DNA from: a virus
IMG/VR virus record: IMGVR_UViG_3300047323_000375
Location: 1-56,363 of that record
Length of the DNA: 56,363 bases
Strand: one strand, 5' to 3'
Shown: positions 1-56,363 of the stretch, in pieces
How positions within the stretch are numbered: the stretch's first letter is position 1
Layout: every line of letters starts with the position of its first letter
Position numbers and translations under genes: made by a program
The notes under the pieces: model-generated
What the model saw: only the letters and a program-made list of their open reading frames with translations
Databases searched by the model: none
What the model was told of the DNA's origin: nothing

Positions 1-195
1 TAAGGCATTGACGTTGAGTGCATTGGCGAGGGTTGCTATGTTGCCGCTTGTCTTAGAGGTGCCTCTCTCGAGGGAGCTAATGGTTGACTGGGTGAGCCCG
101 GACAACTTGGCAAGTTCCTCTTGTGACATCTCAAGTTCGAGGCGCTTCTCTTTCACGCGCCCGCCAATCGCTCGCTGATCCATTTGGTGTGACAT
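1..195 (-). CDS. CI-like phage repressor, N-terminal part
   Basis: Transcribed leftwards and cut by the left edge; only the first 65 residues are present. They form a Cro/CI-type helix-turn-helix (residues about 9-62), with the classic patterns MSQEELAKLSGLTQSTISSL and ERGTSKTSGNIATLANALNV. The family binds operator DNA to hold a prophage silent, and the divergent position opposite a Cro-like gene supports the same role here. The start is ambiguous: the only in-frame ATGs are at 195 and 183, and the Shine-Dalgarno AAAGGA abuts the first and lies 12 bases from the second. A C-terminal dimerisation or peptidase domain, if there is one, is outside the window. Confidence 0.85.
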   Translation of the reverse strand, partial: MSHQMDQRAIGGRVKEKRLELEMSQEELAKLSGLTQSTISSLERGTSKTSGNIATLANALNVNAL

Positions 196-392
196 TCCTT
201 TAGTTTTCTAGTTGGCTTACAGGGCGGCCGTGTTGGCCGGTGGTGGTCCCGTGCTGCCCTTTATTATCAAGATTTCTATATCAGAATTGCTATTTCGCGT
301 TATAGCACAGTTGCACCTGATTAAGATAGCAGGTGTATAGGAGTTTTCCGCCACGCCGGCGCGGGTGGCCGATAGTGACAGTTCGCTAAGGG

Positions 393-430
393 TTGCATGT
401 AAATATGAATATTTCTATACTCATATTTAC
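393..430 (+). promoter_or_regulatory. PR-like promoter overlapped by a perfect palindromic operator
   Basis: TTGCAT (393-398), 17 bases, then TATACT (416-421) makes a good sigma-70 promoter firing into the Cro-like gene. The spacer and -10 are covered by a perfect 10-bp inverted repeat, GTAAATATGA (399-408) and TCATATTTAC (421-430), 12 bases apart, the expected geometry for a repressor operator. The string ATTTCTATA occurs inside the palindrome (411-419) and again at 272-280 in the 258-bp divergent region, which may mark a second, poorer operator on the repressor side. No clear promoter for the leftward repressor gene was found. Confidence 0.7.
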
Positions 431-453
431 ACGGTCTCTTAAACAGGTAAAAC

Positions 454-654
454 ATGCAGGTTGATGAGGAACTCAAGGCCCTGCGCGACAAGGCGAAGCT
501 CACGCAGGAACAGATCGCCAAGGCGCTCGGGTGCTCGCAATCGAACGTGAGCTACATGATGAAGCGCAAGGCCAAGAACCCGCGCCCGAGCGCGCGACTG
601 GTCGATGCGATCAACACGCTCAAAGCGTTGCACGCCGACGCGCTCGCGAGCTAA
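454..654 (+). CDS. Cro-like transcriptional regulator
   Basis: A 66-residue protein made up almost entirely of a helix-turn-helix (LTQEQIAKALGCSQSNVSYM, residues about 16-35), the usual size for a phage Cro protein. It lies divergent from the CI-like gene and directly behind a promoter whose -10 is inside a palindrome, so it is the likely early switch protein that competes with the repressor for the same operator. A weak Shine-Dalgarno (AGGTAAA) precedes the ATG. Family and position support the call; the DNA target is inferred. Confidence 0.85.
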   Translation: MQVDEELKALRDKAKLTQEQIAKALGCSQSNVSYMMKRKAKNPRPSARLVDAINTLKALHADALAS

Positions 655-665
655 GGGCAAGCGCC

Positions 666-1244
666 ATGCCGGGCACGAAGAAGCCAAGGCGCGCATACAA
701 GTCGCGCCCAAAGGCGGCGATGGCCGCGTTCACGGTTCTCACGCAAAAGCGCGACGCGAACTATATTGAGCGGCATTACTTCGTGCCGCTCGAGGCCGAT
801 GAGCAGCGCGATGAGGCGCTCGTCTACTCGGCCGCGCTCGGCGCGTTTGCGATGGGAATCGGCACGCGCGAGCACGCGATGCGGCTCGGAACCATGTGCA
901 ATCAAGCCATGATTCTGTGCGAAATGGGGTTCGGCAAAGAGTACGAAAAGACGTGCATCGAGGCTGTCGATGGCGTCTTTCGCGTGGGATTGCGGTACAG
1001 GGTTGACGGTGACTGGCGCATGGACGAGGCCGGTTTCCGAGCGGTAGCGCTCGCTTACGAGGTGTTTTGCGGGCAAATGAAAGTAGCAGGGCAAGGGCAC
1101 TTTCGGGACGCGCGGCGCGAAGTCGCGCGGCGCGAAAGTGCGGGTGACTATCACATCGCAAAGAGGACAGAGCCGGGCGCGCAACCCGGCGATGGCAAGG
1201 GCGCGGCGGCCGTGCCCGACAACAAACAAAGACCAACCGAATAA
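666..1244 (+). CDS. hypothetical phage protein
   Basis: 192 residues, not recognised. The N-terminus is basic (KKPRRAYKSRPKAAM), the middle is a mixed helical region (about 45-140) that includes GIGTREHAMRLGTMCNQAMIL, slightly shortened here to its core GTREHAMRLGTMCNQA, and the C-terminal 50 residues are charged and low-complexity, so probably disordered. The open frame extends back to 531, but that part overlaps the Cro-like gene. The ATG at 666, 11 bases after the cro stop, is the sensible start. Its place right behind cro suggests an early gene. Confidence 0.6.
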   Translation: MPGTKKPRRAYKSRPKAAMAAFTVLTQKRDANYIERHYFVPLEADEQRDEALVYSAALGAFAMGIGTREHAMRLGTMCNQAMILCEMGFGKEYEKTCIEAVDGVFRVGLRYRVDGDWRMDEAGFRAVALAYEVFCGQMKVAGQGHFRDARREVARRESAGDYHIAKRTEPGAQPGDGKGAAAVPDNKQRPTE

Positions 1245-1265
1245 TCGCCAATTACGGGACAGTCC

Positions 1266-1646
1266 GTGCAATACGAACAACAAAAAGCAGATCAGCAAGA
1301 ATCAGCGGAAGCAGTCACTCCCCTCAACCTACGCGCCGAAGGGCGGGCGCACCTGACTAACCTTCGCCTTGCGGCCGTCGCGACCGTCTCGCGCAACCTC
1401 ACAAGCCGCAGTCTCGACACCATGACCGTTAAAGCCGTCGGGCGCGTTCTCGGGCATTCGGACCTCGAGGACCGGCTCCGCGCGCGCGGAATGCTCGATG
1501 CGAGCGGCCTGCCGTATCCCCTGTATGAGAATTGCCGCTTTTTCGCTCGCGAGCGCCGCGCCGATGGATCGGAACGCGCGCTGGTGCTGTCGCGGGGTAT
1601 GACGTGGATCGCACGCGAATACCCGCCGCCCGAGCAAACCGCCTGA
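1266..1646 (+). CDS. KilAC-domain-only protein (truncated antirepressor relative)
   Basis: 126 residues, GTG start with GGGA seven bases upstream. The C-terminal two thirds follows the KilAC pattern seen in the full antirepressor at 5298-6068: LDASGLPYPLYENCRFFARE here against MDNNLPYQAYMDRGYFKVIE there, then a basic strand and LSRGMTWIAREY against VTGRGQVFLQRRY. No BRO-N domain is present. KilAC domains occur in phage antirepressors and KilA-type regulators. A stand-alone copy could heterodimerise with the full-length protein or bind DNA itself; that is inference. An unrelated Q/E-rich stretch occupies the first 30 residues. Confidence 0.6.
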   Translation: MQYEQQKADQQESAEAVTPLNLRAEGRAHLTNLRLAAVATVSRNLTSRSLDTMTVKAVGRVLGHSDLEDRLRARGMLDASGLPYPLYENCRFFARERRADGSERALVLSRGMTWIAREYPPPEQTA

Positions 1647-1734
1647 CCGAATAACGCGCCGCGCTCGTGCGGCGCACCTCTCAACCGGCGCCCGCCCGCG
1701 CGGCGCCATTAGTACACCTAATAGGAAAACAGAC

Positions 1735-2331
1735 GTGAGCCGAATAACGGAAAGTGCTCGCGGGGTGCCGTGCGCCCTGAAATTTCCGAGCGTGTGCAAC
1801 TGGAATTGGGATACGTGCGTATGGGCGCACTGGAACCAGATACCCGGCGGCAAGGCGCTCGGCAAAAAGCTCGCTCGAGCCGATCACCTCGGATGCGTGG
1901 CCTGCTACGCGTGCCACATGGTTGTCGATGGACAAGCAAAGCGCCCGGCGCACCTGTCGCTCGAGTTCGTGATGAACGCGATGGCCCGCGCGGTGAAAGA
2001 GCAGGGCGAGCCGCATCTACGCGCGCTCGGACTGTGGCCCGATGAGGCCGCGCTCGCGTGCAAGCCGGTGCGGGTGCAGCGCATCGACAAGGTGAGGCGC
2101 ACGCCCGAGCAGCGCGCGGCGCGCGATAGCGAGCGCCAGAAACGAAAAAGCCGCGATCCTGTTCGCGCAGGGAATCGCGGCCTGTCATCCCGAAAGACGA
2201 CTGATACAACGAGGAACAACGTAGTGAGCAAGGCGATTGTAGCAGGTTCGACAACGGCTAAGGAAAACGCGGCCCGCTCGCGCTGGCCCGCCGGCCGCAA
2301 GCTGCAATCGCGTCCCTTTGGAGCCAAGTAA
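1735..2331 (+). CDS. DUF1364 / Ref-like nuclease-domain protein
   Basis: 198 residues from a GTG; AGGAAAA eight bases upstream serves as Shine-Dalgarno and is part of the recurring TAGGAAAAC motif (1722-1730). Residues 5-75 match the phage DUF1364 pattern: ITESARGVPCALKFPSVCNW, a conserved His in WAHWNQ, then a Cys/His cluster CVACYACHMVVDG. Members are HNH-like nucleases related to P1 Ref, which cuts at RecA-coated joints; the reaction here is inferred from the family. Residues 105-198 are basic and probably disordered. A GTG at 2224 could start a separate 35-residue product in the same frame. Confidence 0.65.
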   Translation: MSRITESARGVPCALKFPSVCNWNWDTCVWAHWNQIPGGKALGKKLARADHLGCVACYACHMVVDGQAKRPAHLSLEFVMNAMARAVKEQGEPHLRALGLWPDEAALACKPVRVQRIDKVRRTPEQRAARDSERQKRKSRDPVRAGNRGLSSRKTTDTTRNNVVSKAIVAGSTTAKENAARSRWPAGRKLQSRPFGAK

Positions 2332-2651
2332 TGATTATCGAGTTTGACCGGCACCATGCGTGCGCCTATGGCGTCACCGAGGCGGCCGTTATCGCAACGA
2401 TGCGCGAGTGGTTCAACGAGGCGCGCGCCAAAGGTGAGAATGTTCGGGAGGGCCGCGTCTGGTTGACGATGACCGCCGACGATATCTCGAGCCGCACCGG
2501 CTTTCTCACCGCACAACAGGCGCGCGCCGCGCTCGGCTCGCTGCTCTTTCAGGGCGTCATCATCACCGCGCCCGCGCTGCGCCCGAATCCGGCGCGCGCG
2601 ATCACGTTCGCGTTCGCCAACGAGGACCGTTTCATGAGGGCCGCAGCATGA
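2331..2651 (+). CDS. winged-helix-like replication-region protein
   Basis: 106 residues, starting on the last base of the previous stop with GGAG seven bases upstream. The pattern IEFDRHHACAYGVTEAAVIA, then WLTMTADDISSRTGFLTAQQ and ARAALGSLLFQGVIIT, resembles the small winged helix that opens many phage replication initiators. The gene overlaps the start of the replication protein at 2648, so the two are probably a split initiator pair. No catalytic motif is visible, and DNA binding is inferred from fold-like spacing only. Confidence 0.55.
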   Translation: MIIEFDRHHACAYGVTEAAVIATMREWFNEARAKGENVREGRVWLTMTADDISSRTGFLTAQQARAALGSLLFQGVIITAPALRPNPARAITFAFANEDRFMRAAA

Positions 2652-3796
2652 GCGCTATGCCGTGGTTCCGCATGTACGCGGATTTTCTCAACGACCACAA
2701 AATTGTCTCGCTCGCTTTCGAGGATCAACGCCATTACGTCGGCGTGCTCGCGCTGAAATGCTCGGGCGTGATCGATCAGGAATGCGCGCCCGAGCTACTC
2801 AACCGCATCGTCGCGCAACGCCTGTGGGTTGACCATTCCGCTATCGCCGAGGTGAAGCGGCGCCTTGTGGCCGCCGGCCTGATCGGCGAGGACTGGCAAC
2901 CGCTCGCATGGGACAAGCGCCAATACCGCTCGGATGGCGACCCGACCAACGCCGAGCGCCAACGCCGCTACAAGGACAAAAAGCGGCAAGAGGCGAACGC
3001 CGCGCAACAGGCCGCGCAGGATGCGACCAAGGCCGCCGCCGGTGCGGACCTTGCCGAGCGTGTAACGGGCGATGGTAACGAGCCCGGTAACGCAGGTAAC
3101 GCCGTTACCGGTGCGTTACCTAACGGGGCGGGTAACGCGCCTGTAACGGGTGCAGATACAGATACAGAAGCAGAGAAGAAACAGAAAACACATACGCCGC
3201 CCGAGGGCGGCGGCGCACCGCCTGACGGCGGCGCTGATGGCTCGAAAGCGAAAGACATTGATGCGCGCTACCTCGTGAAAGAGGGCGTGAGTGCGCAACA
3301 CGCTAAGGACTGGATCAAGGCGCGCAAGGCCAAGCGCTTGCCGCTCACGCTCACGGCATGGGAGGGCGTGTGTCGCGAGGCCGAAAAGGCCGGGCTCACG
3401 CCGGCGGCGGCCGTGCATGTGGCGGCCGAAATGTCGTGGGGCGGCTTCAAGGCGCATTGGATCGAGCAGGAAACCAACAAGCTCGGCGGCGCGTGGTGGA
3501 CGAATGACGGCCTGATGCTCGCCAAGGCGATGCAAGTGGGCGTCGGCGCCGCGCTCGCCGGCGAATCGCGCGACGCATGGAAAGCACGCATCAACGCGGC
3601 AATCGACAACGGCGGCACGCCGCCGGCGCCGCGCCCGGTGCCCGTCACGCCCGCCGATCCGGTGCCGCCGCGCCCTGATCCGCACCGCACGCAACCGAGC
3701 GCCACGTCGCGCGCGGCAATGGCCCAAACCAAGCAACTGCTCAAGTCGAAGTCTTTTGGCGGAACGCCCGCCGATCAACAGGGAGACAACGCATGA
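2648..3796 (+). CDS. phage replication protein (initiator / helicase-loader type)
   Basis: 382 residues, ATGA-coupled to the gene before it. The N-terminal domain (1-100) begins WFRMYADFLNDHKIVSLAFE and has the winged-helix spacing of phage replisome organisers. Residues about 110-200 are a K/A/Q then G/N-rich linker. Residues 205-285 (YLVKEGVSAQHAKDWIKARK to the WGGFKAHWIEQE segment) match the DnaT-like/primosomal C-terminal module found in phage replication proteins that load DnaB-type helicase. The tail is P/A-rich. Loading the host helicase at the phage origin is inferred. No origin repeats were seen inside the gene. Confidence 0.65.
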   Translation: MSAMPWFRMYADFLNDHKIVSLAFEDQRHYVGVLALKCSGVIDQECAPELLNRIVAQRLWVDHSAIAEVKRRLVAAGLIGEDWQPLAWDKRQYRSDGDPTNAERQRRYKDKKRQEANAAQQAAQDATKAAAGADLAERVTGDGNEPGNAGNAVTGALPNGAGNAPVTGADTDTEAEKKQKTHTPPEGGGAPPDGGADGSKAKDIDARYLVKEGVSAQHAKDWIKARKAKRLPLTLTAWEGVCREAEKAGLTPAAAVHVAAEMSWGGFKAHWIEQETNKLGGAWWTNDGLMLAKAMQVGVGAALAGESRDAWKARINAAIDNGGTPPAPRPVPVTPADPVPPRPDPHRTQPSATSRAAMAQTKQLLKSKSFGGTPADQQGDNA

Positions 3797-4206
3797 ACCG
3801 TCGCATCATTTGCTGGATCACGCCCGACCTCGCAACCCTGCTCGCGGCGAAGTACGCCATTCGCGACAACGCCGACGCGGTGCGCCCACTGCCGCTCATT
3901 GTGGCCGCGCACCGCTGCATGAGATTCGAAATGCTCGAGCAGGCGTACCGCTATCTGCGCCGCCCGATCACGCTCGTTGCGCCGGGAAACTTCGCCTCGT
4001 TTCACCTCGAGGGTGACGTGCATGTGCATGGCGTGCCGGTGGACGAGCCGCGCGCATTCGCCTCGATTCAATCGAAATCGAGCGTGCCGTGCATGAGCCC
4101 GCTGGCGGATCGCGCGTTGCGCCGCGCCGACTGCATCGAACTCGCCGGGCGCGATCACCTCGCCGAATTCCCGGCGCTGCGCGGCTTCGCTGTGAGGGCC
4201 GCATAA
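3793..4206 (+). CDS. hypothetical phage protein
   Basis: 137 residues, not recognised. It overlaps the replication gene by four bases (ATGA), so it is translated with it. The sequence is mixed alpha/beta with no motif I can name; it contains two Cys (CWIT and CIEL regions) and several His but no paired zinc ligands. It is probably a small early accessory protein. Confidence 0.55.
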   Translation: MNRRIICWITPDLATLLAAKYAIRDNADAVRPLPLIVAAHRCMRFEMLEQAYRYLRRPITLVAPGNFASFHLEGDVHVHGVPVDEPRAFASIQSKSSVPCMSPLADRALRRADCIELAGRDHLAEFPALRGFAVRAA

Positions 4207-4436
4207 TGCCGCTCTATTCCCTGATCCTCGCGCTGACGGCCCTTGCCGCGCGCGTGCGCCGCGCGTTGCGCCGCTCGCGCCCGCGTCCGCGCTGCTATCT
4301 CGATGTGTGCAAGGGCGTGCTCGAGCCTATCGGCCCGCTCAGGCCCGCCGGGAGCCGTGGCGTGCTCTGCGAACATGCGTGCAGCGCTTGCGGCGCGCGC
4401 GTGACACTCATGCAGAGGTATGGCGATGACCGGTGA
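4206..4436 (+). CDS. small cysteine-containing hypothetical protein
   Basis: 76 residues; the ATG overlaps the previous TAA. A hydrophobic N-terminus (LYSLILALTALAARV, residues 3-17) runs into an arginine-rich stretch (RRALRRSRPRPR), followed by a Cys cluster ending in CEHACSACGARVTLM that could bind zinc. It could be a membrane-anchored zinc ribbon. Function unknown. Confidence 0.5.
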   Translation: MPLYSLILALTALAARVRRALRRSRPRPRCYLDVCKGVLEPIGPLRPAGSRGVLCEHACSACGARVTLMQRYGDDR

Positions 4437-4686
4437 TGCAATCGCGCCCGTATGGGCCTATGAACGCAACGACGTGCTCATTTGCAATGTCCCGCACGCA
4501 AAGGACTATCACGGCATGACGTGCATCGTGCGCGAGCGCTGCGCGATGATGGAAAACGAGCAAACGCAAGAGGTGATCGACCTCGGCGGCGGTGCATACG
4601 ACGTGTGGTTTCCGCTGCTCGGCATCGGCGCGTTTATGTTCGAACATCAATTGCGCCGGCCGGGAGAGCAGACGTGGACACATTGA
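4426..4686 (+). CDS. hypothetical phage protein
   Basis: 86 residues. AGAGG (4414-4418) is seven bases before the ATG at 4426 but only one base before an ATG at 4420, so 4426 is chosen. It overlaps the preceding gene by 11 bases. The beta-rich sequence (VWAYERNDVLICNVPHAKDY, then YDVWFPLLGIGAFMF) looks like a compact single domain. No family recognised. Confidence 0.5.
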   Translation: MTGDAIAPVWAYERNDVLICNVPHAKDYHGMTCIVRERCAMMENEQTQEVIDLGGGAYDVWFPLLGIGAFMFEHQLRRPGEQTWTH

Positions 4687-4925
4687 ACGCGCCGCCCGTC
4701 GTGGAGCACTGTGAGCACTGCCTCAAGCTCTCGTGCATCTACGTGAAGCATCACCACTGCTGCACGATTCGAATGCTCGCGATCATGCCGAAAGCGCACC
4801 GCAAAGCCGAGTATGACCGCATCGAAGCCAAGCACGGCCGCGCCTATGCCGAGGCGATACGCAACCAAGTCAACGCGGAATATGCCCGTCAAAAAGACGT
4901 GCGCCTTTCCTTTGCCCGGAAATAG
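4674..4925 (+). CDS. small Cys/His-rich protein
   Basis: 83 residues from a GTG with GGGAGA six bases upstream, overlapping the gene before it by 13 bases. The first 35 residues carry a dense Cys/His set (EHCEHCLKLSCIYVKHHHCC) that probably binds zinc. The rest is a charged helix (KAHRKAEYDRIEAKHGRAYA). Not recognised; possibly a small nucleic-acid-binding accessory protein. Confidence 0.5.
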   Translation: MDTLNAPPVVEHCEHCLKLSCIYVKHHHCCTIRMLAIMPKAHRKAEYDRIEAKHGRAYAEAIRNQVNAEYARQKDVRLSFARK

Positions 4926-4929
4926 TGAA

Positions 4930-5211
4930 ATGTCGATATCGACCAACGATCAACGAGTAACCGAGCAACGGCTCCGCGCGCGCATCGCGGCGCTCGAGCG
5001 CACCTGTGATCGCTACGATCACCTGTGTCAAACGGGCCGCCTCGATGCGTTGCGCAAGCGCGCCGCCGCGCTCGAAAGTGCCTTGTCTGACGTGGTTTAC
5101 CTAACGTGTGGCGACGATCCGGCGGGCACGCTCGAGGAGCGTGGACTGAGCCGCGAGAGGGCCCGCGAGATAGTCGCTCTCCTATCCAAAAACTTCGCCT
5201 TTCCTTATTGA
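4930..5211 (+). CDS. coiled-coil hypothetical protein
   Basis: 93 residues. Residues 8-55 are a continuous heptad-like helix (QRLRARIAALERTCDRYDHL, then LRKRAAALESALSDV), followed by a short globular tail ending NFAFPY. It resembles small ead/Ea-type early proteins of phages but without a specific match. It is the last gene before the promoter-like sequence at 5220. Confidence 0.5.
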   Translation: MSISTNDQRVTEQRLRARIAALERTCDRYDHLCQTGRLDALRKRAAALESALSDVVYLTCGDDPAGTLEERGLSRERAREIVALLSKNFAFPY

Positions 5212-5219
5212 AATGTCAC

Positions 5220-5279
5220 TATAATCAGGACTTAGCAATAACGAAACGTCCATAAAACGCGGGCCCATTGAGGCCCGCG
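5220..5279 (+). promoter_or_regulatory. TATAAT box and leader hairpin ahead of the antirepressor
   Basis: A perfect TATAAT lies at 5220-5225, though no good -35 is placed 16-18 bases upstream. Inside the presumed leader is an 8-bp perfect stem, CGCGGGCC (5258-5265) and GGCCCGCG (5272-5279), with a 6-base loop and no U-tract, ten bases before the Shine-Dalgarno GAGGA. It may be a leader structure or the site where an antisense RNA pairs, as in P22 ant control; that is inference. Confidence 0.45.
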
Positions 5280-5297
5280 ACCTTTCGCGAGGACCGT

Positions 5298-6068
5298 ATG
5301 AGTAACCTGATGGTGCCGTTTTCGTTTGGTGACGCGCCGATCCGCGCAATGCTGATCGACGGTGAGCCGCATTTCGTGGCCCGCGATGTGGCCGCCGCGC
5401 TCGGTTATGCCGCACCGGACAAAGCCGTGCGCGACCACTGCAAAGGGGCGACTGATTCGGTTGCTCCTACCGCCGGCGGTATGCAGCGCGTGCGAGTGAT
5501 TCCCGAGCGCGATGTGTACCGGCTCGTGATGCGCTCCAAGCTGCCGAGCGCCGAGCGTTTCGAGGAATGGGTTGTCGGCGAGGTGCTGCCGCGCATTCGA
5601 AAGACGGGCTCATACAACGCCGCGCCGCTCAATCTCAACGACCCGCACGCGCTGCGCGCCGCGCTGCTCTCGTATTCCGAGCAAGTGATCGCATTGCAGG
5701 GCGCTGTTGCCGAAAAAGACGCCGTGATCGAGAAGCAAGCGCCCGCCGTGGAGTTCGCGCGCACGATCCGCGACATGACCGAGGCTATCGACTTCGGCTC
5801 GATGGCGCGGCTTTTGAAAATCGGGCGCAACACGCTGATGGCGAAGCTGCGCGACGACTCGATCCTGATGGATAACAACCTGCCGTATCAGGCGTACATG
5901 GATCGCGGCTATTTCAAGGTGATCGAGGGCACGCGCGAGCGCAGTGACGGCACCATGAGCCCGACGTTTACCACGCGCGTTACCGGGCGCGGACAAGTGT
6001 TCCTGCAACGGCGCTATGCCGGCGGCGCGTGCCGCGCAGTTGCCGCTTCGTCGCGAGGTGCGGCATGA
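5298..6068 (+). CDS. phage antirepressor (BRO-N + KilAC)
   Basis: 256 residues; GAGGA four bases before the ATG fixes the start. Residues 3-105 are a BRO-N domain: VPFSFGDAPIRAMLIDGEPH, FVARDVAAALGYAAPDKAVR, then FEEWVVGEVLPRIRKTGSY. Residues about 145-250 are a KilAC domain: FARTIRDMTEAIDFGSMARL, LMDNNLPYQAYMDRGYFKVI, TTRVTGRGQVFLQRRY. Proteins of this architecture relieve CI repression by binding repressor or DNA. It has its own promoter-like sequence and leader hairpin, as expected for a separately controlled antirepressor. Confidence 0.85.
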   Translation: MSNLMVPFSFGDAPIRAMLIDGEPHFVARDVAAALGYAAPDKAVRDHCKGATDSVAPTAGGMQRVRVIPERDVYRLVMRSKLPSAERFEEWVVGEVLPRIRKTGSYNAAPLNLNDPHALRAALLSYSEQVIALQGAVAEKDAVIEKQAPAVEFARTIRDMTEAIDFGSMARLLKIGRNTLMAKLRDDSILMDNNLPYQAYMDRGYFKVIEGTRERSDGTMSPTFTTRVTGRGQVFLQRRYAGGACRAVAASSRGAA

Positions 6069-6589
6069 GAGGGGGCCTATTCAGCAAGCATCCGAAGCGC
6101 TCGCGCGGGCCGCGCGCCAAGGGCGGCCGGTGGAGCGAAGCCGAGTTCGCCGCATGGAGCGCCAATCAGGCCGCGCGCCCGGCGCGCACCGAGAGCCCGC
6201 TTGAGCCCGGTGAAAAGCTCGTGCCCGAGCCGCGCAAGAGCAAATTCAAGAACAAGGTTTGTTTCCACAACGGCGAGCGTTTCGACTCGCAACGCGAACT
6301 CAAATACTGGCTCCATTTGCAGCAACGCGAGCGCGCCGGCGAGATTCGCGACCTTCAACGCCAAGTGCCGTTCGTGCTCGCGGAACGCGTTGACCTCGGC
6401 GAGAAGCGCATCAAGCCCGCCATGCGCTACTACGCCGATTACGTCTATGTCGTGGTGACGGCCGTGCTGCCGTATGAGGTGCCGGGCGAGCGCGTTGTCG
6501 CCGATGCGAAGGGCAAACAAACGCCCGGGTATCGCGACCGCAAGCACCTGATGGCTGACAAGCACAAGATCATCATTCGCGAGGTTTGA
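6065..6589 (+). CDS. DUF1064 predicted endonuclease
   Basis: 174 residues, ATGA-overlapping the antirepressor. After a basic, disordered first 55 residues, the core (58-174) follows DUF1064: KFKNKVCFHNGERFDSQREL, a conserved E, a hydrophobic strand with YYADYVYVVV, then VVADAKGKQTPGYRDRKHLM. The D...D-A-K-G spacing is that of PD-(D/E)XK nucleases, and the family is predicted to be a phage recombination or resolvase-type nuclease. The activity is inferred, not shown. Confidence 0.75.
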   Translation: MRGGLFSKHPKRSRGPRAKGGRWSEAEFAAWSANQAARPARTESPLEPGEKLVPEPRKSKFKNKVCFHNGERFDSQRELKYWLHLQQRERAGEIRDLQRQVPFVLAERVDLGEKRIKPAMRYYADYVYVVVTAVLPYEVPGERVVADAKGKQTPGYRDRKHLMADKHKIIIREV

Positions 6590-6591
6590 GC

Positions 6592-6825
6592 GTGAGCGCC
6601 GCCAATAAAAAAACATGCGGCCGGTGCCGCGAAGAAAAGCCGCTCGAGGCGTTCGCATCGCGCCACGGCACGCGCGATTGCCGTCAAACGTGGTGCCGCG
6701 CGTGCGCAAGCGGCTATCACCGCACGCATCGCGACCAAGTGCGCCGCCGGCGCGACCGCCGCCGCGAGGCCGCGCTCGAGATTCAGCGCACGCTGCGCCG
6801 CCGCGCAATGGAGGGCGGCGCGTGA
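6592..6825 (+). CDS. small zinc-finger protein
   Basis: 77 residues from a GTG; GAGG lies seven bases upstream, which rules out the TTG at 6586 that would sit one base from it. Two CxxC knuckles (CGRCREEKPLEAF and WCRACASGYH) are followed by an arginine-rich helix. This is the pattern of small phage zinc fingers related to HNH/endonuclease VII proteins but without the catalytic His-Asn-His. It resembles the protein at 10970 in layout. Confidence 0.6.
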   Translation: MSAANKKTCGRCREEKPLEAFASRHGTRDCRQTWCRACASGYHRTHRDQVRRRRDRRREAALEIQRTLRRRAMEGGA

Positions 6826-7283
6826 GCAGCGAAATCTACATGCGCAAAACCGCCGACGGCGTGCTCGTGCCCGACGATGAGCAGGCCGCCGAGGCCGTGA
6901 AAAAGCTGAAAGTGGGCGGCCTGCTCAAAGTGAAGATCACGCAGGCCCGCAACGCGCGCTTTCTGCGCAAGTTCATGGCCCTCGTGACGCTCGGCTACAA
7001 CGCATTCGAGCCGCCTGAAGTGGAGTATCGCGGCCTTGTGGCGCAGAAATCCTTTCACCGGTTCCGCAATGACCTCACCATCGCGGCCGGCTTCTACACC
7101 GCAACGACCGACATTCGCGGAACGCTTCGCCTCGAGGCTAAGAGCCTCTCGTTCGCCAGCATGAGCGAGGAAGAATTCGAGGAAGTGTTTAGCGCCGTCG
7201 CCAATGTGCTGCTGCAAAGCATTCTCAAGCGCTATACGCGCGCGGACATTGATCGCGTGATCGAGCGCGTACTGGACTTCTGA
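6822..7283 (+). CDS. DUF1367 family protein
   Basis: 153 residues from a GTG that overlaps the previous TGA (GTGA). It fits the DUF1367 pattern of lambdoid phages: a start with YMRKTADGVLVPDDEQAAEA, then LKVGGLLKVKITQARNARFL, RKFMALVTLGYNAFE, FRNDLTIAAGFYTATTDIRG and FASMSEEEFEEVFSAVANVL. Members sit among nin/replication-region genes and have no established biochemical activity. Confidence 0.75.
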   Translation: MSSEIYMRKTADGVLVPDDEQAAEAVKKLKVGGLLKVKITQARNARFLRKFMALVTLGYNAFEPPEVEYRGLVAQKSFHRFRNDLTIAAGFYTATTDIRGTLRLEAKSLSFASMSEEEFEEVFSAVANVLLQSILKRYTRADIDRVIERVLDF

Positions 7284-7285
7284 AT

Positions 7286-8098
7286 ATGAAACTACGTCGC
7301 CAACTCAATCGCAACTACGGCACCTCGCGCAAGCGCCCGCCGCGCCCTAGTCCGGCCGCCAATGAGAAGGAATGCCGTGCCGTGATGACGGACGCGCAAC
7401 GCGACGCGCTCGTTAAGCAATCGCTCACGCGCTTCGTGCGCAACAAGAGCGCGCCCGAGGACTTGGAGGACCTTCGCTACAACCTGATCCGCGCGCGCGT
7501 GCTCTCGGGCCTCACGCAACTCGAGGCCGCCGAGAAGTTCGGCTACAAAAACAGCACGCAACTCTCGGAAGTCGAATCCGGCAAGCGTAAGACGCCGAAC
7601 GATTGGAAGTTCCTCAAGCAAGCCGCGCAAACCTATTCCGTCTCGACCGACTGGTTGCTCGGACTCTCGCCGCACCTCGAGCTCGATACGCGCGTGGCAA
7701 CCCAGTACGCGCTGCTGCGCGGCACCGAGCAAATGATGCACGGCCTTGTGGCGCAGATCACGAGCGCCATGATCCGGCACACGAACGAGAGCATTCCGCT
7801 CGCCGAGGAATTCGCCGCTGTCATTGCCGCTGCTGATCGCGTCACAGAGAAGCTCGACGTGCTGCGCGACCGTGGCGAGTTTGATGACCTGATCGGCTCC
7901 AACCCGGTTGTGGCCGCAGTAGAGCACCTCAACGAGCGCATCGACCCGTTTAGGAAAAAGCTCGCAAAGATTCGCGGCGTGGATGCTTACATGACGGAAA
8001 TGCAGAACGGCACGTTCCCGCCGATTGAGCACCTCACCGAGCGCTACGTGCAACGAGACTTTCTGCAAACGCAACGGGACTTTCTCGAGAGCATGTAA
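7286..8098 (+). CDS. XRE-type helix-turn-helix regulator
   Basis: 270 residues. An HTH lies at about 63-128 (LRYNLIRARVLSGLTQLEAA, FGYKNSTQLSEVESGKRKTP, VSTDWLLGLS). The C-terminal half is helical and has no recognised family. The ATG at 7286 has no clear Shine-Dalgarno, while AGAAGGA at 7366-7372 is suitably placed for a GTG at 7382 or ATG at 7385, which would drop a basic, disordered leader and leave the HTH intact. Just before the terminase genes, it is a candidate regulator of the early-to-late switch, by position only. Confidence 0.7.
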   Translation: MKLRRQLNRNYGTSRKRPPRPSPAANEKECRAVMTDAQRDALVKQSLTRFVRNKSAPEDLEDLRYNLIRARVLSGLTQLEAAEKFGYKNSTQLSEVESGKRKTPNDWKFLKQAAQTYSVSTDWLLGLSPHLELDTRVATQYALLRGTEQMMHGLVAQITSAMIRHTNESIPLAEEFAAVIAAADRVTEKLDVLRDRGEFDDLIGSNPVVAAVEHLNERIDPFRKKLAKIRGVDAYMTEMQNGTFPPIEHLTERYVQRDFLQTQRDFLESM

Positions 8099-8110
8099 GG
8101 GCACCACGCA

Positions 8111-9001
8111 ATGACCACGAACAGAAAGGCAATCGAGGCGGCAATCGAAGCCGCCGAGCGCAACGCCTCGCGCAAGATCGGGAAACCAACCGCCGAGGAA
8201 AAGGCACGCAAGGCCGCCGAGCCGCGCGACTGGCCCGAGGGTGACTATCCGACTAAGAAGCCGCGCGCACGCACGAAACCGGCCGCCAAGACGCCCGCGA
8301 AGAAAGCCGCGCCCGCACGCAAGCAACCGGCTAAGAAAACCGCTCAGACGCCCGCAAAATCGCCCGCCAAGGCGGCGCGAGGGAAACCCGCGCCCAAAGG
8401 CAAAGCATCTAGCCGCAAGATAGCCGCTACTCCTACGCCCGCACCTAAGCCGGAACCCAAACCGGAACCCGTTGAAATCATCATGGGCCGCCCGGTGAAG
8501 TACACCGATGAGATCACGCACGCCCTCATCAAGTATTTCGATATCCGGGTGGATCGCGTTGAGAACGTCATGGTGCCGGATAAGGACGGCAAGCTGACCG
8601 AGGAAAAGCAAGTCATCGTCAATGACTTCCCGACCCTCACGCGCTTCGCTCACGAATGGGGCCTCACGCGCCAAACGCTCAAGAACTGGGCCGATGCGCT
8701 CAACGAGGACGGCTCGCGGCGGTATCCAGACTTTTTTTACGCCTACACGCGCGCAAAAGAGGCGCAAGAGTCGCTCATCGTTGAAGGCGGCATGGCGGGC
8801 AAGTACGAATCCCGCTTCGTGGTGTTCGCCTCGAAAAACCTCATCGGCTGGCGCGATCAGGTTGAGCAGACCGTGACGGCGAATGTCACCGCGACGAGCC
8901 GCGAATCACTCGATGCGATCTACGAGGCGGGTATCGAGGAAAGCAACCGGGCGCGCGAGCAGCGCATGGCCGAACGGCGCGAGATGAATGGCGACGAGTA
9001 A
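8111..9001 (+). CDS. terminase small subunit
   Basis: 296 residues, AAGGG eight bases before the ATG. Residues 20-118 are a histone H1-like tail made of K/A/P (TPAKKAAPARKQPAKKTAQ). Residues 122-255 hold the packaging domain: GRPVKYTDEITHALIKYF, then FPTLTRFAHEWGLTRQTLKN with a helix-turn-helix, FFYAYTRAKEAQESLIVEGG and the FASKNLIGWRDQ motif common to phage small terminases. It would recognise the packaging site and recruit the large subunit, whose gene it overlaps by 14 bases. The basic tail is unusually long. Confidence 0.8.
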   Translation: MTTNRKAIEAAIEAAERNASRKIGKPTAEEKARKAAEPRDWPEGDYPTKKPRARTKPAAKTPAKKAAPARKQPAKKTAQTPAKSPAKAARGKPAPKGKASSRKIAATPTPAPKPEPKPEPVEIIMGRPVKYTDEITHALIKYFDIRVDRVENVMVPDKDGKLTEEKQVIVNDFPTLTRFAHEWGLTRQTLKNWADALNEDGSRRYPDFFYAYTRAKEAQESLIVEGGMAGKYESRFVVFASKNLIGWRDQVEQTVTANVTATSRESLDAIYEAGIEESNRAREQRMAERREMNGDE

Positions 9002-10961
9002 GACGGGCGCGCGGCATCTGCCCGACGATCCGCGCTATATCGAATTCGTGCTGCGCTATGCGTTCGATTGCACGCGGTTCGCTATCGAAGTGTGCGGGCT
9101 CAAGGCGCCGACGTGGCAACAGAGGGAGCTATTCGAGTCGGTGAGTGTGCCGGGCTCGCGCACGTCCGTCTCGTCGGGGCACGGCTGTTTCGGGCGCGGA
9201 ACGGGCATCATGCTCGCCGACGGCACGAGCCGGCGCGTAGAGATGATCCGCAAGGGCGACAAGCTGCGCGGTGACGACGGCACCACGCGCACGGTGCAAA
9301 GCCTCGAGCGCGGCATCGAGGCCATGTGGCGCCTCACCTACGAGGACGGCACCGGGCACGACTTCAACGAGTCGCACATTCTCTGTCTGATCGACCGCGC
9401 GGGCATCGCGCATAAGGTGCCGCTCGCGGACTATCTCGCGTGGAGCGAGGACGAGCGCGCGGCGTGGACGGCATACCGGCGCGACGCCGGCGGCGCGTTC
9501 ACGCGGCTCGATATCGTTGAGGTTGAGCCGCTCGGCGAGGATCGTTACTACGGCTTTACGCTCGATGGCAACGGCCTGTTTTGCCTCGCTGATGGCACGG
9601 TCACGAGCAACACCGGCAAAACGTCGGGCTTCGCGATTATCGCCCTGTGGCATTTGCTCTGTTACTACCTCTCGAATACCTTTCTCACCGGCCCGAAAAT
9701 CCGAACGGTGCATGACGGTGTATGGAAAGAATTCGCCGACTTGTCCGCGAAAATCGAGACGGGCGCGCAATCATGGGTGCGTGACTATTTCACCATCGAG
9801 AGCGAGCGCGTATTTGTCAAAGGCTACAAGCTCAACTGGTATGTAGCGCCGAAATCCGCGCCGCGCGGGGCCCCGGAAAACCTCGCCGGTACGCACCGGG
9901 ACTGGCTTCTGTGGCTCGCCGATGAGGCGTCCGGTATCCCTGATGCGAACTTTAAGACCATCTCGGGCTCGCTCACCGATAAGCGCAACCGCATGGCGCT
10001 CGCATCACAGCCAACGCGCTCGAGCGGCTTTTTCTATGACACGCACCATTTGCTCTCGTGGGCTAAGGGCGGCGTGTGGAATAACCTCGTATTCAACTCT
10101 GAGCTATCGCCAATCGTCTCGCACGAGTTTTTGGCGGAAAAGAAAGAGGAATACACCGAAGAAGAATATTCGATCAAAGTCCTCGGGCAATTCCCTGAGA
10201 ACTCATCGAAATACCTGCTCGGGCGCGGCGCCATTGAGGCGACACTCGGGCGCAACGTCCTACTGCCTAACACCCCTTGGGGTTGGATATTGCCGCTAGA
10301 CGTGTCGGGCGGCGGTTGGCGCGATTACTCGGTTCTGCCCGCGCTCAAGGTGCAAGGTATCGGCGAATTCGGGCCCGACGCGCGCCGCGCGCAACTCGTG
10401 CAGGTGCCGCTATGGGACAACAAAACCGACCCGACGGACTTGCACGGCATTTTGATGAAAGAGGCGCTCGAGCGCGGCAACGCGCACGCCATGATCGACG
10501 CCGGCGGCATGGGCCTGATGGTTTGCCGCTCGCTGGACCGCAACGGTTTCAGCGCATACACCAAGGTTCTGTGGGGAAAACAGAACTTCAAGAAAGAGTT
10601 TAAGGACCGGTATCTGAATCAACGTGCGCAGGCCACTTGCGGGCTCTCGCGCGCGGTGCAAGAGGGCCGCTTTGGCGTCGATCCGGGTATCAGCAAGAAG
10701 TTCGTCAACGCGATGATCGAGCAGGGCTCGCGCATTCCGTATCACTACGACGAGCAAGCCCGGCGAGTGATTATGAAGAAAGAGGATATGAAGAAAGAGG
10801 GCATTCCGTCACCGGACATTTGGGACGCGCTCTCATTCGCTTTTCTCGAGGATGCTCACTTCTCGATTGCCGATGAGGAAAACGAGGCATCGAAGGCCGA
10901 CGACATAGAGCAAGCTAGGGCCGAACTTATGGCCGCACTCGGCGAGCATCAACACGCTTAG
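8988..10961 (+). CDS. terminase large subunit precursor with in-frame intein
   Basis: 657 residues as encoded, 515 after removing the intein at residues 67-208. Once spliced, the P-loop reads SSGHGTGKTSGFA. Walker B is LLWLADEASGIPD, and the C-terminal RNase H-like nuclease shows acidic residues in LPLDVSGGGWRD, AMIDAGGMGLMV and SPDIWDALSFAF. This is the ATP-driven motor and headful/site nuclease that packages DNA into the prohead together with the upstream small subunit. Without splicing the ATPase loop is broken, so packaging should depend on intein excision. The stop TAG is the start of a TAGGAAAAC motif. Confidence 0.9.
   Translation: MATSKTGARHLPDDPRYIEFVLRYAFDCTRFAIEVCGLKAPTWQQRELFESVSVPGSRTSVSSGHGCFGRGTGIMLADGTSRRVEMIRKGDKLRGDDGTTRTVQSLERGIEAMWRLTYEDGTGHDFNESHILCLIDRAGIAHKVPLADYLAWSEDERAAWTAYRRDAGGAFTRLDIVEVEPLGEDRYYGFTLDGNGLFCLADGTVTSNTGKTSGFAIIALWHLLCYYLSNTFLTGPKIRTVHDGVWKEFADLSAKIETGAQSWVRDYFTIESERVFVKGYKLNWYVAPKSAPRGAPENLAGTHRDWLLWLADEASGIPDANFKTISGSLTDKRNRMALASQPTRSSGFFYDTHHLLSWAKGGVWNNLVFNSELSPIVSHEFLAEKKEEYTEEEYSIKVLGQFPENSSKYLLGRGAIEATLGRNVLLPNTPWGWILPLDVSGGGWRDYSVLPALKVQGIGEFGPDARRAQLVQVPLWDNKTDPTDLHGILMKEALERGNAHAMIDAGGMGLMVCRSLDRNGFSAYTKVLWGKQNFKKEFKDRYLNQRAQATCGLSRAVQEGRFGVDPGISKKFVNAMIEQGSRIPYHYDEQARRVIMKKEDMKKEGIPSPDIWDALSFAFLEDAHFSIADEENEASKADDIEQARAELMAALGEHQHA
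9186..9611 (+). other. mini-intein inside the terminase Walker A motif
   Basis: 142 residues inserted between Gly and Thr of the P-loop (SGHG/TGKT). Block A begins at the junction Cys (CFGRGTGIMLADGTSRRVEM). Block B is DFNESHILCLI with its conserved His. Blocks F/G are RYYGFTLDGNGLFCLADG followed by TVTSN, with Thr as the +1 extein nucleophile. There is no LAGLIDADG or HNH endonuclease, so it is a minimal splicing element. The residue before the terminal Asn is Ser rather than the usual His, which in other inteins slows or alters Asn cyclisation. Boundaries are set by restoring a perfect Walker A. Confidence 0.9.
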
Positions 10962-10969
10962 GAAAACGC

Positions 10970-11356
10970 ATGACTAACCACGATCAAACCAATTTCATAA
11001 TCAGTCGCACCGATGCAAAGGCACAAGGCAAGCCGACGTTTTACACCGGCGAGCCATGCAAGGCCGGGCACGTCACGTTGCGCGCAACAAGCAACGGCAT
11101 GTGTGTGGAGTGCAAGCGCCTCTACATGAAGGATTACGACGCGCGGCGCCGCGAGAAGAACCCGCAAGCATTCCGCGCGAGCGTCAACGCATCGGTGAAA
11201 CGGCACTACCAACGCAACAAGGCCGCGATTCTCGACAAGAAACGCGCGTACTACCAAAAGAACGCGGACGCGATACGCGAACGCACCAAGGCGCGGCGGG
11301 CCGCAGCAAAGGCCGCCGCAGAACGCGAAACCCCATGCAACGGGACCAACGAATGA
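10970..11356 (+). CDS. zinc-binding HNH-like accessory protein
   Basis: 128 residues; its Shine-Dalgarno (AGGAAAA) is the TAGGAAAAC copy that also supplies the terminase stop. The N-terminal 45 residues follow the phage pattern SRTDAKAQGKPTFYTGEPCK, AGHVTLRATSNGMCVECKRL, with Cys/His ligands typical of small HNH/endonuclease VII-type domains found beside terminases. Residues 46-115 are a long basic helix. Catalytic residues are not complete, so nuclease activity is uncertain. Confidence 0.6.
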   Translation: MTNHDQTNFIISRTDAKAQGKPTFYTGEPCKAGHVTLRATSNGMCVECKRLYMKDYDARRREKNPQAFRASVNASVKRHYQRNKAAILDKKRAYYQKNADAIRERTKARRAAAKAAAERETPCNGTNE

Positions 11357-11691
11357 AGCTCATCCACGCACTACTGGCCGCCGCGAAAGCCGCGTTCGGC
11401 ATCTCCGGTAACGCACCGGCCGCGCTCGCGGTGACGGCCGCCGATGCGGCGCTCACCGTCGGCGAGCAACTTCTCGCGCAGGCTAAGAAAACGGCCGTCT
11501 CGCCCGATCAAACCGTGTTCGTCTCGACGCCCGCCGATTGGCCGGTGTGGCAACACAACGATATGGTTGAGGACTTGCGCCAGTCTATGAACGTCGCAAA
11601 CGACCGAGGCGACGCCTGCCCGCGAATCATCGTGCTGCCGAAGGGCGTTCACCACTGGGTTGGTGAGGATAACGGCCGGGTGCAAGCATGA
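11353..11691 (+). CDS. hypothetical phage protein
   Basis: 112 residues, ATGA-coupled to the preceding gene. The N-terminal 45 residues are Ala-rich and amphipathic (LIHALLAAAKAAFGISGNAP). The rest is a small alpha/beta region (QTVFVSTPADWPVWQHNDMV, then PRIIVLPKGVHHW). It does not look like a membrane protein. Not recognised. Confidence 0.55.
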   Translation: MKLIHALLAAAKAAFGISGNAPAALAVTAADAALTVGEQLLAQAKKTAVSPDQTVFVSTPADWPVWQHNDMVEDLRQSMNVANDRGDACPRIIVLPKGVHHWVGEDNGRVQA

Positions 11692-11966
11692 GCACGACCA
11701 CGCCCGTTACGCGCGCCAAGGCGCAACCGTCCGACAAGCTCGGTCAACTGTTCGTGAAAGCCGGCATTGCGCGCGGCATCGAAACGACCGTTGTGCTCGG
11801 GCCTGACGCCGATCCGCTCGAGGTGATCGAGGCCATTGCGGCCGATGCGTTCCCGCACGAAAAGACGCCCGAGCGCGCCGCCGTGCTCGCTGCAATCCGT
11901 ACTGCGTGCGCCAAGACGCGCGCGCTCGCAATCACCGCTCAACCGACGGAACAGGCCGCCCAATGA
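11688..11966 (+). CDS. hypothetical phage protein
   Basis: 92 residues, ATGA-coupled on both sides. The sequence is mostly helical (SDKLGQLFVKAGIARGIETT, PLEVIEAIAADAFPHEKTPE) without Cys or other motif. Not recognised; its tight coupling suggests it is made in step with its neighbours. Confidence 0.55.
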   Translation: MSTTTPVTRAKAQPSDKLGQLFVKAGIARGIETTVVLGPDADPLEVIEAIAADAFPHEKTPERAAVLAAIRTACAKTRALAITAQPTEQAAQ

Positions 11967-12718
11967 AAATCCTGCACCTCACCGCGCTCGATGGTTCCGA
12001 GTGGCTTATCCCGCTCTCGCTCGTTCTCGACTCGCGCCGCGCGTATTACGGGCGCGACCTCAAAGCGAGTGACGGCATGCTCACCGACTGGGCGCAAAAC
12101 AACATGGACTGGTCGGACGTGAAAGAGCAGGCCGTGATGGTCAAGGCGATGGACCCCGAGGATATGGCCGATTCGTGGGTGAACGGCAAGATGCGCGTGA
12201 TCGAGCGCAACGATGTGCCGCGCGCCGACGCGCCCGCGATGGTGGAGAACTACGAGTGCCGCCGGTGCGGCAAGCACTATTCGACCGATCAGGCGCCGCT
12301 CAAATGCGACCGTGGGCCGTGCCCGATGGATCGCGTGGGCGTCACCTTTACGGCGGCGCTTGCCGAGGTATCGCTCGCGGATCAGCACGCACCATCGGCC
12401 GCGATGCTCGGTTTGATGGACACCGCGCTCGAGGCGCAACCCTCGCCGGCGATGCTCGCGGGCAACGAGGCGGCGCGCACCGAGCAACTCGCCGGCGTGA
12501 CGCTCACGCAGCAACAGGTTGATGCGCTCGCGCTCACGGTAAAGATCGGCGAGGTGATGACGCAGAAAGACTACATCGACCTGTTCTATTCGCTGCGCGA
12601 GAACGCCGCAACGATTCTCGCTGGCGTGGAGCCGGGCGACCATTCGGACGCGATTCTCGCCGCGTTTGGCGAGCGGGCGGCGCGCGTGGCGATCTACAAG
12701 GCGGCGGGCATTCAATGA
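11963..12718 (+). CDS. zinc-ribbon hypothetical protein
   Basis: 251 residues, ATGA-coupled. Residues 1-85 are an alpha/beta domain starting KILHLTALDGSEWLIPLSLV. Residues 93-115 form a zinc ribbon (YECRRCGKHYSTDQAPLKCD, then RGPCPMD). The C-terminal 130 residues are helical, Ala/Glu-rich. It may be a nucleic-acid or protein adaptor. No family recognised. Confidence 0.55.
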   Translation: MKILHLTALDGSEWLIPLSLVLDSRRAYYGRDLKASDGMLTDWAQNNMDWSDVKEQAVMVKAMDPEDMADSWVNGKMRVIERNDVPRADAPAMVENYECRRCGKHYSTDQAPLKCDRGPCPMDRVGVTFTAALAEVSLADQHAPSAAMLGLMDTALEAQPSPAMLAGNEAARTEQLAGVTLTQQQVDALALTVKIGEVMTQKDYIDLFYSLRENAATILAGVEPGDHSDAILAAFGERAARVAIYKAAGIQ

Positions 12719-12837
12719 TCCTGCTCTTTCAGTGCTACATCGCGTGGGGCGTGTTCGCGCGTGCCTGCATGAGCCCGTTTGCCGGGACGAAACGACCGAA
12801 ACTCGAAACGAAACCCGCCGAAGGTGAGACGGAATGA
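12715..12837 (+). CDS. 40-residue membrane-leaning mini-protein
   Basis: Coupled on both sides by four-base ATGA overlaps (12715-12718 and 12834-12837), which strongly supports translation despite the length. The sequence starts with a short hydrophobic helix (ILLFQCYIAWGVFARAC, residues 2-18) and ends in a charged tail (TKRPKLETKPAEGETE). It could be a single-pass inner-membrane peptide. Function unknown. Confidence 0.6.
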   Translation: MILLFQCYIAWGVFARACMSPFAGTKRPKLETKPAEGETE

Positions 12838-13136
12838 GCGAGCGACTGATTACAGCGAATGACGCGGAAAACCTCGCGAGCCTGTATGCCGAAGATGAGC
12901 GACTCGCCAAGAAAGAACGGGAACTCACGAATCTAATCTCGAAATACGACGAGGCACTCGACGCGGTAATTGAACAGCGCGCCGAGAGCGGGGCTCAGAT
13001 TAGGCACCTCCTGTGCTCGCTGGGGCTGTCCACGCGCGACGACGCCGCGCGGCTCGATTCCTTGCTGCGCCTGCTGTCCGTGCGTCAAACCGTGCAAAGC
13101 CCGCCAGTCGATCCGAGTGAGGCAATCAGCGAATGA
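12834..13136 (+). CDS. coiled-coil protein, first of a tandem pair
   Basis: 100 residues, ATGA-coupled. Residues 10-60 form a coiled coil (NLASLYAEDERLAKKERELT, then EALDAVIEQRAES). The following gene has the same arrangement (RLARLYREDENLDESERRLA, then ELDAVEKRRNEV), so the two are diverged tandem duplicates. Not recognised outside this pair. Confidence 0.55.
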   Translation: MSERLITANDAENLASLYAEDERLAKKERELTNLISKYDEALDAVIEQRAESGAQIRHLLCSLGLSTRDDAARLDSLLRLLSVRQTVQSPPVDPSEAISE

Positions 13137-13480
13137 GCGGACACCCTGACAAAGAGGCCGTCGCACGGCTCGCGCGGCTATATCGCGAGGACGAAAACCT
13201 CGATGAGAGCGAGCGCCGACTCGCCGCCGAGCTAGACCGCGTAGGGAATGAACTGGACGCAGTAGAGAAGCGCCGCAACGAGGTGCAACGCGAGATATCC
13301 GCCCTGATGGACGGCATGGACTTGCGGCCGGGTAACGCCGGCTATGAGTCGCGCCGCGATGCGTTCATTCGACTGCTCGCGCGCATGGTTCCGCCGGGCG
13401 TGATCCGCGATGTGCTCGAGCCCGCGCCGCCGTCCAAGCCGCTGCATCCATTCCCGAGTATCGACAACATCAACGGGTGA
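13133..13480 (+). CDS. coiled-coil protein, second of a tandem pair
   Basis: 115 residues, ATGA-coupled to its paralogue at 12834. A coiled coil spans about 8-62, and a proline-rich tail (EPAPPSKPLHPFPSIDN) is absent from the first copy. The two products could form a heteromeric coiled coil; that is inference. Confidence 0.55.
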   Translation: MSGHPDKEAVARLARLYREDENLDESERRLAAELDRVGNELDAVEKRRNEVQREISALMDGMDLRPGNAGYESRRDAFIRLLARMVPPGVIRDVLEPAPPSKPLHPFPSIDNING

Positions 13481-13484
13481 CACC

Positions 13485-14534
13485 ATGACCCATTACGACC
13501 AACGCGAAGATTTGTACGCCGCGCAGCAAGCGCAAGCCAAGCGCGCCGCCCGCGACGAATTGCCGGGCAACGCAACCGATACGCTGAACGCGCTCGTGAG
13601 GTGCGGCCCGCTCGCAAGCGGCCATATCCCGAGCAAGGCCGGGCTCAACTACCTGCTCGAGCGCAAGCTCGCGGTGCAAATGCGAAGCGGCGGCGGCGCT
13701 GAACAGTCCTACATGGTCACGACCGCCGGCCGCCTGTTGCACGAGGCGCGGCGCAACGTGCTCACCGGTGACGTGCGCGAGGTGCTCGTGCCGCCGCCGG
13801 CCGCCGGCCCGAGTGGCCCGCGAGGTGACGACATACCGGCAATCGCCGCGCTGCTCGAGGGCATTCCAGAGGCGTTGCGCGATCACGAGGACGTTTTGCG
13901 CTGCGTGACGCTCACGGTGCAAGCCGAGAATTTCCGGCCCGCCGAGCGCTTTCCGGGCGAACTGCCGCACCTTCGCAACAAAGTTCGCGACCTGCTCGCG
14001 CTGCACGCACGCGAGAACGAGGAACCCGCGCGCACGCCGCCGCTCGTTGATCCGGGCCCGGCGCACGCCGCGCAAGTTCACGGCGATCAATCCGACTACG
14101 CGCGCCACGTCGCAAACGGCGGGCACACGTTCTCGCTGCCTGAGCCCTCGCACGCGCATGGCGTCGATCCGAACGGCGGGCATTCGTTCGCCATTCGTGA
14201 GCCGGCGCCTCACGCGCACGGCTTTACCGTCGATCCGAATGGCGGGCACTCGATGAGCATTTCGCCGCCCGGCGAATCGCACGGCATCGCGCCGTTCGCG
14301 CTCACCGGCGAATTCCGCCAATCCGGCCGCGTGCTCGAGCATGGCGTGACACTGCGCGCACGCATCTACGCGGACGGCGCAATGGTGATCGACAACCCCG
14401 AGCGCCCGCTCGTGGTGTATCCGGCCGCGCACGTCGGCGCGCACGCGCTCGAGCCACTCACGATCACGCTGCAACCCGATCAATGCGACGAGGTGCTCTC
14501 GCGCATCGAACAATGGACGAAAGGAGACAACTGA
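13485..14534 (+). CDS. multidomain protein with His-rich DPNGGH repeats
   Basis: 349 residues. Residues 20-85 look like a small winged helix (DTLNALVRCGPLASGHIPSK, LLERKLAVQMRSGGGAEQSY). Residues about 210-270 carry three imperfect His-rich repeats with cores NGGHTFSLPEPSHAHG, VDPNGGHSFAIREPAPHAHG and VDPNGGHSMSISPPGESHG. Residues 280-345 are a beta-rich domain. The repeats could coordinate metal or form an extended linker. Not recognised as a whole. Confidence 0.5.
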   Translation: MTHYDQREDLYAAQQAQAKRAARDELPGNATDTLNALVRCGPLASGHIPSKAGLNYLLERKLAVQMRSGGGAEQSYMVTTAGRLLHEARRNVLTGDVREVLVPPPAAGPSGPRGDDIPAIAALLEGIPEALRDHEDVLRCVTLTVQAENFRPAERFPGELPHLRNKVRDLLALHARENEEPARTPPLVDPGPAHAAQVHGDQSDYARHVANGGHTFSLPEPSHAHGVDPNGGHSFAIREPAPHAHGFTVDPNGGHSMSISPPGESHGIAPFALTGEFRQSGRVLEHGVTLRARIYADGAMVIDNPERPLVVYPAAHVGAHALEPLTITLQPDQCDEVLSRIEQWTKGDN

Positions 14535-15082
14535 TGCGATTCCTGAAACTCATCTTGCGCGCGGCGTTCACCGCGCATTTCATCGCGTTCCTGTTTTTGG
14601 CCTCGCTCGCGTATAACGTGCTCGGGCTCGTCGGCAAGGCGCCCACGCCAAGCGTTCGAACGCTCGAGGACGCGCTCGTGATGATCGCGCTATTTGGCGT
14701 ACTCGTCGCGCTCGGTTGGCTCGCGGGCAACGAGGCGAGGGGCGCGAATGTGCGGCGCCTGACGCGCGAGCGCGACCATGCACTCGCGCACGGCGCCTAT
14801 CTGCGCGGGCTCAATGCGGAAATGATCGATGACGTGATGGCGGCGGCGAGCGCCGGCATTAAAGTGAAGTCTCTGCGCTATACGTTCGCCTCGCGCGATG
14901 CACAAGCGGAATACCTCGAGGACAACCCGCTCGAGCGCCCGCTCAGTTGGTATGCAAAGCGGCACGATGCGAAAGAGGGTGAAGCCAATGAGCAACTCAC
15001 GCCAGAAGCCAAGGCCGCGCTGTTTGAGGCGGCCGGGCTAAGGCGCGAGGCGCGCGAGTTCGACTACGGCGGCCGGCTGTAA
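14534..15082 (+). CDS. two-helix membrane protein
   Basis: 182 residues; its ATG overlaps the previous TGA. Two transmembrane segments are visible (about 7-33, LRAAFTAHFIAFLFLASLAY; and 46-68, DALVMIALFGVLVALGWLAG), followed by a 110-residue cytoplasmic-looking charged domain. Holins are smaller and lack such a domain, so a lysis role is only one possibility. Not recognised. Confidence 0.55.
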   Translation: MRFLKLILRAAFTAHFIAFLFLASLAYNVLGLVGKAPTPSVRTLEDALVMIALFGVLVALGWLAGNEARGANVRRLTRERDHALAHGAYLRGLNAEMIDDVMAAASAGIKVKSLRYTFASRDAQAEYLEDNPLERPLSWYAKRHDAKEGEANEQLTPEAKAALFEAAGLRREAREFDYGGRL

Positions 15083-15270
15083 TGACCGTCTCCTACTACG
15101 TGGAAGAAGTCACGCCGGTTGACTGCGAGCCGGATATTTTGCATCCGCTAGGCGAATACGATTCGCTCGATGACGCTATCGAGCGGGCGCGCGCCTACGT
15201 GCCGAAGCCGCGCCGCGCCTGCTTTGAAGAAACGTATGCGCGCATCACTGTGCAACGGTGGCAAGCATGA
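15082..15270 (+). CDS. small hypothetical protein
   Basis: 62 residues; its ATG overlaps the preceding stop (TAATG). A compact alpha/beta sequence (TVSYYVEEVTPVDCEPDILH, then YDSLDDAIERARAYVPKPRR) resembles the small phage/plasmid proteins that have a strand-helix-strand layout. Function unknown. Confidence 0.55.
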   Translation: MTVSYYVEEVTPVDCEPDILHPLGEYDSLDDAIERARAYVPKPRRACFEETYARITVQRWQA

Positions 15271-15623
15271 GCGGCGCTCGCACCGGCCTCGTGATCCTCG
15301 TGAGCGGGTGCGCGGCCGTCTCGCGCGCGCTCGCCCTCACGCTGGCGTCAAAAACGCCCGGCGTGGTCATCGTGGATCACGTAGAGGGTGAGCCCTTGCG
15401 CGATGTGGAGCCGCCGGCGCTAGACCTCGGTGCGCTCGAACGCGGGCCGCTTCGCTTCGAACGCACGAAGCCTATCCCGGCCGAAGCGTTCAAGGTGTAC
15501 GCCGAGCGCGCCGATGACCGCCGGAACGATCCGCAACGGGACGTGGCAATGCTTCGCCGGGAGATGCTCGCGCGCGAGCGCAGCAACCGGCACATGCTCA
15601 AGAAAGGGCGCGGCCGGCGTTGA
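15267..15623 (+). CDS. hypothetical protein, last gene of the plus-strand early block
   Basis: 118 residues, ATGA-coupled. The N-terminal 35 residues have a Rossmann-like hydrophobic strand and Ser/Gly turn (TGLVILVSGCAAVSRALALT), but there is no P-loop. The C-terminal half is basic and charged. The gene ends five bases before a perfect terminator hairpin. Confidence 0.5.
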   Translation: MSGARTGLVILVSGCAAVSRALALTLASKTPGVVIVDHVEGEPLRDVEPPALDLGALERGPLRFERTKPIPAEAFKVYAERADDRRNDPQRDVAMLRREMLARERSNRHMLKKGRGRR

Positions 15624-15627
15624 AACG

Positions 15628-15657
15628 AAAAGGGCACGATATGATTCGTGCCCTTTT
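15628..15657. terminator. bidirectional intrinsic terminator
   Basis: A perfect 12-bp stem (AAAAGGGCACGA, 15628-15639; TCGTGCCCTTTT, 15646-15657) with a 6-base loop and A/T tracts on both sides. It separates the plus-strand early block from the convergent minus-strand gene at 15659-16198 and can serve both. Confidence 0.9.
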
Positions 15658-15658
15658 G

Positions 15659-16198
15659 TCATTTGATGGTTTGCGTCATCGAGAACGCGCGGATCGTGCC
15701 GGGATAGCGAAAGTGCTCAGTCCCGTCGTAAGGGATTCGCGAGTTCCACGCCGCGTGAAGGGCCCGCCGCAAGTCCTCTGCAATCTGAGTCGCCCTGTCC
15801 GGTTCCGGCATCCAGTAGCGCGGCGCGGTGCGCTGCACGCGCCGAACGGATACGACCGCCTGCAAGCGCCTATCACCGCTCGTGGTGAAGTCCTCCCAGT
15901 CCACAGAGAGCGCGAGCGCTGGCGGGCGCTTTCCGAGGCGCGCATTGAGCATTTCCGCCGCACGCTCGGCGGGCGTAGGGTTCGCCATGCGATCAAGGGC
16001 GGCGCGCATTTCCGCGACCGTCGGCATCGGCGTATGCGCCGGGAATAAGTCGCGCTCCTGCTTGGTGAGCGCACCCTGTAGAGCGGCGAGCATCTCCGCT
16101 CGCGCATGTTCCTGCATGTGGCGGCGCGCGGCGGCAAGCTCGCTTTCGTCAACGCCGCCGATGTAGAGAACCGCCTCGCTTTTGAATGCCTTGTCCAT
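15659..16198 (-). CDS. hypothetical phage protein
   Basis: 179 residues, convergent with the early block and isolated between two terminators. The N-terminal half is helical and charged (DKAFKSEAVLYIGGVDESEL, MQEHARAEMLAALQGALTKQ). The C-terminal half contains PALALSVDWEDFTTSGDRRL and a short beta region. The only in-frame start is ATG 16198; it has no clear Shine-Dalgarno and is preceded by a (CAC)n/GAGCAC stretch. No promoter was seen in the 29 bases up to the next terminator, so expression may depend on readthrough. Not recognised. Confidence 0.6.
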   Translation of the reverse strand: MDKAFKSEAVLYIGGVDESELAAARRHMQEHARAEMLAALQGALTKQERDLFPAHTPMPTVAEMRAALDRMANPTPAERAAEMLNARLGKRPPALALSVDWEDFTTSGDRRLQAVVSVRRVQRTAPRYWMPEPDRATQIAEDLRRALHAAWNSRIPYDGTEHFRYPGTIRAFSMTQTIK

Positions 16199-16226
16199 GC
16201 TCGTGCTCGTGTGGTGGTGGATAGAG

Positions 16227-16256
16227 AAAAGGCCCGGTTTTTACGCCGGGCCTTTC
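16227..16256 (-). terminator. minus-strand intrinsic terminator of the structured-RNA region
   Basis: 10-bp GC-rich stem (AAAGGCCCGG at 16228-16237, CCGGGCCTTT at 16246-16255) with an 8-base loop. Read leftwards it ends in TTTTCTCT, a usable U-tract; read rightwards the tail is only TTTCC. It therefore best terminates a leftward transcript, the one expected from the promoter at 17203-17230. Confidence 0.75.
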
Positions 16257-16484
16257 CAATGCGGGTGCAGGTGTACAAAGTCTGTCCGCTTGTGCCGGGT
16301 TTCCACCGGACTCCACGGCTCCGAGACCTGCCGCTTACCCCTCAGTTCCGGCCTTTCGGTCGCGGCTTCGGGTGCATTGTTGAGAGTGACCGACGTTCCG
16401 CCGCGCCGCCCGGTCGGGGTGGGGTCCACCGGGTGAGCGCGCATTCCCGGATTCGTCCATAGGCGCTGTAAGCCGCGACGACTT

Positions 16485-16591
16485 CACCCTCACGACTGGC
16501 GACTAGCTCGTAAAGGGAGCCTGTCTCGATCTGGCAGAGGGTTGCGATCCTACTCCGCTCGTGCTCGTCTAAGTCGCCATGCGTGAGGGTG
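16485..16591 (-). repeat. long hairpin, unit 0 of three
   Basis: Outer arms CACCCTCACG (16485-16494) and CGTGAGGGTG (16582-16591) pair perfectly. After a one-base bulge on each side (A16495, T16580) a second helix, TGGCGACT with AGTCGCC and its flanking bases, adds eight pairs. The 67-base interior starts with a small stem GCTC/GAGC, placed like the CGCT/AGCG stem of the other two units. Confidence 0.6.
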
Positions 16592-16849
16592 CAGGACATT
16601 AACGTCTATCCTGCTCCGACGGAAGGCCCGCAAGCGCTCTAGAAACGCCTGTACGGTACAACACCTTCAAACTGAGAGTGACCGGCGCTGAACCCCGGCT
16701 TGTGGACGATAGGCGTGTATGTGTGACGCCTCGTTTTACCCTTAACCCTGTCGGCTAACCATACTCATCTCGCCGACTACACCCGCACCGTATCGCTACA
16801 CCGGGCTTAGTCTCGTTCCACTGATTAGCGCAATCAGCACTCGCGCATT

Positions 16850-16953
16850 CACCCTCACGTCCAAGGCATTCGACGCTCGCATGTGGCAGCGTCCGGAATT
16901 TATCTATGCGGCCGCGCCCACCGACCGCCGCCGAATGCCTTGGCGTGAAAGTG
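16850..16953 (-). repeat. long hairpin, unit 1 of three
   Basis: CCAAGGCATTCG (16861-16872) pairs over 12 bp with CGAATGCCTTGG (16932-16943). T16860 is bulged, and the outer arm then resumes (CACCCTCACG against CGTGAAAGTG, two mismatches). Inside are the stems CGCT/AGCG and GCGG/CCGC. It is separated from unit 2 by ten bases. Confidence 0.65.
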
Positions 16954-16963
16954 CGCTATCTAT

Positions 16964-17094
16964 CCCTCACGTCCAAGGCGTTCAACGCTCGCATATGGCA
17001 GCGTTTCGGTTGTGGTACACGATGTATAAACGTGCATTTCCTTTATGCGGCCCGCGCCCACCGAGCCGCCGTCGAACGCCTTGGCGTGAGGGTG
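16964..17094 (-). repeat. long hairpin, unit 2 of three
   Basis: CCAAGGCGTTC (16973-16983) pairs with GAACGCCTTGG (17074-17084). T16972 is bulged exactly as in unit 1, and the outer arm CCCTCACG/CGTGAGGG is perfect. Relative to unit 1, the A-T pair in the middle of the helix is a G-C pair, a compensatory change. The interior stems CGCT/AGCG and GCGGC/GCCGC are kept, while the connecting loop is longer. Confidence 0.65.
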
Positions 17095-17202
17095 CTTGCA
17101 CGATAGCAGGTTCGATCATTCGCTCGCAACTGTGTGGAGAACCGAGAGGATTCTACCCACGACCTAGCGAGCGGCAAGAAACGAAGCGCAACGGCGCCGT
17201 TG

Positions 17203-17230
17203 AATATCGAGAATAGTTTTCCTATGTCAA
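17203..17230 (-). promoter_or_regulatory. minus-strand TTGACA promoter for the structured RNA
   Basis: Consensus -35 TTGACA (17225-17230, minus strand), 16 bases, then GATATT (17203-17208). The spacer contains the only minus-strand copy of TAGGAAAAC (17216-17224). The predicted start is near 17197, just upstream of the hairpin array. Strength rests mainly on the perfect -35. Confidence 0.5.
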
Positions 17231-17256
17231 CCCGCACCGCCGCTCAGTTGACATAG
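17222..17256. promoter_or_regulatory. GTTGACATAG inverted repeat between divergent units
   Basis: CTATGTCAAC (17222-17231) and GTTGACATAG (17247-17256) are a perfect 10-bp inverted repeat 15 bases apart. The left arm contains the -35 of the leftward promoter, and the right arm offers a TTGACA pointing towards the fibre gene at 17347, without a good -10. A related repeat lies upstream of the second SGNH fibre gene (25983-26006), so this is a plausible binding site for a regulator of both. Confidence 0.55.
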
Positions 17257-17346
17257 CGCGCTCGCCGATAAGGAAAAGGGCGCACGGCCGCGCACGCCGC
17301 CGGCCCGACAATCGATAGCGTTATCTCTCTATCGGCGCATCGAACA

Positions 17347-18693
17347 ATGGCGAATCTCGAATCTCGCAAGTGGCAAAACGCAACCCTTGCCGACGTGGAC
17401 AAGGCTATCGCGGCAATTCCCAACACTGGCGGCGGTGACTTGAATCCGCTGCGCGAGAAGGCGTTCCGCAACGTTACGCGCGCGGGCACGCAACGACTGC
17501 GCACCGCGCTCGCCCGCGCGATGAACGGCACCGGGCGCGGGCGCATCATCTGTATCGGTGACTCCTATTCGTCGGGCTACATGGTTCGCGCAAACAACCA
17601 TGCCGGCGCGCGTCGGGGCCGATTCGGCGGGCAAGTCGCCAAGCAACTGGCCGCGCGCGGTTGGGCAGTCAGAAACGATTCATTCATGGGTGACTGCAAC
17701 TGCGACGACATTAACGACGCGCTGGCGGCCTATCAGGACGATCCTGATAACGCGACCAATAAAAAACCCAAGATCGCGGTAACGGGCGGCATGTATCTTT
17801 ACGACCGACCGTATCTGACGCTCGGCGGGCGCCTGTGGGCAGTTGAAGGCGCGGCGGGCACGATCACATTCACGCCCGATTCGGTGTTCGACACTATCGA
17901 CGTGCTGTTGGCGAACAATGGCGGCACGAGCACGATTGGAGTCACGTTCAATGGTGACGGCTCCACAACGCAGGCCGGCACCACTATCTCAATGTCGGGC
18001 ATTGAGGGCGTGCGCAAATTTTCGCAGACCCTCACGGGTACTACCCTCGTTGGTGGTGGTGTTGCTGGCGAGGCTGTGTCGATCAAGCTCACGAGAAGTA
18101 CCGGCAATATGTATATCGCCGGCATTGTGTGCCGCAACTCCAAAGCGCCGGGCGTGGACGTTATCGTTGGCGCGGCAACCGGCACTCCCATGATGGATTG
18201 GAGTCTGCCGCCGGTTTATACCCCCGACTACGACAAATCGTCGTTCAACGTGCGAACGTCCCTCGCGGCTCTGGTTGGCGACGATTGGGACACGGTACCG
18301 ACCACGTTCATCGTGGACGGCGGCGCGAACGATTGGGACCCAACCAACACCGACGGCGGGCAAACGACCGCGCAGATTCAGGCGTCGGCAACGACGCTCA
18401 TCAACCAACTGAAGGCTTACGGTGACGTGGTTTGGGTTGGATACGGCCCGATGAGCCCGGCCTACGCCGGCGGCGGGACGGGCATCGAGACGGCCATTCC
18501 GGCGTTGAATGAAGCCTTGTTTTCGACGGCAATTGGGCTCGGTTGCCCGGTTGTCGATCCGATGCTTCTGTTGCCTCCTGACTTTGCCACGGCCAACACG
18601 CTCGGCTACATGGGCGATTCGCTGCACTTGCGAACGCAGGGCCATGCCGTAGTGGCGCGCGCGATCATCGCAATGCTTGACGCTGTGGTGTAA
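17347..18693 (+). CDS. tail-fibre-associated SGNH/GDSL esterase
   Basis: 448 residues. SGNH hydrolase signatures are complete: GDS nucleophile block (RIICIGDSYSSGYM, Ser73), block III GGANDW (Asn328) and catalytic dyad block GDSLHLRTQGH (Asp424, His427). A beta-rich insert of about 150 residues lies between blocks I and III. Phage proteins of this kind are virion-bound O-acyl esterases that trim surface polysaccharide. The first 60 residues probably attach to the virion or to other fibre parts. It forms a transcription unit of its own, between a GTTGACATAG inverted repeat and a terminator. The ATG lacks a clear Shine-Dalgarno. Confidence 0.8.
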   Translation: MANLESRKWQNATLADVDKAIAAIPNTGGGDLNPLREKAFRNVTRAGTQRLRTALARAMNGTGRGRIICIGDSYSSGYMVRANNHAGARRGRFGGQVAKQLAARGWAVRNDSFMGDCNCDDINDALAAYQDDPDNATNKKPKIAVTGGMYLYDRPYLTLGGRLWAVEGAAGTITFTPDSVFDTIDVLLANNGGTSTIGVTFNGDGSTTQAGTTISMSGIEGVRKFSQTLTGTTLVGGGVAGEAVSIKLTRSTGNMYIAGIVCRNSKAPGVDVIVGAATGTPMMDWSLPPVYTPDYDKSSFNVRTSLAALVGDDWDTVPTTFIVDGGANDWDPTNTDGGQTTAQIQASATTLINQLKAYGDVVWVGYGPMSPAYAGGGTGIETAIPALNEALFSTAIGLGCPVVDPMLLLPPDFATANTLGYMGDSLHLRTQGHAVVARAIIAMLDAVV

Positions 18694-18714
18694 GCGCGCC
18701 GCCGGCGCAATGAG

Positions 18715-18742
18715 AAAGGCCCGCAACGCGCGGGCCTTTTTT
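18715..18742. terminator. bidirectional intrinsic terminator
   Basis: AAAGGCCCGC (18715-18724) pairs with GCGGGCCTTT (18730-18739) over 10 bp with a 5-base loop and a run of six T on the plus side; A-tract on the other. It ends the SGNH gene and, from the right, the long minus-strand operon finishing at 18769. Confidence 0.9.
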
Positions 18743-18768
18743 CCATCTTTACACCATGCGTAAAGGCG

Positions 18769-18975
18769 TCAATTCGCCGCGCCGTGCGCCCGGTGAAACA
18801 CGGTCATGCAATCGACTTGCACGCGGCCAATGATGGCCTCGCCCATGCTTTTGCAGTCCGCGAGGACGTGCGATTCCGTAACCGACTGGCTCGAGAACCA
18901 ACCGACGGCAAAGCCGATGATGAGCGCGGCGATAAAGCCGGCCACGCCCGCGAGGATTTTCATTTCATGGCTCAT
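18769..18975 (-). CDS. small single-pass membrane protein
   Basis: 68 residues, last gene of the minus-strand operon, ATGA-coupled to the gene before. One transmembrane helix (residues 5-28, MKILAGVAGFIAALIIGFAV) is followed by a 40-residue tail with two Cys. The size and topology fit a holin-like or spanin-like piece, but no lysin lies nearby, so this stays open. Confidence 0.6.
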   Translation of the reverse strand: MSHEMKILAGVAGFIAALIIGFAVGWFSSQSVTESHVLADCKSMGEAIIGRVQVDCMTVFHRAHGAAN

Positions 18976-19133
18976 CGCGAGTCTCGAATCTCGCTGAGGG
19001 CTTTCTGAATCTGCTCTTTCGCCTCGTTCACCTCGCCGGGCCACGGCGTAGTGCGCTCGCAATAGGGCGCCATTTTGGCCGCGAGCGCCGCGATCAGGCG
19101 AAAGTTCAGGGCGTTGGTTTGGTTCTGACTCAC
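18972..19133 (-). CDS. 53-residue hypothetical protein
   Basis: GTG start chosen because it overlaps the preceding TGA (GTGA) and has GGAG six bases upstream; an ATG at 19145 lacks a ribosome site. The sequence (NQTNALNFRLIAALAAKMAP, then EVNEAKEQIQKALSEIRDSR) is helical throughout. Function unknown. Confidence 0.6.
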   Translation of the reverse strand: MSQNQTNALNFRLIAALAAKMAPYCERTTPWPGEVNEAKEQIQKALSEIRDSR

Positions 19134-19372
19134 TTGAATCTCCATTGGTAAGGGCATGGGTTGCAATCGGCATGGCCGGGCCCGCCCTTGTCGCCATAGT
19201 CGTGCGTACCGCAGCGCGTGCAACGATAGACGGCTTGCGAGCATTCAACTGGATATTCGCGCGGGCACGAACGGCCGCCCTCGGATTCCCACGTATGACC
19301 GTGCATCGCGCAGTCGTGCGGCGCCGCGTTGTGCGCGGCCTCGCGGATAAGCTCGGTGAGTAGCGCCGTCAC
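19130..19372 (-). CDS. zinc-binding hypothetical protein
   Basis: 80 residues from a GTG that overlaps the preceding TGA, with GGGAGAG just upstream. Cys/His ligands are spread as HDCAMHGHTWESEGGRSCP, then YRCTRCGTHDYGDKGGPGHA and CNPCPYQW, fitting one or two zinc sites. It could be a small adaptor or inhibitor protein. No family recognised. Confidence 0.6.
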   Translation of the reverse strand: MTALLTELIREAAHNAAPHDCAMHGHTWESEGGRSCPREYPVECSQAVYRCTRCGTHDYGDKGGPGHADCNPCPYQWRFK

Positions 19373-19863
19373 GTTCTCTCCCAATCGACAAAGGGCGTCT
19401 CATACCCGAGCATGAGCGGGTGGAGCGGGGCGCCGCACTTGGCAAAGCCGAATGCTTTGATCGGCCGGCCGCTCGCGCGCATCATGGCCTCAACCACGTC
19501 ATACCGGCCGCGCAGCGTGCTTGGCACCTTCGCGCGCGGGCCCCAACAGGGAACCACTAGATCGGCGTGCCCGATGATATATCGAAGGTGCTCGTCGTTT
19601 TCCGGGCCGATAGGATCAGGCGCGGCCGCAAGCTCGCGCACGTCGGTTGCGCGGAACGCGAACAGGTTGCCGACGACAAACCGTGAGGCGCCGTAGCGCA
19701 TGGTAAAGCCGCGCCACTTGCGCACGGTTGCGTCATCGAGCGTTGCGTCGGCCGTGGACGGATTCACGCCGATATAGGCAACGCAAAGCGGTGCTACGGC
19801 CGTTTCGATGCGGCGCTCGAGCCGATAGCGGTAGGTGCCGCACGCACTCAGGATCGCGCTCAT
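19369..19863 (-). CDS. DUF1643 family protein
   Basis: 164 residues, ATGA-coupled. It follows DUF1643 closely: YRYRLERRIETAVAPLCVAY, then IGVNPSTADATLDDATVRKW, NLFAFRATDVRELAAAPDPI, GPENDEHLRYIIGHADLVVP and CWGPRAKV. The family is common in phages and mobile elements; its biochemical role is not established (a nucleotide- or base-related function has been suggested by context only). Confidence 0.85.
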   Translation of the reverse strand: MSAILSACGTYRYRLERRIETAVAPLCVAYIGVNPSTADATLDDATVRKWRGFTMRYGASRFVVGNLFAFRATDVRELAAAPDPIGPENDEHLRYIIGHADLVVPCWGPRAKVPSTLRGRYDVVEAMMRASGRPIKAFGFAKCGAPLHPLMLGYETPFVDWERT

Positions 19864-20249
19864 GCGGCGGCACCTCGCGGCGGAATCTCGGGATGGCCGT
19901 CGGCGCGGCGCGCTTTGTTGATCGTCTCGAGCAGGAAAGTATCGGTCGGATAGGTGCCCGCGAGAATGTGATACGCGAGGCGCAAGCGGCCCTCTGCCTC
20001 GTGCGTGCGCTCGACGCCCGCCGGCGGCCTCTCGCCGCGCCCGACGCTCGCGCCGTACTCGAATGCGGCCGTCATATAGGCGTAGATGAGATGGTTCATC
20101 TCGGCGTGCGTAGGCTTGCGCATCTCGAGCGGGTTATTCGTCTTGCCGGGATGCTTTCCGCCCGTCTCGCGCGTGCTGATGGCGGGGTTGTACTGCTGCT
20201 GCTCGAGGTGTTCGGCGAGCGCGCTCAGAGGTGCAAGGTTTTCGTTCAT
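19860..20249 (-). CDS. hypothetical phage protein
   Basis: 129 residues. The ATG at 20249 overlaps the TGA of the upstream gene; the longer open frame to 20417 is an artefact of the GC-rich strand. Helical, with MRKPTHAEMNHLIYAYMTAA in the middle and LRLAYHILAGTYPTDTFLLE later. Not recognised. Confidence 0.6.
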   Translation of the reverse strand: MNENLAPLSALAEHLEQQQYNPAISTRETGGKHPGKTNNPLEMRKPTHAEMNHLIYAYMTAAFEYGASVGRGERPPAGVERTHEAEGRLRLAYHILAGTYPTDTFLLETINKARRADGHPEIPPRGAAA

Positions 20250-20707
20250 AGCGTGGAGTACCTCGTTGTTGTTGTGGGGCGATCCTTCAATGTTTTTCCG
20301 GGCACAAGCTCCACGACCTTTTGCGCGTGCTCGAGCACGTAGGCGCGTTGGCGCTCGTTCATATCCGCGAGCACTCGCACGGTGGTTGTCGCTGGCACCT
20401 CGTAGGTTGTCGCCCATGCAACGGGCTCACCGGCGGGCGCGGCCGTGACGAGCGGAATCGAGCAAACGTAATAGTCGCGCTGCGAAAATCGCCCGGCCGG
20501 GTGCGCGGCTTCCCATGCCTTACTCGACGCTTGCCACGCATCCCACTCCGCATCGGGCGCATCCATTTCCGGGCTCTTGGGATTGCCTCTGTCGTATTCG
20601 GTGCAATGGCGCGCGAACGCCTCGGCATCCGGCTTATCCGCGAACGCGCGCACCGGATCATCCGCCTCGTGATCTACCGACGCCATGACGATGTGAATTT
20701 CAACCAT
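20246..20707 (-). CDS. hypothetical phage protein
   Basis: 153 residues, coupled on both sides. N-terminal VEIHIVMASVDHEADDPVRA and FADKPDAEAFARHCTEYDRG resemble the small phage domains that begin with a beta strand and an Asp/Glu-rich helix. A second beta segment contains RDYYVCSIPLVTAA. No catalytic motif; not recognised. Confidence 0.6.
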   Translation of the reverse strand: MVEIHIVMASVDHEADDPVRAFADKPDAEAFARHCTEYDRGNPKSPEMDAPDAEWDAWQASSKAWEAAHPAGRFSQRDYYVCSIPLVTAAPAGEPVAWATTYEVPATTTVRVLADMNERQRAYVLEHAQKVVELVPGKTLKDRPTTTTRYSTL

Positions 20708-21344
20708 TGCTGTTCTCCCGCGCGGGCGCCTCGGGGAATACCGGGTGCAGCGTGAAATGCGTGTGATAGCCGGGCCAGTCGCTATCGTCGGGGCGTCCGA
20801 TCCAAGCCGGTTCGCCAAGCCATGTGCCGTCATCGTTCGCCGTCCACCATACGACCGCGCCAAAGTCCTCGTGATACTCGGACAAGGGCGCGGCGCGACT
20901 CCAACCGCGCTCGGGCACCGGCGCCGGCGTGATCGTGAGCCCGCGCTTTTCCATTCCGGCATCGATGGCGGTGCGCAAGTCAATTCCGCGCCACTCGGTT
21001 TCCTCACCGTTTCCGTCCTCGTCGTAACCCTTCGTCACGATGCAGCGCGAATCGAGCCGCGCCTTATCCGCGAGCAACTCGCGCACGCGCGCGATAAGCG
21101 TCTGCTCGAGCGATTCCCGGCTCTGTGCCGCCTCGATAGGCTCGCCCGTCACCTCGCGCCAAAGGGCCGCGAGCGTGCCGCTCATGCGGCTGATTTGGGC
21201 CGCGTTCACGGCCTCTCGCTCGTCGGCGTGCTGCGCCTTCACCCATGCGCCGTCGAACTCGGCTTGCGCCGTGACGCCTATAAAGCATTCGTCGCACGCG
21301 CATCCACGCACGGCAAAACGCTCAAACTCGAATCTCTCGCTCAC
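20700..21344 (-). CDS. hypothetical phage protein with Trp-rich C-terminus
   Basis: 214 residues from a GTG overlapping the TGA of the 29-residue zinc ribbon upstream. The N-terminus contains a CxCxxC cluster (GCACDECFIG), the middle is helical (LEQTLIARVRELLADKARLD), and the C-terminus is Trp-rich (VVWWTANDDGTWLGEPAWIG), similar in layout to small phage proteins of unknown function. Not recognised. Confidence 0.6.
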   Translation of the reverse strand: MSERFEFERFAVRGCACDECFIGVTAQAEFDGAWVKAQHADEREAVNAAQISRMSGTLAALWREVTGEPIEAAQSRESLEQTLIARVRELLADKARLDSRCIVTKGYDEDGNGEETEWRGIDLRTAIDAGMEKRGLTITPAPVPERGWSRAAPLSEYHEDFGAVVWWTANDDGTWLGEPAWIGRPDDSDWPGYHTHFTLHPVFPEAPARENSNG

Positions 21345-21430
21345 TCATCTCTCCAAGTCGCGCCGCACCGGGCGCACACATACCACTCATCCCATTCGAA
21401 AATCACGAGGCCGCCGCATCGATAGCACAT
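21341..21430 (-). CDS. 29-residue zinc-ribbon mini-protein
   Basis: Start ATG 21430-21428 overlaps the upstream TGA (TGATG), and its TGA overlaps the next GTG, so it is translationally coupled on both sides. The whole product is a single zinc ribbon: MCYRCGG, a beta hairpin (LVIFEWDEWYV), then CARCGATWRDE. Two CxxC pairs 15 residues apart fit one zinc ion. Among the smallest plausible genes in the window; role unknown. Confidence 0.65.
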   Translation of the reverse strand: MCYRCGGLVIFEWDEWYVCARCGATWRDE

Positions 21431-21723
21431 CACGCGGCCCTGATTCCATCGTCTATGTCGCATGAGTCGGCGGGGCACACCACGCCGTCACGGCGCCCGG
21501 CAAGACACGCCTCGTTGCCGTTCTGGCAATGCCGCTGCTCAATCGGGATCGCGCGCGGCGCCACGCGAACCGCGCCACGGCACGGCCGGTTGGCGCCGTC
21601 GCGCCGCCGTACGGTGCCGCACGTCGCGCACACGAGCAGGTTGTGCAACACGCTGCGCGAGTCGAAGCCGCGCGAAGCGCCGGTGACGAACGTATGGCCG
21701 TTCTCGTGCAAGGGCTCGCTCAC
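21430..21723 (-). CDS. cysteine-rich hypothetical protein
   Basis: 97 residues from a GTG overlapping the previous TGA. CATCGTVRR and later CRGAV, HCQNGNEACL and VCPADSCDID give eight Cys that could form two zinc sites. It sits between two other zinc-ribbon genes. Not recognised. Confidence 0.6.
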   Translation of the reverse strand: MSEPLHENGHTFVTGASRGFDSRSVLHNLLVCATCGTVRRRDGANRPCRGAVRVAPRAIPIEQRHCQNGNEACLAGRRDGVVCPADSCDIDDGIRAA

Positions 21724-22352
21724 GCCGGCTCTCCGGTTTGGCCCGGTTCGTTTGAGCCGGTGCATTTATAGCCGTGCCACGCCGAGCGCGGGCATCGCTT
21801 GTTGCCGCAATTCGGGCACAGAATCATTCGCACCGGAAACGGCCATTTGCCCTCGCCGCACTTCGCGCACCAACACAAGCGCACCTCGCCGCCTTCCCAC
21901 GTATCGCGCGCGCCGCCGGCGGCCTGCATCGCGAGCATGTTCGCGTGCATACCCGCGCGCGTGGCATCGGGCGAAACGCCGGCCTCGGAATAGCCGGGCC
22001 GCGCCGCCGGCGCCGGGAATCGCTCGGCGGGCGTGCATTCGCATTGCACGATGTTCGGCGCGTATCCGTCCGCTTCTGTGCCGCTGTCACCATCGCGATA
22101 GGTGCCGTGCCCGCCGCAAGTCGTGCAGAGCGCCACGGTGCCCTCGGGCATGAGGGTTTCGAGCAGACGGGCCGTGCTCCACATACGGCGCGTTTTCGCC
22201 GTCAACGCGGCCCAACGCAGGGCCTCAATCTGAGGCTTGGTGATGACTGAGTACGCCGGCTCGAGCGGCTTGGCGCGCATCATGGATTCATCGAACAGAT
22301 CGCACTCGCGGGAGTGGCCTAAGCCCTTCCCGTTGCATGTGCATTCGCTCAT
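21720..22352 (-). CDS. multi-zinc-ribbon protein
   Basis: 210 residues, ATGA-coupled. Four Cys clusters: SECTCNGKGLGHSRECD at the N-terminus, CTTCGGHGTYRDGD with DnaJ-like spacing near 95, CWCAKCGEGKWPF near 175 and CPNCGNKRCPRSAWHGYKC at the C-terminus. It is probably a protein- or nucleic-acid-binding adaptor. Exact function unknown. Confidence 0.6.
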   Translation of the reverse strand: MSECTCNGKGLGHSRECDLFDESMMRAKPLEPAYSVITKPQIEALRWAALTAKTRRMWSTARLLETLMPEGTVALCTTCGGHGTYRDGDSGTEADGYAPNIVQCECTPAERFPAPAARPGYSEAGVSPDATRAGMHANMLAMQAAGGARDTWEGGEVRLCWCAKCGEGKWPFPVRMILCPNCGNKRCPRSAWHGYKCTGSNEPGQTGEPA

Positions 22353-23872
22353 GACTGGTTCACCTCGGCGGCGGCCGGCACGGTGACGTACTCCCATTCG
22401 GGCTTGCCGTCCTCATCGTGCCCGGTGATGCGAATGGTCATATCCGCGTCGCGGTGCGCAGTCTCGAAAACGCGCTCGGCGCCGACGGGCAAGGGGCCCT
22501 CGCTCGCGTTCCACGTATCAACCGCGTCATCGGCCGAATGCGAGAACTGTTCCGTATCCTCTTTGTTCCAGAACATATCGGGCTCCCACGGCTGAATCGT
22601 GGCGCCGTGCGACCAAAGCATCATCGAGACAATCGCCACGTCGCGCGGATCACCCTTCGTCACGCACTGATGGAGCAAGTCCGAGAGCACCGCGCGCGAG
22701 GCCGTTTTCCAACCGTCATAGCCCTTGGCGCGCTGCTCTGCCATTTTGGTTTTCATGACGCGCGCAAACACGTCCACGGCAATATCGTCATCGTGATCCG
22801 GGCCGTCACCATCGGGCACGACCGTCACCGCCTCTTGCTTGTCGCTCGTCGCCCAATACGCTGGATCGCGTTGCCAGTATTCGGATGGCTCTTGCTTGTC
22901 GCTCGGATTGGCGAGAGGGGCGGCGACCGGCGCGGCGAGCGACATAACCACGATTCCGTCAGGGAGCCCATAGCCGCGCTGAATGTGCGTCACCGTGCGC
23001 GTGAGGGTGCGGCCGGTGTATTCGACCGGGCGGCCGTCCTCGATCCTTTCCTGAGCGGTATAGCGCGTCTCTCTGAGAAAGAGCGTATCTCCGACCTTAA
23101 AGCCGCGATCATCGCGGCGAATCTCATGCGTCTTATCGCCGTTCAACATGGCGAAAAACGGATCGTGATCGATCTTGAGTTCGTGAATCCACGCCGCGCG
23201 CTCGGCCGCCGCGCCGATAACGTCCGGGCCGTCACCCATTGCGAGCGCCTTACGGTAGATCGCGGTGCGGCGCTCATCGCTCGCCGGCGCGGCGGTGACG
23301 TGCTCGGGCAAGGGCGAATGCTTCGGCTTGGCGGCCTGCTTGGCGCGAATCTGCTCTACCTTCGTCCATACGCGCGCGAGTTCTTTCTCGGCGGCCGTGT
23401 GCATATCGAGCCCGTTGGCGAGGCATAGCGCGGCGAGCGTGACCATCGTGCCGCCCACTTCCTGATTCGGCTCACCAACCGGGCGATTCCAGACGTAATC
23501 GACAAGCTGATGCGCCTCGCTCGCGCTCATGCCGAGCGATTGCACAAGCTCGCTCGCTTCCTCGAAAAACCGGTGATTGCGTTCCTCTCTGTCGCCCGCG
23601 ATCATCGCGCCGAAACACTGCATAAGCCACGGCTGTACGCGCGCCTGAAAGGGCGAGGCGATGTGCGCGAGCATCGGGATAGCCGCGTCGATGCGATCAC
23701 GCTGCGCGCGCACGTCCACGTCACGCGAGCCGACGGCGCCGAACTCGGGCCGAATGGCTTGCAACAGGGCGATGAGGGCGCTCGGGCTTTCCATGCGCCC
23801 GCAATCCGGGCAAACGCATTGCGTGCGCGGGAGTTCGGTGGTTTCGCAGATATCGTTTTGTTGGTTATTCAC
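22349..23872 (-). CDS. composite NTP-pyrophosphohydrolase-like / DUF3850 (ASCH) protein
   Basis: 507 residues; GTG with AGGA six bases upstream. A Cys pair (CVCPDCGR) opens it. Residues about 95-180 resemble an all-alpha NTP-PPase (MazG-like) domain: RNHRFFEEASELVQSLGMSA, then EVGGTMVTLAALCLANGLDM, with the paired Glu and distal acidic pattern partly kept. Residues about 225-320 are DUF3850/ASCH: IHELKIDHDPFFAMLNGDKT, HEIRRDDRGFKVGDTLFLRE, TVTHIQRGYGLPDGIVVM. The C-terminal 150 residues are unassigned. It may act on modified nucleotides or RNA; that is inference from the two domain families. Confidence 0.65.
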   Translation of the reverse strand: MNNQQNDICETTELPRTQCVCPDCGRMESPSALIALLQAIRPEFGAVGSRDVDVRAQRDRIDAAIPMLAHIASPFQARVQPWLMQCFGAMIAGDREERNHRFFEEASELVQSLGMSASEAHQLVDYVWNRPVGEPNQEVGGTMVTLAALCLANGLDMHTAAEKELARVWTKVEQIRAKQAAKPKHSPLPEHVTAAPASDERRTAIYRKALAMGDGPDVIGAAAERAAWIHELKIDHDPFFAMLNGDKTHEIRRDDRGFKVGDTLFLRETRYTAQERIEDGRPVEYTGRTLTRTVTHIQRGYGLPDGIVVMSLAAPVAAPLANPSDKQEPSEYWQRDPAYWATSDKQEAVTVVPDGDGPDHDDDIAVDVFARVMKTKMAEQRAKGYDGWKTASRAVLSDLLHQCVTKGDPRDVAIVSMMLWSHGATIQPWEPDMFWNKEDTEQFSHSADDAVDTWNASEGPLPVGAERVFETAHRDADMTIRITGHDEDGKPEWEYVTVPAAAEVNQS

Positions 23873-24549
23873 TTCTGATCCTTTGCGATGAGAGTGGTTA
23901 TGCCTTGTTGAATTGATGCGAGGTGCTTGCGTAGCTCGTCGGCGAGGGCGAGGGCTTTGTCGCGCTCCACGCGGGCGATATCGCGTTGAAGCGCGGCCGG
24001 CTTCGAATCCTGCTTCGCATACCACGCGAGGGCGTCGCGCCATATCTCCCACGGCGACTTGCCGGCCTTCAATACGGTGAATGCGTACTGCTCGAATGCG
24101 GCGCGCGTTTGCTCGCTGTCACCGTTGAAATCGGGCGGCGGCGGCGCGGCTTGCGAATGGGCGAGGGCGGCGCGGTAGATGCGCGGCGCGTGCCAGTCGG
24201 GATCGAAAATCGTGCTGTCGCGCGGATAGTTCCGGGCGAACCACTCGGCGAAGCTCGCGGGTACCGGCGCCGGTTTCGTCCCGCCGGCGAGCGCCGTCAA
24301 TGCGTGGTGCATCGCGCGCAACCCTTCGGCCGCCGAGTTCTCGCCGAGCCCGTCGAACAGATCGGCGGCGCGCTCGAGCGAATCGAGATTGCCCGTCACT
24401 GCATCATTGAGCGCGGACTCGCACGCCTGCAACGTCGAAAGCATGAATTCCGCCGCGTCGTGCGCCGCTTTGCGGGCGTCTTGCGGTTCATCCCGGAATA
24501 CCTCGAGCGTCTCGTTTCGAGCCTCAACAATCTGGTCCATGCTGCGCAT
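23869..24549 (-). CDS. hypothetical phage protein
   Basis: 226 residues. AAGGA eight bases before ATG 24549 fixes the start; the longer frame to 24942 is the shadow of the next gene. Helical N-terminal half (FMLSTLQACESALNDAVTGN), then a Trp-containing middle (FEQYAFTVLKAGKSPWEIWR) and a coiled-coil end (VERDKALALADELRKHLASI). Not recognised. Confidence 0.6.
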   Translation of the reverse strand: MRSMDQIVEARNETLEVFRDEPQDARKAAHDAAEFMLSTLQACESALNDAVTGNLDSLERAADLFDGLGENSAAEGLRAMHHALTALAGGTKPAPVPASFAEWFARNYPRDSTIFDPDWHAPRIYRAALAHSQAAPPPPDFNGDSEQTRAAFEQYAFTVLKAGKSPWEIWRDALAWYAKQDSKPAALQRDIARVERDKALALADELRKHLASIQQGITTLIAKDQK

Positions 24550-24592
24550 TATTGTTTTCCTTACATGGTGAAAAGTGTAGTAGGTCCGATGC

Positions 24593-25078
24593 TCAAAACG
24601 GGCACGGCTCCATTGCCTCGCGCATGTGATCCAGATCACGTTGCGCGCGCATCTCGAGCGAGTTATCGAGCACGTCGTATTCGGCCTCGCGCGCGGCCAT
24701 GCGCTCGCGCGTAGCGGCAATAAGCTGCTCGAGCGCTTCAATCTCGGCGGGCGCGGCGTGCTTGCGCTCTTGAATGAGTCCATCGAGCGTGTGACGCACG
24801 GCCGCGCGGCGAAGCCATGCGTGCGTGACCATCGATGGAAAGAGGGCGTCGGGCGTCCACTCGGCGAGCGCCGGGTATTCCGCGTCATCAAGCGCGTGCG
24901 TCGCGAACATGCGGTTGTATGCGGTGAGGAAACGCTCGGCACGCGCGCGCTCGGCGATGAAAAGCACCGGTTGCGCGCTCAACTGCTCGGGCGGCAACGT
25001 GAGCACCTCGCTCGGTGTGAACGCGCGCGAGAGGGCGAAACCGCGCGCCTCATCGCGATGGCTGACATAGAGACGCAT
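24593..25078 (-). CDS. hypothetical phage protein
   Basis: 161 residues, AGGAG seven bases before the ATG. Alpha/beta start (LYVSHRDEARGFALSRAFTP), then helices including LFIAERARAERFLTAYNRMF and a C-terminal coiled coil (IEALEQLIAATRERMAAREA). A 7-bp hairpin (25107-25128) lies in its leader, directly after the stop of the upstream gene. Not recognised. Confidence 0.6.
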   Translation of the reverse strand: MRLYVSHRDEARGFALSRAFTPSEVLTLPPEQLSAQPVLFIAERARAERFLTAYNRMFATHALDDAEYPALAEWTPDALFPSMVTHAWLRRAAVRHTLDGLIQERKHAAPAEIEALEQLIAATRERMAAREAEYDVLDNSLEMRAQRDLDHMREAMEPCPF

Positions 25079-25128
25079 GACTGGCTCCTAGTGAAATATG
25101 AATGAGCGCGGGCGCAAAAATGCCCGCG

Positions 25129-25257
25129 TTAGTAGGGAACGCGGTTGTGCCTGACGCAGCGAACGATGTAGCGGTGTTCCGCGTCCGCTTCGATGACTGC
25201 CTGCTCATACGGGTTGTGCAAGAGCGCGGCGGCGATGCGCTTGAGAAGGTTTTTCAC
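25129..25257 (-). CDS. 42-residue hypothetical protein
   Basis: GTG start with AAGGAG seven bases upstream; the longer frame lacks a ribosome site and overlaps the next gene. The product (KNLLKRIAAALLHNPYEQAV, then IEADAEHRYIVRCVRHN) looks like one amphipathic helix followed by a short basic strand. Function unknown. Confidence 0.55.
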   Translation of the reverse strand: MKNLLKRIAAALLHNPYEQAVIEADAEHRYIVRCVRHNRVPY

Positions 25258-25267
25258 GCTGCGCTCC

Positions 25268-25726
25268 TTAGAAGCGGATTCCGAACTTGGCGTAGTCGAT
25301 ACCGGCCTCGGCGGCGCGCATTCCCGTATCGGCGTGGATATTGTTGGTGACGTAATCGAGCGCGACCGGGCACCAGTCGTGGTCATAGCCCGATAGCGTG
25401 ATTCCCTCGTTTGCCTTCAAGCCGTCGGCGGCGTTCTGCACGCTCACGGCCTCATCGAACAGGTACAGGTGCGCGTGCGCGGCTTGGAGTGCCTCGGCGG
25501 CGGCCACGGCCGCGCGGTACTTCTCGCGCGCCGTTTGCAAGAGCGCCTCGGCGGGCGCGAGGCTGTAGTGCTCGGCAACGTGCGCCGCGCTTTTCATCTT
25601 GCCGTTCACGAAAAACGTGAGACGCGAGCCGTTGAAGCGAGCCGACACATCGCAACCCATGCGGCTCACCGACGCGGCGCCATGCGCGCGGGCTTCGGTT
25701 TTCAACTTTTGAATCAACTCGTTCAT
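25268..25726 (-). CDS. hypothetical protein, first gene of the long minus-strand operon
   Basis: 152 residues, directly downstream of the promoter at 25764-25792. The N-terminal half is alpha/beta (RMGCDVSARFNGSRLTFFVN), then helical with Ala-rich stretches (REKYRAAVAAAEALQAAHAH). No motif recognised. As the first gene it should be the most strongly expressed of the operon. Confidence 0.6.
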   Translation of the reverse strand: MNELIQKLKTEARAHGAASVSRMGCDVSARFNGSRLTFFVNGKMKSAAHVAEHYSLAPAEALLQTAREKYRAAVAAAEALQAAHAHLYLFDEAVSVQNAADGLKANEGITLSGYDHDWCPVALDYVTNNIHADTGMRAAEAGIDYAKFGIRF

Positions 25727-25763
25727 CTCTGCCTCTTTCGGTTCGTTCGTTGCCTGAGCCCCT

Positions 25764-25792
25764 AATGTATGCGCTCACGTTTTGAACTGCAA
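25764..25792 (-). promoter_or_regulatory. conserved minus-strand promoter, copy 1
   Basis: TTGCAG (25787-25792), 17 bases, TACATT (25764-25769). The spacer carries the core CGTGAGCGCA that is repeated in three other leaders (31662, 45537, 46686). It should drive the 15-gene operon from 25726 down to 18769. Confidence 0.75.
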
Positions 25793-25982
25793 GCAGATTT
25801 TATCGAAATACTCATATTTGTGTAGGAAAACGCACGCAAGCGCCGTTGACGGCTACCCGTACAGTAGTAGCCAACATGGGTGAGCCATAGACCGCAGCGC
25901 GAAGTCCGCAGAGCAAAGCAACACCGCGCGGATAGTCGGATTCGCGCACCTTTCCGCCCTCGCCGGCGGCTATTTAAGTCCG

Positions 25983-26006
25983 GTTGATAACTTTGTTTAT
26001 GTCAAC
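25983..26006. promoter_or_regulatory. GTTGATA/TGTCAAC inverted repeat upstream of the collagen-fibre unit
   Basis: GTTGATA (25983-25989) and TGTCAAC (26000-26006) form an inverted repeat with one mismatch, matching the GTTGACATAG repeat at 17222-17256. TTGATA here is a fair -35 pointing at the fibre genes, but no good -10 follows at 16-18 bases. TAGGAAAAC begins five bases downstream. Confidence 0.5.
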
Positions 26007-26053
26007 TGATTAGGAAAACTAACGGCGCAAACCCTTACGGAATAAGCCTTTCG

Positions 26054-26442
26054 ATGACAACACCGACTTTCGATCTTGAGTTCGATCAGGGCGTGCCGCG
26101 CGAGTTTGTCGTGTCGGACTGGGCCGACAAAACCGGCGCCTTTTACGACCTCTCGGAGTCCACCGGGCATCTCGTCGTGCGCGACAAGGTTGGCGGCGCG
26201 CTGCTGTTCGAACTCACGAGCGCGGCCGGCGAAATCCAGACCTACGCGCGCCAGATCGTGAGCCTGTTCTCCGCTGAAAACATCGCGAAGCTCGCGCCGC
26301 TCGCGGGCACACGCCCGATCACCGGTTCCCCTTCCGCCGCTCCGCAATACAAGGCGGGCGTCTATGAATTGCGCGTGACCAAAGACGACGTGCCAGTGCC
26401 CGTCATTCGCGGTGACGTGCTCATTACTCTCGGAGTCGCAGT

Positions 26443-26446
<4 letters not shown>
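26054..26446 (+). CDS. small protein preceding the collagen fibre
   Basis: 130 residues, beta-rich: [60 protein letters not shown] and LITLGVAV at the end. Small proteins with this layout (two beta blocks around a helix) are found just upstream of phage tail fibres and are probably virion or fibre-attachment components. It overlaps the fibre start by four bases, so the two are made in step. Confidence 0.6.
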
Positions 26447-29349
<2,903 letters not shown>

Positions 29350-29352
29350 AGC

Positions 29353-29383
29353 AAAGGGCCCGCATCGCGCGGGCCCTTTTTTT
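29353..29383. terminator. bidirectional intrinsic terminator
   Basis: AAAGGGCCCGC (29353-29363) pairs with GCGGGCCCTTT (29369-29379) over 11 bp, with a 5-base loop and seven T on the plus side. It ends the collagen-fibre unit, and from the other side overlaps the stop of the minus-strand gene at 29382. Confidence 0.9.
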
Positions 29384-29672
29384 ATTCGAACGGGTTTTCT
29401 GCTATCCAATCCTGCCCGTACTGTACCGCGCGCCGCCGCGCCTCATCCTCGGTGCCATAGTCACCGATGCAGTTGAACAAGCGCCCTTCGGCGGCGCCCT
29501 CGCGCAGTAGATGAACGCTCGCGCGATATACGCCGCCCGGCATGGGCGTGATGCGCGGCTCAATCACCCACGTTGCTCGCTCGCCGAGTTTGCACGAGAA
29601 CGCATCGTGTTCCTCGACACCCTCTTGCGTGCGCAAGGTGCGGAAATAGTTCGTGTCGTCTATCTCGTCCAT
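29382..29672 (-). CDS. hypothetical phage protein
   Basis: 96 residues, last gene of a minus-strand operon, GGGGTGAG before the ATG. Beta-rich (ATWVIEPRITPMPGGVYRAS) with a C-terminal helix (GTEDEARRRAVQYGQDWIAE). Not recognised. A TAGGAAAAC copy (29686-29694) lies in its leader but points the other way. Confidence 0.6.
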   Translation of the reverse strand: MDEIDDTNYFRTLRTQEGVEEHDAFSCKLGERATWVIEPRITPMPGGVYRASVHLLREGAAEGRLFNCIGDYGTEDEARRRAVQYGQDWIAENPFE

Positions 29673-29700
29673 CGCTCACCCCGACTAGGAAAACGCTAGT

Positions 29701-30429
29701 TTAGAACAGGCCCATTTGAGGCGTCTCGACGGGCGCCGGCGCGGGCTTCGGCGGCTTGACCTTCGCGGCGGCGCACTCGAACTGCGCCTGCCCGCTCGTC
29801 GTGATTACGTTGTCGCTCGTCGTGCGTTCCGGCGCGGGCGGCGCGGCGACAACCTCGCCAGTGCATACGACGTTGCCAGTGATGACAATGCCACTCGCGC
29901 GGCCCGGCTTGCCCGGCCGGTACACGGTTGCATCGGGTGCCGTGTAGATGAGTTCCACGAACGCCTCGATGGCGTCCTCAGGGTGTTCGAATGCCTTGTG
30001 AATGCCGGGCACGAACCAACCCGAGTTTTTCGGCACCATCGAGTTAAACGGCAAGCCGAGGCGCATCGCAAGCTCTTGCATGGCGCGCTCGGCTTCGCTC
30101 ACCTCGCGCGGCGGTATCTCGCTGCCCTCGGGCGGGTTGGTTTGCCGTGGCCGTTTCCACGCCAAAAGCTGCGCGTGCTGATCGGGCGGCAACCATACGG
30201 CCGTCTTGCCGTCGATGAGGCACTTGGCGCCGCGCGAGCGGTGCGTGAGCACATAGCCCGTCAACTCATAGCCCGCGCGCGTGATCGCGCGTTGCGCCAA
30301 GTCCTCGGCGGCCACGAGCCGCTCATCGAGCGGCACCGGCGGCGTGACCGGTAACGGCGGCGCCTCGAGCGGCTCACCCTCGAAAGGCGGTTGCGGCTCG
30401 TCGTGCCCGGGTGTTTGCGTGTCCGTCAT
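29701..30429 (-). CDS. hypothetical phage protein
   Basis: 242 residues, ATGA-coupled to the gene upstream. The N-terminal 35 residues are P/E-rich. The central part (AEDLAQRAITRAGYELTGYV, CLIDGKTAVWLPPDQHAQLL, AERAMQELAMRLGLPFNSMV) is globular, and the C-terminal 50 residues are again low-complexity. No motif recognised. Confidence 0.6.
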   Translation of the reverse strand: MTDTQTPGHDEPQPPFEGEPLEAPPLPVTPPVPLDERLVAAEDLAQRAITRAGYELTGYVLTHRSRGAKCLIDGKTAVWLPPDQHAQLLAWKRPRQTNPPEGSEIPPREVSEAERAMQELAMRLGLPFNSMVPKNSGWFVPGIHKAFEHPEDAIEAFVELIYTAPDATVYRPGKPGRASGIVITGNVVCTGEVVAAPPAPERTTSDNVITTSGQAQFECAAAKVKPPKPAPAPVETPQMGLF

Positions 30430-30764
30430 GCTGTTTCCCGCTCCATCAATTTATCGGCCTCGTCCTCGCCTTTCTCGGTGATGGTGTACACGTAGAACGC
30501 GAGCGTGGTGCCCGACTTCGTTTCCCGCGTGCGCGCCAATAGGCGGCGCTCGGTCAACTCGTTCAAGTCTTGACCCATTTGCCGCGCGCGCAGTTCGCCG
30601 GCTCGTGAGCCCGGATGCGCGCCGGTTGCCGCGCAGTAGTCACGATTGAGTTCGGCGTTGCGCGTGCTGATCGCGCCATAGCGGCCCGAGTGGATCGCGC
30701 GCATTAACCAATCGAGGCGCTCGCGCAGGGCCATGCGCCCTTTCCCGTTGCCTTTGATCCTCAT
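30426..30764 (-). CDS. winged-helix-like protein
   Basis: 112 residues, coupled on both sides. Helix-helix-strand order (RERLDWLMRAIHSGRYGAIS, DLNELTERRLLARTRETKSG, TLAFYVYTITEKGEDEADKL) matches a winged helix of the MarR/PadR shape ending in TITEKG. It may be a DNA-binding regulator or adaptor; no operator identified. Confidence 0.6.
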   Translation of the reverse strand: MRIKGNGKGRMALRERLDWLMRAIHSGRYGAISTRNAELNRDYCAATGAHPGSRAGELRARQMGQDLNELTERRLLARTRETKSGTTLAFYVYTITEKGEDEADKLMERETA

Positions 30765-31102
30765 GCCGCCGCCCGCATCGGTTGCTGTGCGATCAGACGC
30801 GCACGCGCCGCCGCCTGCATAGCCTCGAGCGTGAACGCGCCGCCGAGCGAGGCGTGTTTGACGGACGGCGAATTGCGTCTGTCACCACGAATGCCGTATG
30901 CCGGGCACGCCACGCCGCGATGGAACCCGCCGGGAATTTCCTCGAGCACGCCGTCGGCGATCATCGCGCGAATGCGCGCGACGGCGCGCTCATACGGCAC
31001 CTTGGCGCCGCGCGTGAGTTTGCGAATGCGCGTGGGGCCGTGCGCCTTCAAGTAGTCGATAACGGCCGCTTGCAAGTCTTGTTCACTGATTATTCTGTGC
31101 AT
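30761..31102 (-). CDS. winged-helix-like protein
   Basis: 113 residues; ATG 31102 has GGTGAG upstream, and the longer frame is an artefact. The N-terminal 60 residues again look like a winged helix (IISEQDLQAAVIDYLKAHGP, AVARIRAMIADGVLEEIPGG). The C-terminal part is basic. Next to a second winged-helix gene it may be part of a small regulatory pair. Confidence 0.6.
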   Translation of the reverse strand: MHRIISEQDLQAAVIDYLKAHGPTRIRKLTRGAKVPYERAVARIRAMIADGVLEEIPGGFHRGVACPAYGIRGDRRNSPSVKHASLGGAFTLEAMQAAARARLIAQQPMRAAA

Positions 31103-31107
31103 GGCGC

Positions 31108-31305
31108 TCACCAATGGAAAGGTCCAGTGTCCTCGTCGCTTGGTTGGCGACGCTCGAAACTCTCGAAGTACGAAACTGACTCGGCACACAGATACGCCGC
31201 CTCAACGCACGGCTCGGCTCTGTCATCCCAACGGTTGTCCATCGCGACCGCGAGAGCCACATCGAGCACGGCCGTGATGAGCAACACACCAACAACGATC
31301 TTCAT
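31108..31305 (-). CDS. small membrane or secreted protein
   Basis: 65 residues, ATGA-coupled. An N-terminal hydrophobic segment (KIVVGVLLITAVLDVALAVA, residues 2-21) is followed by a 40-residue acidic tail with two Cys (CVEAAYLCAES). It could be an inner-membrane anchor or an uncleaved signal peptide. Possibly superinfection-related, by size and topology only. Confidence 0.6.
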   Translation of the reverse strand: MKIVVGVLLITAVLDVALAVAMDNRWDDRAEPCVEAAYLCAESVSYFESFERRQPSDEDTGPFHW

Positions 31306-31631
31306 CGCTGCACCGCCTTCGGCTTGAAAAGCGGCGCGTACTTGTTGATGAGAAACGGGCCGCTTGGCGTCCATTCAATGCCCGAGTCGCGCATGAGTTT
31401 CTTGGCGTCCCGGTTCTCGGCTTGCCCGAGGCGAATGCCGATCACTACGGCCTGTTGCCGCGTTATCTGCAAGCGCGGCATGACCTCGTGGAGCGCCGCC
31501 AGAATGTTTTCGGGGTTGGGCCACGGCCGCAGGACAAGATCATCCAAGCAGACGAAAAGCCGATCCTCCGCATCGCGCTCCACCCCGACACGCGCGACCG
31601 CGCCGGGCACCTCATTTTTCTTTTTGCTCAT
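31302..31631 (-). CDS. hypothetical protein, first gene after promoter copy 2
   Basis: 109 residues; GAGGAAAACACC before the ATG. Contents include RLFVCLDDLVLRPWPNPENI and QQAVVIGIRLGQAENRDAKK, an alpha/beta sequence without a recognised motif. The longer frame to 31793 runs through the promoter and is not used. Confidence 0.6.
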   Translation of the reverse strand: MSKKKNEVPGAVARVGVERDAEDRLFVCLDDLVLRPWPNPENILAALHEVMPRLQITRQQAVVIGIRLGQAENRDAKKLMRDSGIEWTPSGPFLINKYAPLFKPKAVQR

Positions 31632-31661
31632 GGTGTTTTCCTCATTGCAGCGTGAATCCAT

Positions 31662-31690
31662 ATCGTATGCGCTCACGTTATGGATTGCAA
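31662..31690 (-). promoter_or_regulatory. conserved minus-strand promoter, copy 2
   Basis: TTGCAA (31685-31690), 17 bases, TACGAT (31662-31667), with the same ACGTGAGCGCA core as the other three copies. Drives the six-gene operon 31631 to 29382, which ends at the terminator at 29353-29383. Confidence 0.7.
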
Positions 31691-31756
31691 GCAATATGCC
31701 AATAAACGGCACTAAAACGGCATTATTGATACTTGCGTTTCCGCGCCGCGCCGCGC

Positions 31757-31930
31757 CTAAGGCTTTCCGCGCTCGCGTTGCTGTGCGCGCCACGCCCGGT
31801 ACCGTGGATCGCGCGCGATGGATGACTGCGCGACGCCCTTTTCCTTGGCCGCCGCGTACACAGTTTTCACCTTGCCGGTGATGACCAGATCAACCGCCTC
31901 TTTCACCTCTGCTGACTTTCGTGCAGGCAT
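31757..31930 (-). CDS. 57-residue helix-turn-helix-like protein
   Basis: GGAAAG six bases before the ATG. The product starts PARKSAEVKEAVDLVITGKV, continues KTVYAAAKEKGVAQSSIARD and ends in a basic DPRYRAWRAQQRERGKP, the spacing of a small resolvase- or psq-type helix-turn-helix. It could bind DNA, but no partner or site is known. It lies upstream of promoter copy 2, so is expressed separately. Confidence 0.6.
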   Translation of the reverse strand: MPARKSAEVKEAVDLVITGKVKTVYAAAKEKGVAQSSIARDPRYRAWRAQQRERGKP

Positions 31931-32033
31931 TTTTTTCTTTCCGTCTTTGGGAATTGTGGGAACACCGGCTCTGACGGCCTTAAAAGAGGCGAAATTGTTT
32001 CACGAGACAAGCCAACTAGCGCTGAACGCCCCG

Positions 32034-32258
32034 TTAACTCAGACTTGACGCTCGATCCTCGCCCGGACTGACTGCTATAGGCTCGCGCTTAAAAACCGCC
32101 GGCGTGCTATCGCCGAAAAGGCGCTGCTGCCCAATGGCCTCGAGTTCGTCAGTCGTGAGCGCGTCACCGCGCGAGCAACACTCGACTGCGAGGTTGCGCC
32201 GCTTGTGGAAAGTACCGCATTCGCGACACACGAAACTTAGGGCCTTGGTCATTTGCAT
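32034..32258 (-). CDS. Cys-rich small protein
   Basis: 74 residues. FVCRECGTFHKRRNLAVECC has CxxC...CC ligands for one zinc; the rest is acidic and helical (DALTTDELEAIGQQRLFGDS). ATG 32258 or 32252 could be used; neither has a clear Shine-Dalgarno. A weak TTGCCT-18-TATCAT promoter may lie upstream. Confidence 0.55.
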   Translation of the reverse strand: MQMTKALSFVCRECGTFHKRRNLAVECCSRGDALTTDELEAIGQQRLFGDSTPAVFKREPIAVSPGEDRASSLS

Positions 32259-32322
32259 TTCGTTACGTTTGCCTAATCGGGTAATCAAATGATAATGGCG
32301 TAATGCAAGCAAAGGCAAGTAG

Positions 32323-32360
32323 AAATATAGATATCTCGATATTTGTCGGCGTAGGAAAAC
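32323..32360. promoter_or_regulatory. AAATAT/ATATTT palindrome followed by TAGGAAAAC
   Basis: AAATAT (32323-32328) and ATATTT (32339-32344) flank a central AGATATCT palindrome; TAGGAAAAC follows at 32352-32360 and the first gene of the structural block at 32401. The arrangement matches 25806-25831 and recalls the operator at 399-430, suggesting control by the same regulator. Confidence 0.45.
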
Positions 32361-32400
32361 GGCACCTCTCTAAGTGTGCGCCCGCCCATAGACTCATCGC

Positions 32401-32694
32401 ATGGCAAAAATCAACGCATCCGACACGCAAGCGATGGTCACGCACTGGCTCGAGACGCCGGTGAATGGCTATTTGGGCGACTCATACGGCTCCATCGTGC
32501 CCGACCTGCTGCAACAACCGCAGCGAAGCGGGCTCGCCGATACCGTGCTCAACAAGCTGCGCGCCGACGTGCCGCTCGTGGGCGCCATGCCGGCCAGTCA
32601 GACCAACCTCTATGCGGTGCATGACGGGCCCGACAAGACGCGCATCTTTATCGAAGTGGGCGGCGATGCTATCGACTTGGGAACCACAACGTAA
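32401..32694 (+). CDS. small protein in baseplate gp25/W position
   Basis: 97 residues, first gene of the structural block and overlapping the baseplate gene by one base. LETPVNGYLGDSYGSIVPDL and LADTVLNKLRADVPLVGAMP are reminiscent of short wedge proteins, and the C-terminal strand (KTRIFIEVGGDAIDL) resembles a lysozyme-like gp25 tail. The assignment is by position (W precedes J and I in P2/Mu-type tails); sequence similarity is weak. Confidence 0.5.
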   Translation: MAKINASDTQAMVTHWLETPVNGYLGDSYGSIVPDLLQQPQRSGLADTVLNKLRADVPLVGAMPASQTNLYAVHDGPDKTRIFIEVGGDAIDLGTTT

Positions 32695-34136
32695 TGGCCT
32701 TCACGCGCGATGAATTCCTCGCCAAGTTCGCGGCAGAAGTCACGAACTACCCGACGGTTGCGCTCTACTATCAGGCGGGCGACCCGCGCCTGTTCGCGCC
32801 TATGGGTGCGGTTTCGACCATGTTCTCGATGCTCTCCGAGCAGATCGATATCGCGCAACTCGAGCCGTTCTCGAAAACGCGCGATTCCACGGTGCTCGCG
32901 GACGCGGCCATGAAAGGCATTCTGCCGTTTGGCGTGCCGCCGCAAATGACGCTCTCGGTTGCGAATCCGGGCGATGTGGACGTGCCTATCGCGACCGGGC
33001 GCGTGCTGCTCGATCAGTACGGCAAGCGCTACACGAGCGAGACGAATGCAACGGTGCCCGCCGGCGGCGCCGCTGCGCTGATGGTCAAGCAAATGACCAC
33101 GCGCACCGCCAGTGTGACGGTCGATCAGAGCATTCCGTTCTACTCGGTGCAGGTTCCCGAGAACCCGGACGCCGAGCAAGTCATTTCAGGCGTGTTCGTC
33201 ACCGTCGATGGCACGAACTACTCCTACACGCCCGAGTTCGCCAATGTGGCGGCCGATCAACCCGCATTCACGCTCGAAACCGATGAGCAACGCCGCCTGT
33301 TCGTGCGCTTCGGTTGGGCCAACACGTTCGGCGTTCAACCGGCCGCCGGCGCCGCTGTCGCGCTGACCATCGAGGAAACGCAGGGCGCAACCGACCTCGC
33401 GACCAATGCCGCGTTCACGCTCGAGGCGACCACGACCGAGGCGGATCGCGCGCTCACGTTCAAGCTCGCAAGCATCATCAATCCGGGCGCCGATCCGCAG
33501 GATATCGAGACGTTGCGCCAATTCGCGAGCTACCCGAGCGGCTATGACTCGAGCGCGGTGTATCTCGGCAATTTCGACTTTCTGATCCGCCGCAACATGG
33601 CGCCGTTCCGGTTCCTGTCCGTCTGGAACGAACAGGTTGAGGAAAACGCGCGCGGCGGCAATGTCGCGAACATCAACAAGCTGTTCGTCGCCTACATGAT
33701 GGACGGCATCACCGACGACACGCAGAAAGCCGCGCTCGAGGCGCAGATTCGAACCATCGTGGCCGCCGCCGACGACTCCTACGTGCTCAAGTTTGTGAAC
33801 GTGGCGGAAACTGCCCTGCCCGTCACGATCAACGCGCAAGTATCCGTCGTGCATGACACCGGCGACGTTGAGGCCAAAATCCGCGCGCAAGTGCTCGGGC
33901 TCTACGGCCGCGACGCGCCGGCGGTGAAACAGGGAATGCTCAAGCTCTCGAGCAAAAAGATCAACGATGCGCTGCGCAAGAACATCGTCGCATTGCAGGA
34001 CGATGGTAGCGACTGGCAAACCACGATTCCCGCGCAAACGGGCCTGCTGCCCGAGCAATACCGCTACGTGTCGGACGCCTCGCTCACGGTGATTGTGACG
34101 CAAGCGACCTACAACGACGGCCAGTGGAGCCATTGA
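32694..34136 (+). CDS. baseplate J-like / gp6-type wedge protein
   Basis: 480 residues. The layout matches phage baseplate J proteins: an N-terminal helical part (FTRDEFLAKFAAEVTNYPTV, QIDIAQLEPFSKTRDSTVLA), a beta-rich middle with PVDVPIATGR-type strands (here DVDVPIATGRVLLDQYGKRY), a region with GYDSSAVYLGNFDFLIRRNM and FLSVWNEQVEENARGGNVAN, and a C-terminal part with LPVTINAQVSVVHDTGDVEA. Such proteins form the wedge ring that holds the tail tube and fibres. Position next to the I-like gene supports the call. Confidence 0.7.
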   Translation: MAFTRDEFLAKFAAEVTNYPTVALYYQAGDPRLFAPMGAVSTMFSMLSEQIDIAQLEPFSKTRDSTVLADAAMKGILPFGVPPQMTLSVANPGDVDVPIATGRVLLDQYGKRYTSETNATVPAGGAAALMVKQMTTRTASVTVDQSIPFYSVQVPENPDAEQVISGVFVTVDGTNYSYTPEFANVAADQPAFTLETDEQRRLFVRFGWANTFGVQPAAGAAVALTIEETQGATDLATNAAFTLEATTTEADRALTFKLASIINPGADPQDIETLRQFASYPSGYDSSAVYLGNFDFLIRRNMAPFRFLSVWNEQVEENARGGNVANINKLFVAYMMDGITDDTQKAALEAQIRTIVAAADDSYVLKFVNVAETALPVTINAQVSVVHDTGDVEAKIRAQVLGLYGRDAPAVKQGMLKLSSKKINDALRKNIVALQDDGSDWQTTIPAQTGLLPEQYRYVSDASLTVIVTQATYNDGQWSH

Positions 34137-34139
34137 GCG

Positions 34140-35513
34140 ATGACGACTCAACTCCGCGCAATCGACACGCCCGACCTTCAACCGCTACGCAATAGCGCCG
34201 AGTTCGATGCGTTCGAAAGCGAGTTCAAGGCGCTCGTGATTAAGGTGTTCAACGACACCTTGCGCCCGCTCGAGCGCCAAGTGAACGTCTCCGGTATGCC
34301 GCACCTCGGCAATTCCGAACTCATCGAGCGCACGCTCAAAGGTTGGGGCCTCGCTATCGTGCGACGCGACGCGACGCGCACGGCGTTTCTGCTCAAAGCC
34401 GCTCGCGCGCGCAACCCGAGGCGCGGCCTCATCTTTCTGCGCCAATACCTGCAATCGGTTTGGCCGGGCGTGTGGAAACTCGAGCCGCTCTGGCATCCGA
34501 TTGCTACGGCGAACGAGTATCCCGCGCACCGCACGCCGCTCACGTCCGTTCAAGTCACGCCGACGGTGACGGTGGAGTTTCCCGACGGCAACGGCGAACT
34601 CGGCACCGTCTTTCGCGACGACTGGCAAGGCCGCCAACGCCTCTACGCGACGCCGCGCACGAACCTGCATCGCTATTCCGAGGCAATCGGCTCGACGGGC
34701 TACACGCTGTCAAATACGACGCTGGTAGCGGCGGCGCGCGTCGGGCGCACGAGCGACCTCACCATGTCGAAGCTCACCGTTACGGCGACGAGCACGACCG
34801 GCTACGGCGCCCTTGCGACTGCGAATCGCCCGGCGGTAGCGGCAAACACCGACTATACGTGGACGTGCGACGTTGCCAATGGCAATGCGGCTGTCTGCGC
34901 GCTGCGCTTCTATAGCGGCGACCATCAAACGAACATGGGCACTGTGCTGCTCGCGTTCGACGCCGGCGGCGTGCCGACCGTCTCGAGCAAAAGCACCTCG
35001 ATCAAGGCCGTGACGATCACGCCCGGCGCGAACGGCGTGTTCACGGTGAGTATCACCATCAATACCGGCGCCTTCACGTCGGTTAGCCCGGTGTATTACC
35101 CGGACAACTCCTACACGGCCGGCAACTACACGTATTTCGACAAAGGGCAGATCGAGATAGGCGGCGCGGCGACGAGCCATATCGCCGTGCCCGCCGCGAG
35201 CCCGGTGACTGTCACCGACTACACGCTCGGCGCGAACGGCTTGGCGACGTTCTCTGATGGCGTCACGCCGCCCACGCCGATCACATTTTTCCTCACCGGG
35301 CGCATTCGCGTGACGCTGCCCGTCTCGGTCGATAACGGGCTCGGACTGCTCGAAATCACCAAGGCTTTTCGCTCCACGCTCGCCGCGCGCCTGATGCTCG
35401 AGCTACAGCTATCAACGGTGTTTGAGGATATCGGGCAAGCCGGCGGCCTCGCTATCGCCAACGGGGCATCGGCAGTAATGCCATTCATGGCTATCGGCAA
35501 ACTGACAAGGTAA
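34140..35513 (+). CDS. tail protein I-like baseplate protein with inserted carbohydrate-binding module
   Basis: 457 residues, three bases after the J-like gene. Residues 1-135 (LERQVNVSGMPHLGNSELIE, FLRQYLQSVWPGVWKLEPLW) and the C-terminal 75 (LGLLEITKAFRSTLAARLML) read as one P2 gpI-like protein. Between them, about residues 165-370 form a beta-sandwich with the common phage CBM pattern: TNLHRYSEAIGSTGYTLSNT, YTWTCDVANGNAAVCALRFY, FDKGQIEIGGAATSHI. The insert probably displays a sugar-binding domain on the baseplate; that is inference. Confidence 0.65.
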   Translation: MTTQLRAIDTPDLQPLRNSAEFDAFESEFKALVIKVFNDTLRPLERQVNVSGMPHLGNSELIERTLKGWGLAIVRRDATRTAFLLKAARARNPRRGLIFLRQYLQSVWPGVWKLEPLWHPIATANEYPAHRTPLTSVQVTPTVTVEFPDGNGELGTVFRDDWQGRQRLYATPRTNLHRYSEAIGSTGYTLSNTTLVAAARVGRTSDLTMSKLTVTATSTTGYGALATANRPAVAANTDYTWTCDVANGNAAVCALRFYSGDHQTNMGTVLLAFDAGGVPTVSSKSTSIKAVTITPGANGVFTVSITINTGAFTSVSPVYYPDNSYTAGNYTYFDKGQIEIGGAATSHIAVPAASPVTVTDYTLGANGLATFSDGVTPPTPITFFLTGRIRVTLPVSVDNGLGLLEITKAFRSTLAARLMLELQLSTVFEDIGQAGGLAIANGASAVMPFMAIGKLTR

Positions 35514-35517
35514 CGGT

Positions 35518-36393
35518 ATGGGAATCAAAACCGGCAAGATCAAATACAACGTGCATGAGCGCGGGCGCCAGCACCACGGCGCCGAGCGGCGCTTCGACAC
35601 GGCCGCGCTCGCGCGCCTTGTGAACTCGCCTGCGGTGCAAGAGCGCGTCAAAAACCGCGACCTGCACGGCTATTACGGGCACCTGATCCGCATGAAATAC
35701 GGAATGCGCCCGCCCGAGTGGATCATGGACGGCGGCGAGCAGATTTACATCGAGCCCGCGCTCGTGACGACGTATCTGTACGCCGAGCCCGACGGCACGA
35801 TCACGCACGAGAGCGAGTTTCTCGACACGGTGCCGGGCCAAACGGCGGCGCGCTTGTTCGCGAGCAAGGCCGGCGGCTTTTCCTCGGCGATCAAAGCCGA
35901 ACCCTCGCGCGCGGGCTCGGTTGCCACGCAATTCAACGGCTTCGATTACGTGCTCGAGCCGAACTACACGACCAATCGCGGCTATCTGCTCGATGGCGTG
36001 ATGTTCGATTCCACCTCGCCTGAGATGGCCGATGCAATCCTCGATTCGGCCATTGCCGAGCAAGCCGAGCAGGCCCGCGCGTTCATGGCGATTTTCGACT
36101 CGTTGCAGGCCGATCACATACTCGCGATGCAAACGCTCGAGCGCTTGCGCGAGGAAAACGAGGAAATGCTCTCGATGCTCGCCGCGCGCGGCGGCGATCA
36201 GACCGTGATCCTCGATTCGACGGGACACGCACCGGTGCTCACCGGCGGGCGCGCGACGCGCGAGTTTGAATCGCGCATCCGGGCGTTCCAGACCGGCACG
36301 CTCACGCAATTCGAGACGCCGCCCGAGGAAAAGGCCAAAGCCGAGCACGATGACGCGCTCGCGCTCACGCGGCGCAAATGGGGCATCGCGTGA
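35518..36393 (+). CDS. putative prohead protease-like protein
   Basis: 291 residues. The core resembles gp21-type head maturation proteases: HGYYGHLIRM (His55), IEPALVTTYLYAEPDGTITH, EFLDTVPGQTAARLFASKAG, GGFSSAI (Ser122/123), while the C-terminal third is coiled coil (EQARAFMAIFDSLQADHILA, LERLREENEEMLSMLAARGG) like a fused scaffold. A head protease inside a tail block is unexpected. It could instead be a virion structural protein of unknown kind. No capsid protein follows in the window. Confidence 0.45.
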   Translation: MGIKTGKIKYNVHERGRQHHGAERRFDTAALARLVNSPAVQERVKNRDLHGYYGHLIRMKYGMRPPEWIMDGGEQIYIEPALVTTYLYAEPDGTITHESEFLDTVPGQTAARLFASKAGGFSSAIKAEPSRAGSVATQFNGFDYVLEPNYTTNRGYLLDGVMFDSTSPEMADAILDSAIAEQAEQARAFMAIFDSLQADHILAMQTLERLREENEEMLSMLAARGGDQTVILDSTGHAPVLTGGRATREFESRIRAFQTGTLTQFETPPEEKAKAEHDDALALTRRKWGIA

Positions 36394-37160
36394 TGGACTT
36401 TTTGCAACCGGTTCAGATCGGCCTCGCGCAATACCTCATCGAGTATCACGCCTCGCTCGCCGCTGACACGCCCTCGCTCGAGGAATACCGCGAGCGCGAG
36501 GTGAAAAAGGCTATCGTGTGGGCGCCCGGCCGCTTGGTGGATCAGGTTGAATCGATGATGGTGGAGTGGCGCAAAAACGATAACACCGGCAAGCCGGGCC
36601 TCTCGTCCATGCTGCCGGTGATTTTCGTGGGCTTCGCCAAGGACTTCACGCCCGTTCTGCCCGAGTTCTCGGTTGCCGTGGGCTCGGCGATGGACGTCTC
36701 ATTCCCCGACGATCCGCTACAGCGCGCATACAAGGCGCGCTCGAGCGCGAATGAATACCGCGCGCAGATCGTCATTGCCGCCGCCGAAGTCCGCACCGCG
36801 CACTCGCTCGCGATGCAATTCAACCTGTTCGCCAACGGCCCGCGCGGCCGGCGCTTCACGCACGTTCACGAGTTCGCCGGGCTCCAACACGAGTTTCCGG
36901 CCGTGCTCGAGCAGATCGACTTTGGCGCCGTCAATACGGCCGTCGATCAAAAGAACCTCACGCTGCTTGTGGGCGACCTGACAATCCGCGCGACGGTGCC
37001 GATTTTCGATGCGCCGCGCGCGGGCCAACCCAACGACGGCAAGGCCGCGCCGGCGGGCTACCCCGTGATTACGCAAGTCGATACCGCGTCCAACGCGGGC
37101 GCGACGAGCACAACCTCGCTCGATGAAAACGGCGATATCGTGACGGTGCGCGATGAGTGA
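36393..37160 (+). CDS. probable virion structural protein
   Basis: 255 residues, start overlapping the previous TGA. VIFVGFAKDFTPVLPEFSVA, SFPDDPLQRAYKARSSANEY and GRRFTHVHEFAGLQHEFPAV suggest a compact structural protein; the end is Gly/Ala/Thr-rich. Its place between the protease-like gene and the fibre gene suggests a neck or tail-completion component. Not recognised. Confidence 0.5.
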   Translation: MDFLQPVQIGLAQYLIEYHASLAADTPSLEEYREREVKKAIVWAPGRLVDQVESMMVEWRKNDNTGKPGLSSMLPVIFVGFAKDFTPVLPEFSVAVGSAMDVSFPDDPLQRAYKARSSANEYRAQIVIAAAEVRTAHSLAMQFNLFANGPRGRRFTHVHEFAGLQHEFPAVLEQIDFGAVNTAVDQKNLTLLVGDLTIRATVPIFDAPRAGQPNDGKAAPAGYPVITQVDTASNAGATSTTSLDENGDIVTVRDE

Positions 37161-37647
37161 GAAACGCAAGCCGATCATGATTCAGGCGCGCATCGCGGGC
37201 TATTTCGGGCCGGCGGTGAACCTGCTCGCCGCGCTCGAGCCCGAGAGCGGCCTCGTGATCGTCTCGAAAGAGCTACCTCTGAACGAGCGGCGCGAGGGCA
37301 CCCTATTCACGACCAACGATCCGCGCGCAAACGGGCGCGACCGGCTCTTTTCCGAGGACAAGATCGAGGACGCCATTCACCGGTTCTACCGGGCGCGCGC
37401 CATTGGCACCCTCGAGCTATTGCCGGCCATGCAAAAGCACGATCCGGCCAACCGTATCGAGTCCGACGGCATGGATAAGAGCGGCACGAAGTATCGCCTT
37501 GCGTCCGAAATCAGCAACGGCGCTATCGCTGTGCTCGCGATCATGGACGCGGCGGGCGTTTCGCAGAAAGTTGAGGACGTGAGCGCCATGTGCGACGAGA
37601 TATCGGCGATGTTTTTCAGCATCGGCGGCGAGAGCCTAGACGACTAG
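37153..37647 (+). CDS. probable virion structural protein
   Basis: 164 residues, overlapping the previous gene by eight bases. PIMIQARIAGYFGPAVNLLA, SEDKIEDAIHRFYRARAIGT and AIAVLAIMDAAGVSQKVEDV. It ends at TAG, which is also the start of a TAGGAAAAC copy. Not recognised; structural by position. Confidence 0.5.
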   Translation: MSEKRKPIMIQARIAGYFGPAVNLLAALEPESGLVIVSKELPLNERREGTLFTTNDPRANGRDRLFSEDKIEDAIHRFYRARAIGTLELLPAMQKHDPANRIESDGMDKSGTKYRLASEISNGAIAVLAIMDAAGVSQKVEDVSAMCDEISAMFFSIGGESLDD

Positions 37648-37713
37648 GAAAACGCGCCGCCGACGGGCGCATACCTGCCTCGAAAATGGGTTGATCCGTT
37701 CTCGAGGCTTCAA
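37645..37713 (+). promoter_or_regulatory. fibre leader with a hairpin masking the ribosome site
   Basis: TAGGAAAAC (37645-37653) overlaps the previous stop. Further on, GCCTCGA (37677-37683) pairs perfectly with TCGAGGC (37702-37708), and the right arm contains the Shine-Dalgarno GAGG, five bases before the ATG at 37713. A folded leader would hide the ribosome-binding site of the fibre gene. Confidence 0.6.
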
Positions 37714-39926
37714 TGGCTACTCCCGTACTCAACCCCAAGATCACGACGGCCGGGCTCGCGCTCATGCCGACCAACAACGGCGCGGCCGTGGCGCTCACGC
37801 ACATCGCTATCGGCACCGGAAAGTACGCGCTGGACGCGAACGCGGGCGCGCGCGTGGCGCTCGCCAACGAGGTTGCGCGGTTCCCTATCTCGAGCGGCAC
37901 GAACCCGACACCGACCTCGGTTCAGATCGGCGTGACGATCACCGACACCGATCCGCAAGGCCGCTCGCCCAATGGCCTGTCCATCGGCGAAATCGGCTTT
38001 TTCGCGGGCAACACGCTTTGGGCCGTGTGGTCACAACCGACCACGCCGCTATTCGTGAAATCCGAGAAATTCGACGTGCCCTTTGCGTACACGTTCGACG
38101 TGTCGGACTTCCCGCGCGATTCCGTCACGGTGCAAGTGACAACCGACGTGCCGGGCATGACCGCGCTCATCAATCAGCACGAGGCGAAGGCCGATCCGCA
38201 CACGCAATACGTCGGCAAGCTGCGCGGCATGGGCGAATACGACGCGACTTTCAACTACATGAAAGGCGCGCACATCATCTATCCGACCGACGGCAAGACG
38301 TATCGCTCCATCGTGGACAACAACAAGGGCGCGGCGCCCTCGAGCAGTCCAACGAAGTGGGAGCGTTGGGGCTTCTCGGTGCAGGAAATGACCGATGAGT
38401 TTGTGCCGCCGCGCACCTCGATTCAGAGCGGCGCGGGCGTGCTCGGCATTCTGCGCCTGACGAACCCCGAGGGCCTCGCGCTCGCGACAACCGGCTCCGC
38501 GACGGGCGCGATCAAAGTCAATTTCCCGGCGAACTCGGGCAATCGCGACACGTTCGTTAAGCTGCGCCTCGAGGTTTTCGAGCTCGCCTCGCGCCGCTCG
38601 ATCAGCATTCTGCTTTCGGGCCACTTCAACACGTCTCTTGTGTGGGACGCCGCGAGCGCGGCGGTGCTCGGCGACCTTGCCGACCGCAACCTCCCGGTGC
38701 GCTTCGGTAGCGAGAGCGCGCGGCCCTGCATCTGGATCGGTGACGCCACTTCTGCATGGACGTACCCGCGCGTGTATGCGCCGGAAATCATGGTTTCGCA
38801 GAACGGCGACGGCGGCGACCGCAATTTCTGGATGAAGGGCTGGGCCTGCTCCATCGGTGACATTGGCGGCGCCGTGGGCGCGACCGTGGCGCCCTCGCTC
38901 GTGTTCGGGCGCACGGACATTGATAACGTCGATGGCCTCAAGGCGCTGCTCGAGACGAAGCAAAGCGGCCTTGGCTACGTGCCGGTTCAGCAAGGCGGCG
39001 GCATCGGGCAAGCCAACAACAAGGTGTACATGGGTTGGGCCGCTGCTGGCGGCGGCCTGAAAGTCACGGTTGACTCAACCGACCTCGGCTTTTTGGTGTT
39101 TCGCGATTCGCCGGCGTTTACCGGCGTGCCGACCGTGCCGACCCCGGCCGCCGGCCTCGAGAATTTGCAGATCGCAAACACCGCGTTCGTGACGGCCGCG
39201 ATCCGCCAAGCGCAGATCGGGCAGATTGTTTTCGAGCCGCGCGTGAATCCGCGCGCGGGCTATCTGCTGTGCAACGGCGCCGAACTCTCGCGCACGACCT
39301 ACGCGGCGCTGTGGGCGACGGTTCTGACCGGTGGCGTGATCTTTCAGGAATCGGACTGGAAAGCGGCCTACTGGGGCGGCTTTGGCTACGGCCCGGGCGG
39401 CACAAACGGCACGACGTTCCGCATTCCCGAACTGCGCGGCGAGTTCCTCCGCTGTCACGACTTCGGACGCGGGCGCGACTCGGGCCGGCCGTGGCCGGGC
39501 CACTTTCAAGGCGGGCAGAACGCCAGTCACGCGCACGGCGCATACGCCGATGCTGTGGGCGATCACGCGCACGGCGGCGTATCGGATTACATCGGCAATC
39601 ACGGTCATAGCGGCTCCACGTATGGCGCGGGCTATCACGAGCACGGCTTGCCGAATATCGGTACCGCGCAGGCCGGCACCGACAACGGCGGCACCGGCGT
39701 GTCATCGAGCAACCAGTACGGCGGTAGCGGCCGGCCGCCCGCCAACGCCTATGCCGTGGGCGATCACGCGCACGCGCTCGCAATCGACGGCAACGGCAAT
39801 CACCAGCACGGCCTGACGATCTACGGCGCCGGCAACCACACGCACGGCATCCACGTCAACGCCGACGGCGGCAACGAGCCGCGCCCACACAACGTTTCTA
39901 TCGGCGCGTTTCTCCGCGTCATCTAA
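37713..39926 (+). CDS. tail fibre with collar domain and HxH repeats
   Basis: 737 residues. The N-terminal 190 residues follow the phage tail-collar/fibre N-terminus: ITTAGLALMPTNNGAAVALT, HIAIGTGKYALDANAGARVA, IGEIGFFAGNTLWAVWSQPT and the HEAKADPHTQY turn. Residues about 500-600 are a tail-collar domain (FEPRVNPRAGYLLCNGAELS, TFRIPELRGEFLRCHDFGRG). From about 607 to the end run His-x-His repeats (ASHAHGAYADAVGDHAHG, NHTHGIHVNADGGNEPRPHN) like those that bind iron in the tips of T4-type fibres. It is likely the host-binding fibre, paired with the assembly gene downstream. Confidence 0.85.
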   Translation: MATPVLNPKITTAGLALMPTNNGAAVALTHIAIGTGKYALDANAGARVALANEVARFPISSGTNPTPTSVQIGVTITDTDPQGRSPNGLSIGEIGFFAGNTLWAVWSQPTTPLFVKSEKFDVPFAYTFDVSDFPRDSVTVQVTTDVPGMTALINQHEAKADPHTQYVGKLRGMGEYDATFNYMKGAHIIYPTDGKTYRSIVDNNKGAAPSSSPTKWERWGFSVQEMTDEFVPPRTSIQSGAGVLGILRLTNPEGLALATTGSATGAIKVNFPANSGNRDTFVKLRLEVFELASRRSISILLSGHFNTSLVWDAASAAVLGDLADRNLPVRFGSESARPCIWIGDATSAWTYPRVYAPEIMVSQNGDGGDRNFWMKGWACSIGDIGGAVGATVAPSLVFGRTDIDNVDGLKALLETKQSGLGYVPVQQGGGIGQANNKVYMGWAAAGGGLKVTVDSTDLGFLVFRDSPAFTGVPTVPTPAAGLENLQIANTAFVTAAIRQAQIGQIVFEPRVNPRAGYLLCNGAELSRTTYAALWATVLTGGVIFQESDWKAAYWGGFGYGPGGTNGTTFRIPELRGEFLRCHDFGRGRDSGRPWPGHFQGGQNASHAHGAYADAVGDHAHGGVSDYIGNHGHSGSTYGAGYHEHGLPNIGTAQAGTDNGGTGVSSSNQYGGSGRPPANAYAVGDHAHALAIDGNGNHQHGLTIYGAGNHTHGIHVNADGGNEPRPHNVSIGAFLRVI

Positions 39927-39935
39927 GGATCAACC

Positions 39936-40700
39936 ATGTACGTTCACCACTACGACTCGCAAACCGGCGCATACACCGCAAGCCAACTCGCCGCGCCCGA
40001 TCCGCTCGATGCGGACAACTGGCTGATTCCGGCATTCTCCACAACCAACACGCCGCCCGAGCGCCCGCGCGGCCAGTGGCCGTTTTTTAGCGAGGAAACG
40101 GGCGAATGGACGTTGCGCCCTGACTGGCGATCCATCGTGCTTTACCGGACGGACAACGGCGAGCCGGCCGAGATCCTCGCGCCGGGCGTGACGCCCGAAC
40201 AGGCCGGCCTGACGCAAACCCCGAGGCCGTCGGCTGAACATTCGTGGAAAGACGGCGAATGGCAGATCGACGCCGACAAGGTGCTCGCGCGCGCCCGCGC
40301 GGACTTTATGCAGCAAGTCGAATTGCGCATGGATCGCGCGCGCCAAGCCAACTGGGGCAAGGCCGATGCGTTGCAACTGGGCATCCTCACGCCGCTCGAG
40401 GCCGGCATGTACAAGGCATGGGCCGAATATCAGGTTGCGCTCGCGCGCCTCATTCAGAACGCCGACTACACGCGCGCGATTCAGTGGCCCGATGAGCCCA
40501 ACGAGGCTGACGTGCAAGCGACGGTTGACGCCGAGCAGGCCGAAATCCAACGCCTGAAAGACGAGGAAGCCAAGCGCGCCGCCATGATTGCCGCGCAGGA
40601 CGCCGAGCGCGCCCGCCAAGCGGCCGAATGGGAAGCGCGAGAGGCCGCCAAGAGCCTGACCGGCGACTTGCCGGCGGCCGATAGCGAGAGCGCCGAGTAA
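39936..40700 (+). CDS. tail fibre assembly protein (Tfa-like)
   Basis: 254 residues, nine bases after the fibre gene. YVHHYDSQTGAYTASQLAAP, then WPFFSEETGEWTLRPDWRSI and a second repeat-like module HSWKDGEWQIDADKVLARAR fit the fibre-chaperone pattern of P2 G/Mu U proteins. The last 100 residues are a long charged coiled coil (AEQAEIQRLKDEEAKRAAMI). It should assist trimerisation of the preceding fibre. The coiled coil is longer than in typical Tfa proteins. Confidence 0.7.
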   Translation: MYVHHYDSQTGAYTASQLAAPDPLDADNWLIPAFSTTNTPPERPRGQWPFFSEETGEWTLRPDWRSIVLYRTDNGEPAEILAPGVTPEQAGLTQTPRPSAEHSWKDGEWQIDADKVLARARADFMQQVELRMDRARQANWGKADALQLGILTPLEAGMYKAWAEYQVALARLIQNADYTRAIQWPDEPNEADVQATVDAEQAEIQRLKDEEAKRAAMIAAQDAERARQAAEWEAREAAKSLTGDLPAADSESAE

Positions 40701-41017
40701 TGCCTGACGCAACCGCTACGGCCGCATTCGTGCGCAAGGTGCGGACGTTCGCCGTGCAGACGCCCGATTGGGCGCCCGCACTGCGCTACTTCACGCAACC
40801 CGACGAGCGGCGCGACATAACGCTCATCGCATACCGCGCGTATGGCGACCGCTCGCTGTTCATGGTGATTTTCGCCGCCGCCGGGCTCGATACGCTCGAG
40901 CAGGAAATCCCCGAGCAACTGCTCACGCTGCCGACCTTCACGCAGTTGCAGGCAATCAAACGAGACACCGGGTATCTGACCGATGCAGAAGCGCGCGCTT
41001 ACGAATCACTTGATTGA
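40700..41017 (+). CDS. hypothetical protein of the structural block
   Basis: 105 residues; ATG overlaps the previous TAA. TPDWAPALRYFTQPDERRDI, TLIAYRAYGDRSLFMVIFAA and a Q/L-rich helix. Not recognised; it may be a second small assembly factor. Confidence 0.5.
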   Translation: MPDATATAAFVRKVRTFAVQTPDWAPALRYFTQPDERRDITLIAYRAYGDRSLFMVIFAAAGLDTLEQEIPEQLLTLPTFTQLQAIKRDTGYLTDAEARAYESLD

Positions 41018-42092
41018 GCGCGCGACCTCGCGCCTCACCTCCGCACGTAAAGAGCACGCCGAGCGCGCCGGGTTCGACAAGGCCCGCCGGCAAAGTGCCG
41101 TCTCGATCCTCGATCCGAACGAGGTATCGGGCGACTACGACACTAAGCGCGCGCTGCTCACGACGTTGCGCGGCAATATTCACCGGCCGATCACGCTCGA
41201 TGACTTGCGCGCGTTTCAGCGCAACGTGGCGACGCTGCGCAAGCTGCACTCTGAAAAGGTGCCCGGCAAGCGCGTGCTGCAATATCGCGGCGGCATCACC
41301 GCGCAGCATTGCATCGACCTCGCCGCGCCGCCCGACACGCAGCGCGCGAACGATGAGATTCGCATGGCCGTGGTTGCCGCGATTCGCGGCCCGCTCGTGC
41401 ATTTCATCACCAATTCGGGCCCGGATTCGAACGTTGCGCGGCACCACGTACACGTTCAGTTTCAGGACTTTCAGGGCGCGGCCGGCGCCTCGCCCAACGA
41501 CACGAAAAAGATTGGCAAAAAGATCGCGCAAGGCCGGCTCAAATTCGACTGCGATTGCGGCCGGCACACGTTCTGGTATCGCTACATGGCGACCGTCGGC
41601 GAATACGCCTACGGCCGCGACGAAACGGGTTTTCCGAAGATCAGAAACCCAAAGCTGCGCGGCGTGGCGTGCAAGCACGTTCTGCGCGTGATGCACACGG
41701 TTCTGAAAGACGCGAACGTGCATCAAAAGCTCGGCGAGCAAGTGCGCAAGGTGCGCGGCACGTTGGACGTTGCGGACCTCAAAACCGAGCGCACCAAGGC
41801 CGCCGATATCAAGAAACAGGCCGCCGCGCAGGCCGCCAAGCGCAAGTCACAGACGAACCTCAAAACGTCGGCGACCAAGGCCGATGAGAGCGCGCGGCGC
41901 AAGGCCAAAACCGCGATGCAGAGCAAGGCCGCCGCCAAGGCCGCGCCGCCGCCGGCGGAATCGCCGCGCGCGAAAGCCAAGCGCTTGCGCGAGGATGAGG
42001 CGCGGCTTAACGCCCTGCTTGCCTCGGGCGTGCTGGATCGCGCCATGTTCACCGCCGGTATGAAAAACATCGAGGCACAACGCAATGCTTAA
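40983..42092 (+). CDS. SWIM-type zinc-finger protein
   Basis: 369 residues, overlapping the previous gene by 35 bases. Residues 189-236 form a SWIM-like zinc finger: FDCDCGRHTFWYRY (Cys190, Cys192) and GVACKHVLRVM (Cys230, His232), the CxC...CxH ligand order. The N-terminal half contains HFITNSGPDSNVARHHVHVQ. Residues 255-330 are a lysine/alanine-rich, probably DNA-contacting tail, and the end is a coiled coil. In a structural block it may be a DNA-binding virion protein. That role is inferred. Confidence 0.6.
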   Translation: MQKRALTNHLIERATSRLTSARKEHAERAGFDKARRQSAVSILDPNEVSGDYDTKRALLTTLRGNIHRPITLDDLRAFQRNVATLRKLHSEKVPGKRVLQYRGGITAQHCIDLAAPPDTQRANDEIRMAVVAAIRGPLVHFITNSGPDSNVARHHVHVQFQDFQGAAGASPNDTKKIGKKIAQGRLKFDCDCGRHTFWYRYMATVGEYAYGRDETGFPKIRNPKLRGVACKHVLRVMHTVLKDANVHQKLGEQVRKVRGTLDVADLKTERTKAADIKKQAAAQAAKRKSQTNLKTSATKADESARRKAKTAMQSKAAAKAAPPPAESPRAKAKRLREDEARLNALLASGVLDRAMFTAGMKNIEAQRNA

Positions 42093-42588
42093 CAACGTAT
42101 CGATCAAGATCGCGCAGGCCGCGCGCACCGTGGCGCTCAAGCACCCGAATTCGATGGACTGCGCGATCTATCGCAAGGTGCTCACGCGGCGCAACGAGGA
42201 CAACGAGACGCTCGGCGGCCTGCAAACGCTCGGCGGCCTCGGCGTGCTCACGCCCGAGGATGAGGCCGAATACGAGTATGTCGAAGTCGGCGAGGCGCGC
42301 ATGTACGTCACCAACCCGTTTCAGGGCCCGGTGGATATGACCGACCGCAACGACTCGATGGCGCCGGGCACAGAGATGAGCGAGGCGCTCATCGAGCCTA
42401 CGCAAGTGCCCGAGTTCCCGATCAAGAAATACGACCTATGCGCGGCGTTTCCGGGCGGCGGCGTGGTGGTTGTGTGGGAGATTGTTTCCATGCCGACAAT
42501 GACCGGCATCTATCCCTACGTGACGAAATACGTGATCGCACCGCGCGATGACCTCAACGGCCTCGCGCCGTGGAATGAGCAGGCTTAG
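42085..42588 (+). CDS. hypothetical protein, end of the structural block
   Basis: 167 residues, overlapping the SWIM gene by eight bases. It contains a beta-rich region (LCAAFPGGGVVVVWEIVSMP). The N-terminal third is helical. Its stop codon (TAG 42586-42588) overlaps the TAA of the convergent minus-strand gene. Function unknown. Confidence 0.5.
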   Translation: MLNNVSIKIAQAARTVALKHPNSMDCAIYRKVLTRRNEDNETLGGLQTLGGLGVLTPEDEAEYEYVEVGEARMYVTNPFQGPVDMTDRNDSMAPGTEMSEALIEPTQVPEFPIKKYDLCAAFPGGGVVVVWEIVSMPTMTGIYPYVTKYVIAPRDDLNGLAPWNEQA

Positions 42589-42902
42589 ACAATCCCGGCG
42601 AGCGGATCGCGAATGAAGTAGATCGCGCCGCTTGCCAACGGGCTTTTTCGGACCTTCGTATCGCGGTATGCCGGCGGCACGAGGCCCATATCGAATGCGG
42701 GCGGCACGATCATGAGCCCGTCTTTCTCCAAGTCGAATCCCTTGGACTTGGCAAACAGGTTGAATGCCTGCTGCCATTGCTGATCGATCGTTTTGAGGTG
42801 CGCGAGCGTGGCGCGCAACGACTCGAGGGTGATCGGTGCGCTCTGCGCGGCGGTGCGGTTGGTTGCCGTGGCGCCAGCAAATTTCGGATAGATCGGTTTC
42901 AT
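42585..42902 (-). CDS. hypothetical phage protein
   Basis: 105 residues, ATGA-coupled, last gene of a minus-strand operon. Helical first half (TLESLRATLAHLKTIDQQWQ) and a beta-rich second half (GLMIVPPAFDMGLVPPAYRD). No terminator was seen; the gene ends on the opposing stop codon. Not recognised. Confidence 0.6.
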   Translation of the reverse strand: MKPIYPKFAGATATNRTAAQSAPITLESLRATLAHLKTIDQQWQQAFNLFAKSKGFDLEKDGLMIVPPAFDMGLVPPAYRDTKVRKSPLASGAIYFIRDPLAGIV

Positions 42903-43201
42903 CGGCCGCCTCGCGTGGTTTTTTCGATGCGCGCACGCTTGGCCGTGGGCTTACGCTCAGGCGGCACGTAGGGCGGCATTCCGTCGGACGTGGCGCACGT
43001 TATGAGCGCCTCATTGAGCGCATCGGCGACCGCGCCGCGCGCCTTTTTACCGCGCGTGAGCCACTCGAGCGCGTGCGCCGCCTCGGGACTGATCCACGCC
43101 GTCACCCGCACCTCGCCGCGCTTGCGCTTCTCATCGTCCGAGCGCTTGCGGCGCTCGGCGAGCGTTTGCGGCACCTCACCGTACATCGGTGTTTTGACCA
43201 T
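42899..43201 (-). CDS. ribbon-helix-helix-like small protein
   Basis: 100 residues, AAGGA five bases before the ATG. VRVTAWISPEAAHALEWLTR followed by GKKARGAVADALNEALIT matches a ribbon-helix-helix core; the flanks are lysine/arginine-rich. Probably a DNA-binding regulator. Target unknown. Confidence 0.6.
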   Translation of the reverse strand: MVKTPMYGEVPQTLAERRKRSDDEKRKRGEVRVTAWISPEAAHALEWLTRGKKARGAVADALNEALITCATSDGMPPYVPPERKPTAKRARIEKTTRGGR

Positions 43202-43202
43202 G

Positions 43203-43571
43203 CTATTCCTTCACTGGCGTTAGATCGGACTCTTTGAACTCGCACGCCTCATACACGACGTTCGCCACAACGCGCTGCTTGTGATCGTAGTACCCGACGT
43301 AAGCGAGGTATCCGGCCGGCGTGCGAACGCGCTGGCCCGGTTGAAACTTGCCCTCTACCTCGCCCATTGTCGGCAATGCGGCATCGGCCGGCTTGAAGCG
43401 TTTTCCGAACATGGTATGCCCGACCCGAAAGCGCGCGCTGCGCACCTCGAGCGTGAGGCGCTCGAGCGTATCGAGAAGCTCGGGCAACTGCTCGGGGCTC
43501 GCACCGTCCAACATGCCCGAGAGTTCCTTCAGGATGGCCGCGTAGTGCGCTTGCATGGCTTTAGATTCCAT
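43203..43571 (-). CDS. hypothetical phage protein
   Basis: 122 residues. The N-terminus is a helix (AHYAAILKELSGMLDGASPE, ELLDTLERLTLEVRSARFRV). The second half is a small beta barrel-like region (FQPGQRVRTPAGYLAYVGYY, VVANVVYEACEFKESDLTPV), similar in style to short SH3-like phage domains. ATG 43571 overlaps the previous gene by 11 bases; ATG 43556, after its stop, is an alternative. Confidence 0.55.
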   Translation of the reverse strand: MESKAMQAHYAAILKELSGMLDGASPEQLPELLDTLERLTLEVRSARFRVGHTMFGKRFKPADAALPTMGEVEGKFQPGQRVRTPAGYLAYVGYYDHKQRVVANVVYEACEFKESDLTPVKE

Positions 43572-43902
43572 CGTCGCGATCATCGGGGTACATGCCGCCG
43601 GAAACCGGATCGTCCTCGCCCGGCAAGTGGTTGAACGTGTTGCCGGCGCGGCGAATGTGCGTGCCCTCATCGAGTTCCGGCCAAACCGCGCGGGCCTGTT
43701 CCTCAGTGTCGAACGAGTCGATGAACGTCTTGCGGGCCTGCCCGGCGAGCACGCTGCTTTGCTCGTATTCACCCCAACCGTACACGACGTAGGGGCGGAT
43801 ATCGCCGCCCTTGTTCTCGAGCGTGAAACCGTCCGTGTGACGGCCCGATGCGCGAGCGCGTGCGGCCGTTGCTTGCGCCTTTTCGAATTCCTCTTTCGTC
43901 AT
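43561..43902 (-). CDS. hypothetical phage protein
   Basis: 113 residues; GAGGCTTGAA before the ATG. KGGDIRPYVVYGWGEYEQSS and FIDSFDTEEQARAVWPELDE suggest a small alpha/beta domain; the end is acidic. Not recognised. Confidence 0.55.
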   Translation of the reverse strand: MTKEEFEKAQATAARARASGRHTDGFTLENKGGDIRPYVVYGWGEYEQSSVLAGQARKTFIDSFDTEEQARAVWPELDEGTHIRRAGNTFNHLPGEDDPVSGGMYPDDRDDGI

Positions 43903-44240
43903 TTCAAGCCTCCAATTTTGGCCGCCGCGCGCACGATGGCGCGGCGCGTTGCGGATTGCAGTGATGCTCCATTGTCGGCCGCCGGTTCGGTGACAAGCAT
44001 TCGCCGATACACATAGCCACGTACTTCTACGCCCGCCGTCCCGCCCGTTGGTTCCTGTCGATGAACGTCGATATCGAGCCCGAGGCTCACCGCCAGTCGC
44101 AGGGCGTCACCGTCATCCTCGAGCGGGTTGAAAATGTGGTACGTGACCGCGATGCGCGGTGCAAGATCGGGCTCCGAGGACCATACAAGCTCGATTCCTG
44201 CCGCGCGCGCGGCGGCGGCCGTCAATTCCTTGTCCGTCAC
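43899..44240 (-). CDS. DUF2591-like protein, stand-alone copy
   Basis: 113 residues from a GTG overlapping the preceding TGA, with GGGGAA upstream. TDKELTAAAARAAGIELVWS and FNPLEDDGDALRLAVSLGLD, ending with SLQSATRRAIVRAAAKIG, follow the DUF2591 layout of phage proteins. It is a diverged tandem duplicate of the C-terminal half of the gene upstream (SDKELTAAAARAIGLAVDWA). Confidence 0.6.
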   Translation of the reverse strand: MTDKELTAAAARAAGIELVWSSEPDLAPRIAVTYHIFNPLEDDGDALRLAVSLGLDIDVHRQEPTGGTAGVEVRGYVYRRMLVTEPAADNGASLQSATRRAIVRAAAKIGGLK

Positions 44241-44959
44241 TTCCCCTCTCCTTTGGGTTCAACATCGGCGGCGGCGAGCGTGATCGCGCGACGCAATGCG
44301 GCGCACTTGTCGCCATTTTCGACTTGCGCGCGCCGGTAATAACGCGCCGGCGCGGCGGCCTCGAGCGTGTTGTCTGTAACCCACGCCCAACGGATATTGA
44401 GCGCGACCATGACCCGGAATGCCGTCTCATCGCTCAGTAGCGGCATGAACCCGCGCGCCTGCTTGAACGGCTCTCGCGTCTCGCGAATCCAGTAAGCGTC
44501 TTGCGCCCAATCGACGGCCAAGCCAATCGCGCGCGCGGCGGCGGCCGTTAGCTCTTTGTCGGACATTGCGGCCAACTTGCGCCCGGCGCGAGCACCGTTC
44601 GAAACTTCGGCTCCATCTTTGGCGGGCGCGGCGCTTTCACGCTCGCCCTGCTCGCGGCTTTCGCTGTCGCCTGCATCGTTTTGTGGCGCTTCACTATCGA
44701 TAGTGCGTTGTGTTTCGTCGTCAATCATCAATCCCCGTTTTTTGAGTAGTTCGCGATAGTCGTCGCGGCGCATTTTCCATTCGGCAATCCAACGCTCGAG
44801 CGGCAAGTCATTCAGATACATCGTGTAGATGCTGTCCGAATACCATTTGTGCGCCTCGCCTTCGGCGAAGTAGAAATACCCATTCCCACGAACGAGAATC
44901 TCCTTTCCGCCTGCCTTTTTGATGGCCGCGTTCACGGCCCTGAGTGTGAGGTGAGCCAT
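44237..44959 (-). CDS. two-domain protein with DUF2591-like C-terminus
   Basis: 240 residues. Residues 1-75 are a separate small domain (LTLRAVNAAIKKAGGKEILV, FYFAEGEAHKWYSDSIYTMY). A Ser/Glu-rich linker of about 50 residues follows, then a DUF2591-like domain from about 130 (SDKELTAAAARAIGLAVDWA, FRVMVALNIRWAWVTDN). The internal Met in AAMSDKEL marks a likely fusion point. Confidence 0.6.
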   Translation of the reverse strand: MAHLTLRAVNAAIKKAGGKEILVRGNGYFYFAEGEAHKWYSDSIYTMYLNDLPLERWIAEWKMRRDDYRELLKKRGLMIDDETQRTIDSEAPQNDAGDSESREQGERESAAPAKDGAEVSNGARAGRKLAAMSDKELTAAAARAIGLAVDWAQDAYWIRETREPFKQARGFMPLLSDETAFRVMVALNIRWAWVTDNTLEAAAPARYYRRAQVENGDKCAALRRAITLAAADVEPKGEGK

Positions 44960-44961
44960 GA

Positions 44962-45510
44962 TTAGGCAAGCCCAAAGTTCTCGGCGCACACCGGGCCGAT
45001 ATTGTTGGCGATGCTCACCGGATCGGTGAGTTCCCGGCCGCAGCAAGAGCAACGGCCCGTTTGCTGGCCGTATGCCTCGGCGGCCTTTTTCGGATCGGCG
45101 CACACCGCGATCACGGCGGCCTTTTGCTCGGCCGTGGTTTCGCGCACCGGATAGAACTTCTCATCGGTGATCTTGCCGAGGTACGTCTCGCCCTCTTTCA
45201 CGTAGACCGAGCCCGCGTTGCGGCCCGAGTTCTGATGCGAGAACAGAAAATCGCCGAGGCGCATCTTCGGCTTTTTCAGGCCGTTGCCGACGGCCGTGCG
45301 GAACGCGAGGGAGATGCGCGCCATGCCGGCGGTATCAAGCTGCGCGTTCTCGCGCGGCGGCTCCGAGATGATGCGGTTGACGGCCGCGATCATGTTGTCG
45401 GTGAGCGTGCCCGTCGTGCGCAGACGTGCATCCATATCGCGCGCGAATGTGTTGATAGCCGCGTTGCGCACGATCCACTTAATCTCGGGGCTGTTCGACT
45501 TCAGTTGCAT
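44962..45510 (-). CDS. DUF6011-like zinc-ribbon protein
   Basis: 183 residues; GGGAGA six bases before the ATG, 27 bases from promoter copy 3. It ends with RCSCCGRELTDPVSIANNIG, PVCAENFGLA, the Cys-rich C-terminal zinc site of DUF6011, preceded by a helical domain of about 130 residues (IVRNAAINTFARDMDARLRT). The family occurs in phages and mobile elements with unknown function. Confidence 0.65.
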   Translation of the reverse strand: MQLKSNSPEIKWIVRNAAINTFARDMDARLRTTGTLTDNMIAAVNRIISEPPRENAQLDTAGMARISLAFRTAVGNGLKKPKMRLGDFLFSHQNSGRNAGSVYVKEGETYLGKITDEKFYPVRETTAEQKAAVIAVCADPKKAAEAYGQQTGRCSCCGRELTDPVSIANNIGPVCAENFGLA

Positions 45511-45536
45511 GGCGCATCTCCCTGTCCGTTTCCGAT

Positions 45537-45565
45537 AATGTATGCGCTCACGTTTTAGAATGCAA
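45537..45565 (-). promoter_or_regulatory. conserved minus-strand promoter, copy 3
   Basis: TTGCAT (45560-45565), 17 bases, TACATT (45537-45542). The CGTGAGCGCATACATT part is identical to copies 1 and 4. Drives the seven genes 45510 to 42585. A further GTGAGCGC lies ten bases upstream of the -35 (45573-45580). Confidence 0.75.
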
Positions 45566-45607
45566 GCAAAATGTGAGCGCAGACGCACACGCCCGCGCGG
45601 CTGTCGA

Positions 45608-45844
45608 TCACTCCCAGTCTTTCATCATTTGCTCGGCGTGCTCGAGCGCATCGGCCCACGTCCGAATGTCCGCGAAGGGCCACGTCCGCTGTTGGAAGTC
45701 GCCCGTCGTCTCGCCGTTGTAGCCTTGCGCGAAGAAGAACGTGCGTTTTTTTGAGTCGCGAATAATCTTGACCCAAAAGCGGCGCCCGCGAACATAGTCC
45801 GTCGTCTGGTATCCGCTCGTGGTGCGTTCAGGCCGCTTTGCCAT
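45608..45844 (-). CDS. hypothetical phage protein
   Basis: 78 residues, AAGGGG before the ATG. Arg/aromatic-rich beta region (RGRRFWVKIIRDSKKRTFFF, AQGYNGETTGDFQQRTWPFA) and a C-terminal helix (TWADALEHAEQMMKDW). Not recognised. Confidence 0.6.
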   Translation of the reverse strand: MAKRPERTTSGYQTTDYVRGRRFWVKIIRDSKKRTFFFAQGYNGETTGDFQQRTWPFADIRTWADALEHAEQMMKDWE

Positions 45845-45885
45845 GCCTATCCCCTTGGTTGCCCGGCTCGCGCCGGGCGTGCGGC

Positions 45886-46653
45886 TTACTCGCCTGCCTG
45901 TTGCGCCGCGCGTTGCGCCGCCTTGCGTGCGTCACGCTCATCTTTCTCGGCGAGGCGCTTGAGGCAACGCTCGCACGTTACTTTCGTGCGATCCGTCGTC
46001 ACGCCCGCACGCGAGCGCAGTGCGCCGCTCGCCGAGCCTGCGCACAGTGGCGCGTTTTTCACGCCGTACATGAACGCGGAAAAGTGGACGGGCGCAACCT
46101 TGTTCTCCGCGCGCTCGTGCGCCGGAATCTCGCGCATTTCCGACGGTTTCCACGTCGCCACAATCTTTTTCATGTACTCGATGTTCTCGAGCGATTGCGC
46201 GATGCGCGCCTCGAGGTATTTCGCCATATCGGCGGCGATATCGGCTTGAATCTCGGCAACCGTTTCGCTCGGGCGGTAGAACGTCCGCACGCGCTTGCCG
46301 CGCCAATCCTGCACTTCCGGCTTGCCGCTCTCGCCGATCACCACGCGCACCGACTCGACTTTCATGCGCACATCGCCCGAGCGCGTGTGCTCGCGCTCGA
46401 TGCGCTTCTGGAAGCCGTCTTTGTCAATCGGCGCGGCCATGTCCATGCGCGCGCCCTCGATGAAAGCGTGCGCCGCGCGAATGCCGCCCTCGATCAGATC
46501 GCACGAGACTTGGATCGGACGCCCGCCGCTGCCGTAGCACGCACCCTCTTGCCAACCGTGCGCGAGCGTGAAGCCGTGTTTCGCGATGGTTTGACCCGAA
46601 ACCTTGTGCTCCTTACCGCAAATCTGGCAATTGCCGTAGTGCGTTGCTGCCAT
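45886..46653 (-). CDS. zinc-finger hypothetical protein
   Basis: 255 residues; GGGGAA before the ATG and promoter copy 4 33 bases upstream. An N-terminal Cys pair (NCQICGKEHKVSGQ) and a C-terminal one (KVTCERCLKRLAEKDERD) flank a long helical middle. Not recognised; possibly a DNA-binding accessory protein. Confidence 0.6.
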   Translation of the reverse strand: MAATHYGNCQICGKEHKVSGQTIAKHGFTLAHGWQEGACYGSGGRPIQVSCDLIEGGIRAAHAFIEGARMDMAAPIDKDGFQKRIEREHTRSGDVRMKVESVRVVIGESGKPEVQDWRGKRVRTFYRPSETVAEIQADIAADMAKYLEARIAQSLENIEYMKKIVATWKPSEMREIPAHERAENKVAPVHFSAFMYGVKNAPLCAGSASGALRSRAGVTTDRTKVTCERCLKRLAEKDERDARKAAQRAAQQAGE

Positions 46654-46685
46654 GTTCGTGTTCCCCGGTGCGTTGATTTAGCCAT

Positions 46686-46714
46686 AATGTATGCGCTCAC
46701 GTTTTGAAGTGCAA
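46686..46714 (-). promoter_or_regulatory. conserved minus-strand promoter, copy 4
   Basis: TTGCAC (46709-46714), 17 bases, TACATT (46686-46691), with the same core as copies 1-3. Drives 46653 to 45608. Confidence 0.75.
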
Positions 46715-46758
46715 GCAATTTTTTATGTGGCATCAACGCCGGGCCCTGTCCTCGACTG

Positions 46759-46872
46759 CTAGAACAGTTGGAATCGGTCGGCGAGCAAGTACGCAATTCC
46801 CGCGATGATGGGCACTGCTAGGCACGCCCATTCGAATGTGGTGACTTTGCGCCGTTCGTCCGTTGCGGCCAT
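46759..46872 (-). CDS. 37-residue membrane mini-protein
   Basis: A strong Shine-Dalgarno (GGGGAG) five bases before the ATG supports translation. TTFEWACLAVPIIAGIAYLL is a single membrane helix, with a short charged head (AATDERRKV) and a tail ending ADRFQLF. It lies upstream of promoter copy 4, so it is expressed separately. Function unknown. Confidence 0.55.
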   Translation of the reverse strand: MAATDERRKVTTFEWACLAVPIIAGIAYLLADRFQLF

Positions 46873-46915
46873 GTTGCTCCCCTTCTATCAAATGAGAAGC
46901 GCCCATATTGAAGCT

Positions 46916-49900
46916 ATGTCGATCAGGAAAATGTGCGCCGACGATCAGACTTGGCACAGTGACAATGGACGCATGGACCCATACGCACATATCGACCAAG
47001 GCGCGCACACCGGCGCATTCGGCCACAACTCGCGGGAGCACCCGACGCTCGCGCAGATTCAGGCCGGCAACTACAAAAAGGGCCGCGCAGTCGTGGCCGG
47101 CATGAAAGTCGTGATCGAGAACCCGCGCGGCTCGCTTCGCGGTTGGACTGCGCCCGACGGCACGCGCGGCGAGAGCCTACAGAAATTCCACTACGGCTAT
47201 TTCGAGGGCGTGCCCGGCGCCGATGGCGACGAACTCGATATGTACGTTGGGCCGTGGCCGGAATCGGATCGCGTTTTCGTAGTCAACCAGTACATCAACG
47301 GCGCGTGGGACGAGCATAAGGTGATGCTCGGCTTTCCCGACCAACGCACCGCCGAAGCCGGCTATATCAGCAACTTTCAAGAGGGTTGGGACGGCCTCGA
47401 AAGCTGCGTTGGCTGTTCGGTTGCGCAATTCAAGTGGTGGATCGCAAACGGCGACACAACCAAGCCTTTCACCGCAGAAAATCTACCTGTTGAGGAAAAG
47501 AAGATGGACAAGGTTCTATGGGACTCGGCGAATAGCCCTGTCGGCACGACGCTCGCTCACGTTCTCTACGCGGTGCGCGCGCACGACGGTAGCGAGGGGC
47601 TCATTTTCGACGCCGTGACCGTGGCCGAAATCCTCGCGGACGCCGACGAGGTGCTCACCTTCGATGCGCTCGTGGTGCCGTTCGCTCGCCTCGAGCAGCG
47701 CATGGCGATTCTGCGCAAGGTGATGGATCGCGCCGTTGAGGGCCTCACGACCGTTGCGATGCAAGTCACCGACCCATTCAAGGCCAAGGGCACCACGCAG
47801 GTAGCGTGCGTGTTCGAACTGTCCGACGGTCAAACGCTGTCCATCTTTTTCCACAACCCCGACGTGACGCCCGCGAAGATCATGCCGGGCGATGACCTCG
47901 TTTCGTGGAAATGGATGCTCAACAAAAAGGACATCACCATCGTGGTTGCGCCCGAGCGCGGCCGTGACCTCGATGTGCGCCTCGTTGCGCGCCGCGTAAT
48001 GGCGCTCGCCGCCAAGAACTCGGCACGCTTCGCGAGCACCAACGCCAAGCGCGCCGCGACGTTGGAAAACATCGCGAAGCTCGAGACGGAATTCAACGAG
48101 AAAACCGTCGTGCTCAACGGCCTGATCCGCGATATCGAGGAAGCCGAGTTCGAACTCGAGCAACGCACCCTCGCGCCGCGCGCGACGCTCGCCGAGCCGC
48201 CGGCGCCTGTCGTGGAGCCCGAGAAAACCGAAGCGCAGGCCGCTATCGACGCGCAAGACAACGACACGCTGGACAAGATTCAGGCGCGTCTCGATGCGCA
48301 GATTGACGCGCTTGACCTCGAGGACTTGCGCCGCCTCGCGAGCTACGATCCGACGTTCGTTAAGAAGGGCGACACCCTGCCCGATTACGACTTGCGCGAC
48401 GAACTCAAGCAAGGGCACCCCGACGACATTCAGGCCGGGCTCAACCTGCTCGCGGCGTACAAAGAAAGCCTGCCCGCGCCGCAACCGGAATTGCCGCTCG
48501 AGGCGCCGGCCGCCGGCGGCAAGCCCGACCTCACCTATCGCCAACTCGATGACCTTTTCACGGCGTTCTATCCCGAGACGCCCGCCGGCGAGCAGGCATG
48601 GAATGAGATGGCCGCGCACACCGACGGCACCGGCAAGGTTCTGAACGGCCAAGTGGACGGCACGATTGCGCAATTGCGCGCCGCCGGCTACACCGTAGAG
48701 CCGGGCGCCGCGCCCGCGCAGAGCATCGATGACGTGCTGGCGGAACTCGACAACGAGCCCGCGCTCGCCGCGCCGGCCGCCGAGCCCGCGCCGGCCGCCG
48801 CCGCACCCTCTATCGATAGCCTGCCCGGCGCCGTGACCGACGATATGCCGTTCTCGGACGTTGAGGACGCCGCGCATTGGCTCGTGATGAACGCGCCGCG
48901 CCCGCTCTACGGTGACACGGTGAACGTCAACGGCCCGATGCTCGAGGGCCGTCACTGGGCCCTGATCGACCTGACGGACTCGATGGCCGCGAGCACCATC
49001 GAGATGAACCGCCAGAACGGCGCCAAGGCCGTGCTCTACGCGACGAGCGACGAGCAACTCGGCATGGCGCTGCAACTCGCCGGCGAATATCAGGCCACAT
49101 ACCTCGAAATGGACGCGCTCGAATTGAGCGAGAGCATCGGCGCCCTGTCCGCGAAGCTCAACGATATGACCTATGGCGAACTGCGCGCGCTCAAGGCGAA
49201 GGGCATTCCGGAGGGCGCGATGTTCAACAAGCCGCGCGTGGCGCCGGAAGAAAAGCCCGCACCGAGCACGAAGTATCTGGAATCGAGCGGCTTTAAGAAC
49301 GTCTCGGGCAACGTATGGGTTTCGACGGTGCAACGCGCGGGCGGCGATTCGATGCACATCAACGTGAACGTGACCGCCGACGGCTATTTCGTGCGCAAGT
49401 CGATCACCTCGCCGGGCATCACCGGTGCGAGCGCCGATATCGGCCAATTCGATAACGAAGTGGACGCGAACGCTGTCGCGCAAGCGGAATTCAGGCAATT
49501 CATCGACAACGCGCCGGCCGCGACGCAATACGCCGGCGCGGACGTGCTCGAGGCGAACGGCTTCAAGCACGCGGCCGATAACGTCTGGACGCGCTCGCAA
49601 GAGGGCATCGGCAGTCGCCTCGCGCTGAGTGCGTTCATTCAGACCGACGGCCAATTCTCGCTGCGCGCGGCCGTCATTACGCCGCTCGATTCTGGCTCGC
49701 TCGAGGACATTGGCACCTACGCGACGCCCGGTGAACTCGTGGACGCGGCGAACGAGGCGATTGAGAAGTTTCTGAGCCCGGCCGCCGCCGAGCCCGAGGC
49801 GAGCGCCGTGGAGCCCGAGGCCGACGATGAGCCGCACAAGTCCGAACTCGTGTTCGATGCGCTCGTGGATGAATTCGGTTGGACGCGCACGGACAATGGT

Positions 49901-51394
49901 TCGATCATGAAAAACGTCGGCGGCGCGGAAACCGGCGGCGAACTGAACCCCGACGGCGACCGCCTCGTATTCGCCGAGTTTGATGACACCTACCGCTATC
50001 TGAGCCTGTATTCCGGGTTCGCGATGGTGTTCGATATCGACACCCGCGACGGCACGCCGCGCGATGTGGCGCTCGCGTTCAATACGCGCGTGATGGAATG
50101 GGCCCGGCCCGCGCCGAAAGCGTCCGAGGCGCCCGCAACGCCCGACGATCCGCTCGAGCACGCCCGCGCGCGCCTCGATGATCCGACGTTCAAGCGCGTC
50201 TCGCGTGACATTCTCGGCTCGCTCGGCACGATCAAGTCGCTCGACGCCGGCGAACTGCGCGGCTATGACCGGGCGCTGTTCGTCTCGAGCATCTCCAACA
50301 AGCTCAAGGTGCAAGCGAAGAAAGATCAGGAACTCACCGGCATGTTGCTCGCGTTGATCGATCACGTTCAAAGCGGCTTCGCCAAGCCCGCAATCACCGC
50401 GCGCAACGCCATTTGGAAGCTCAATCCGAACTGGAGCATGTTCTCGCCGCTGTTCGCGAAGGCCGCCGAGCCCGAGGCGCCGGCCGCGCCTGCCGCAGAA
50501 CCGGCCGCCGAGCCGGTGACGGAACCGGACCCGCCGACGGCAACCACGCCGCACGACAACGATGCGTGGTTGCTCGGGCGAGAGGCTATCGGCGCGCTTG
50601 CCGACACCGACTACGCCGCGATCTACGCCCGCCTGCAGGACGGCAACCAACACGCGGAAGCGCTCGCGCTGCGCGCCGGGCGCATCGGCACCGAGGAACA
50701 GTATCAAGAGGCCCTCGCGATCATGCGCGAGCGCGCCGAGGCCGGCTCGCTGACGCCGGAACTGTCCGCACGCTCGGCGGCCCTCTCCGCTGCGCTCTCG
50801 GGCGAAACGCCGGCCGCCGAACCGGCGCCCGCCGCAGAACCCGAAACGCCGGCCGCGCCGGCACCAACCGAACCGCTCAACATGGAAAAGTACATTCTCG
50901 TGGCCGCCAATAGCATCGCGAAGCTGCGCCGCATCGACGTGTGGCGCGTGCTCGATGCGCTCGGCGATGGCAACGCCGACGGCGTGACGCGCGCCGCGCT
51001 CGCGAGCTACATCGCGCAGCAACGGCCCGACCTCGCCGCCGAGGTTGCGAGCGTGATGGCAGAGGAATGGCCGGGCGAGTGGGAAGCGCCGCAGGCATCG
51101 ACGGGCGCCGAGCCCGCCGCCGCTGTCTCGCAACCACTGCCCGAGGGCATCGTTGATGTGCCGCCGCCGGCACCGGCCGCGCCCGCCGCCGGCGAGAATC
51201 CCGCGCGCGACGCGGACCTCGCTTTCCTCGCTGATGTAGCAGAGGGCCGCGCCGACGTATGGGCCGATGAAACGACCGACCGCATGGAAGCGATGATCGA
51301 GAAGTATCCCGGTGATGCGACGGTTGAGGCCGCATGGCGCGCGGCCGTGGAAGCGTTTTCCGAAGCAATGGCGAAGGCCGCAACGGCCGTCTAA
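46916..51394 (+). CDS. pyrophosphatase-like + DarA-like polyvalent protein
   Basis: About 1,492 residues; the start is uncertain (ATG 46892, 46916, 46931 or 46973; none has an ideal ribosome site). Residues about 40-185 match the phage inorganic-pyrophosphatase-like domain of polyvalent proteins: PTLAQIQAGNYKKGRAVVAG, FHYGYFEGVPGADGDELDMY, DEHKVMLGFPDQRTAEAGYI. Residues about 197-370 resemble the DarA N-terminal domain: QTLSIFFHNPDVTPAKIMPG, LVSWKWMLNKKDITIVVAPE. A coiled coil follows, then Pro/Glu/Ala-rich linkers and three related modules (ESSGFKNVSGNVW, EANGFKHAADNVW, DEFGWTRTDNG). Dar proteins are injected with phage DNA and counter restriction; that role here is inferred. An in-frame ATG at 47504 with GAGGA upstream may start a separate DarA-like product. 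Confidence 0.65.
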   Translation: MSIRKMCADDQTWHSDNGRMDPYAHIDQGAHTGAFGHNSREHPTLAQIQAGNYKKGRAVVAGMKVVIENPRGSLRGWTAPDGTRGESLQKFHYGYFEGVPGADGDELDMYVGPWPESDRVFVVNQYINGAWDEHKVMLGFPDQRTAEAGYISNFQEGWDGLESCVGCSVAQFKWWIANGDTTKPFTAENLPVEEKKMDKVLWDSANSPVGTTLAHVLYAVRAHDGSEGLIFDAVTVAEILADADEVLTFDALVVPFARLEQRMAILRKVMDRAVEGLTTVAMQVTDPFKAKGTTQVACVFELSDGQTLSIFFHNPDVTPAKIMPGDDLVSWKWMLNKKDITIVVAPERGRDLDVRLVARRVMALAAKNSARFASTNAKRAATLENIAKLETEFNEKTVVLNGLIRDIEEAEFELEQRTLAPRATLAEPPAPVVEPEKTEAQAAIDAQDNDTLDKIQARLDAQIDALDLEDLRRLASYDPTFVKKGDTLPDYDLRDELKQGHPDDIQAGLNLLAAYKESLPAPQPELPLEAPAAGGKPDLTYRQLDDLFTAFYPETPAGEQAWNEMAAHTDGTGKVLNGQVDGTIAQLRAAGYTVEPGAAPAQSIDDVLAELDNEPALAAPAAEPAPAAAAPSIDSLPGAVTDDMPFSDVEDAAHWLVMNAPRPLYGDTVNVNGPMLEGRHWALIDLTDSMAASTIEMNRQNGAKAVLYATSDEQLGMALQLAGEYQATYLEMDALELSESIGALSAKLNDMTYGELRALKAKGIPEGAMFNKPRVAPEEKPAPSTKYLESSGFKNVSGNVWVSTVQRAGGDSMHINVNVTADGYFVRKSITSPGITGASADIGQFDNEVDANAVAQAEFRQFIDNAPAATQYAGADVLEANGFKHAADNVWTRSQEGIGSRLALSAFIQTDGQFSLRAAVITPLDSGSLEDIGTYATPGELVDAANEAIEKFLSPAAAEPEASAVEPEADDEPHKSELVFDALVDEFGWTRTDNGSIMKNVGGAETGGELNPDGDRLVFAEFDDTYRYLSLYSGFAMVFDIDTRDGTPRDVALAFNTRVMEWARPAPKASEAPATPDDPLEHARARLDDPTFKRVSRDILGSLGTIKSLDAGELRGYDRALFVSSISNKLKVQAKKDQELTGMLLALIDHVQSGFAKPAITARNAIWKLNPNWSMFSPLFAKAAEPEAPAAPAAEPAAEPVTEPDPPTATTPHDNDAWLLGREAIGALADTDYAAIYARLQDGNQHAEALALRAGRIGTEEQYQEALAIMRERAEAGSLTPELSARSAALSAALSGETPAAEPAPAAEPETPAAPAPTEPLNMEKYILVAANSIAKLRRIDVWRVLDALGDGNADGVTRAALASYIAQQRPDLAAEVASVMAEEWPGEWEAPQASTGAEPAAAVSQPLPEGIVDVPPPAPAAPAAGENPARDADLAFLADVAEGRADVWADETTDRMEAMIEKYPGDATVEAAWRAAVEAFSEAMAKAATAV

Positions 51395-51397
51395 AAC

Positions 51398-51430
51398 AAG
51401 GGGCGCCCTGCCCCTTCACGCTAGGAAAAC
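51398..51430 (+). promoter_or_regulatory. stem-loop and TAGGAAAAC between the Dar-like genes
   Basis: A 7-bp stem AAGGGGC/GCCCCTT (51398-51416) without a U-tract follows the stop and is succeeded by TAGGAAAAC (51422-51430). It may be a processing or pause site rather than a terminator, since the next gene needs transcription. Confidence 0.4.
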
Positions 51431-51447
51431 GCCCGCCGGATAGGGCT

Positions 51448-51478
51448 TTGGCCGCCTCGACAATTCGAGAGCGGCCAA
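51448..51478 (+). promoter_or_regulatory. 31-base palindrome in the DarB-like leader
   Basis: TTGGCCGC + CTCGA (51448-51460) pairs with TCGAG + A + GCGGCCAA (51465-51478): 13 pairs with one bulged base. It lies 20 bases before the ATG of the DarB-like gene, which itself lacks a clear Shine-Dalgarno. Its inner CCTCGA/TCGAG part resembles the fibre-leader hairpin at 37677-37708. Confidence 0.45.
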
Positions 51479-51497
51479 CCTCATTTCCCGGCGAATA

Positions 51498-54400
51498 ATG
51501 ACACTTCTAATCCTCGATGCGGCCGACACCGCATCCACCATGCAGCGTTTCAAGCTCGCGAAAGAACTCCGCGCGCTTACGCAGGAACGCCAATCCCTGA
51601 CGGACTCGACCGCCGATGTAATGCGCAAGATGAAAATCGGCAAGCGCACGCGCGAGATCGTGCTCGAGCTAGGCTTGCGCCCGGCCGCGCCCGCCGCGAG
51701 CGCCGAGCCCGCCAAGGCCGCTGCCGAGCCCGCCACGCCCACGCAAGGCCGCATCGAACCGACCGCCGAGTACTACCCCGAGGAAGGCAAGCGCACGCTC
51801 TCGCAACGCCAGAAAGCCAACAACGAAGCTATCGCCCTGATCCGCCAGTTGCAGGCCGGCGAGATTGCGCTCACCGACGAGGTGCGCGCGAAGCTCGCGC
51901 AGTATTCGGGCAACGGCGGCGGCCTCGTGAATGCCGATGGACTGTCGGGCTCGCCGCACGAGTACTACACGCCGAAGGAAATTGCGGGCGCCATGTGGGA
52001 CTTGCTCGGCGAACTGGGCTTCTCGGGCGGCTCTGTGCTCGATCCGAGCGCCGGCACCGGTGTTTTCACGGCGATGCGCCCGAAAACGGCCGTGATGACT
52101 CAGGTTGAACTGGACAAGACGAGCGGCGCGATCAACGCGGCAATCAACGATGGCCCGACCGTGAGCACGACCGTCTCGCCGTTCGAAGCGCAGGCCGCAA
52201 GCACGCCCGATGAGATTTACGACGCGGTGATTACCAACGTCCCGTTCGGCGATCACGACATGCGCGGCGACAACTATCTCGCCGATCCGCGTTTCCAGAA
52301 AGAAAACCTGCAAACGTACTTCGTGCTGCGCTCGCTGCAAAAGCTCAAGCCCGGCGGGCTCGCGGCGTTCGTGGTGCCTAAGAGCATCGTCTCGGGCAAG
52401 GGCGGCGGCGAAGTGAAGCTGCGCCAGCGCGCCGCGCTGATGGCCGAATTCGTCGGCGCCTATCGCCTGCCCAACAAGATTTTCACGACCGCCGCCGCCG
52501 ACGTGACGACGGACGTGGTTGTTTTCAGGAAGTACTCGCGCGAGGCGAAAGCCAAGATCGATGAATTGCAGGAACAGAACCCGGAACTGCTGCGCCAAGC
52601 CAATGTGCTGTGGGACGAGTTTCTCGAGGGCCGCTATTTCGCCGGCGAGGGCAAGAAATACATTCTCGGCGAGGAAGGCACCAAGAGCGGCAAATTTGGC
52701 GAAGTGGCGGCCGTTCTGAGCGACGACTCGATTGCGAACATCGCGAAGATGATCCGCCGGTTCCCGCACTCGCACATCAACTGGGAACTGCTCAACGCGA
52801 CCGCGACGGCGCCGATCATTTACGCCGACGGCGACGTGATCCATAAGGACGGGCAAACGCTCGAGATGCGCGACGGCCAATGGCACGCGCTGCAATCGAG
52901 CACCGGCGCCAACCGCGCGATGCTCGAGATTGGCACGAAGGTAAAGAAGCCGCTCGATGTGGTGAACCAAGGCATCAACTGGGCCGACGCCTCGGCGTAT
53001 CTCGACTACGCGCGCGGCATGGGCCTGTGGGGCGATGTTTCGCCGTGGCTCGTGGCCGTGCAAAAGGGCATGGCGAAGCTCAACGAAGGCGAAAAACAGG
53101 CGTGGTGGGAAGCGATTACGGCCGGCATGGCCGTGATGCAACTGACGCAGGAAACCGACCCAACCGAGCCGTTCAACTACAAAGACGCGCATCCGATTCT
53201 CTCGAGCGTGCTCGCGCGCGTGCAGTCCTACGGCAACAAGTCGATTGGCGGTGCGCCCTCGCTCGTGCGCGACGGCCTGCAATCGATCCGCAATGCGCGC
53301 CTGAAAGGCGAATGGACGGCGTTCTGGACCGGCCAGATCAAGGCGAATATCGAGACGCGCGACCTCACGCCCACGCAGATTTACGAGAAAACGCGCTACG
53401 AGAGCGAGGACGAAACCGGGTATGTGCCGGTGACGAAGCTACGCGAGGCGTTCTCGGACTTCGATCCGCTCGAGTCCGATGACTGGTGCGTGGCGGCCGA
53501 TGGCGAAAGCGTGATGCACGCTAACGACTATTACACCGGCAACTACGGCGAGTTCATGCGCCGCGCGAACGCGCAACTCGAGGCCGCGACCGATCCGGCC
53601 GTACGCGCGAAGATCGTGCGCCAGATCGAGGCCGCCAAGTCGCGCGTGAATATCGCCGACGTGTCGCAAATGACGTTCTCGCTGTTCACGCCGCACGTCA
53701 CGAACCTGCAAAAGCTCGAATTCCTTAAGCAATATGTGTCGCCCGATATTTTCCTCACGACCGACGCGACCGGCGCCGAGGTGTTCGATATCAAGCAACC
53801 GAGCCTTGGCAAGTACGCCACGGCCGCCGACACGTTGCGTTACAAGTCGCTGCAACGCTTCGTCAAGAGCTACCTGAAAAACGGCACGATCACGACGCAA
53901 TCGAAGAAAGCGGACGTGGACCAAGACCCGGAAACCGAGGCCGCATTGATGCGCGGCATCAAAGAGGTTGCCGACGGCGCCAAGGCGCAATTCGATGCGT
54001 GGGCGCGCGCAAACCCCGAGATTCAGGCGTCTCTCGATGAGAAGCTCAACAGTCCCGACGTGCTCCGGTTCATCGAGACGCCTGACGGCACGCCGCTCGA
54101 CATTCCGAACCTCGTGGACGGCTTCAAGCCCCACGCCTACCAGTACGCGGCCGCGCGCCGCTACGCGCGCCACTTCGGCGGCGTGCTCGGCTTCGATGTG
54201 GGCCTCGGCAAGACGTTCACCGCGCTCATTTCGGTGCAGTACACGCACAGCATCGGCGTGAAGAAAAAGACGTTTTTCGTGGTGCCGAACGCGACGCTCA
54301 CAAACTGGAAAAAGGAAGCCGGCCGCGCCTACGCGGACACGTCCGATTGCCTGTTCGTGGGCGTGGTGCAGGGCAAGGACGGTAAGGACAAGGTTGATAA

Positions 54401-56363
54401 CAACCAAGTCAAGATCGACCTGAACCGCATTCGCGAGAACGCGCACAGCAAGATTTTCATGACGCTCGAGGCGTTCAAGCTGATTCCGCTGCGCGAGGAA
54501 ACGACCGAGGCGTATATCGCCTACCTGCAAGAAAACGATGATGCGTTCCTGCTCGTGCAAGAGAGCGAGGACGAAAAGGACGCGAAAAAGGCGAAGGCGA
54601 AGGCAAAGGATTCGATCAAGGCCGACAACCAAGCGGCCGAAGCGCGCGACGTAGGCCAGAAGTCGCTTGCAATCCCGTTTTTCGAGGATATGGGCGTCGA
54701 TTCGCTCGTGCTGGATGAGGCGCACAACTACAAAAACTCGAAAATGACCTCGCACAAGTTCACTGGCGCGAAGTACCTCGCTGATCCGGCGAAGTCGCAA
54801 CGCGGCATGGATATGCAGGCAAAGGCTTGGTATGTGCGCGGCATGACCACGCGCAACGACGGCGTGCTCTCGCTCACCGCGACGCCTGTCACGAACTCGC
54901 CGCTCGAGGTGTACGCGATGCTCACGCTGGCAATGGGCGAGCGCGAGGTGAACTCGATGTATGGCGTCACCGGCGCGGACAGTTTCATGTTCGGCGCGTG
55001 CGATATCGAGGAACGCGAGGAAGAAAACATTGTTGGCGTCTCACGCCCGGTGCCAGTGTTCACCGGTTTGCAGAACGCGGGCCTGCTGCGCCGCCTGCTC
55101 CAATCCTCGGCGCTCATCAAAACCGCTGACGACGTGAAAGCGGACGGCATCGATATCAAGGTGCCGGAATACGATGAAATTGCGACCGGCGTTGATATCG
55201 GCGAGGACAACTACGCCCGCATCATGGCGTACAAAGACGACTACATCAAAGCCGTCGAAGCCCTCGCCGCCGGCGCCGGCGACCCGGATACCAAGCTGCT
55301 CGCGAGCCCGTTCAACCTGATCCGCAAGATGACGAAAGTCATCAACGACCCGGAACTCGATGACGGCGTTTTCAAGTTCAAGTTCTCGCCGGCTGACGCC
55401 GACAAGGCCGCGAAGGTGATCGACGGGTTCAATAAAAAGAACATCGTTGAGGACCGCGACGCGCCCGACTTTAACGCGGCCGAAGGTGACACGAAAACCA
55501 AGGCGATCAAGGACACCGCGACCGGCGATGTGCTGTTCCGCTACCTCGTGACGATCCGCGCGCGCCTCGCGAAAAGCGGCTCCGCAATCGAACTGCTCTC
55601 GACCGACTACGGCGCGCAAGACACGCTGCTGAAAATCGCCGAGGCGGCCGGGCTTGACCTCGATATCACCGTGAGCCCGAAACTCGCCGCCGTGATCGAG
55701 AACGTGCGGCAAGAGAACCTCAACCCGCGCCACGAGGGCCAAGCCAAGCAGATCGTTTTCTGTGACGAACTGAGCCTGCACCACAAGCTCAAGCTCGCAA
55801 TCGCAAAGCAAGTCGGCATCCCGTCGGCGAAAATCAAGATCGTCAATGCGGCCTCGGTGGACGTGGCCGGTATGCAGGACGTGCAGGACGGGTTCAACGC
55901 CGATCACGAGGAAAACAAATACCTCATCGTCATCGCGAACAAGAAAGCCGAGGTTGGCATCAATTTGCAGCGTGGTTGCCAAGCGATCCACCACATGACG
56001 ATTGGTTGGACGCCTGACTCGATCCACCAACGTAATGGCCGTGGCGTGCGCCAAGGCAACCCGCTCGCGAGCGTGCGCGTGTATCACTACGATGCGGACG
56101 GCACTTTCGACTCGTACAAGCGCAAGCTCGTTGGCATCAAAGCCGACTGGATCGGCGCGCTGATGAGCGGTGAGAGCTCGAAAATCAAGATCGACGGCGA
56201 TATGTCGAAGTCTGATTACGAACTGCTCGCGAGCGCCGTGGGCGACGCTGACGCAATGGGCAAGATCGAGCAGGCCATTGCCGAGCGCAACAAGCTCGAG
56301 AAGTCGCGCACGGCCAAAAACGGCCAGTTGCAAAGAAAACACAACAACCAAAAAAACCCACAA
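51498..56363 (+). CDS. DarB-like N6-adenine methylase / SNF2 helicase polyprotein (open at the right edge)
   Basis: 1,622 residues with no stop before the right edge. Residues about 150-330 are an N6-adenine methyltransferase: HEYYTPKEIAGAMWDLL, motif I VLDPSAGTGVF (182-188), catalytic motif IV NVPF (247-250), then LQTYFVLRSLQKLKPGGLAA. Residues about 880-1580 are an SNF2-type helicase: VGLGKT (901-906), DEAH (1073-1076) and HQRNGRGVRQGN (from 1510). P1 DarB and the giant virion protein of Bcep22-like phages combine the same two activities, are packaged with the DNA and help it survive entry. Paired with the DarA-like gene upstream, it should be a co-injected anti-restriction system; virion location is inferred. 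Confidence 0.8.
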   Translation, partial: MTLLILDAADTASTMQRFKLAKELRALTQERQSLTDSTADVMRKMKIGKRTREIVLELGLRPAAPAASAEPAKAAAEPATPTQGRIEPTAEYYPEEGKRTLSQRQKANNEAIALIRQLQAGEIALTDEVRAKLAQYSGNGGGLVNADGLSGSPHEYYTPKEIAGAMWDLLGELGFSGGSVLDPSAGTGVFTAMRPKTAVMTQVELDKTSGAINAAINDGPTVSTTVSPFEAQAASTPDEIYDAVITNVPFGDHDMRGDNYLADPRFQKENLQTYFVLRSLQKLKPGGLAAFVVPKSIVSGKGGGEVKLRQRAALMAEFVGAYRLPNKIFTTAAADVTTDVVVFRKYSREAKAKIDELQEQNPELLRQANVLWDEFLEGRYFAGEGKKYILGEEGTKSGKFGEVAAVLSDDSIANIAKMIRRFPHSHINWELLNATATAPIIYADGDVIHKDGQTLEMRDGQWHALQSSTGANRAMLEIGTKVKKPLDVVNQGINWADASAYLDYARGMGLWGDVSPWLVAVQKGMAKLNEGEKQAWWEAITAGMAVMQLTQETDPTEPFNYKDAHPILSSVLARVQSYGNKSIGGAPSLVRDGLQSIRNARLKGEWTAFWTGQIKANIETRDLTPTQIYEKTRYESEDETGYVPVTKLREAFSDFDPLESDDWCVAADGESVMHANDYYTGNYGEFMRRANAQLEAATDPAVRAKIVRQIEAAKSRVNIADVSQMTFSLFTPHVTNLQKLEFLKQYVSPDIFLTTDATGAEVFDIKQPSLGKYATAADTLRYKSLQRFVKSYLKNGTITTQSKKADVDQDPETEAALMRGIKEVADGAKAQFDAWARANPEIQASLDEKLNSPDVLRFIETPDGTPLDIPNLVDGFKPHAYQYAAARRYARHFGGVLGFDVGLGKTFTALISVQYTHSIGVKKKTFFVVPNATLTNWKKEAGRAYADTSDCLFVGVVQGKDGKDKVDNNQVKIDLNRIRENAHSKIFMTLEAFKLIPLREETTEAYIAYLQENDDAFLLVQESEDEKDAKKAKAKAKDSIKADNQAAEARDVGQKSLAIPFFEDMGVDSLVLDEAHNYKNSKMTSHKFTGAKYLADPAKSQRGMDMQAKAWYVRGMTTRNDGVLSLTATPVTNSPLEVYAMLTLAMGEREVNSMYGVTGADSFMFGACDIEEREEENIVGVSRPVPVFTGLQNAGLLRRLLQSSALIKTADDVKADGIDIKVPEYDEIATGVDIGEDNYARIMAYKDDYIKAVEALAAGAGDPDTKLLASPFNLIRKMTKVINDPELDDGVFKFKFSPADADKAAKVIDGFNKKNIVEDRDAPDFNAAEGDTKTKAIKDTATGDVLFRYLVTIRARLAKSGSAIELLSTDYGAQDTLLKIAEAAGLDLDITVSPKLAAVIENVRQENLNPRHEGQAKQIVFCDELSLHHKLKLAIAKQVGIPSAKIKIVNAASVDVAGMQDVQDGFNADHEENKYLIVIANKKAEVGINLQRGCQAIHHMTIGWTPDSIHQRNGRGVRQGNPLASVRVYHYDADGTFDSYKRKLVGIKADWIGALMSGESSKIKIDGDMSKSDYELLASAVGDADAMGKIEQAIAERNKLEKSRTAKNGQLQRKHNNQKNPQ

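Follow-up and report, generated by a model that had tools for sequence, protein, structure and literature searches.

The minus strand of the window (the whole 56,363-nucleotide stretch of viral DNA analyzed here) contains no credible gene over ~870 bases at ~16227-17094 and is there a chain of folded RNA modules, one of which, element A, very probably belongs to a conserved class of RNAs with a cloverleaf fold. We consider it likely that this identity and fold hold for the window RNA and that it acts as an RNA. The features of the locus, with several borders read by eye, are as follows.

16227-17094, minus strand: whole modular RNA region, made up of U1, U2, element A, unit 0, element B and a terminator-like hairpin
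17203-17230, minus strand: promoter proposed earlier, TTGACA-16-GATATT, its -35 within an inverted repeat
17100-17129, minus strand: alternative promoter-like pair TTGCGA-18-TATCGT just before U1 (weak; by eye and by analogy with the relatives L238 and L239)
16964-17094, minus strand: module U1, a long hairpin of the U2 kind (recurrence and covariation)
16850-16953, minus strand: module U2, a long hairpin with a conserved UCGGUGGGCGCGG loop and the hairpin ACGCU-GCCACAUGCG-AGCGU
16673-16857, minus strand: element A, a cloverleaf with acceptor UGAGGGUGA/UCACUCUCA, D-like arm, P1 with a pseudoknotted core, and T-like arm
16822-16827, minus strand: conserved UAAUCA directly before P1 (alignment), kept in the circularly permuted members too
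16702-16821, minus strand: P1-P3-P4-P2-P1', the conserved core within element A (130.9 bits with model R1)
16786-16788, minus strand: pseudoknot strand in the insert, partner of the P2 loop at 16723-16725
16732-16738, minus strand: near-invariant single strand UAAAACG (alignment)
16711-16731, minus strand: P2 hairpin AGGCG-loop-CGCCU, with a near-invariant stem and a loop that varies with the insert
16723-16725, minus strand: pseudoknot strand in the P2 loop (covariation)
16485-16591, minus strand: unit 0 module, CACCCUCACG-CAUGGCGACU ... AGUCGCCA-GU-CGUGAGGGUG
16381-16492, minus strand: element B, a second closed multi-branch unit with the acceptor strands UGAGGGUGA/UCACUCUCA of element A and another interior
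16228-16255, minus strand: terminator-like hairpin with a UUUU tail (sequence)

The long open reading frames inside 16227-17094 look spurious because the GC3 of that at 16881-17216 is atypical (0.54, compared with 0.59-0.84 elsewhere) and a Pfam search with it returned no match; nor was a conserved protein seen in the homologous regions. The minus strand of a 1004-nt segment folds at -449.8 kcal/mol compared with -393.1 kcal/mol for dinucleotide shuffles (z -6.5), the plus strand of the same segment gives z -7.8 against such shuffles, and a neighboring coding stretch gives z -2.1 on its minus strand. The noncoding stretch with hairpins and shared arms described in an earlier note on this DNA is present in the sequence, and the compensatory A-T to G-C change that the note reported between units 1 and 2 is real, although unit 2 has CACUUUCACG as its 5' arm and not the supposedly common CACCCUCACG. 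A TTGACA box does lie at 17230 on the minus strand, but its role as a -35 element is uncertain because it is part of a perfect inverted repeat (17222-17256, 9-base arms CTATGTCAA...TTGACATAG, two divergent TTGACA boxes), which leaves the promoter doubtful; the repeat is possibly an operator or a pair of divergent promoters. By weak analogy with L238 and L239, in which the first module comes directly after a -10-like box, the alternative pair TTGCGA-18-TATCGT (17129-17100, read by eye and the weaker of the two) would start the RNA at the first module, ~17094. The hairpin at 16228-16255, formerly called an intrinsic terminator, is strong, but it is followed only by UUUU and is absent from the list produced by the terminator scan.

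Similarity of the fetched loci to the window in blastn stops at ~16673 and ~16857, and these borders are the ends of the cloverleaf, which is also the minimum free energy (MFE) structure of element A. From 5' to 3' the element consists of a 9-bp acceptor (UGAGGGUGA/UCACUCUCA) enclosing a D-like hairpin, UAAUCA, the stem P1 and a T-like hairpin. In each member, the 'anticodon' stem P1 leads to a pseudoknotted three-way junction (P1-P3-P2), and the class shares the motif UAAAACG-AGGCG-loop-CGCCU-AU. The window element carries all of the parts that define insert type a (the R1 core, P1, the P2 stem AGGCG/CGCCU and the pseudoknot) and those of the frame (the cloverleaf as MFE structure, the acceptor and, by the group test below, kissing D- and T-loops). 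Model R1, which was built from type a members and has the window among its seed sequences, scored 130.9 bits (E 3e-34) on it.

Covariation in homologues had been named beforehand as the decisive test, and it is strong. Among the 43 members of the window's insert type, 33 named pairs were formed in 93.6% of cells compared with 77.0% after shuffling, with a covariation score of 0.479 compared with 0.181 (neither reached in 500 shuffles); when pair partners were slid as a control, the score fell to 0.11 or less and the signal was lost. Both sides had changed in 20 of the 33 pairs. The pseudoknot (16786-16788/16723-16725) was paired in 100% of cells, one of its pairs having changed on both sides in 13 sequences, and a structure-free search of column pairs returned P1, P4, P2, P3 and the pseudoknot as the strongest covariation. 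The acceptor stem averaged 7.4 bp in true flanks, with 71% reaching at least 7, compared with 3.7 bp and 5% when flanks were swapped; the longest stems among members extend to 23 bp. The D-like loop is complementary to the T-like loop and covaries with it (group test, p < 5e-5; for example GGCUGA/UCAGC, GGCGA/UCGCU and GAUGA/UCAUC). D- and T-loops look canonical in members from Gram-positive phages, and in Gram-negative members a kissing loop takes the place of the canonical elbow. Since members with a simple closing stem exist (L127, L132 and L153), the core of the class is P1 and its load.

A blastn search against phages first returned two distant matches, Klebsiella phi1_146050 and Aeromonas 62AhydR11PP, both to the same 150-base segment. 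A search with their common motif, TAAAACGAGGCGT..ACGCCTAT, yielded at least 119 viral DNA stretches, and one with an independent pattern drawn from the insert yielded 52. In all, 91 non-redundant members, taken from viral contigs, prophages and cultured phages, passed the P1 check, 86 in the usual order and five circularly permuted. The other insert types are also matched significantly by R1 (best E 3e-10), and most of the permuted members give weak matches. At circularly permuted loci (L055, L122, L088, L032, L005 and L222), P1 is closed by a short hairpin (e.g., ACGCGACUACACGCGGUAG) and a tRNA or tRNA-like unit lies upstream; in L055, upstream CUUGUAAG pairs with downstream CUUACAAG.

Hosts of the members include at least Proteobacteria, Firmicutes and Bacteroidota, and relatives of phage lambda in E. 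coli are among the carriers. Most of 51 pattern matches in bacterial genomes were due to chance and ~15 passed the P1 check; named bacterial genomes with members are those of Pandoraea, Pseudomonas, Enterococcus, Shouchella and Rhodanobacter, where the elements presumably sit in prophages. The region of the element of phage CUS-3 was matched in 650 of 5,426 complete E. coli genomes (nearly whole in 116), with no annotation beneath it among the matches listed; the class has been hidden in plain sight. A survey of the host family gave one positive among 300 genomes, that of the query itself; the elements are phage-borne and rare per genome. A search of plasmids gave no match. Because viral contigs contain no relative of the gene adjoining the window RNA (15659-16198), a comparison of the full locus among close relatives is not possible.

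Rfam 15, searched at gathering and permissive thresholds with the window and its relatives, returned only tRNAs and chance matches. Together with the covariation in homologues, this bears out the earlier reading that the minus strand encodes a structured noncoding RNA outside the Rfam families. The unit differs from that reading: in place of a single giant RNA with a fixed architecture of the GOLLD or ROOL kind, there is a chain of recurrent modules, among which the cloverleaf of roughly 185 nt with its pseudoknotted insert is the widely conserved one. GOLLD (RF02032) gave no match at E≤10 in the window stretch and ROOL (RF03087) none there either, and neither matched any of 40 records; that search also missed its control genomes, on which both models were silent, so the negative result rests on cmscan as well. 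No tmRNA was identified in the window by ARAGORN or in the window and 14 loci by Rfam, and the window gave neither an ARAGORN tRNA call nor a match to RF00005, although nested tRNAs of other members are recognized. No Rfam model of group I or II introns or of known ribozymes matched the window or its relatives. The T4 RNAs rnaC and rnaD were rejected as relatives, there being no UAAAACG/AGGCG motif and no R1 match in the T4 stretch. We found no description of the class in the open-access literature on tRNA-like phage RNAs, boundary sequences and RtcB decoys; it may be described elsewhere.

Among known systems, the class is nearest to GOLLD and ROOL in setting and to tmRNA in layout, and it is a member of neither. 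GOLLD and ROOL are found in phages near tRNA islands, sometimes with a tRNA inside (in GOLLD within the variable part), and GOLLD rises during lysis (PMC12286853). Our elements are likewise structured, noncoding, carried by phages and prophages and near tRNA islands, but their module spans ~120-240 nt as opposed to 400-900 nt, with a cloverleaf frame and another core. This common setting, and the interchangeability of acceptor strands between modules, would suit an oligomeric scaffold or cage in which interchangeable strands and kissing loops assemble particles; however, homology to GOLLD or ROOL is lacking and the kissing loops fit intramolecular pairing with tRNA-elbow geometry, making such a particle improbable. 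As in tmRNA, the anticodon arm of a tRNA-like domain is replaced by a large insertion with a pseudoknot, whereas the D-like arm has a stem and neither a tag reading frame nor a CCA end is seen. The elements resemble tRNAs in their acceptor, D and T arms, in the canonical D- and T-loops of Gram-positive members and, as in phage tRNA arrays, in sharing the strand of neighboring tRNAs; unlike tRNAs, they lack an anticodon arm of normal size, mostly lack CCA and, in Gram-negative members, form the elbow by a kissing loop. A further likeness is to T4 rnaC (species 1) and rnaD (species 2), stable non-tRNA RNAs inside a phage tRNA cluster. The class adds a new architecture to the few large structured RNAs of phages, namely a cloverleaf with a kissing elbow and a nested pseudoknot or nested tRNA.

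In most members the P2 loop finds a partner in the insert. For type a this pairing is GRYG with YRYY in 100% of cells, and type c uses CUGG/CCAG, CGGG/CCCG, CCGG/CCGG and AUCAG/CUGAU. In one locus (L034) and two close relatives (L035 and L103), the flanks are 91-95% identical and the P2 stem is identical while the inserts cannot be aligned, and the P2 loop is altered to match each insert. These comparisons show the insert to be a cassette exchanged together with its matching P2 loop. The exchange between near-identical flanks, and the annotation of part of the element as boundary sequence bsq3 in CUS-3, would also be expected of a recombination cassette that works as DNA (a 'boundary sequence') and has only an incidental RNA structure, but compensatory changes in the RNA helices, including the pseudoknot and the loop-loop contact, require selection on RNA, and this explanation is very unlikely. 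Swapping of cassettes between near-identical relatives is the behavior of conflict genes, and its occurrence here in a tRNA-shaped frame suggests an arms race or a role in specificity.

In Enterococcus phage phiFL2A, the flanks of another member (L046) surround a small empty frame without P1 and the insert. The absence of P1 as well argues against simple intron removal and, more broadly, against a self-processing ribozyme or intron-like element with ends rejoined by the RNA ligase RtcB. The near-invariant three-way-junction core with its pseudoknot, the existence of circularly permuted members and the RtcB gene adjoining the element in four loci would all fit such an element, but with no Rfam ribozyme or group I/II intron match we regard it as quite unlikely.

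About 9-10 members contain a tRNA recognizable by ARAGORN inside the element. The P2 loop is complementary to the anticodon loop of the nested tRNA above chance (p = 0.006, n = 22), in a modest test with permissive tRNA calls; in L118, for example, CAGAA faces UUCUG. On the minus strand of L052 (~8500-8690), a nested tRNA-like unit has a long insertion at the anticodon position, giving a tRNA within a tRNA-like unit within a cloverleaf.

In the lambdoid phages CUS-3, JEP4 and HK629, the element is flanked by Q, the gene of the late antiterminator, and by the holin gene; ArpU and terminase flank its frame in phiFL2A. Upstream neighbors include Q and Alt-like regulators; the nearest upstream genes of 66 loci match phrog_248 (transcriptional activator) in eight cases and phrog_36 (transcriptional regulator) in another eight. 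Downstream lie terminase, holin, head genes or RtcB, the last directly downstream on the same strand in L036, L087, L106 and L133 (four loci, two of them related). Of 89 loci, 35 have a tRNA inside the element or no more than 1 kb away, in every case on the strand of the element. The cloverleaf frame of HK629 is separated from the putative pR' by a gene for an HNH endonuclease, and its P1 and insert are unlike those of CUS-3.

The lambda late leader (tR' to S) has a frame closed by GUUGUGCUG/CAGCACAAC at the same place as the CUS-3 element, with a different interior. R1 also gave a weak match to the lambda pR' 6S leader (L212:882-965; 18.6 bits, E 0.03 over the set searched), in which AAAAGAGGCGG-loop-CCGCCUAG has a loop complementary to GGUAGUGAG just upstream, resembling a pseudoknot; being near noise, this relation to the class is unproven and a lead only.

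The put RNAs of phage HK022 are antiterminators that work in cis. A leader similar in kind, acting in cis as an antiterminator or stabilizer within the late mRNA and so sustaining RNA polymerase or the transcript, could account for the Q-holin and ArpU-terminase positions and for the late activators often found upstream. However, the window element is its own unit with a terminator-like end, L132 has a terminator-like U-run after its closing stem, and other members lie in tRNA arrays with variable neighbors, so that we think a cis-acting leader unlikely to be the function of the class.

The class probably has a general role in infection. As a working model, the window region would produce a stand-alone leftward noncoding RNA, a chain of tRNA-shaped and hairpin modules. 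The acceptor, D-like and T-like arms of the class form a tRNA-like frame whose elbow is a kissing loop that covaries or else a canonical pair of D- and T-loops, and the loop of the near-invariant P2 hairpin locks onto the insert as a pseudoknot. The modules may be made in quantity late in infection and released as free RNA, either with closure by the acceptor stem or a terminator-like P1 or through excision in the manner of tRNAs; as mimics of tRNA they may then act in trans. Their constant parts, the frame and the core, might bind a host factor common to many bacteria (an RNA-processing enzyme, an RNA-targeting nuclease or the ribosome), with the cassette setting specificity, most simply as a bait or competitor by which phage translation or tRNAs are shielded. 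That the RNA is a free tRNA mimic offering exchangeable bait to host RNA-handling or defense factors is a tentative reading and a rather doubtful one: UAAAACG, AUGAGUAUGG and GGUGUAGCGAUACG are near-invariant and fit a catalytic or ligand-binding core equally well, and the place at the start of the late operon fits a cis-acting leader equally well. Long acceptor stems are poor RNase P substrates, and these stems and the absence of CCA ends from most members speak against the model. With rather less than even confidence, we can envisage a general phage RNA system of tRNA-shaped cassette presenters, placed at the start of the late program in phages of many phyla of hosts and acting in trans as mimics in phage-host conflict; held at the same level, its cassettes would be pseudoknot domains or whole tRNAs, and some phages would chain modules with switching closing strands. 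The class is testable in ordinary lambdoid phages.

Compared with the cloverleaf, the long hairpins recur among fewer phages, which are related. Modules of the U1/U2 type are present in five further contigs (in L238, twice in L239 and in part in L235-L237), always with the conserved hairpin ACGCU-GCCAUAUGCG-AGCGU, and their helices covary among the five whole copies that could be aligned. Unit 0 has a homologous module in L235 and a similar one in L238, and the chains of L238 and L239 are similar to the whole window region. The modules of these phages follow the order C-rich arm, hairpin (or tRNA-like unit), G-rich arm, cloverleaf, C-rich arm. In each of the seven cases that were written out by eye, the G-rich arm has complementarity to either C-rich arm, over 9-12 bp to the upstream one and 7-9 bp to the downstream one, with sequences that differ among phages. 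The shared G-rich strands of the window are 16850-16859 and 16485-16494. This double complementarity suggests that the closing strand has two mutually exclusive closures, which possibly switch during RNA synthesis; for unit 2 and element A of the window, the MFE structure prefers the upstream pairing. In L238 (560-760, plus strand), a tRNA-like unit with a long insertion, for which ARAGORN makes no call, replaces the hairpin module in the alternating chain.

Elsewhere in the window, the terminase large subunit gene (8988-10961, plus strand) is split by an intein-like Hint domain (CFGRGTGI...VTSNTGKT; Pfam Hom_end_hint, E 9e-13), and a DUF1643 protein is encoded next to the tail region (19369-19863, minus strand). 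A 1529-aa protein (46805-51394, plus strand) has DarA_N and InPase domains, which suggests a DarA/DarB-like antirestriction protein.
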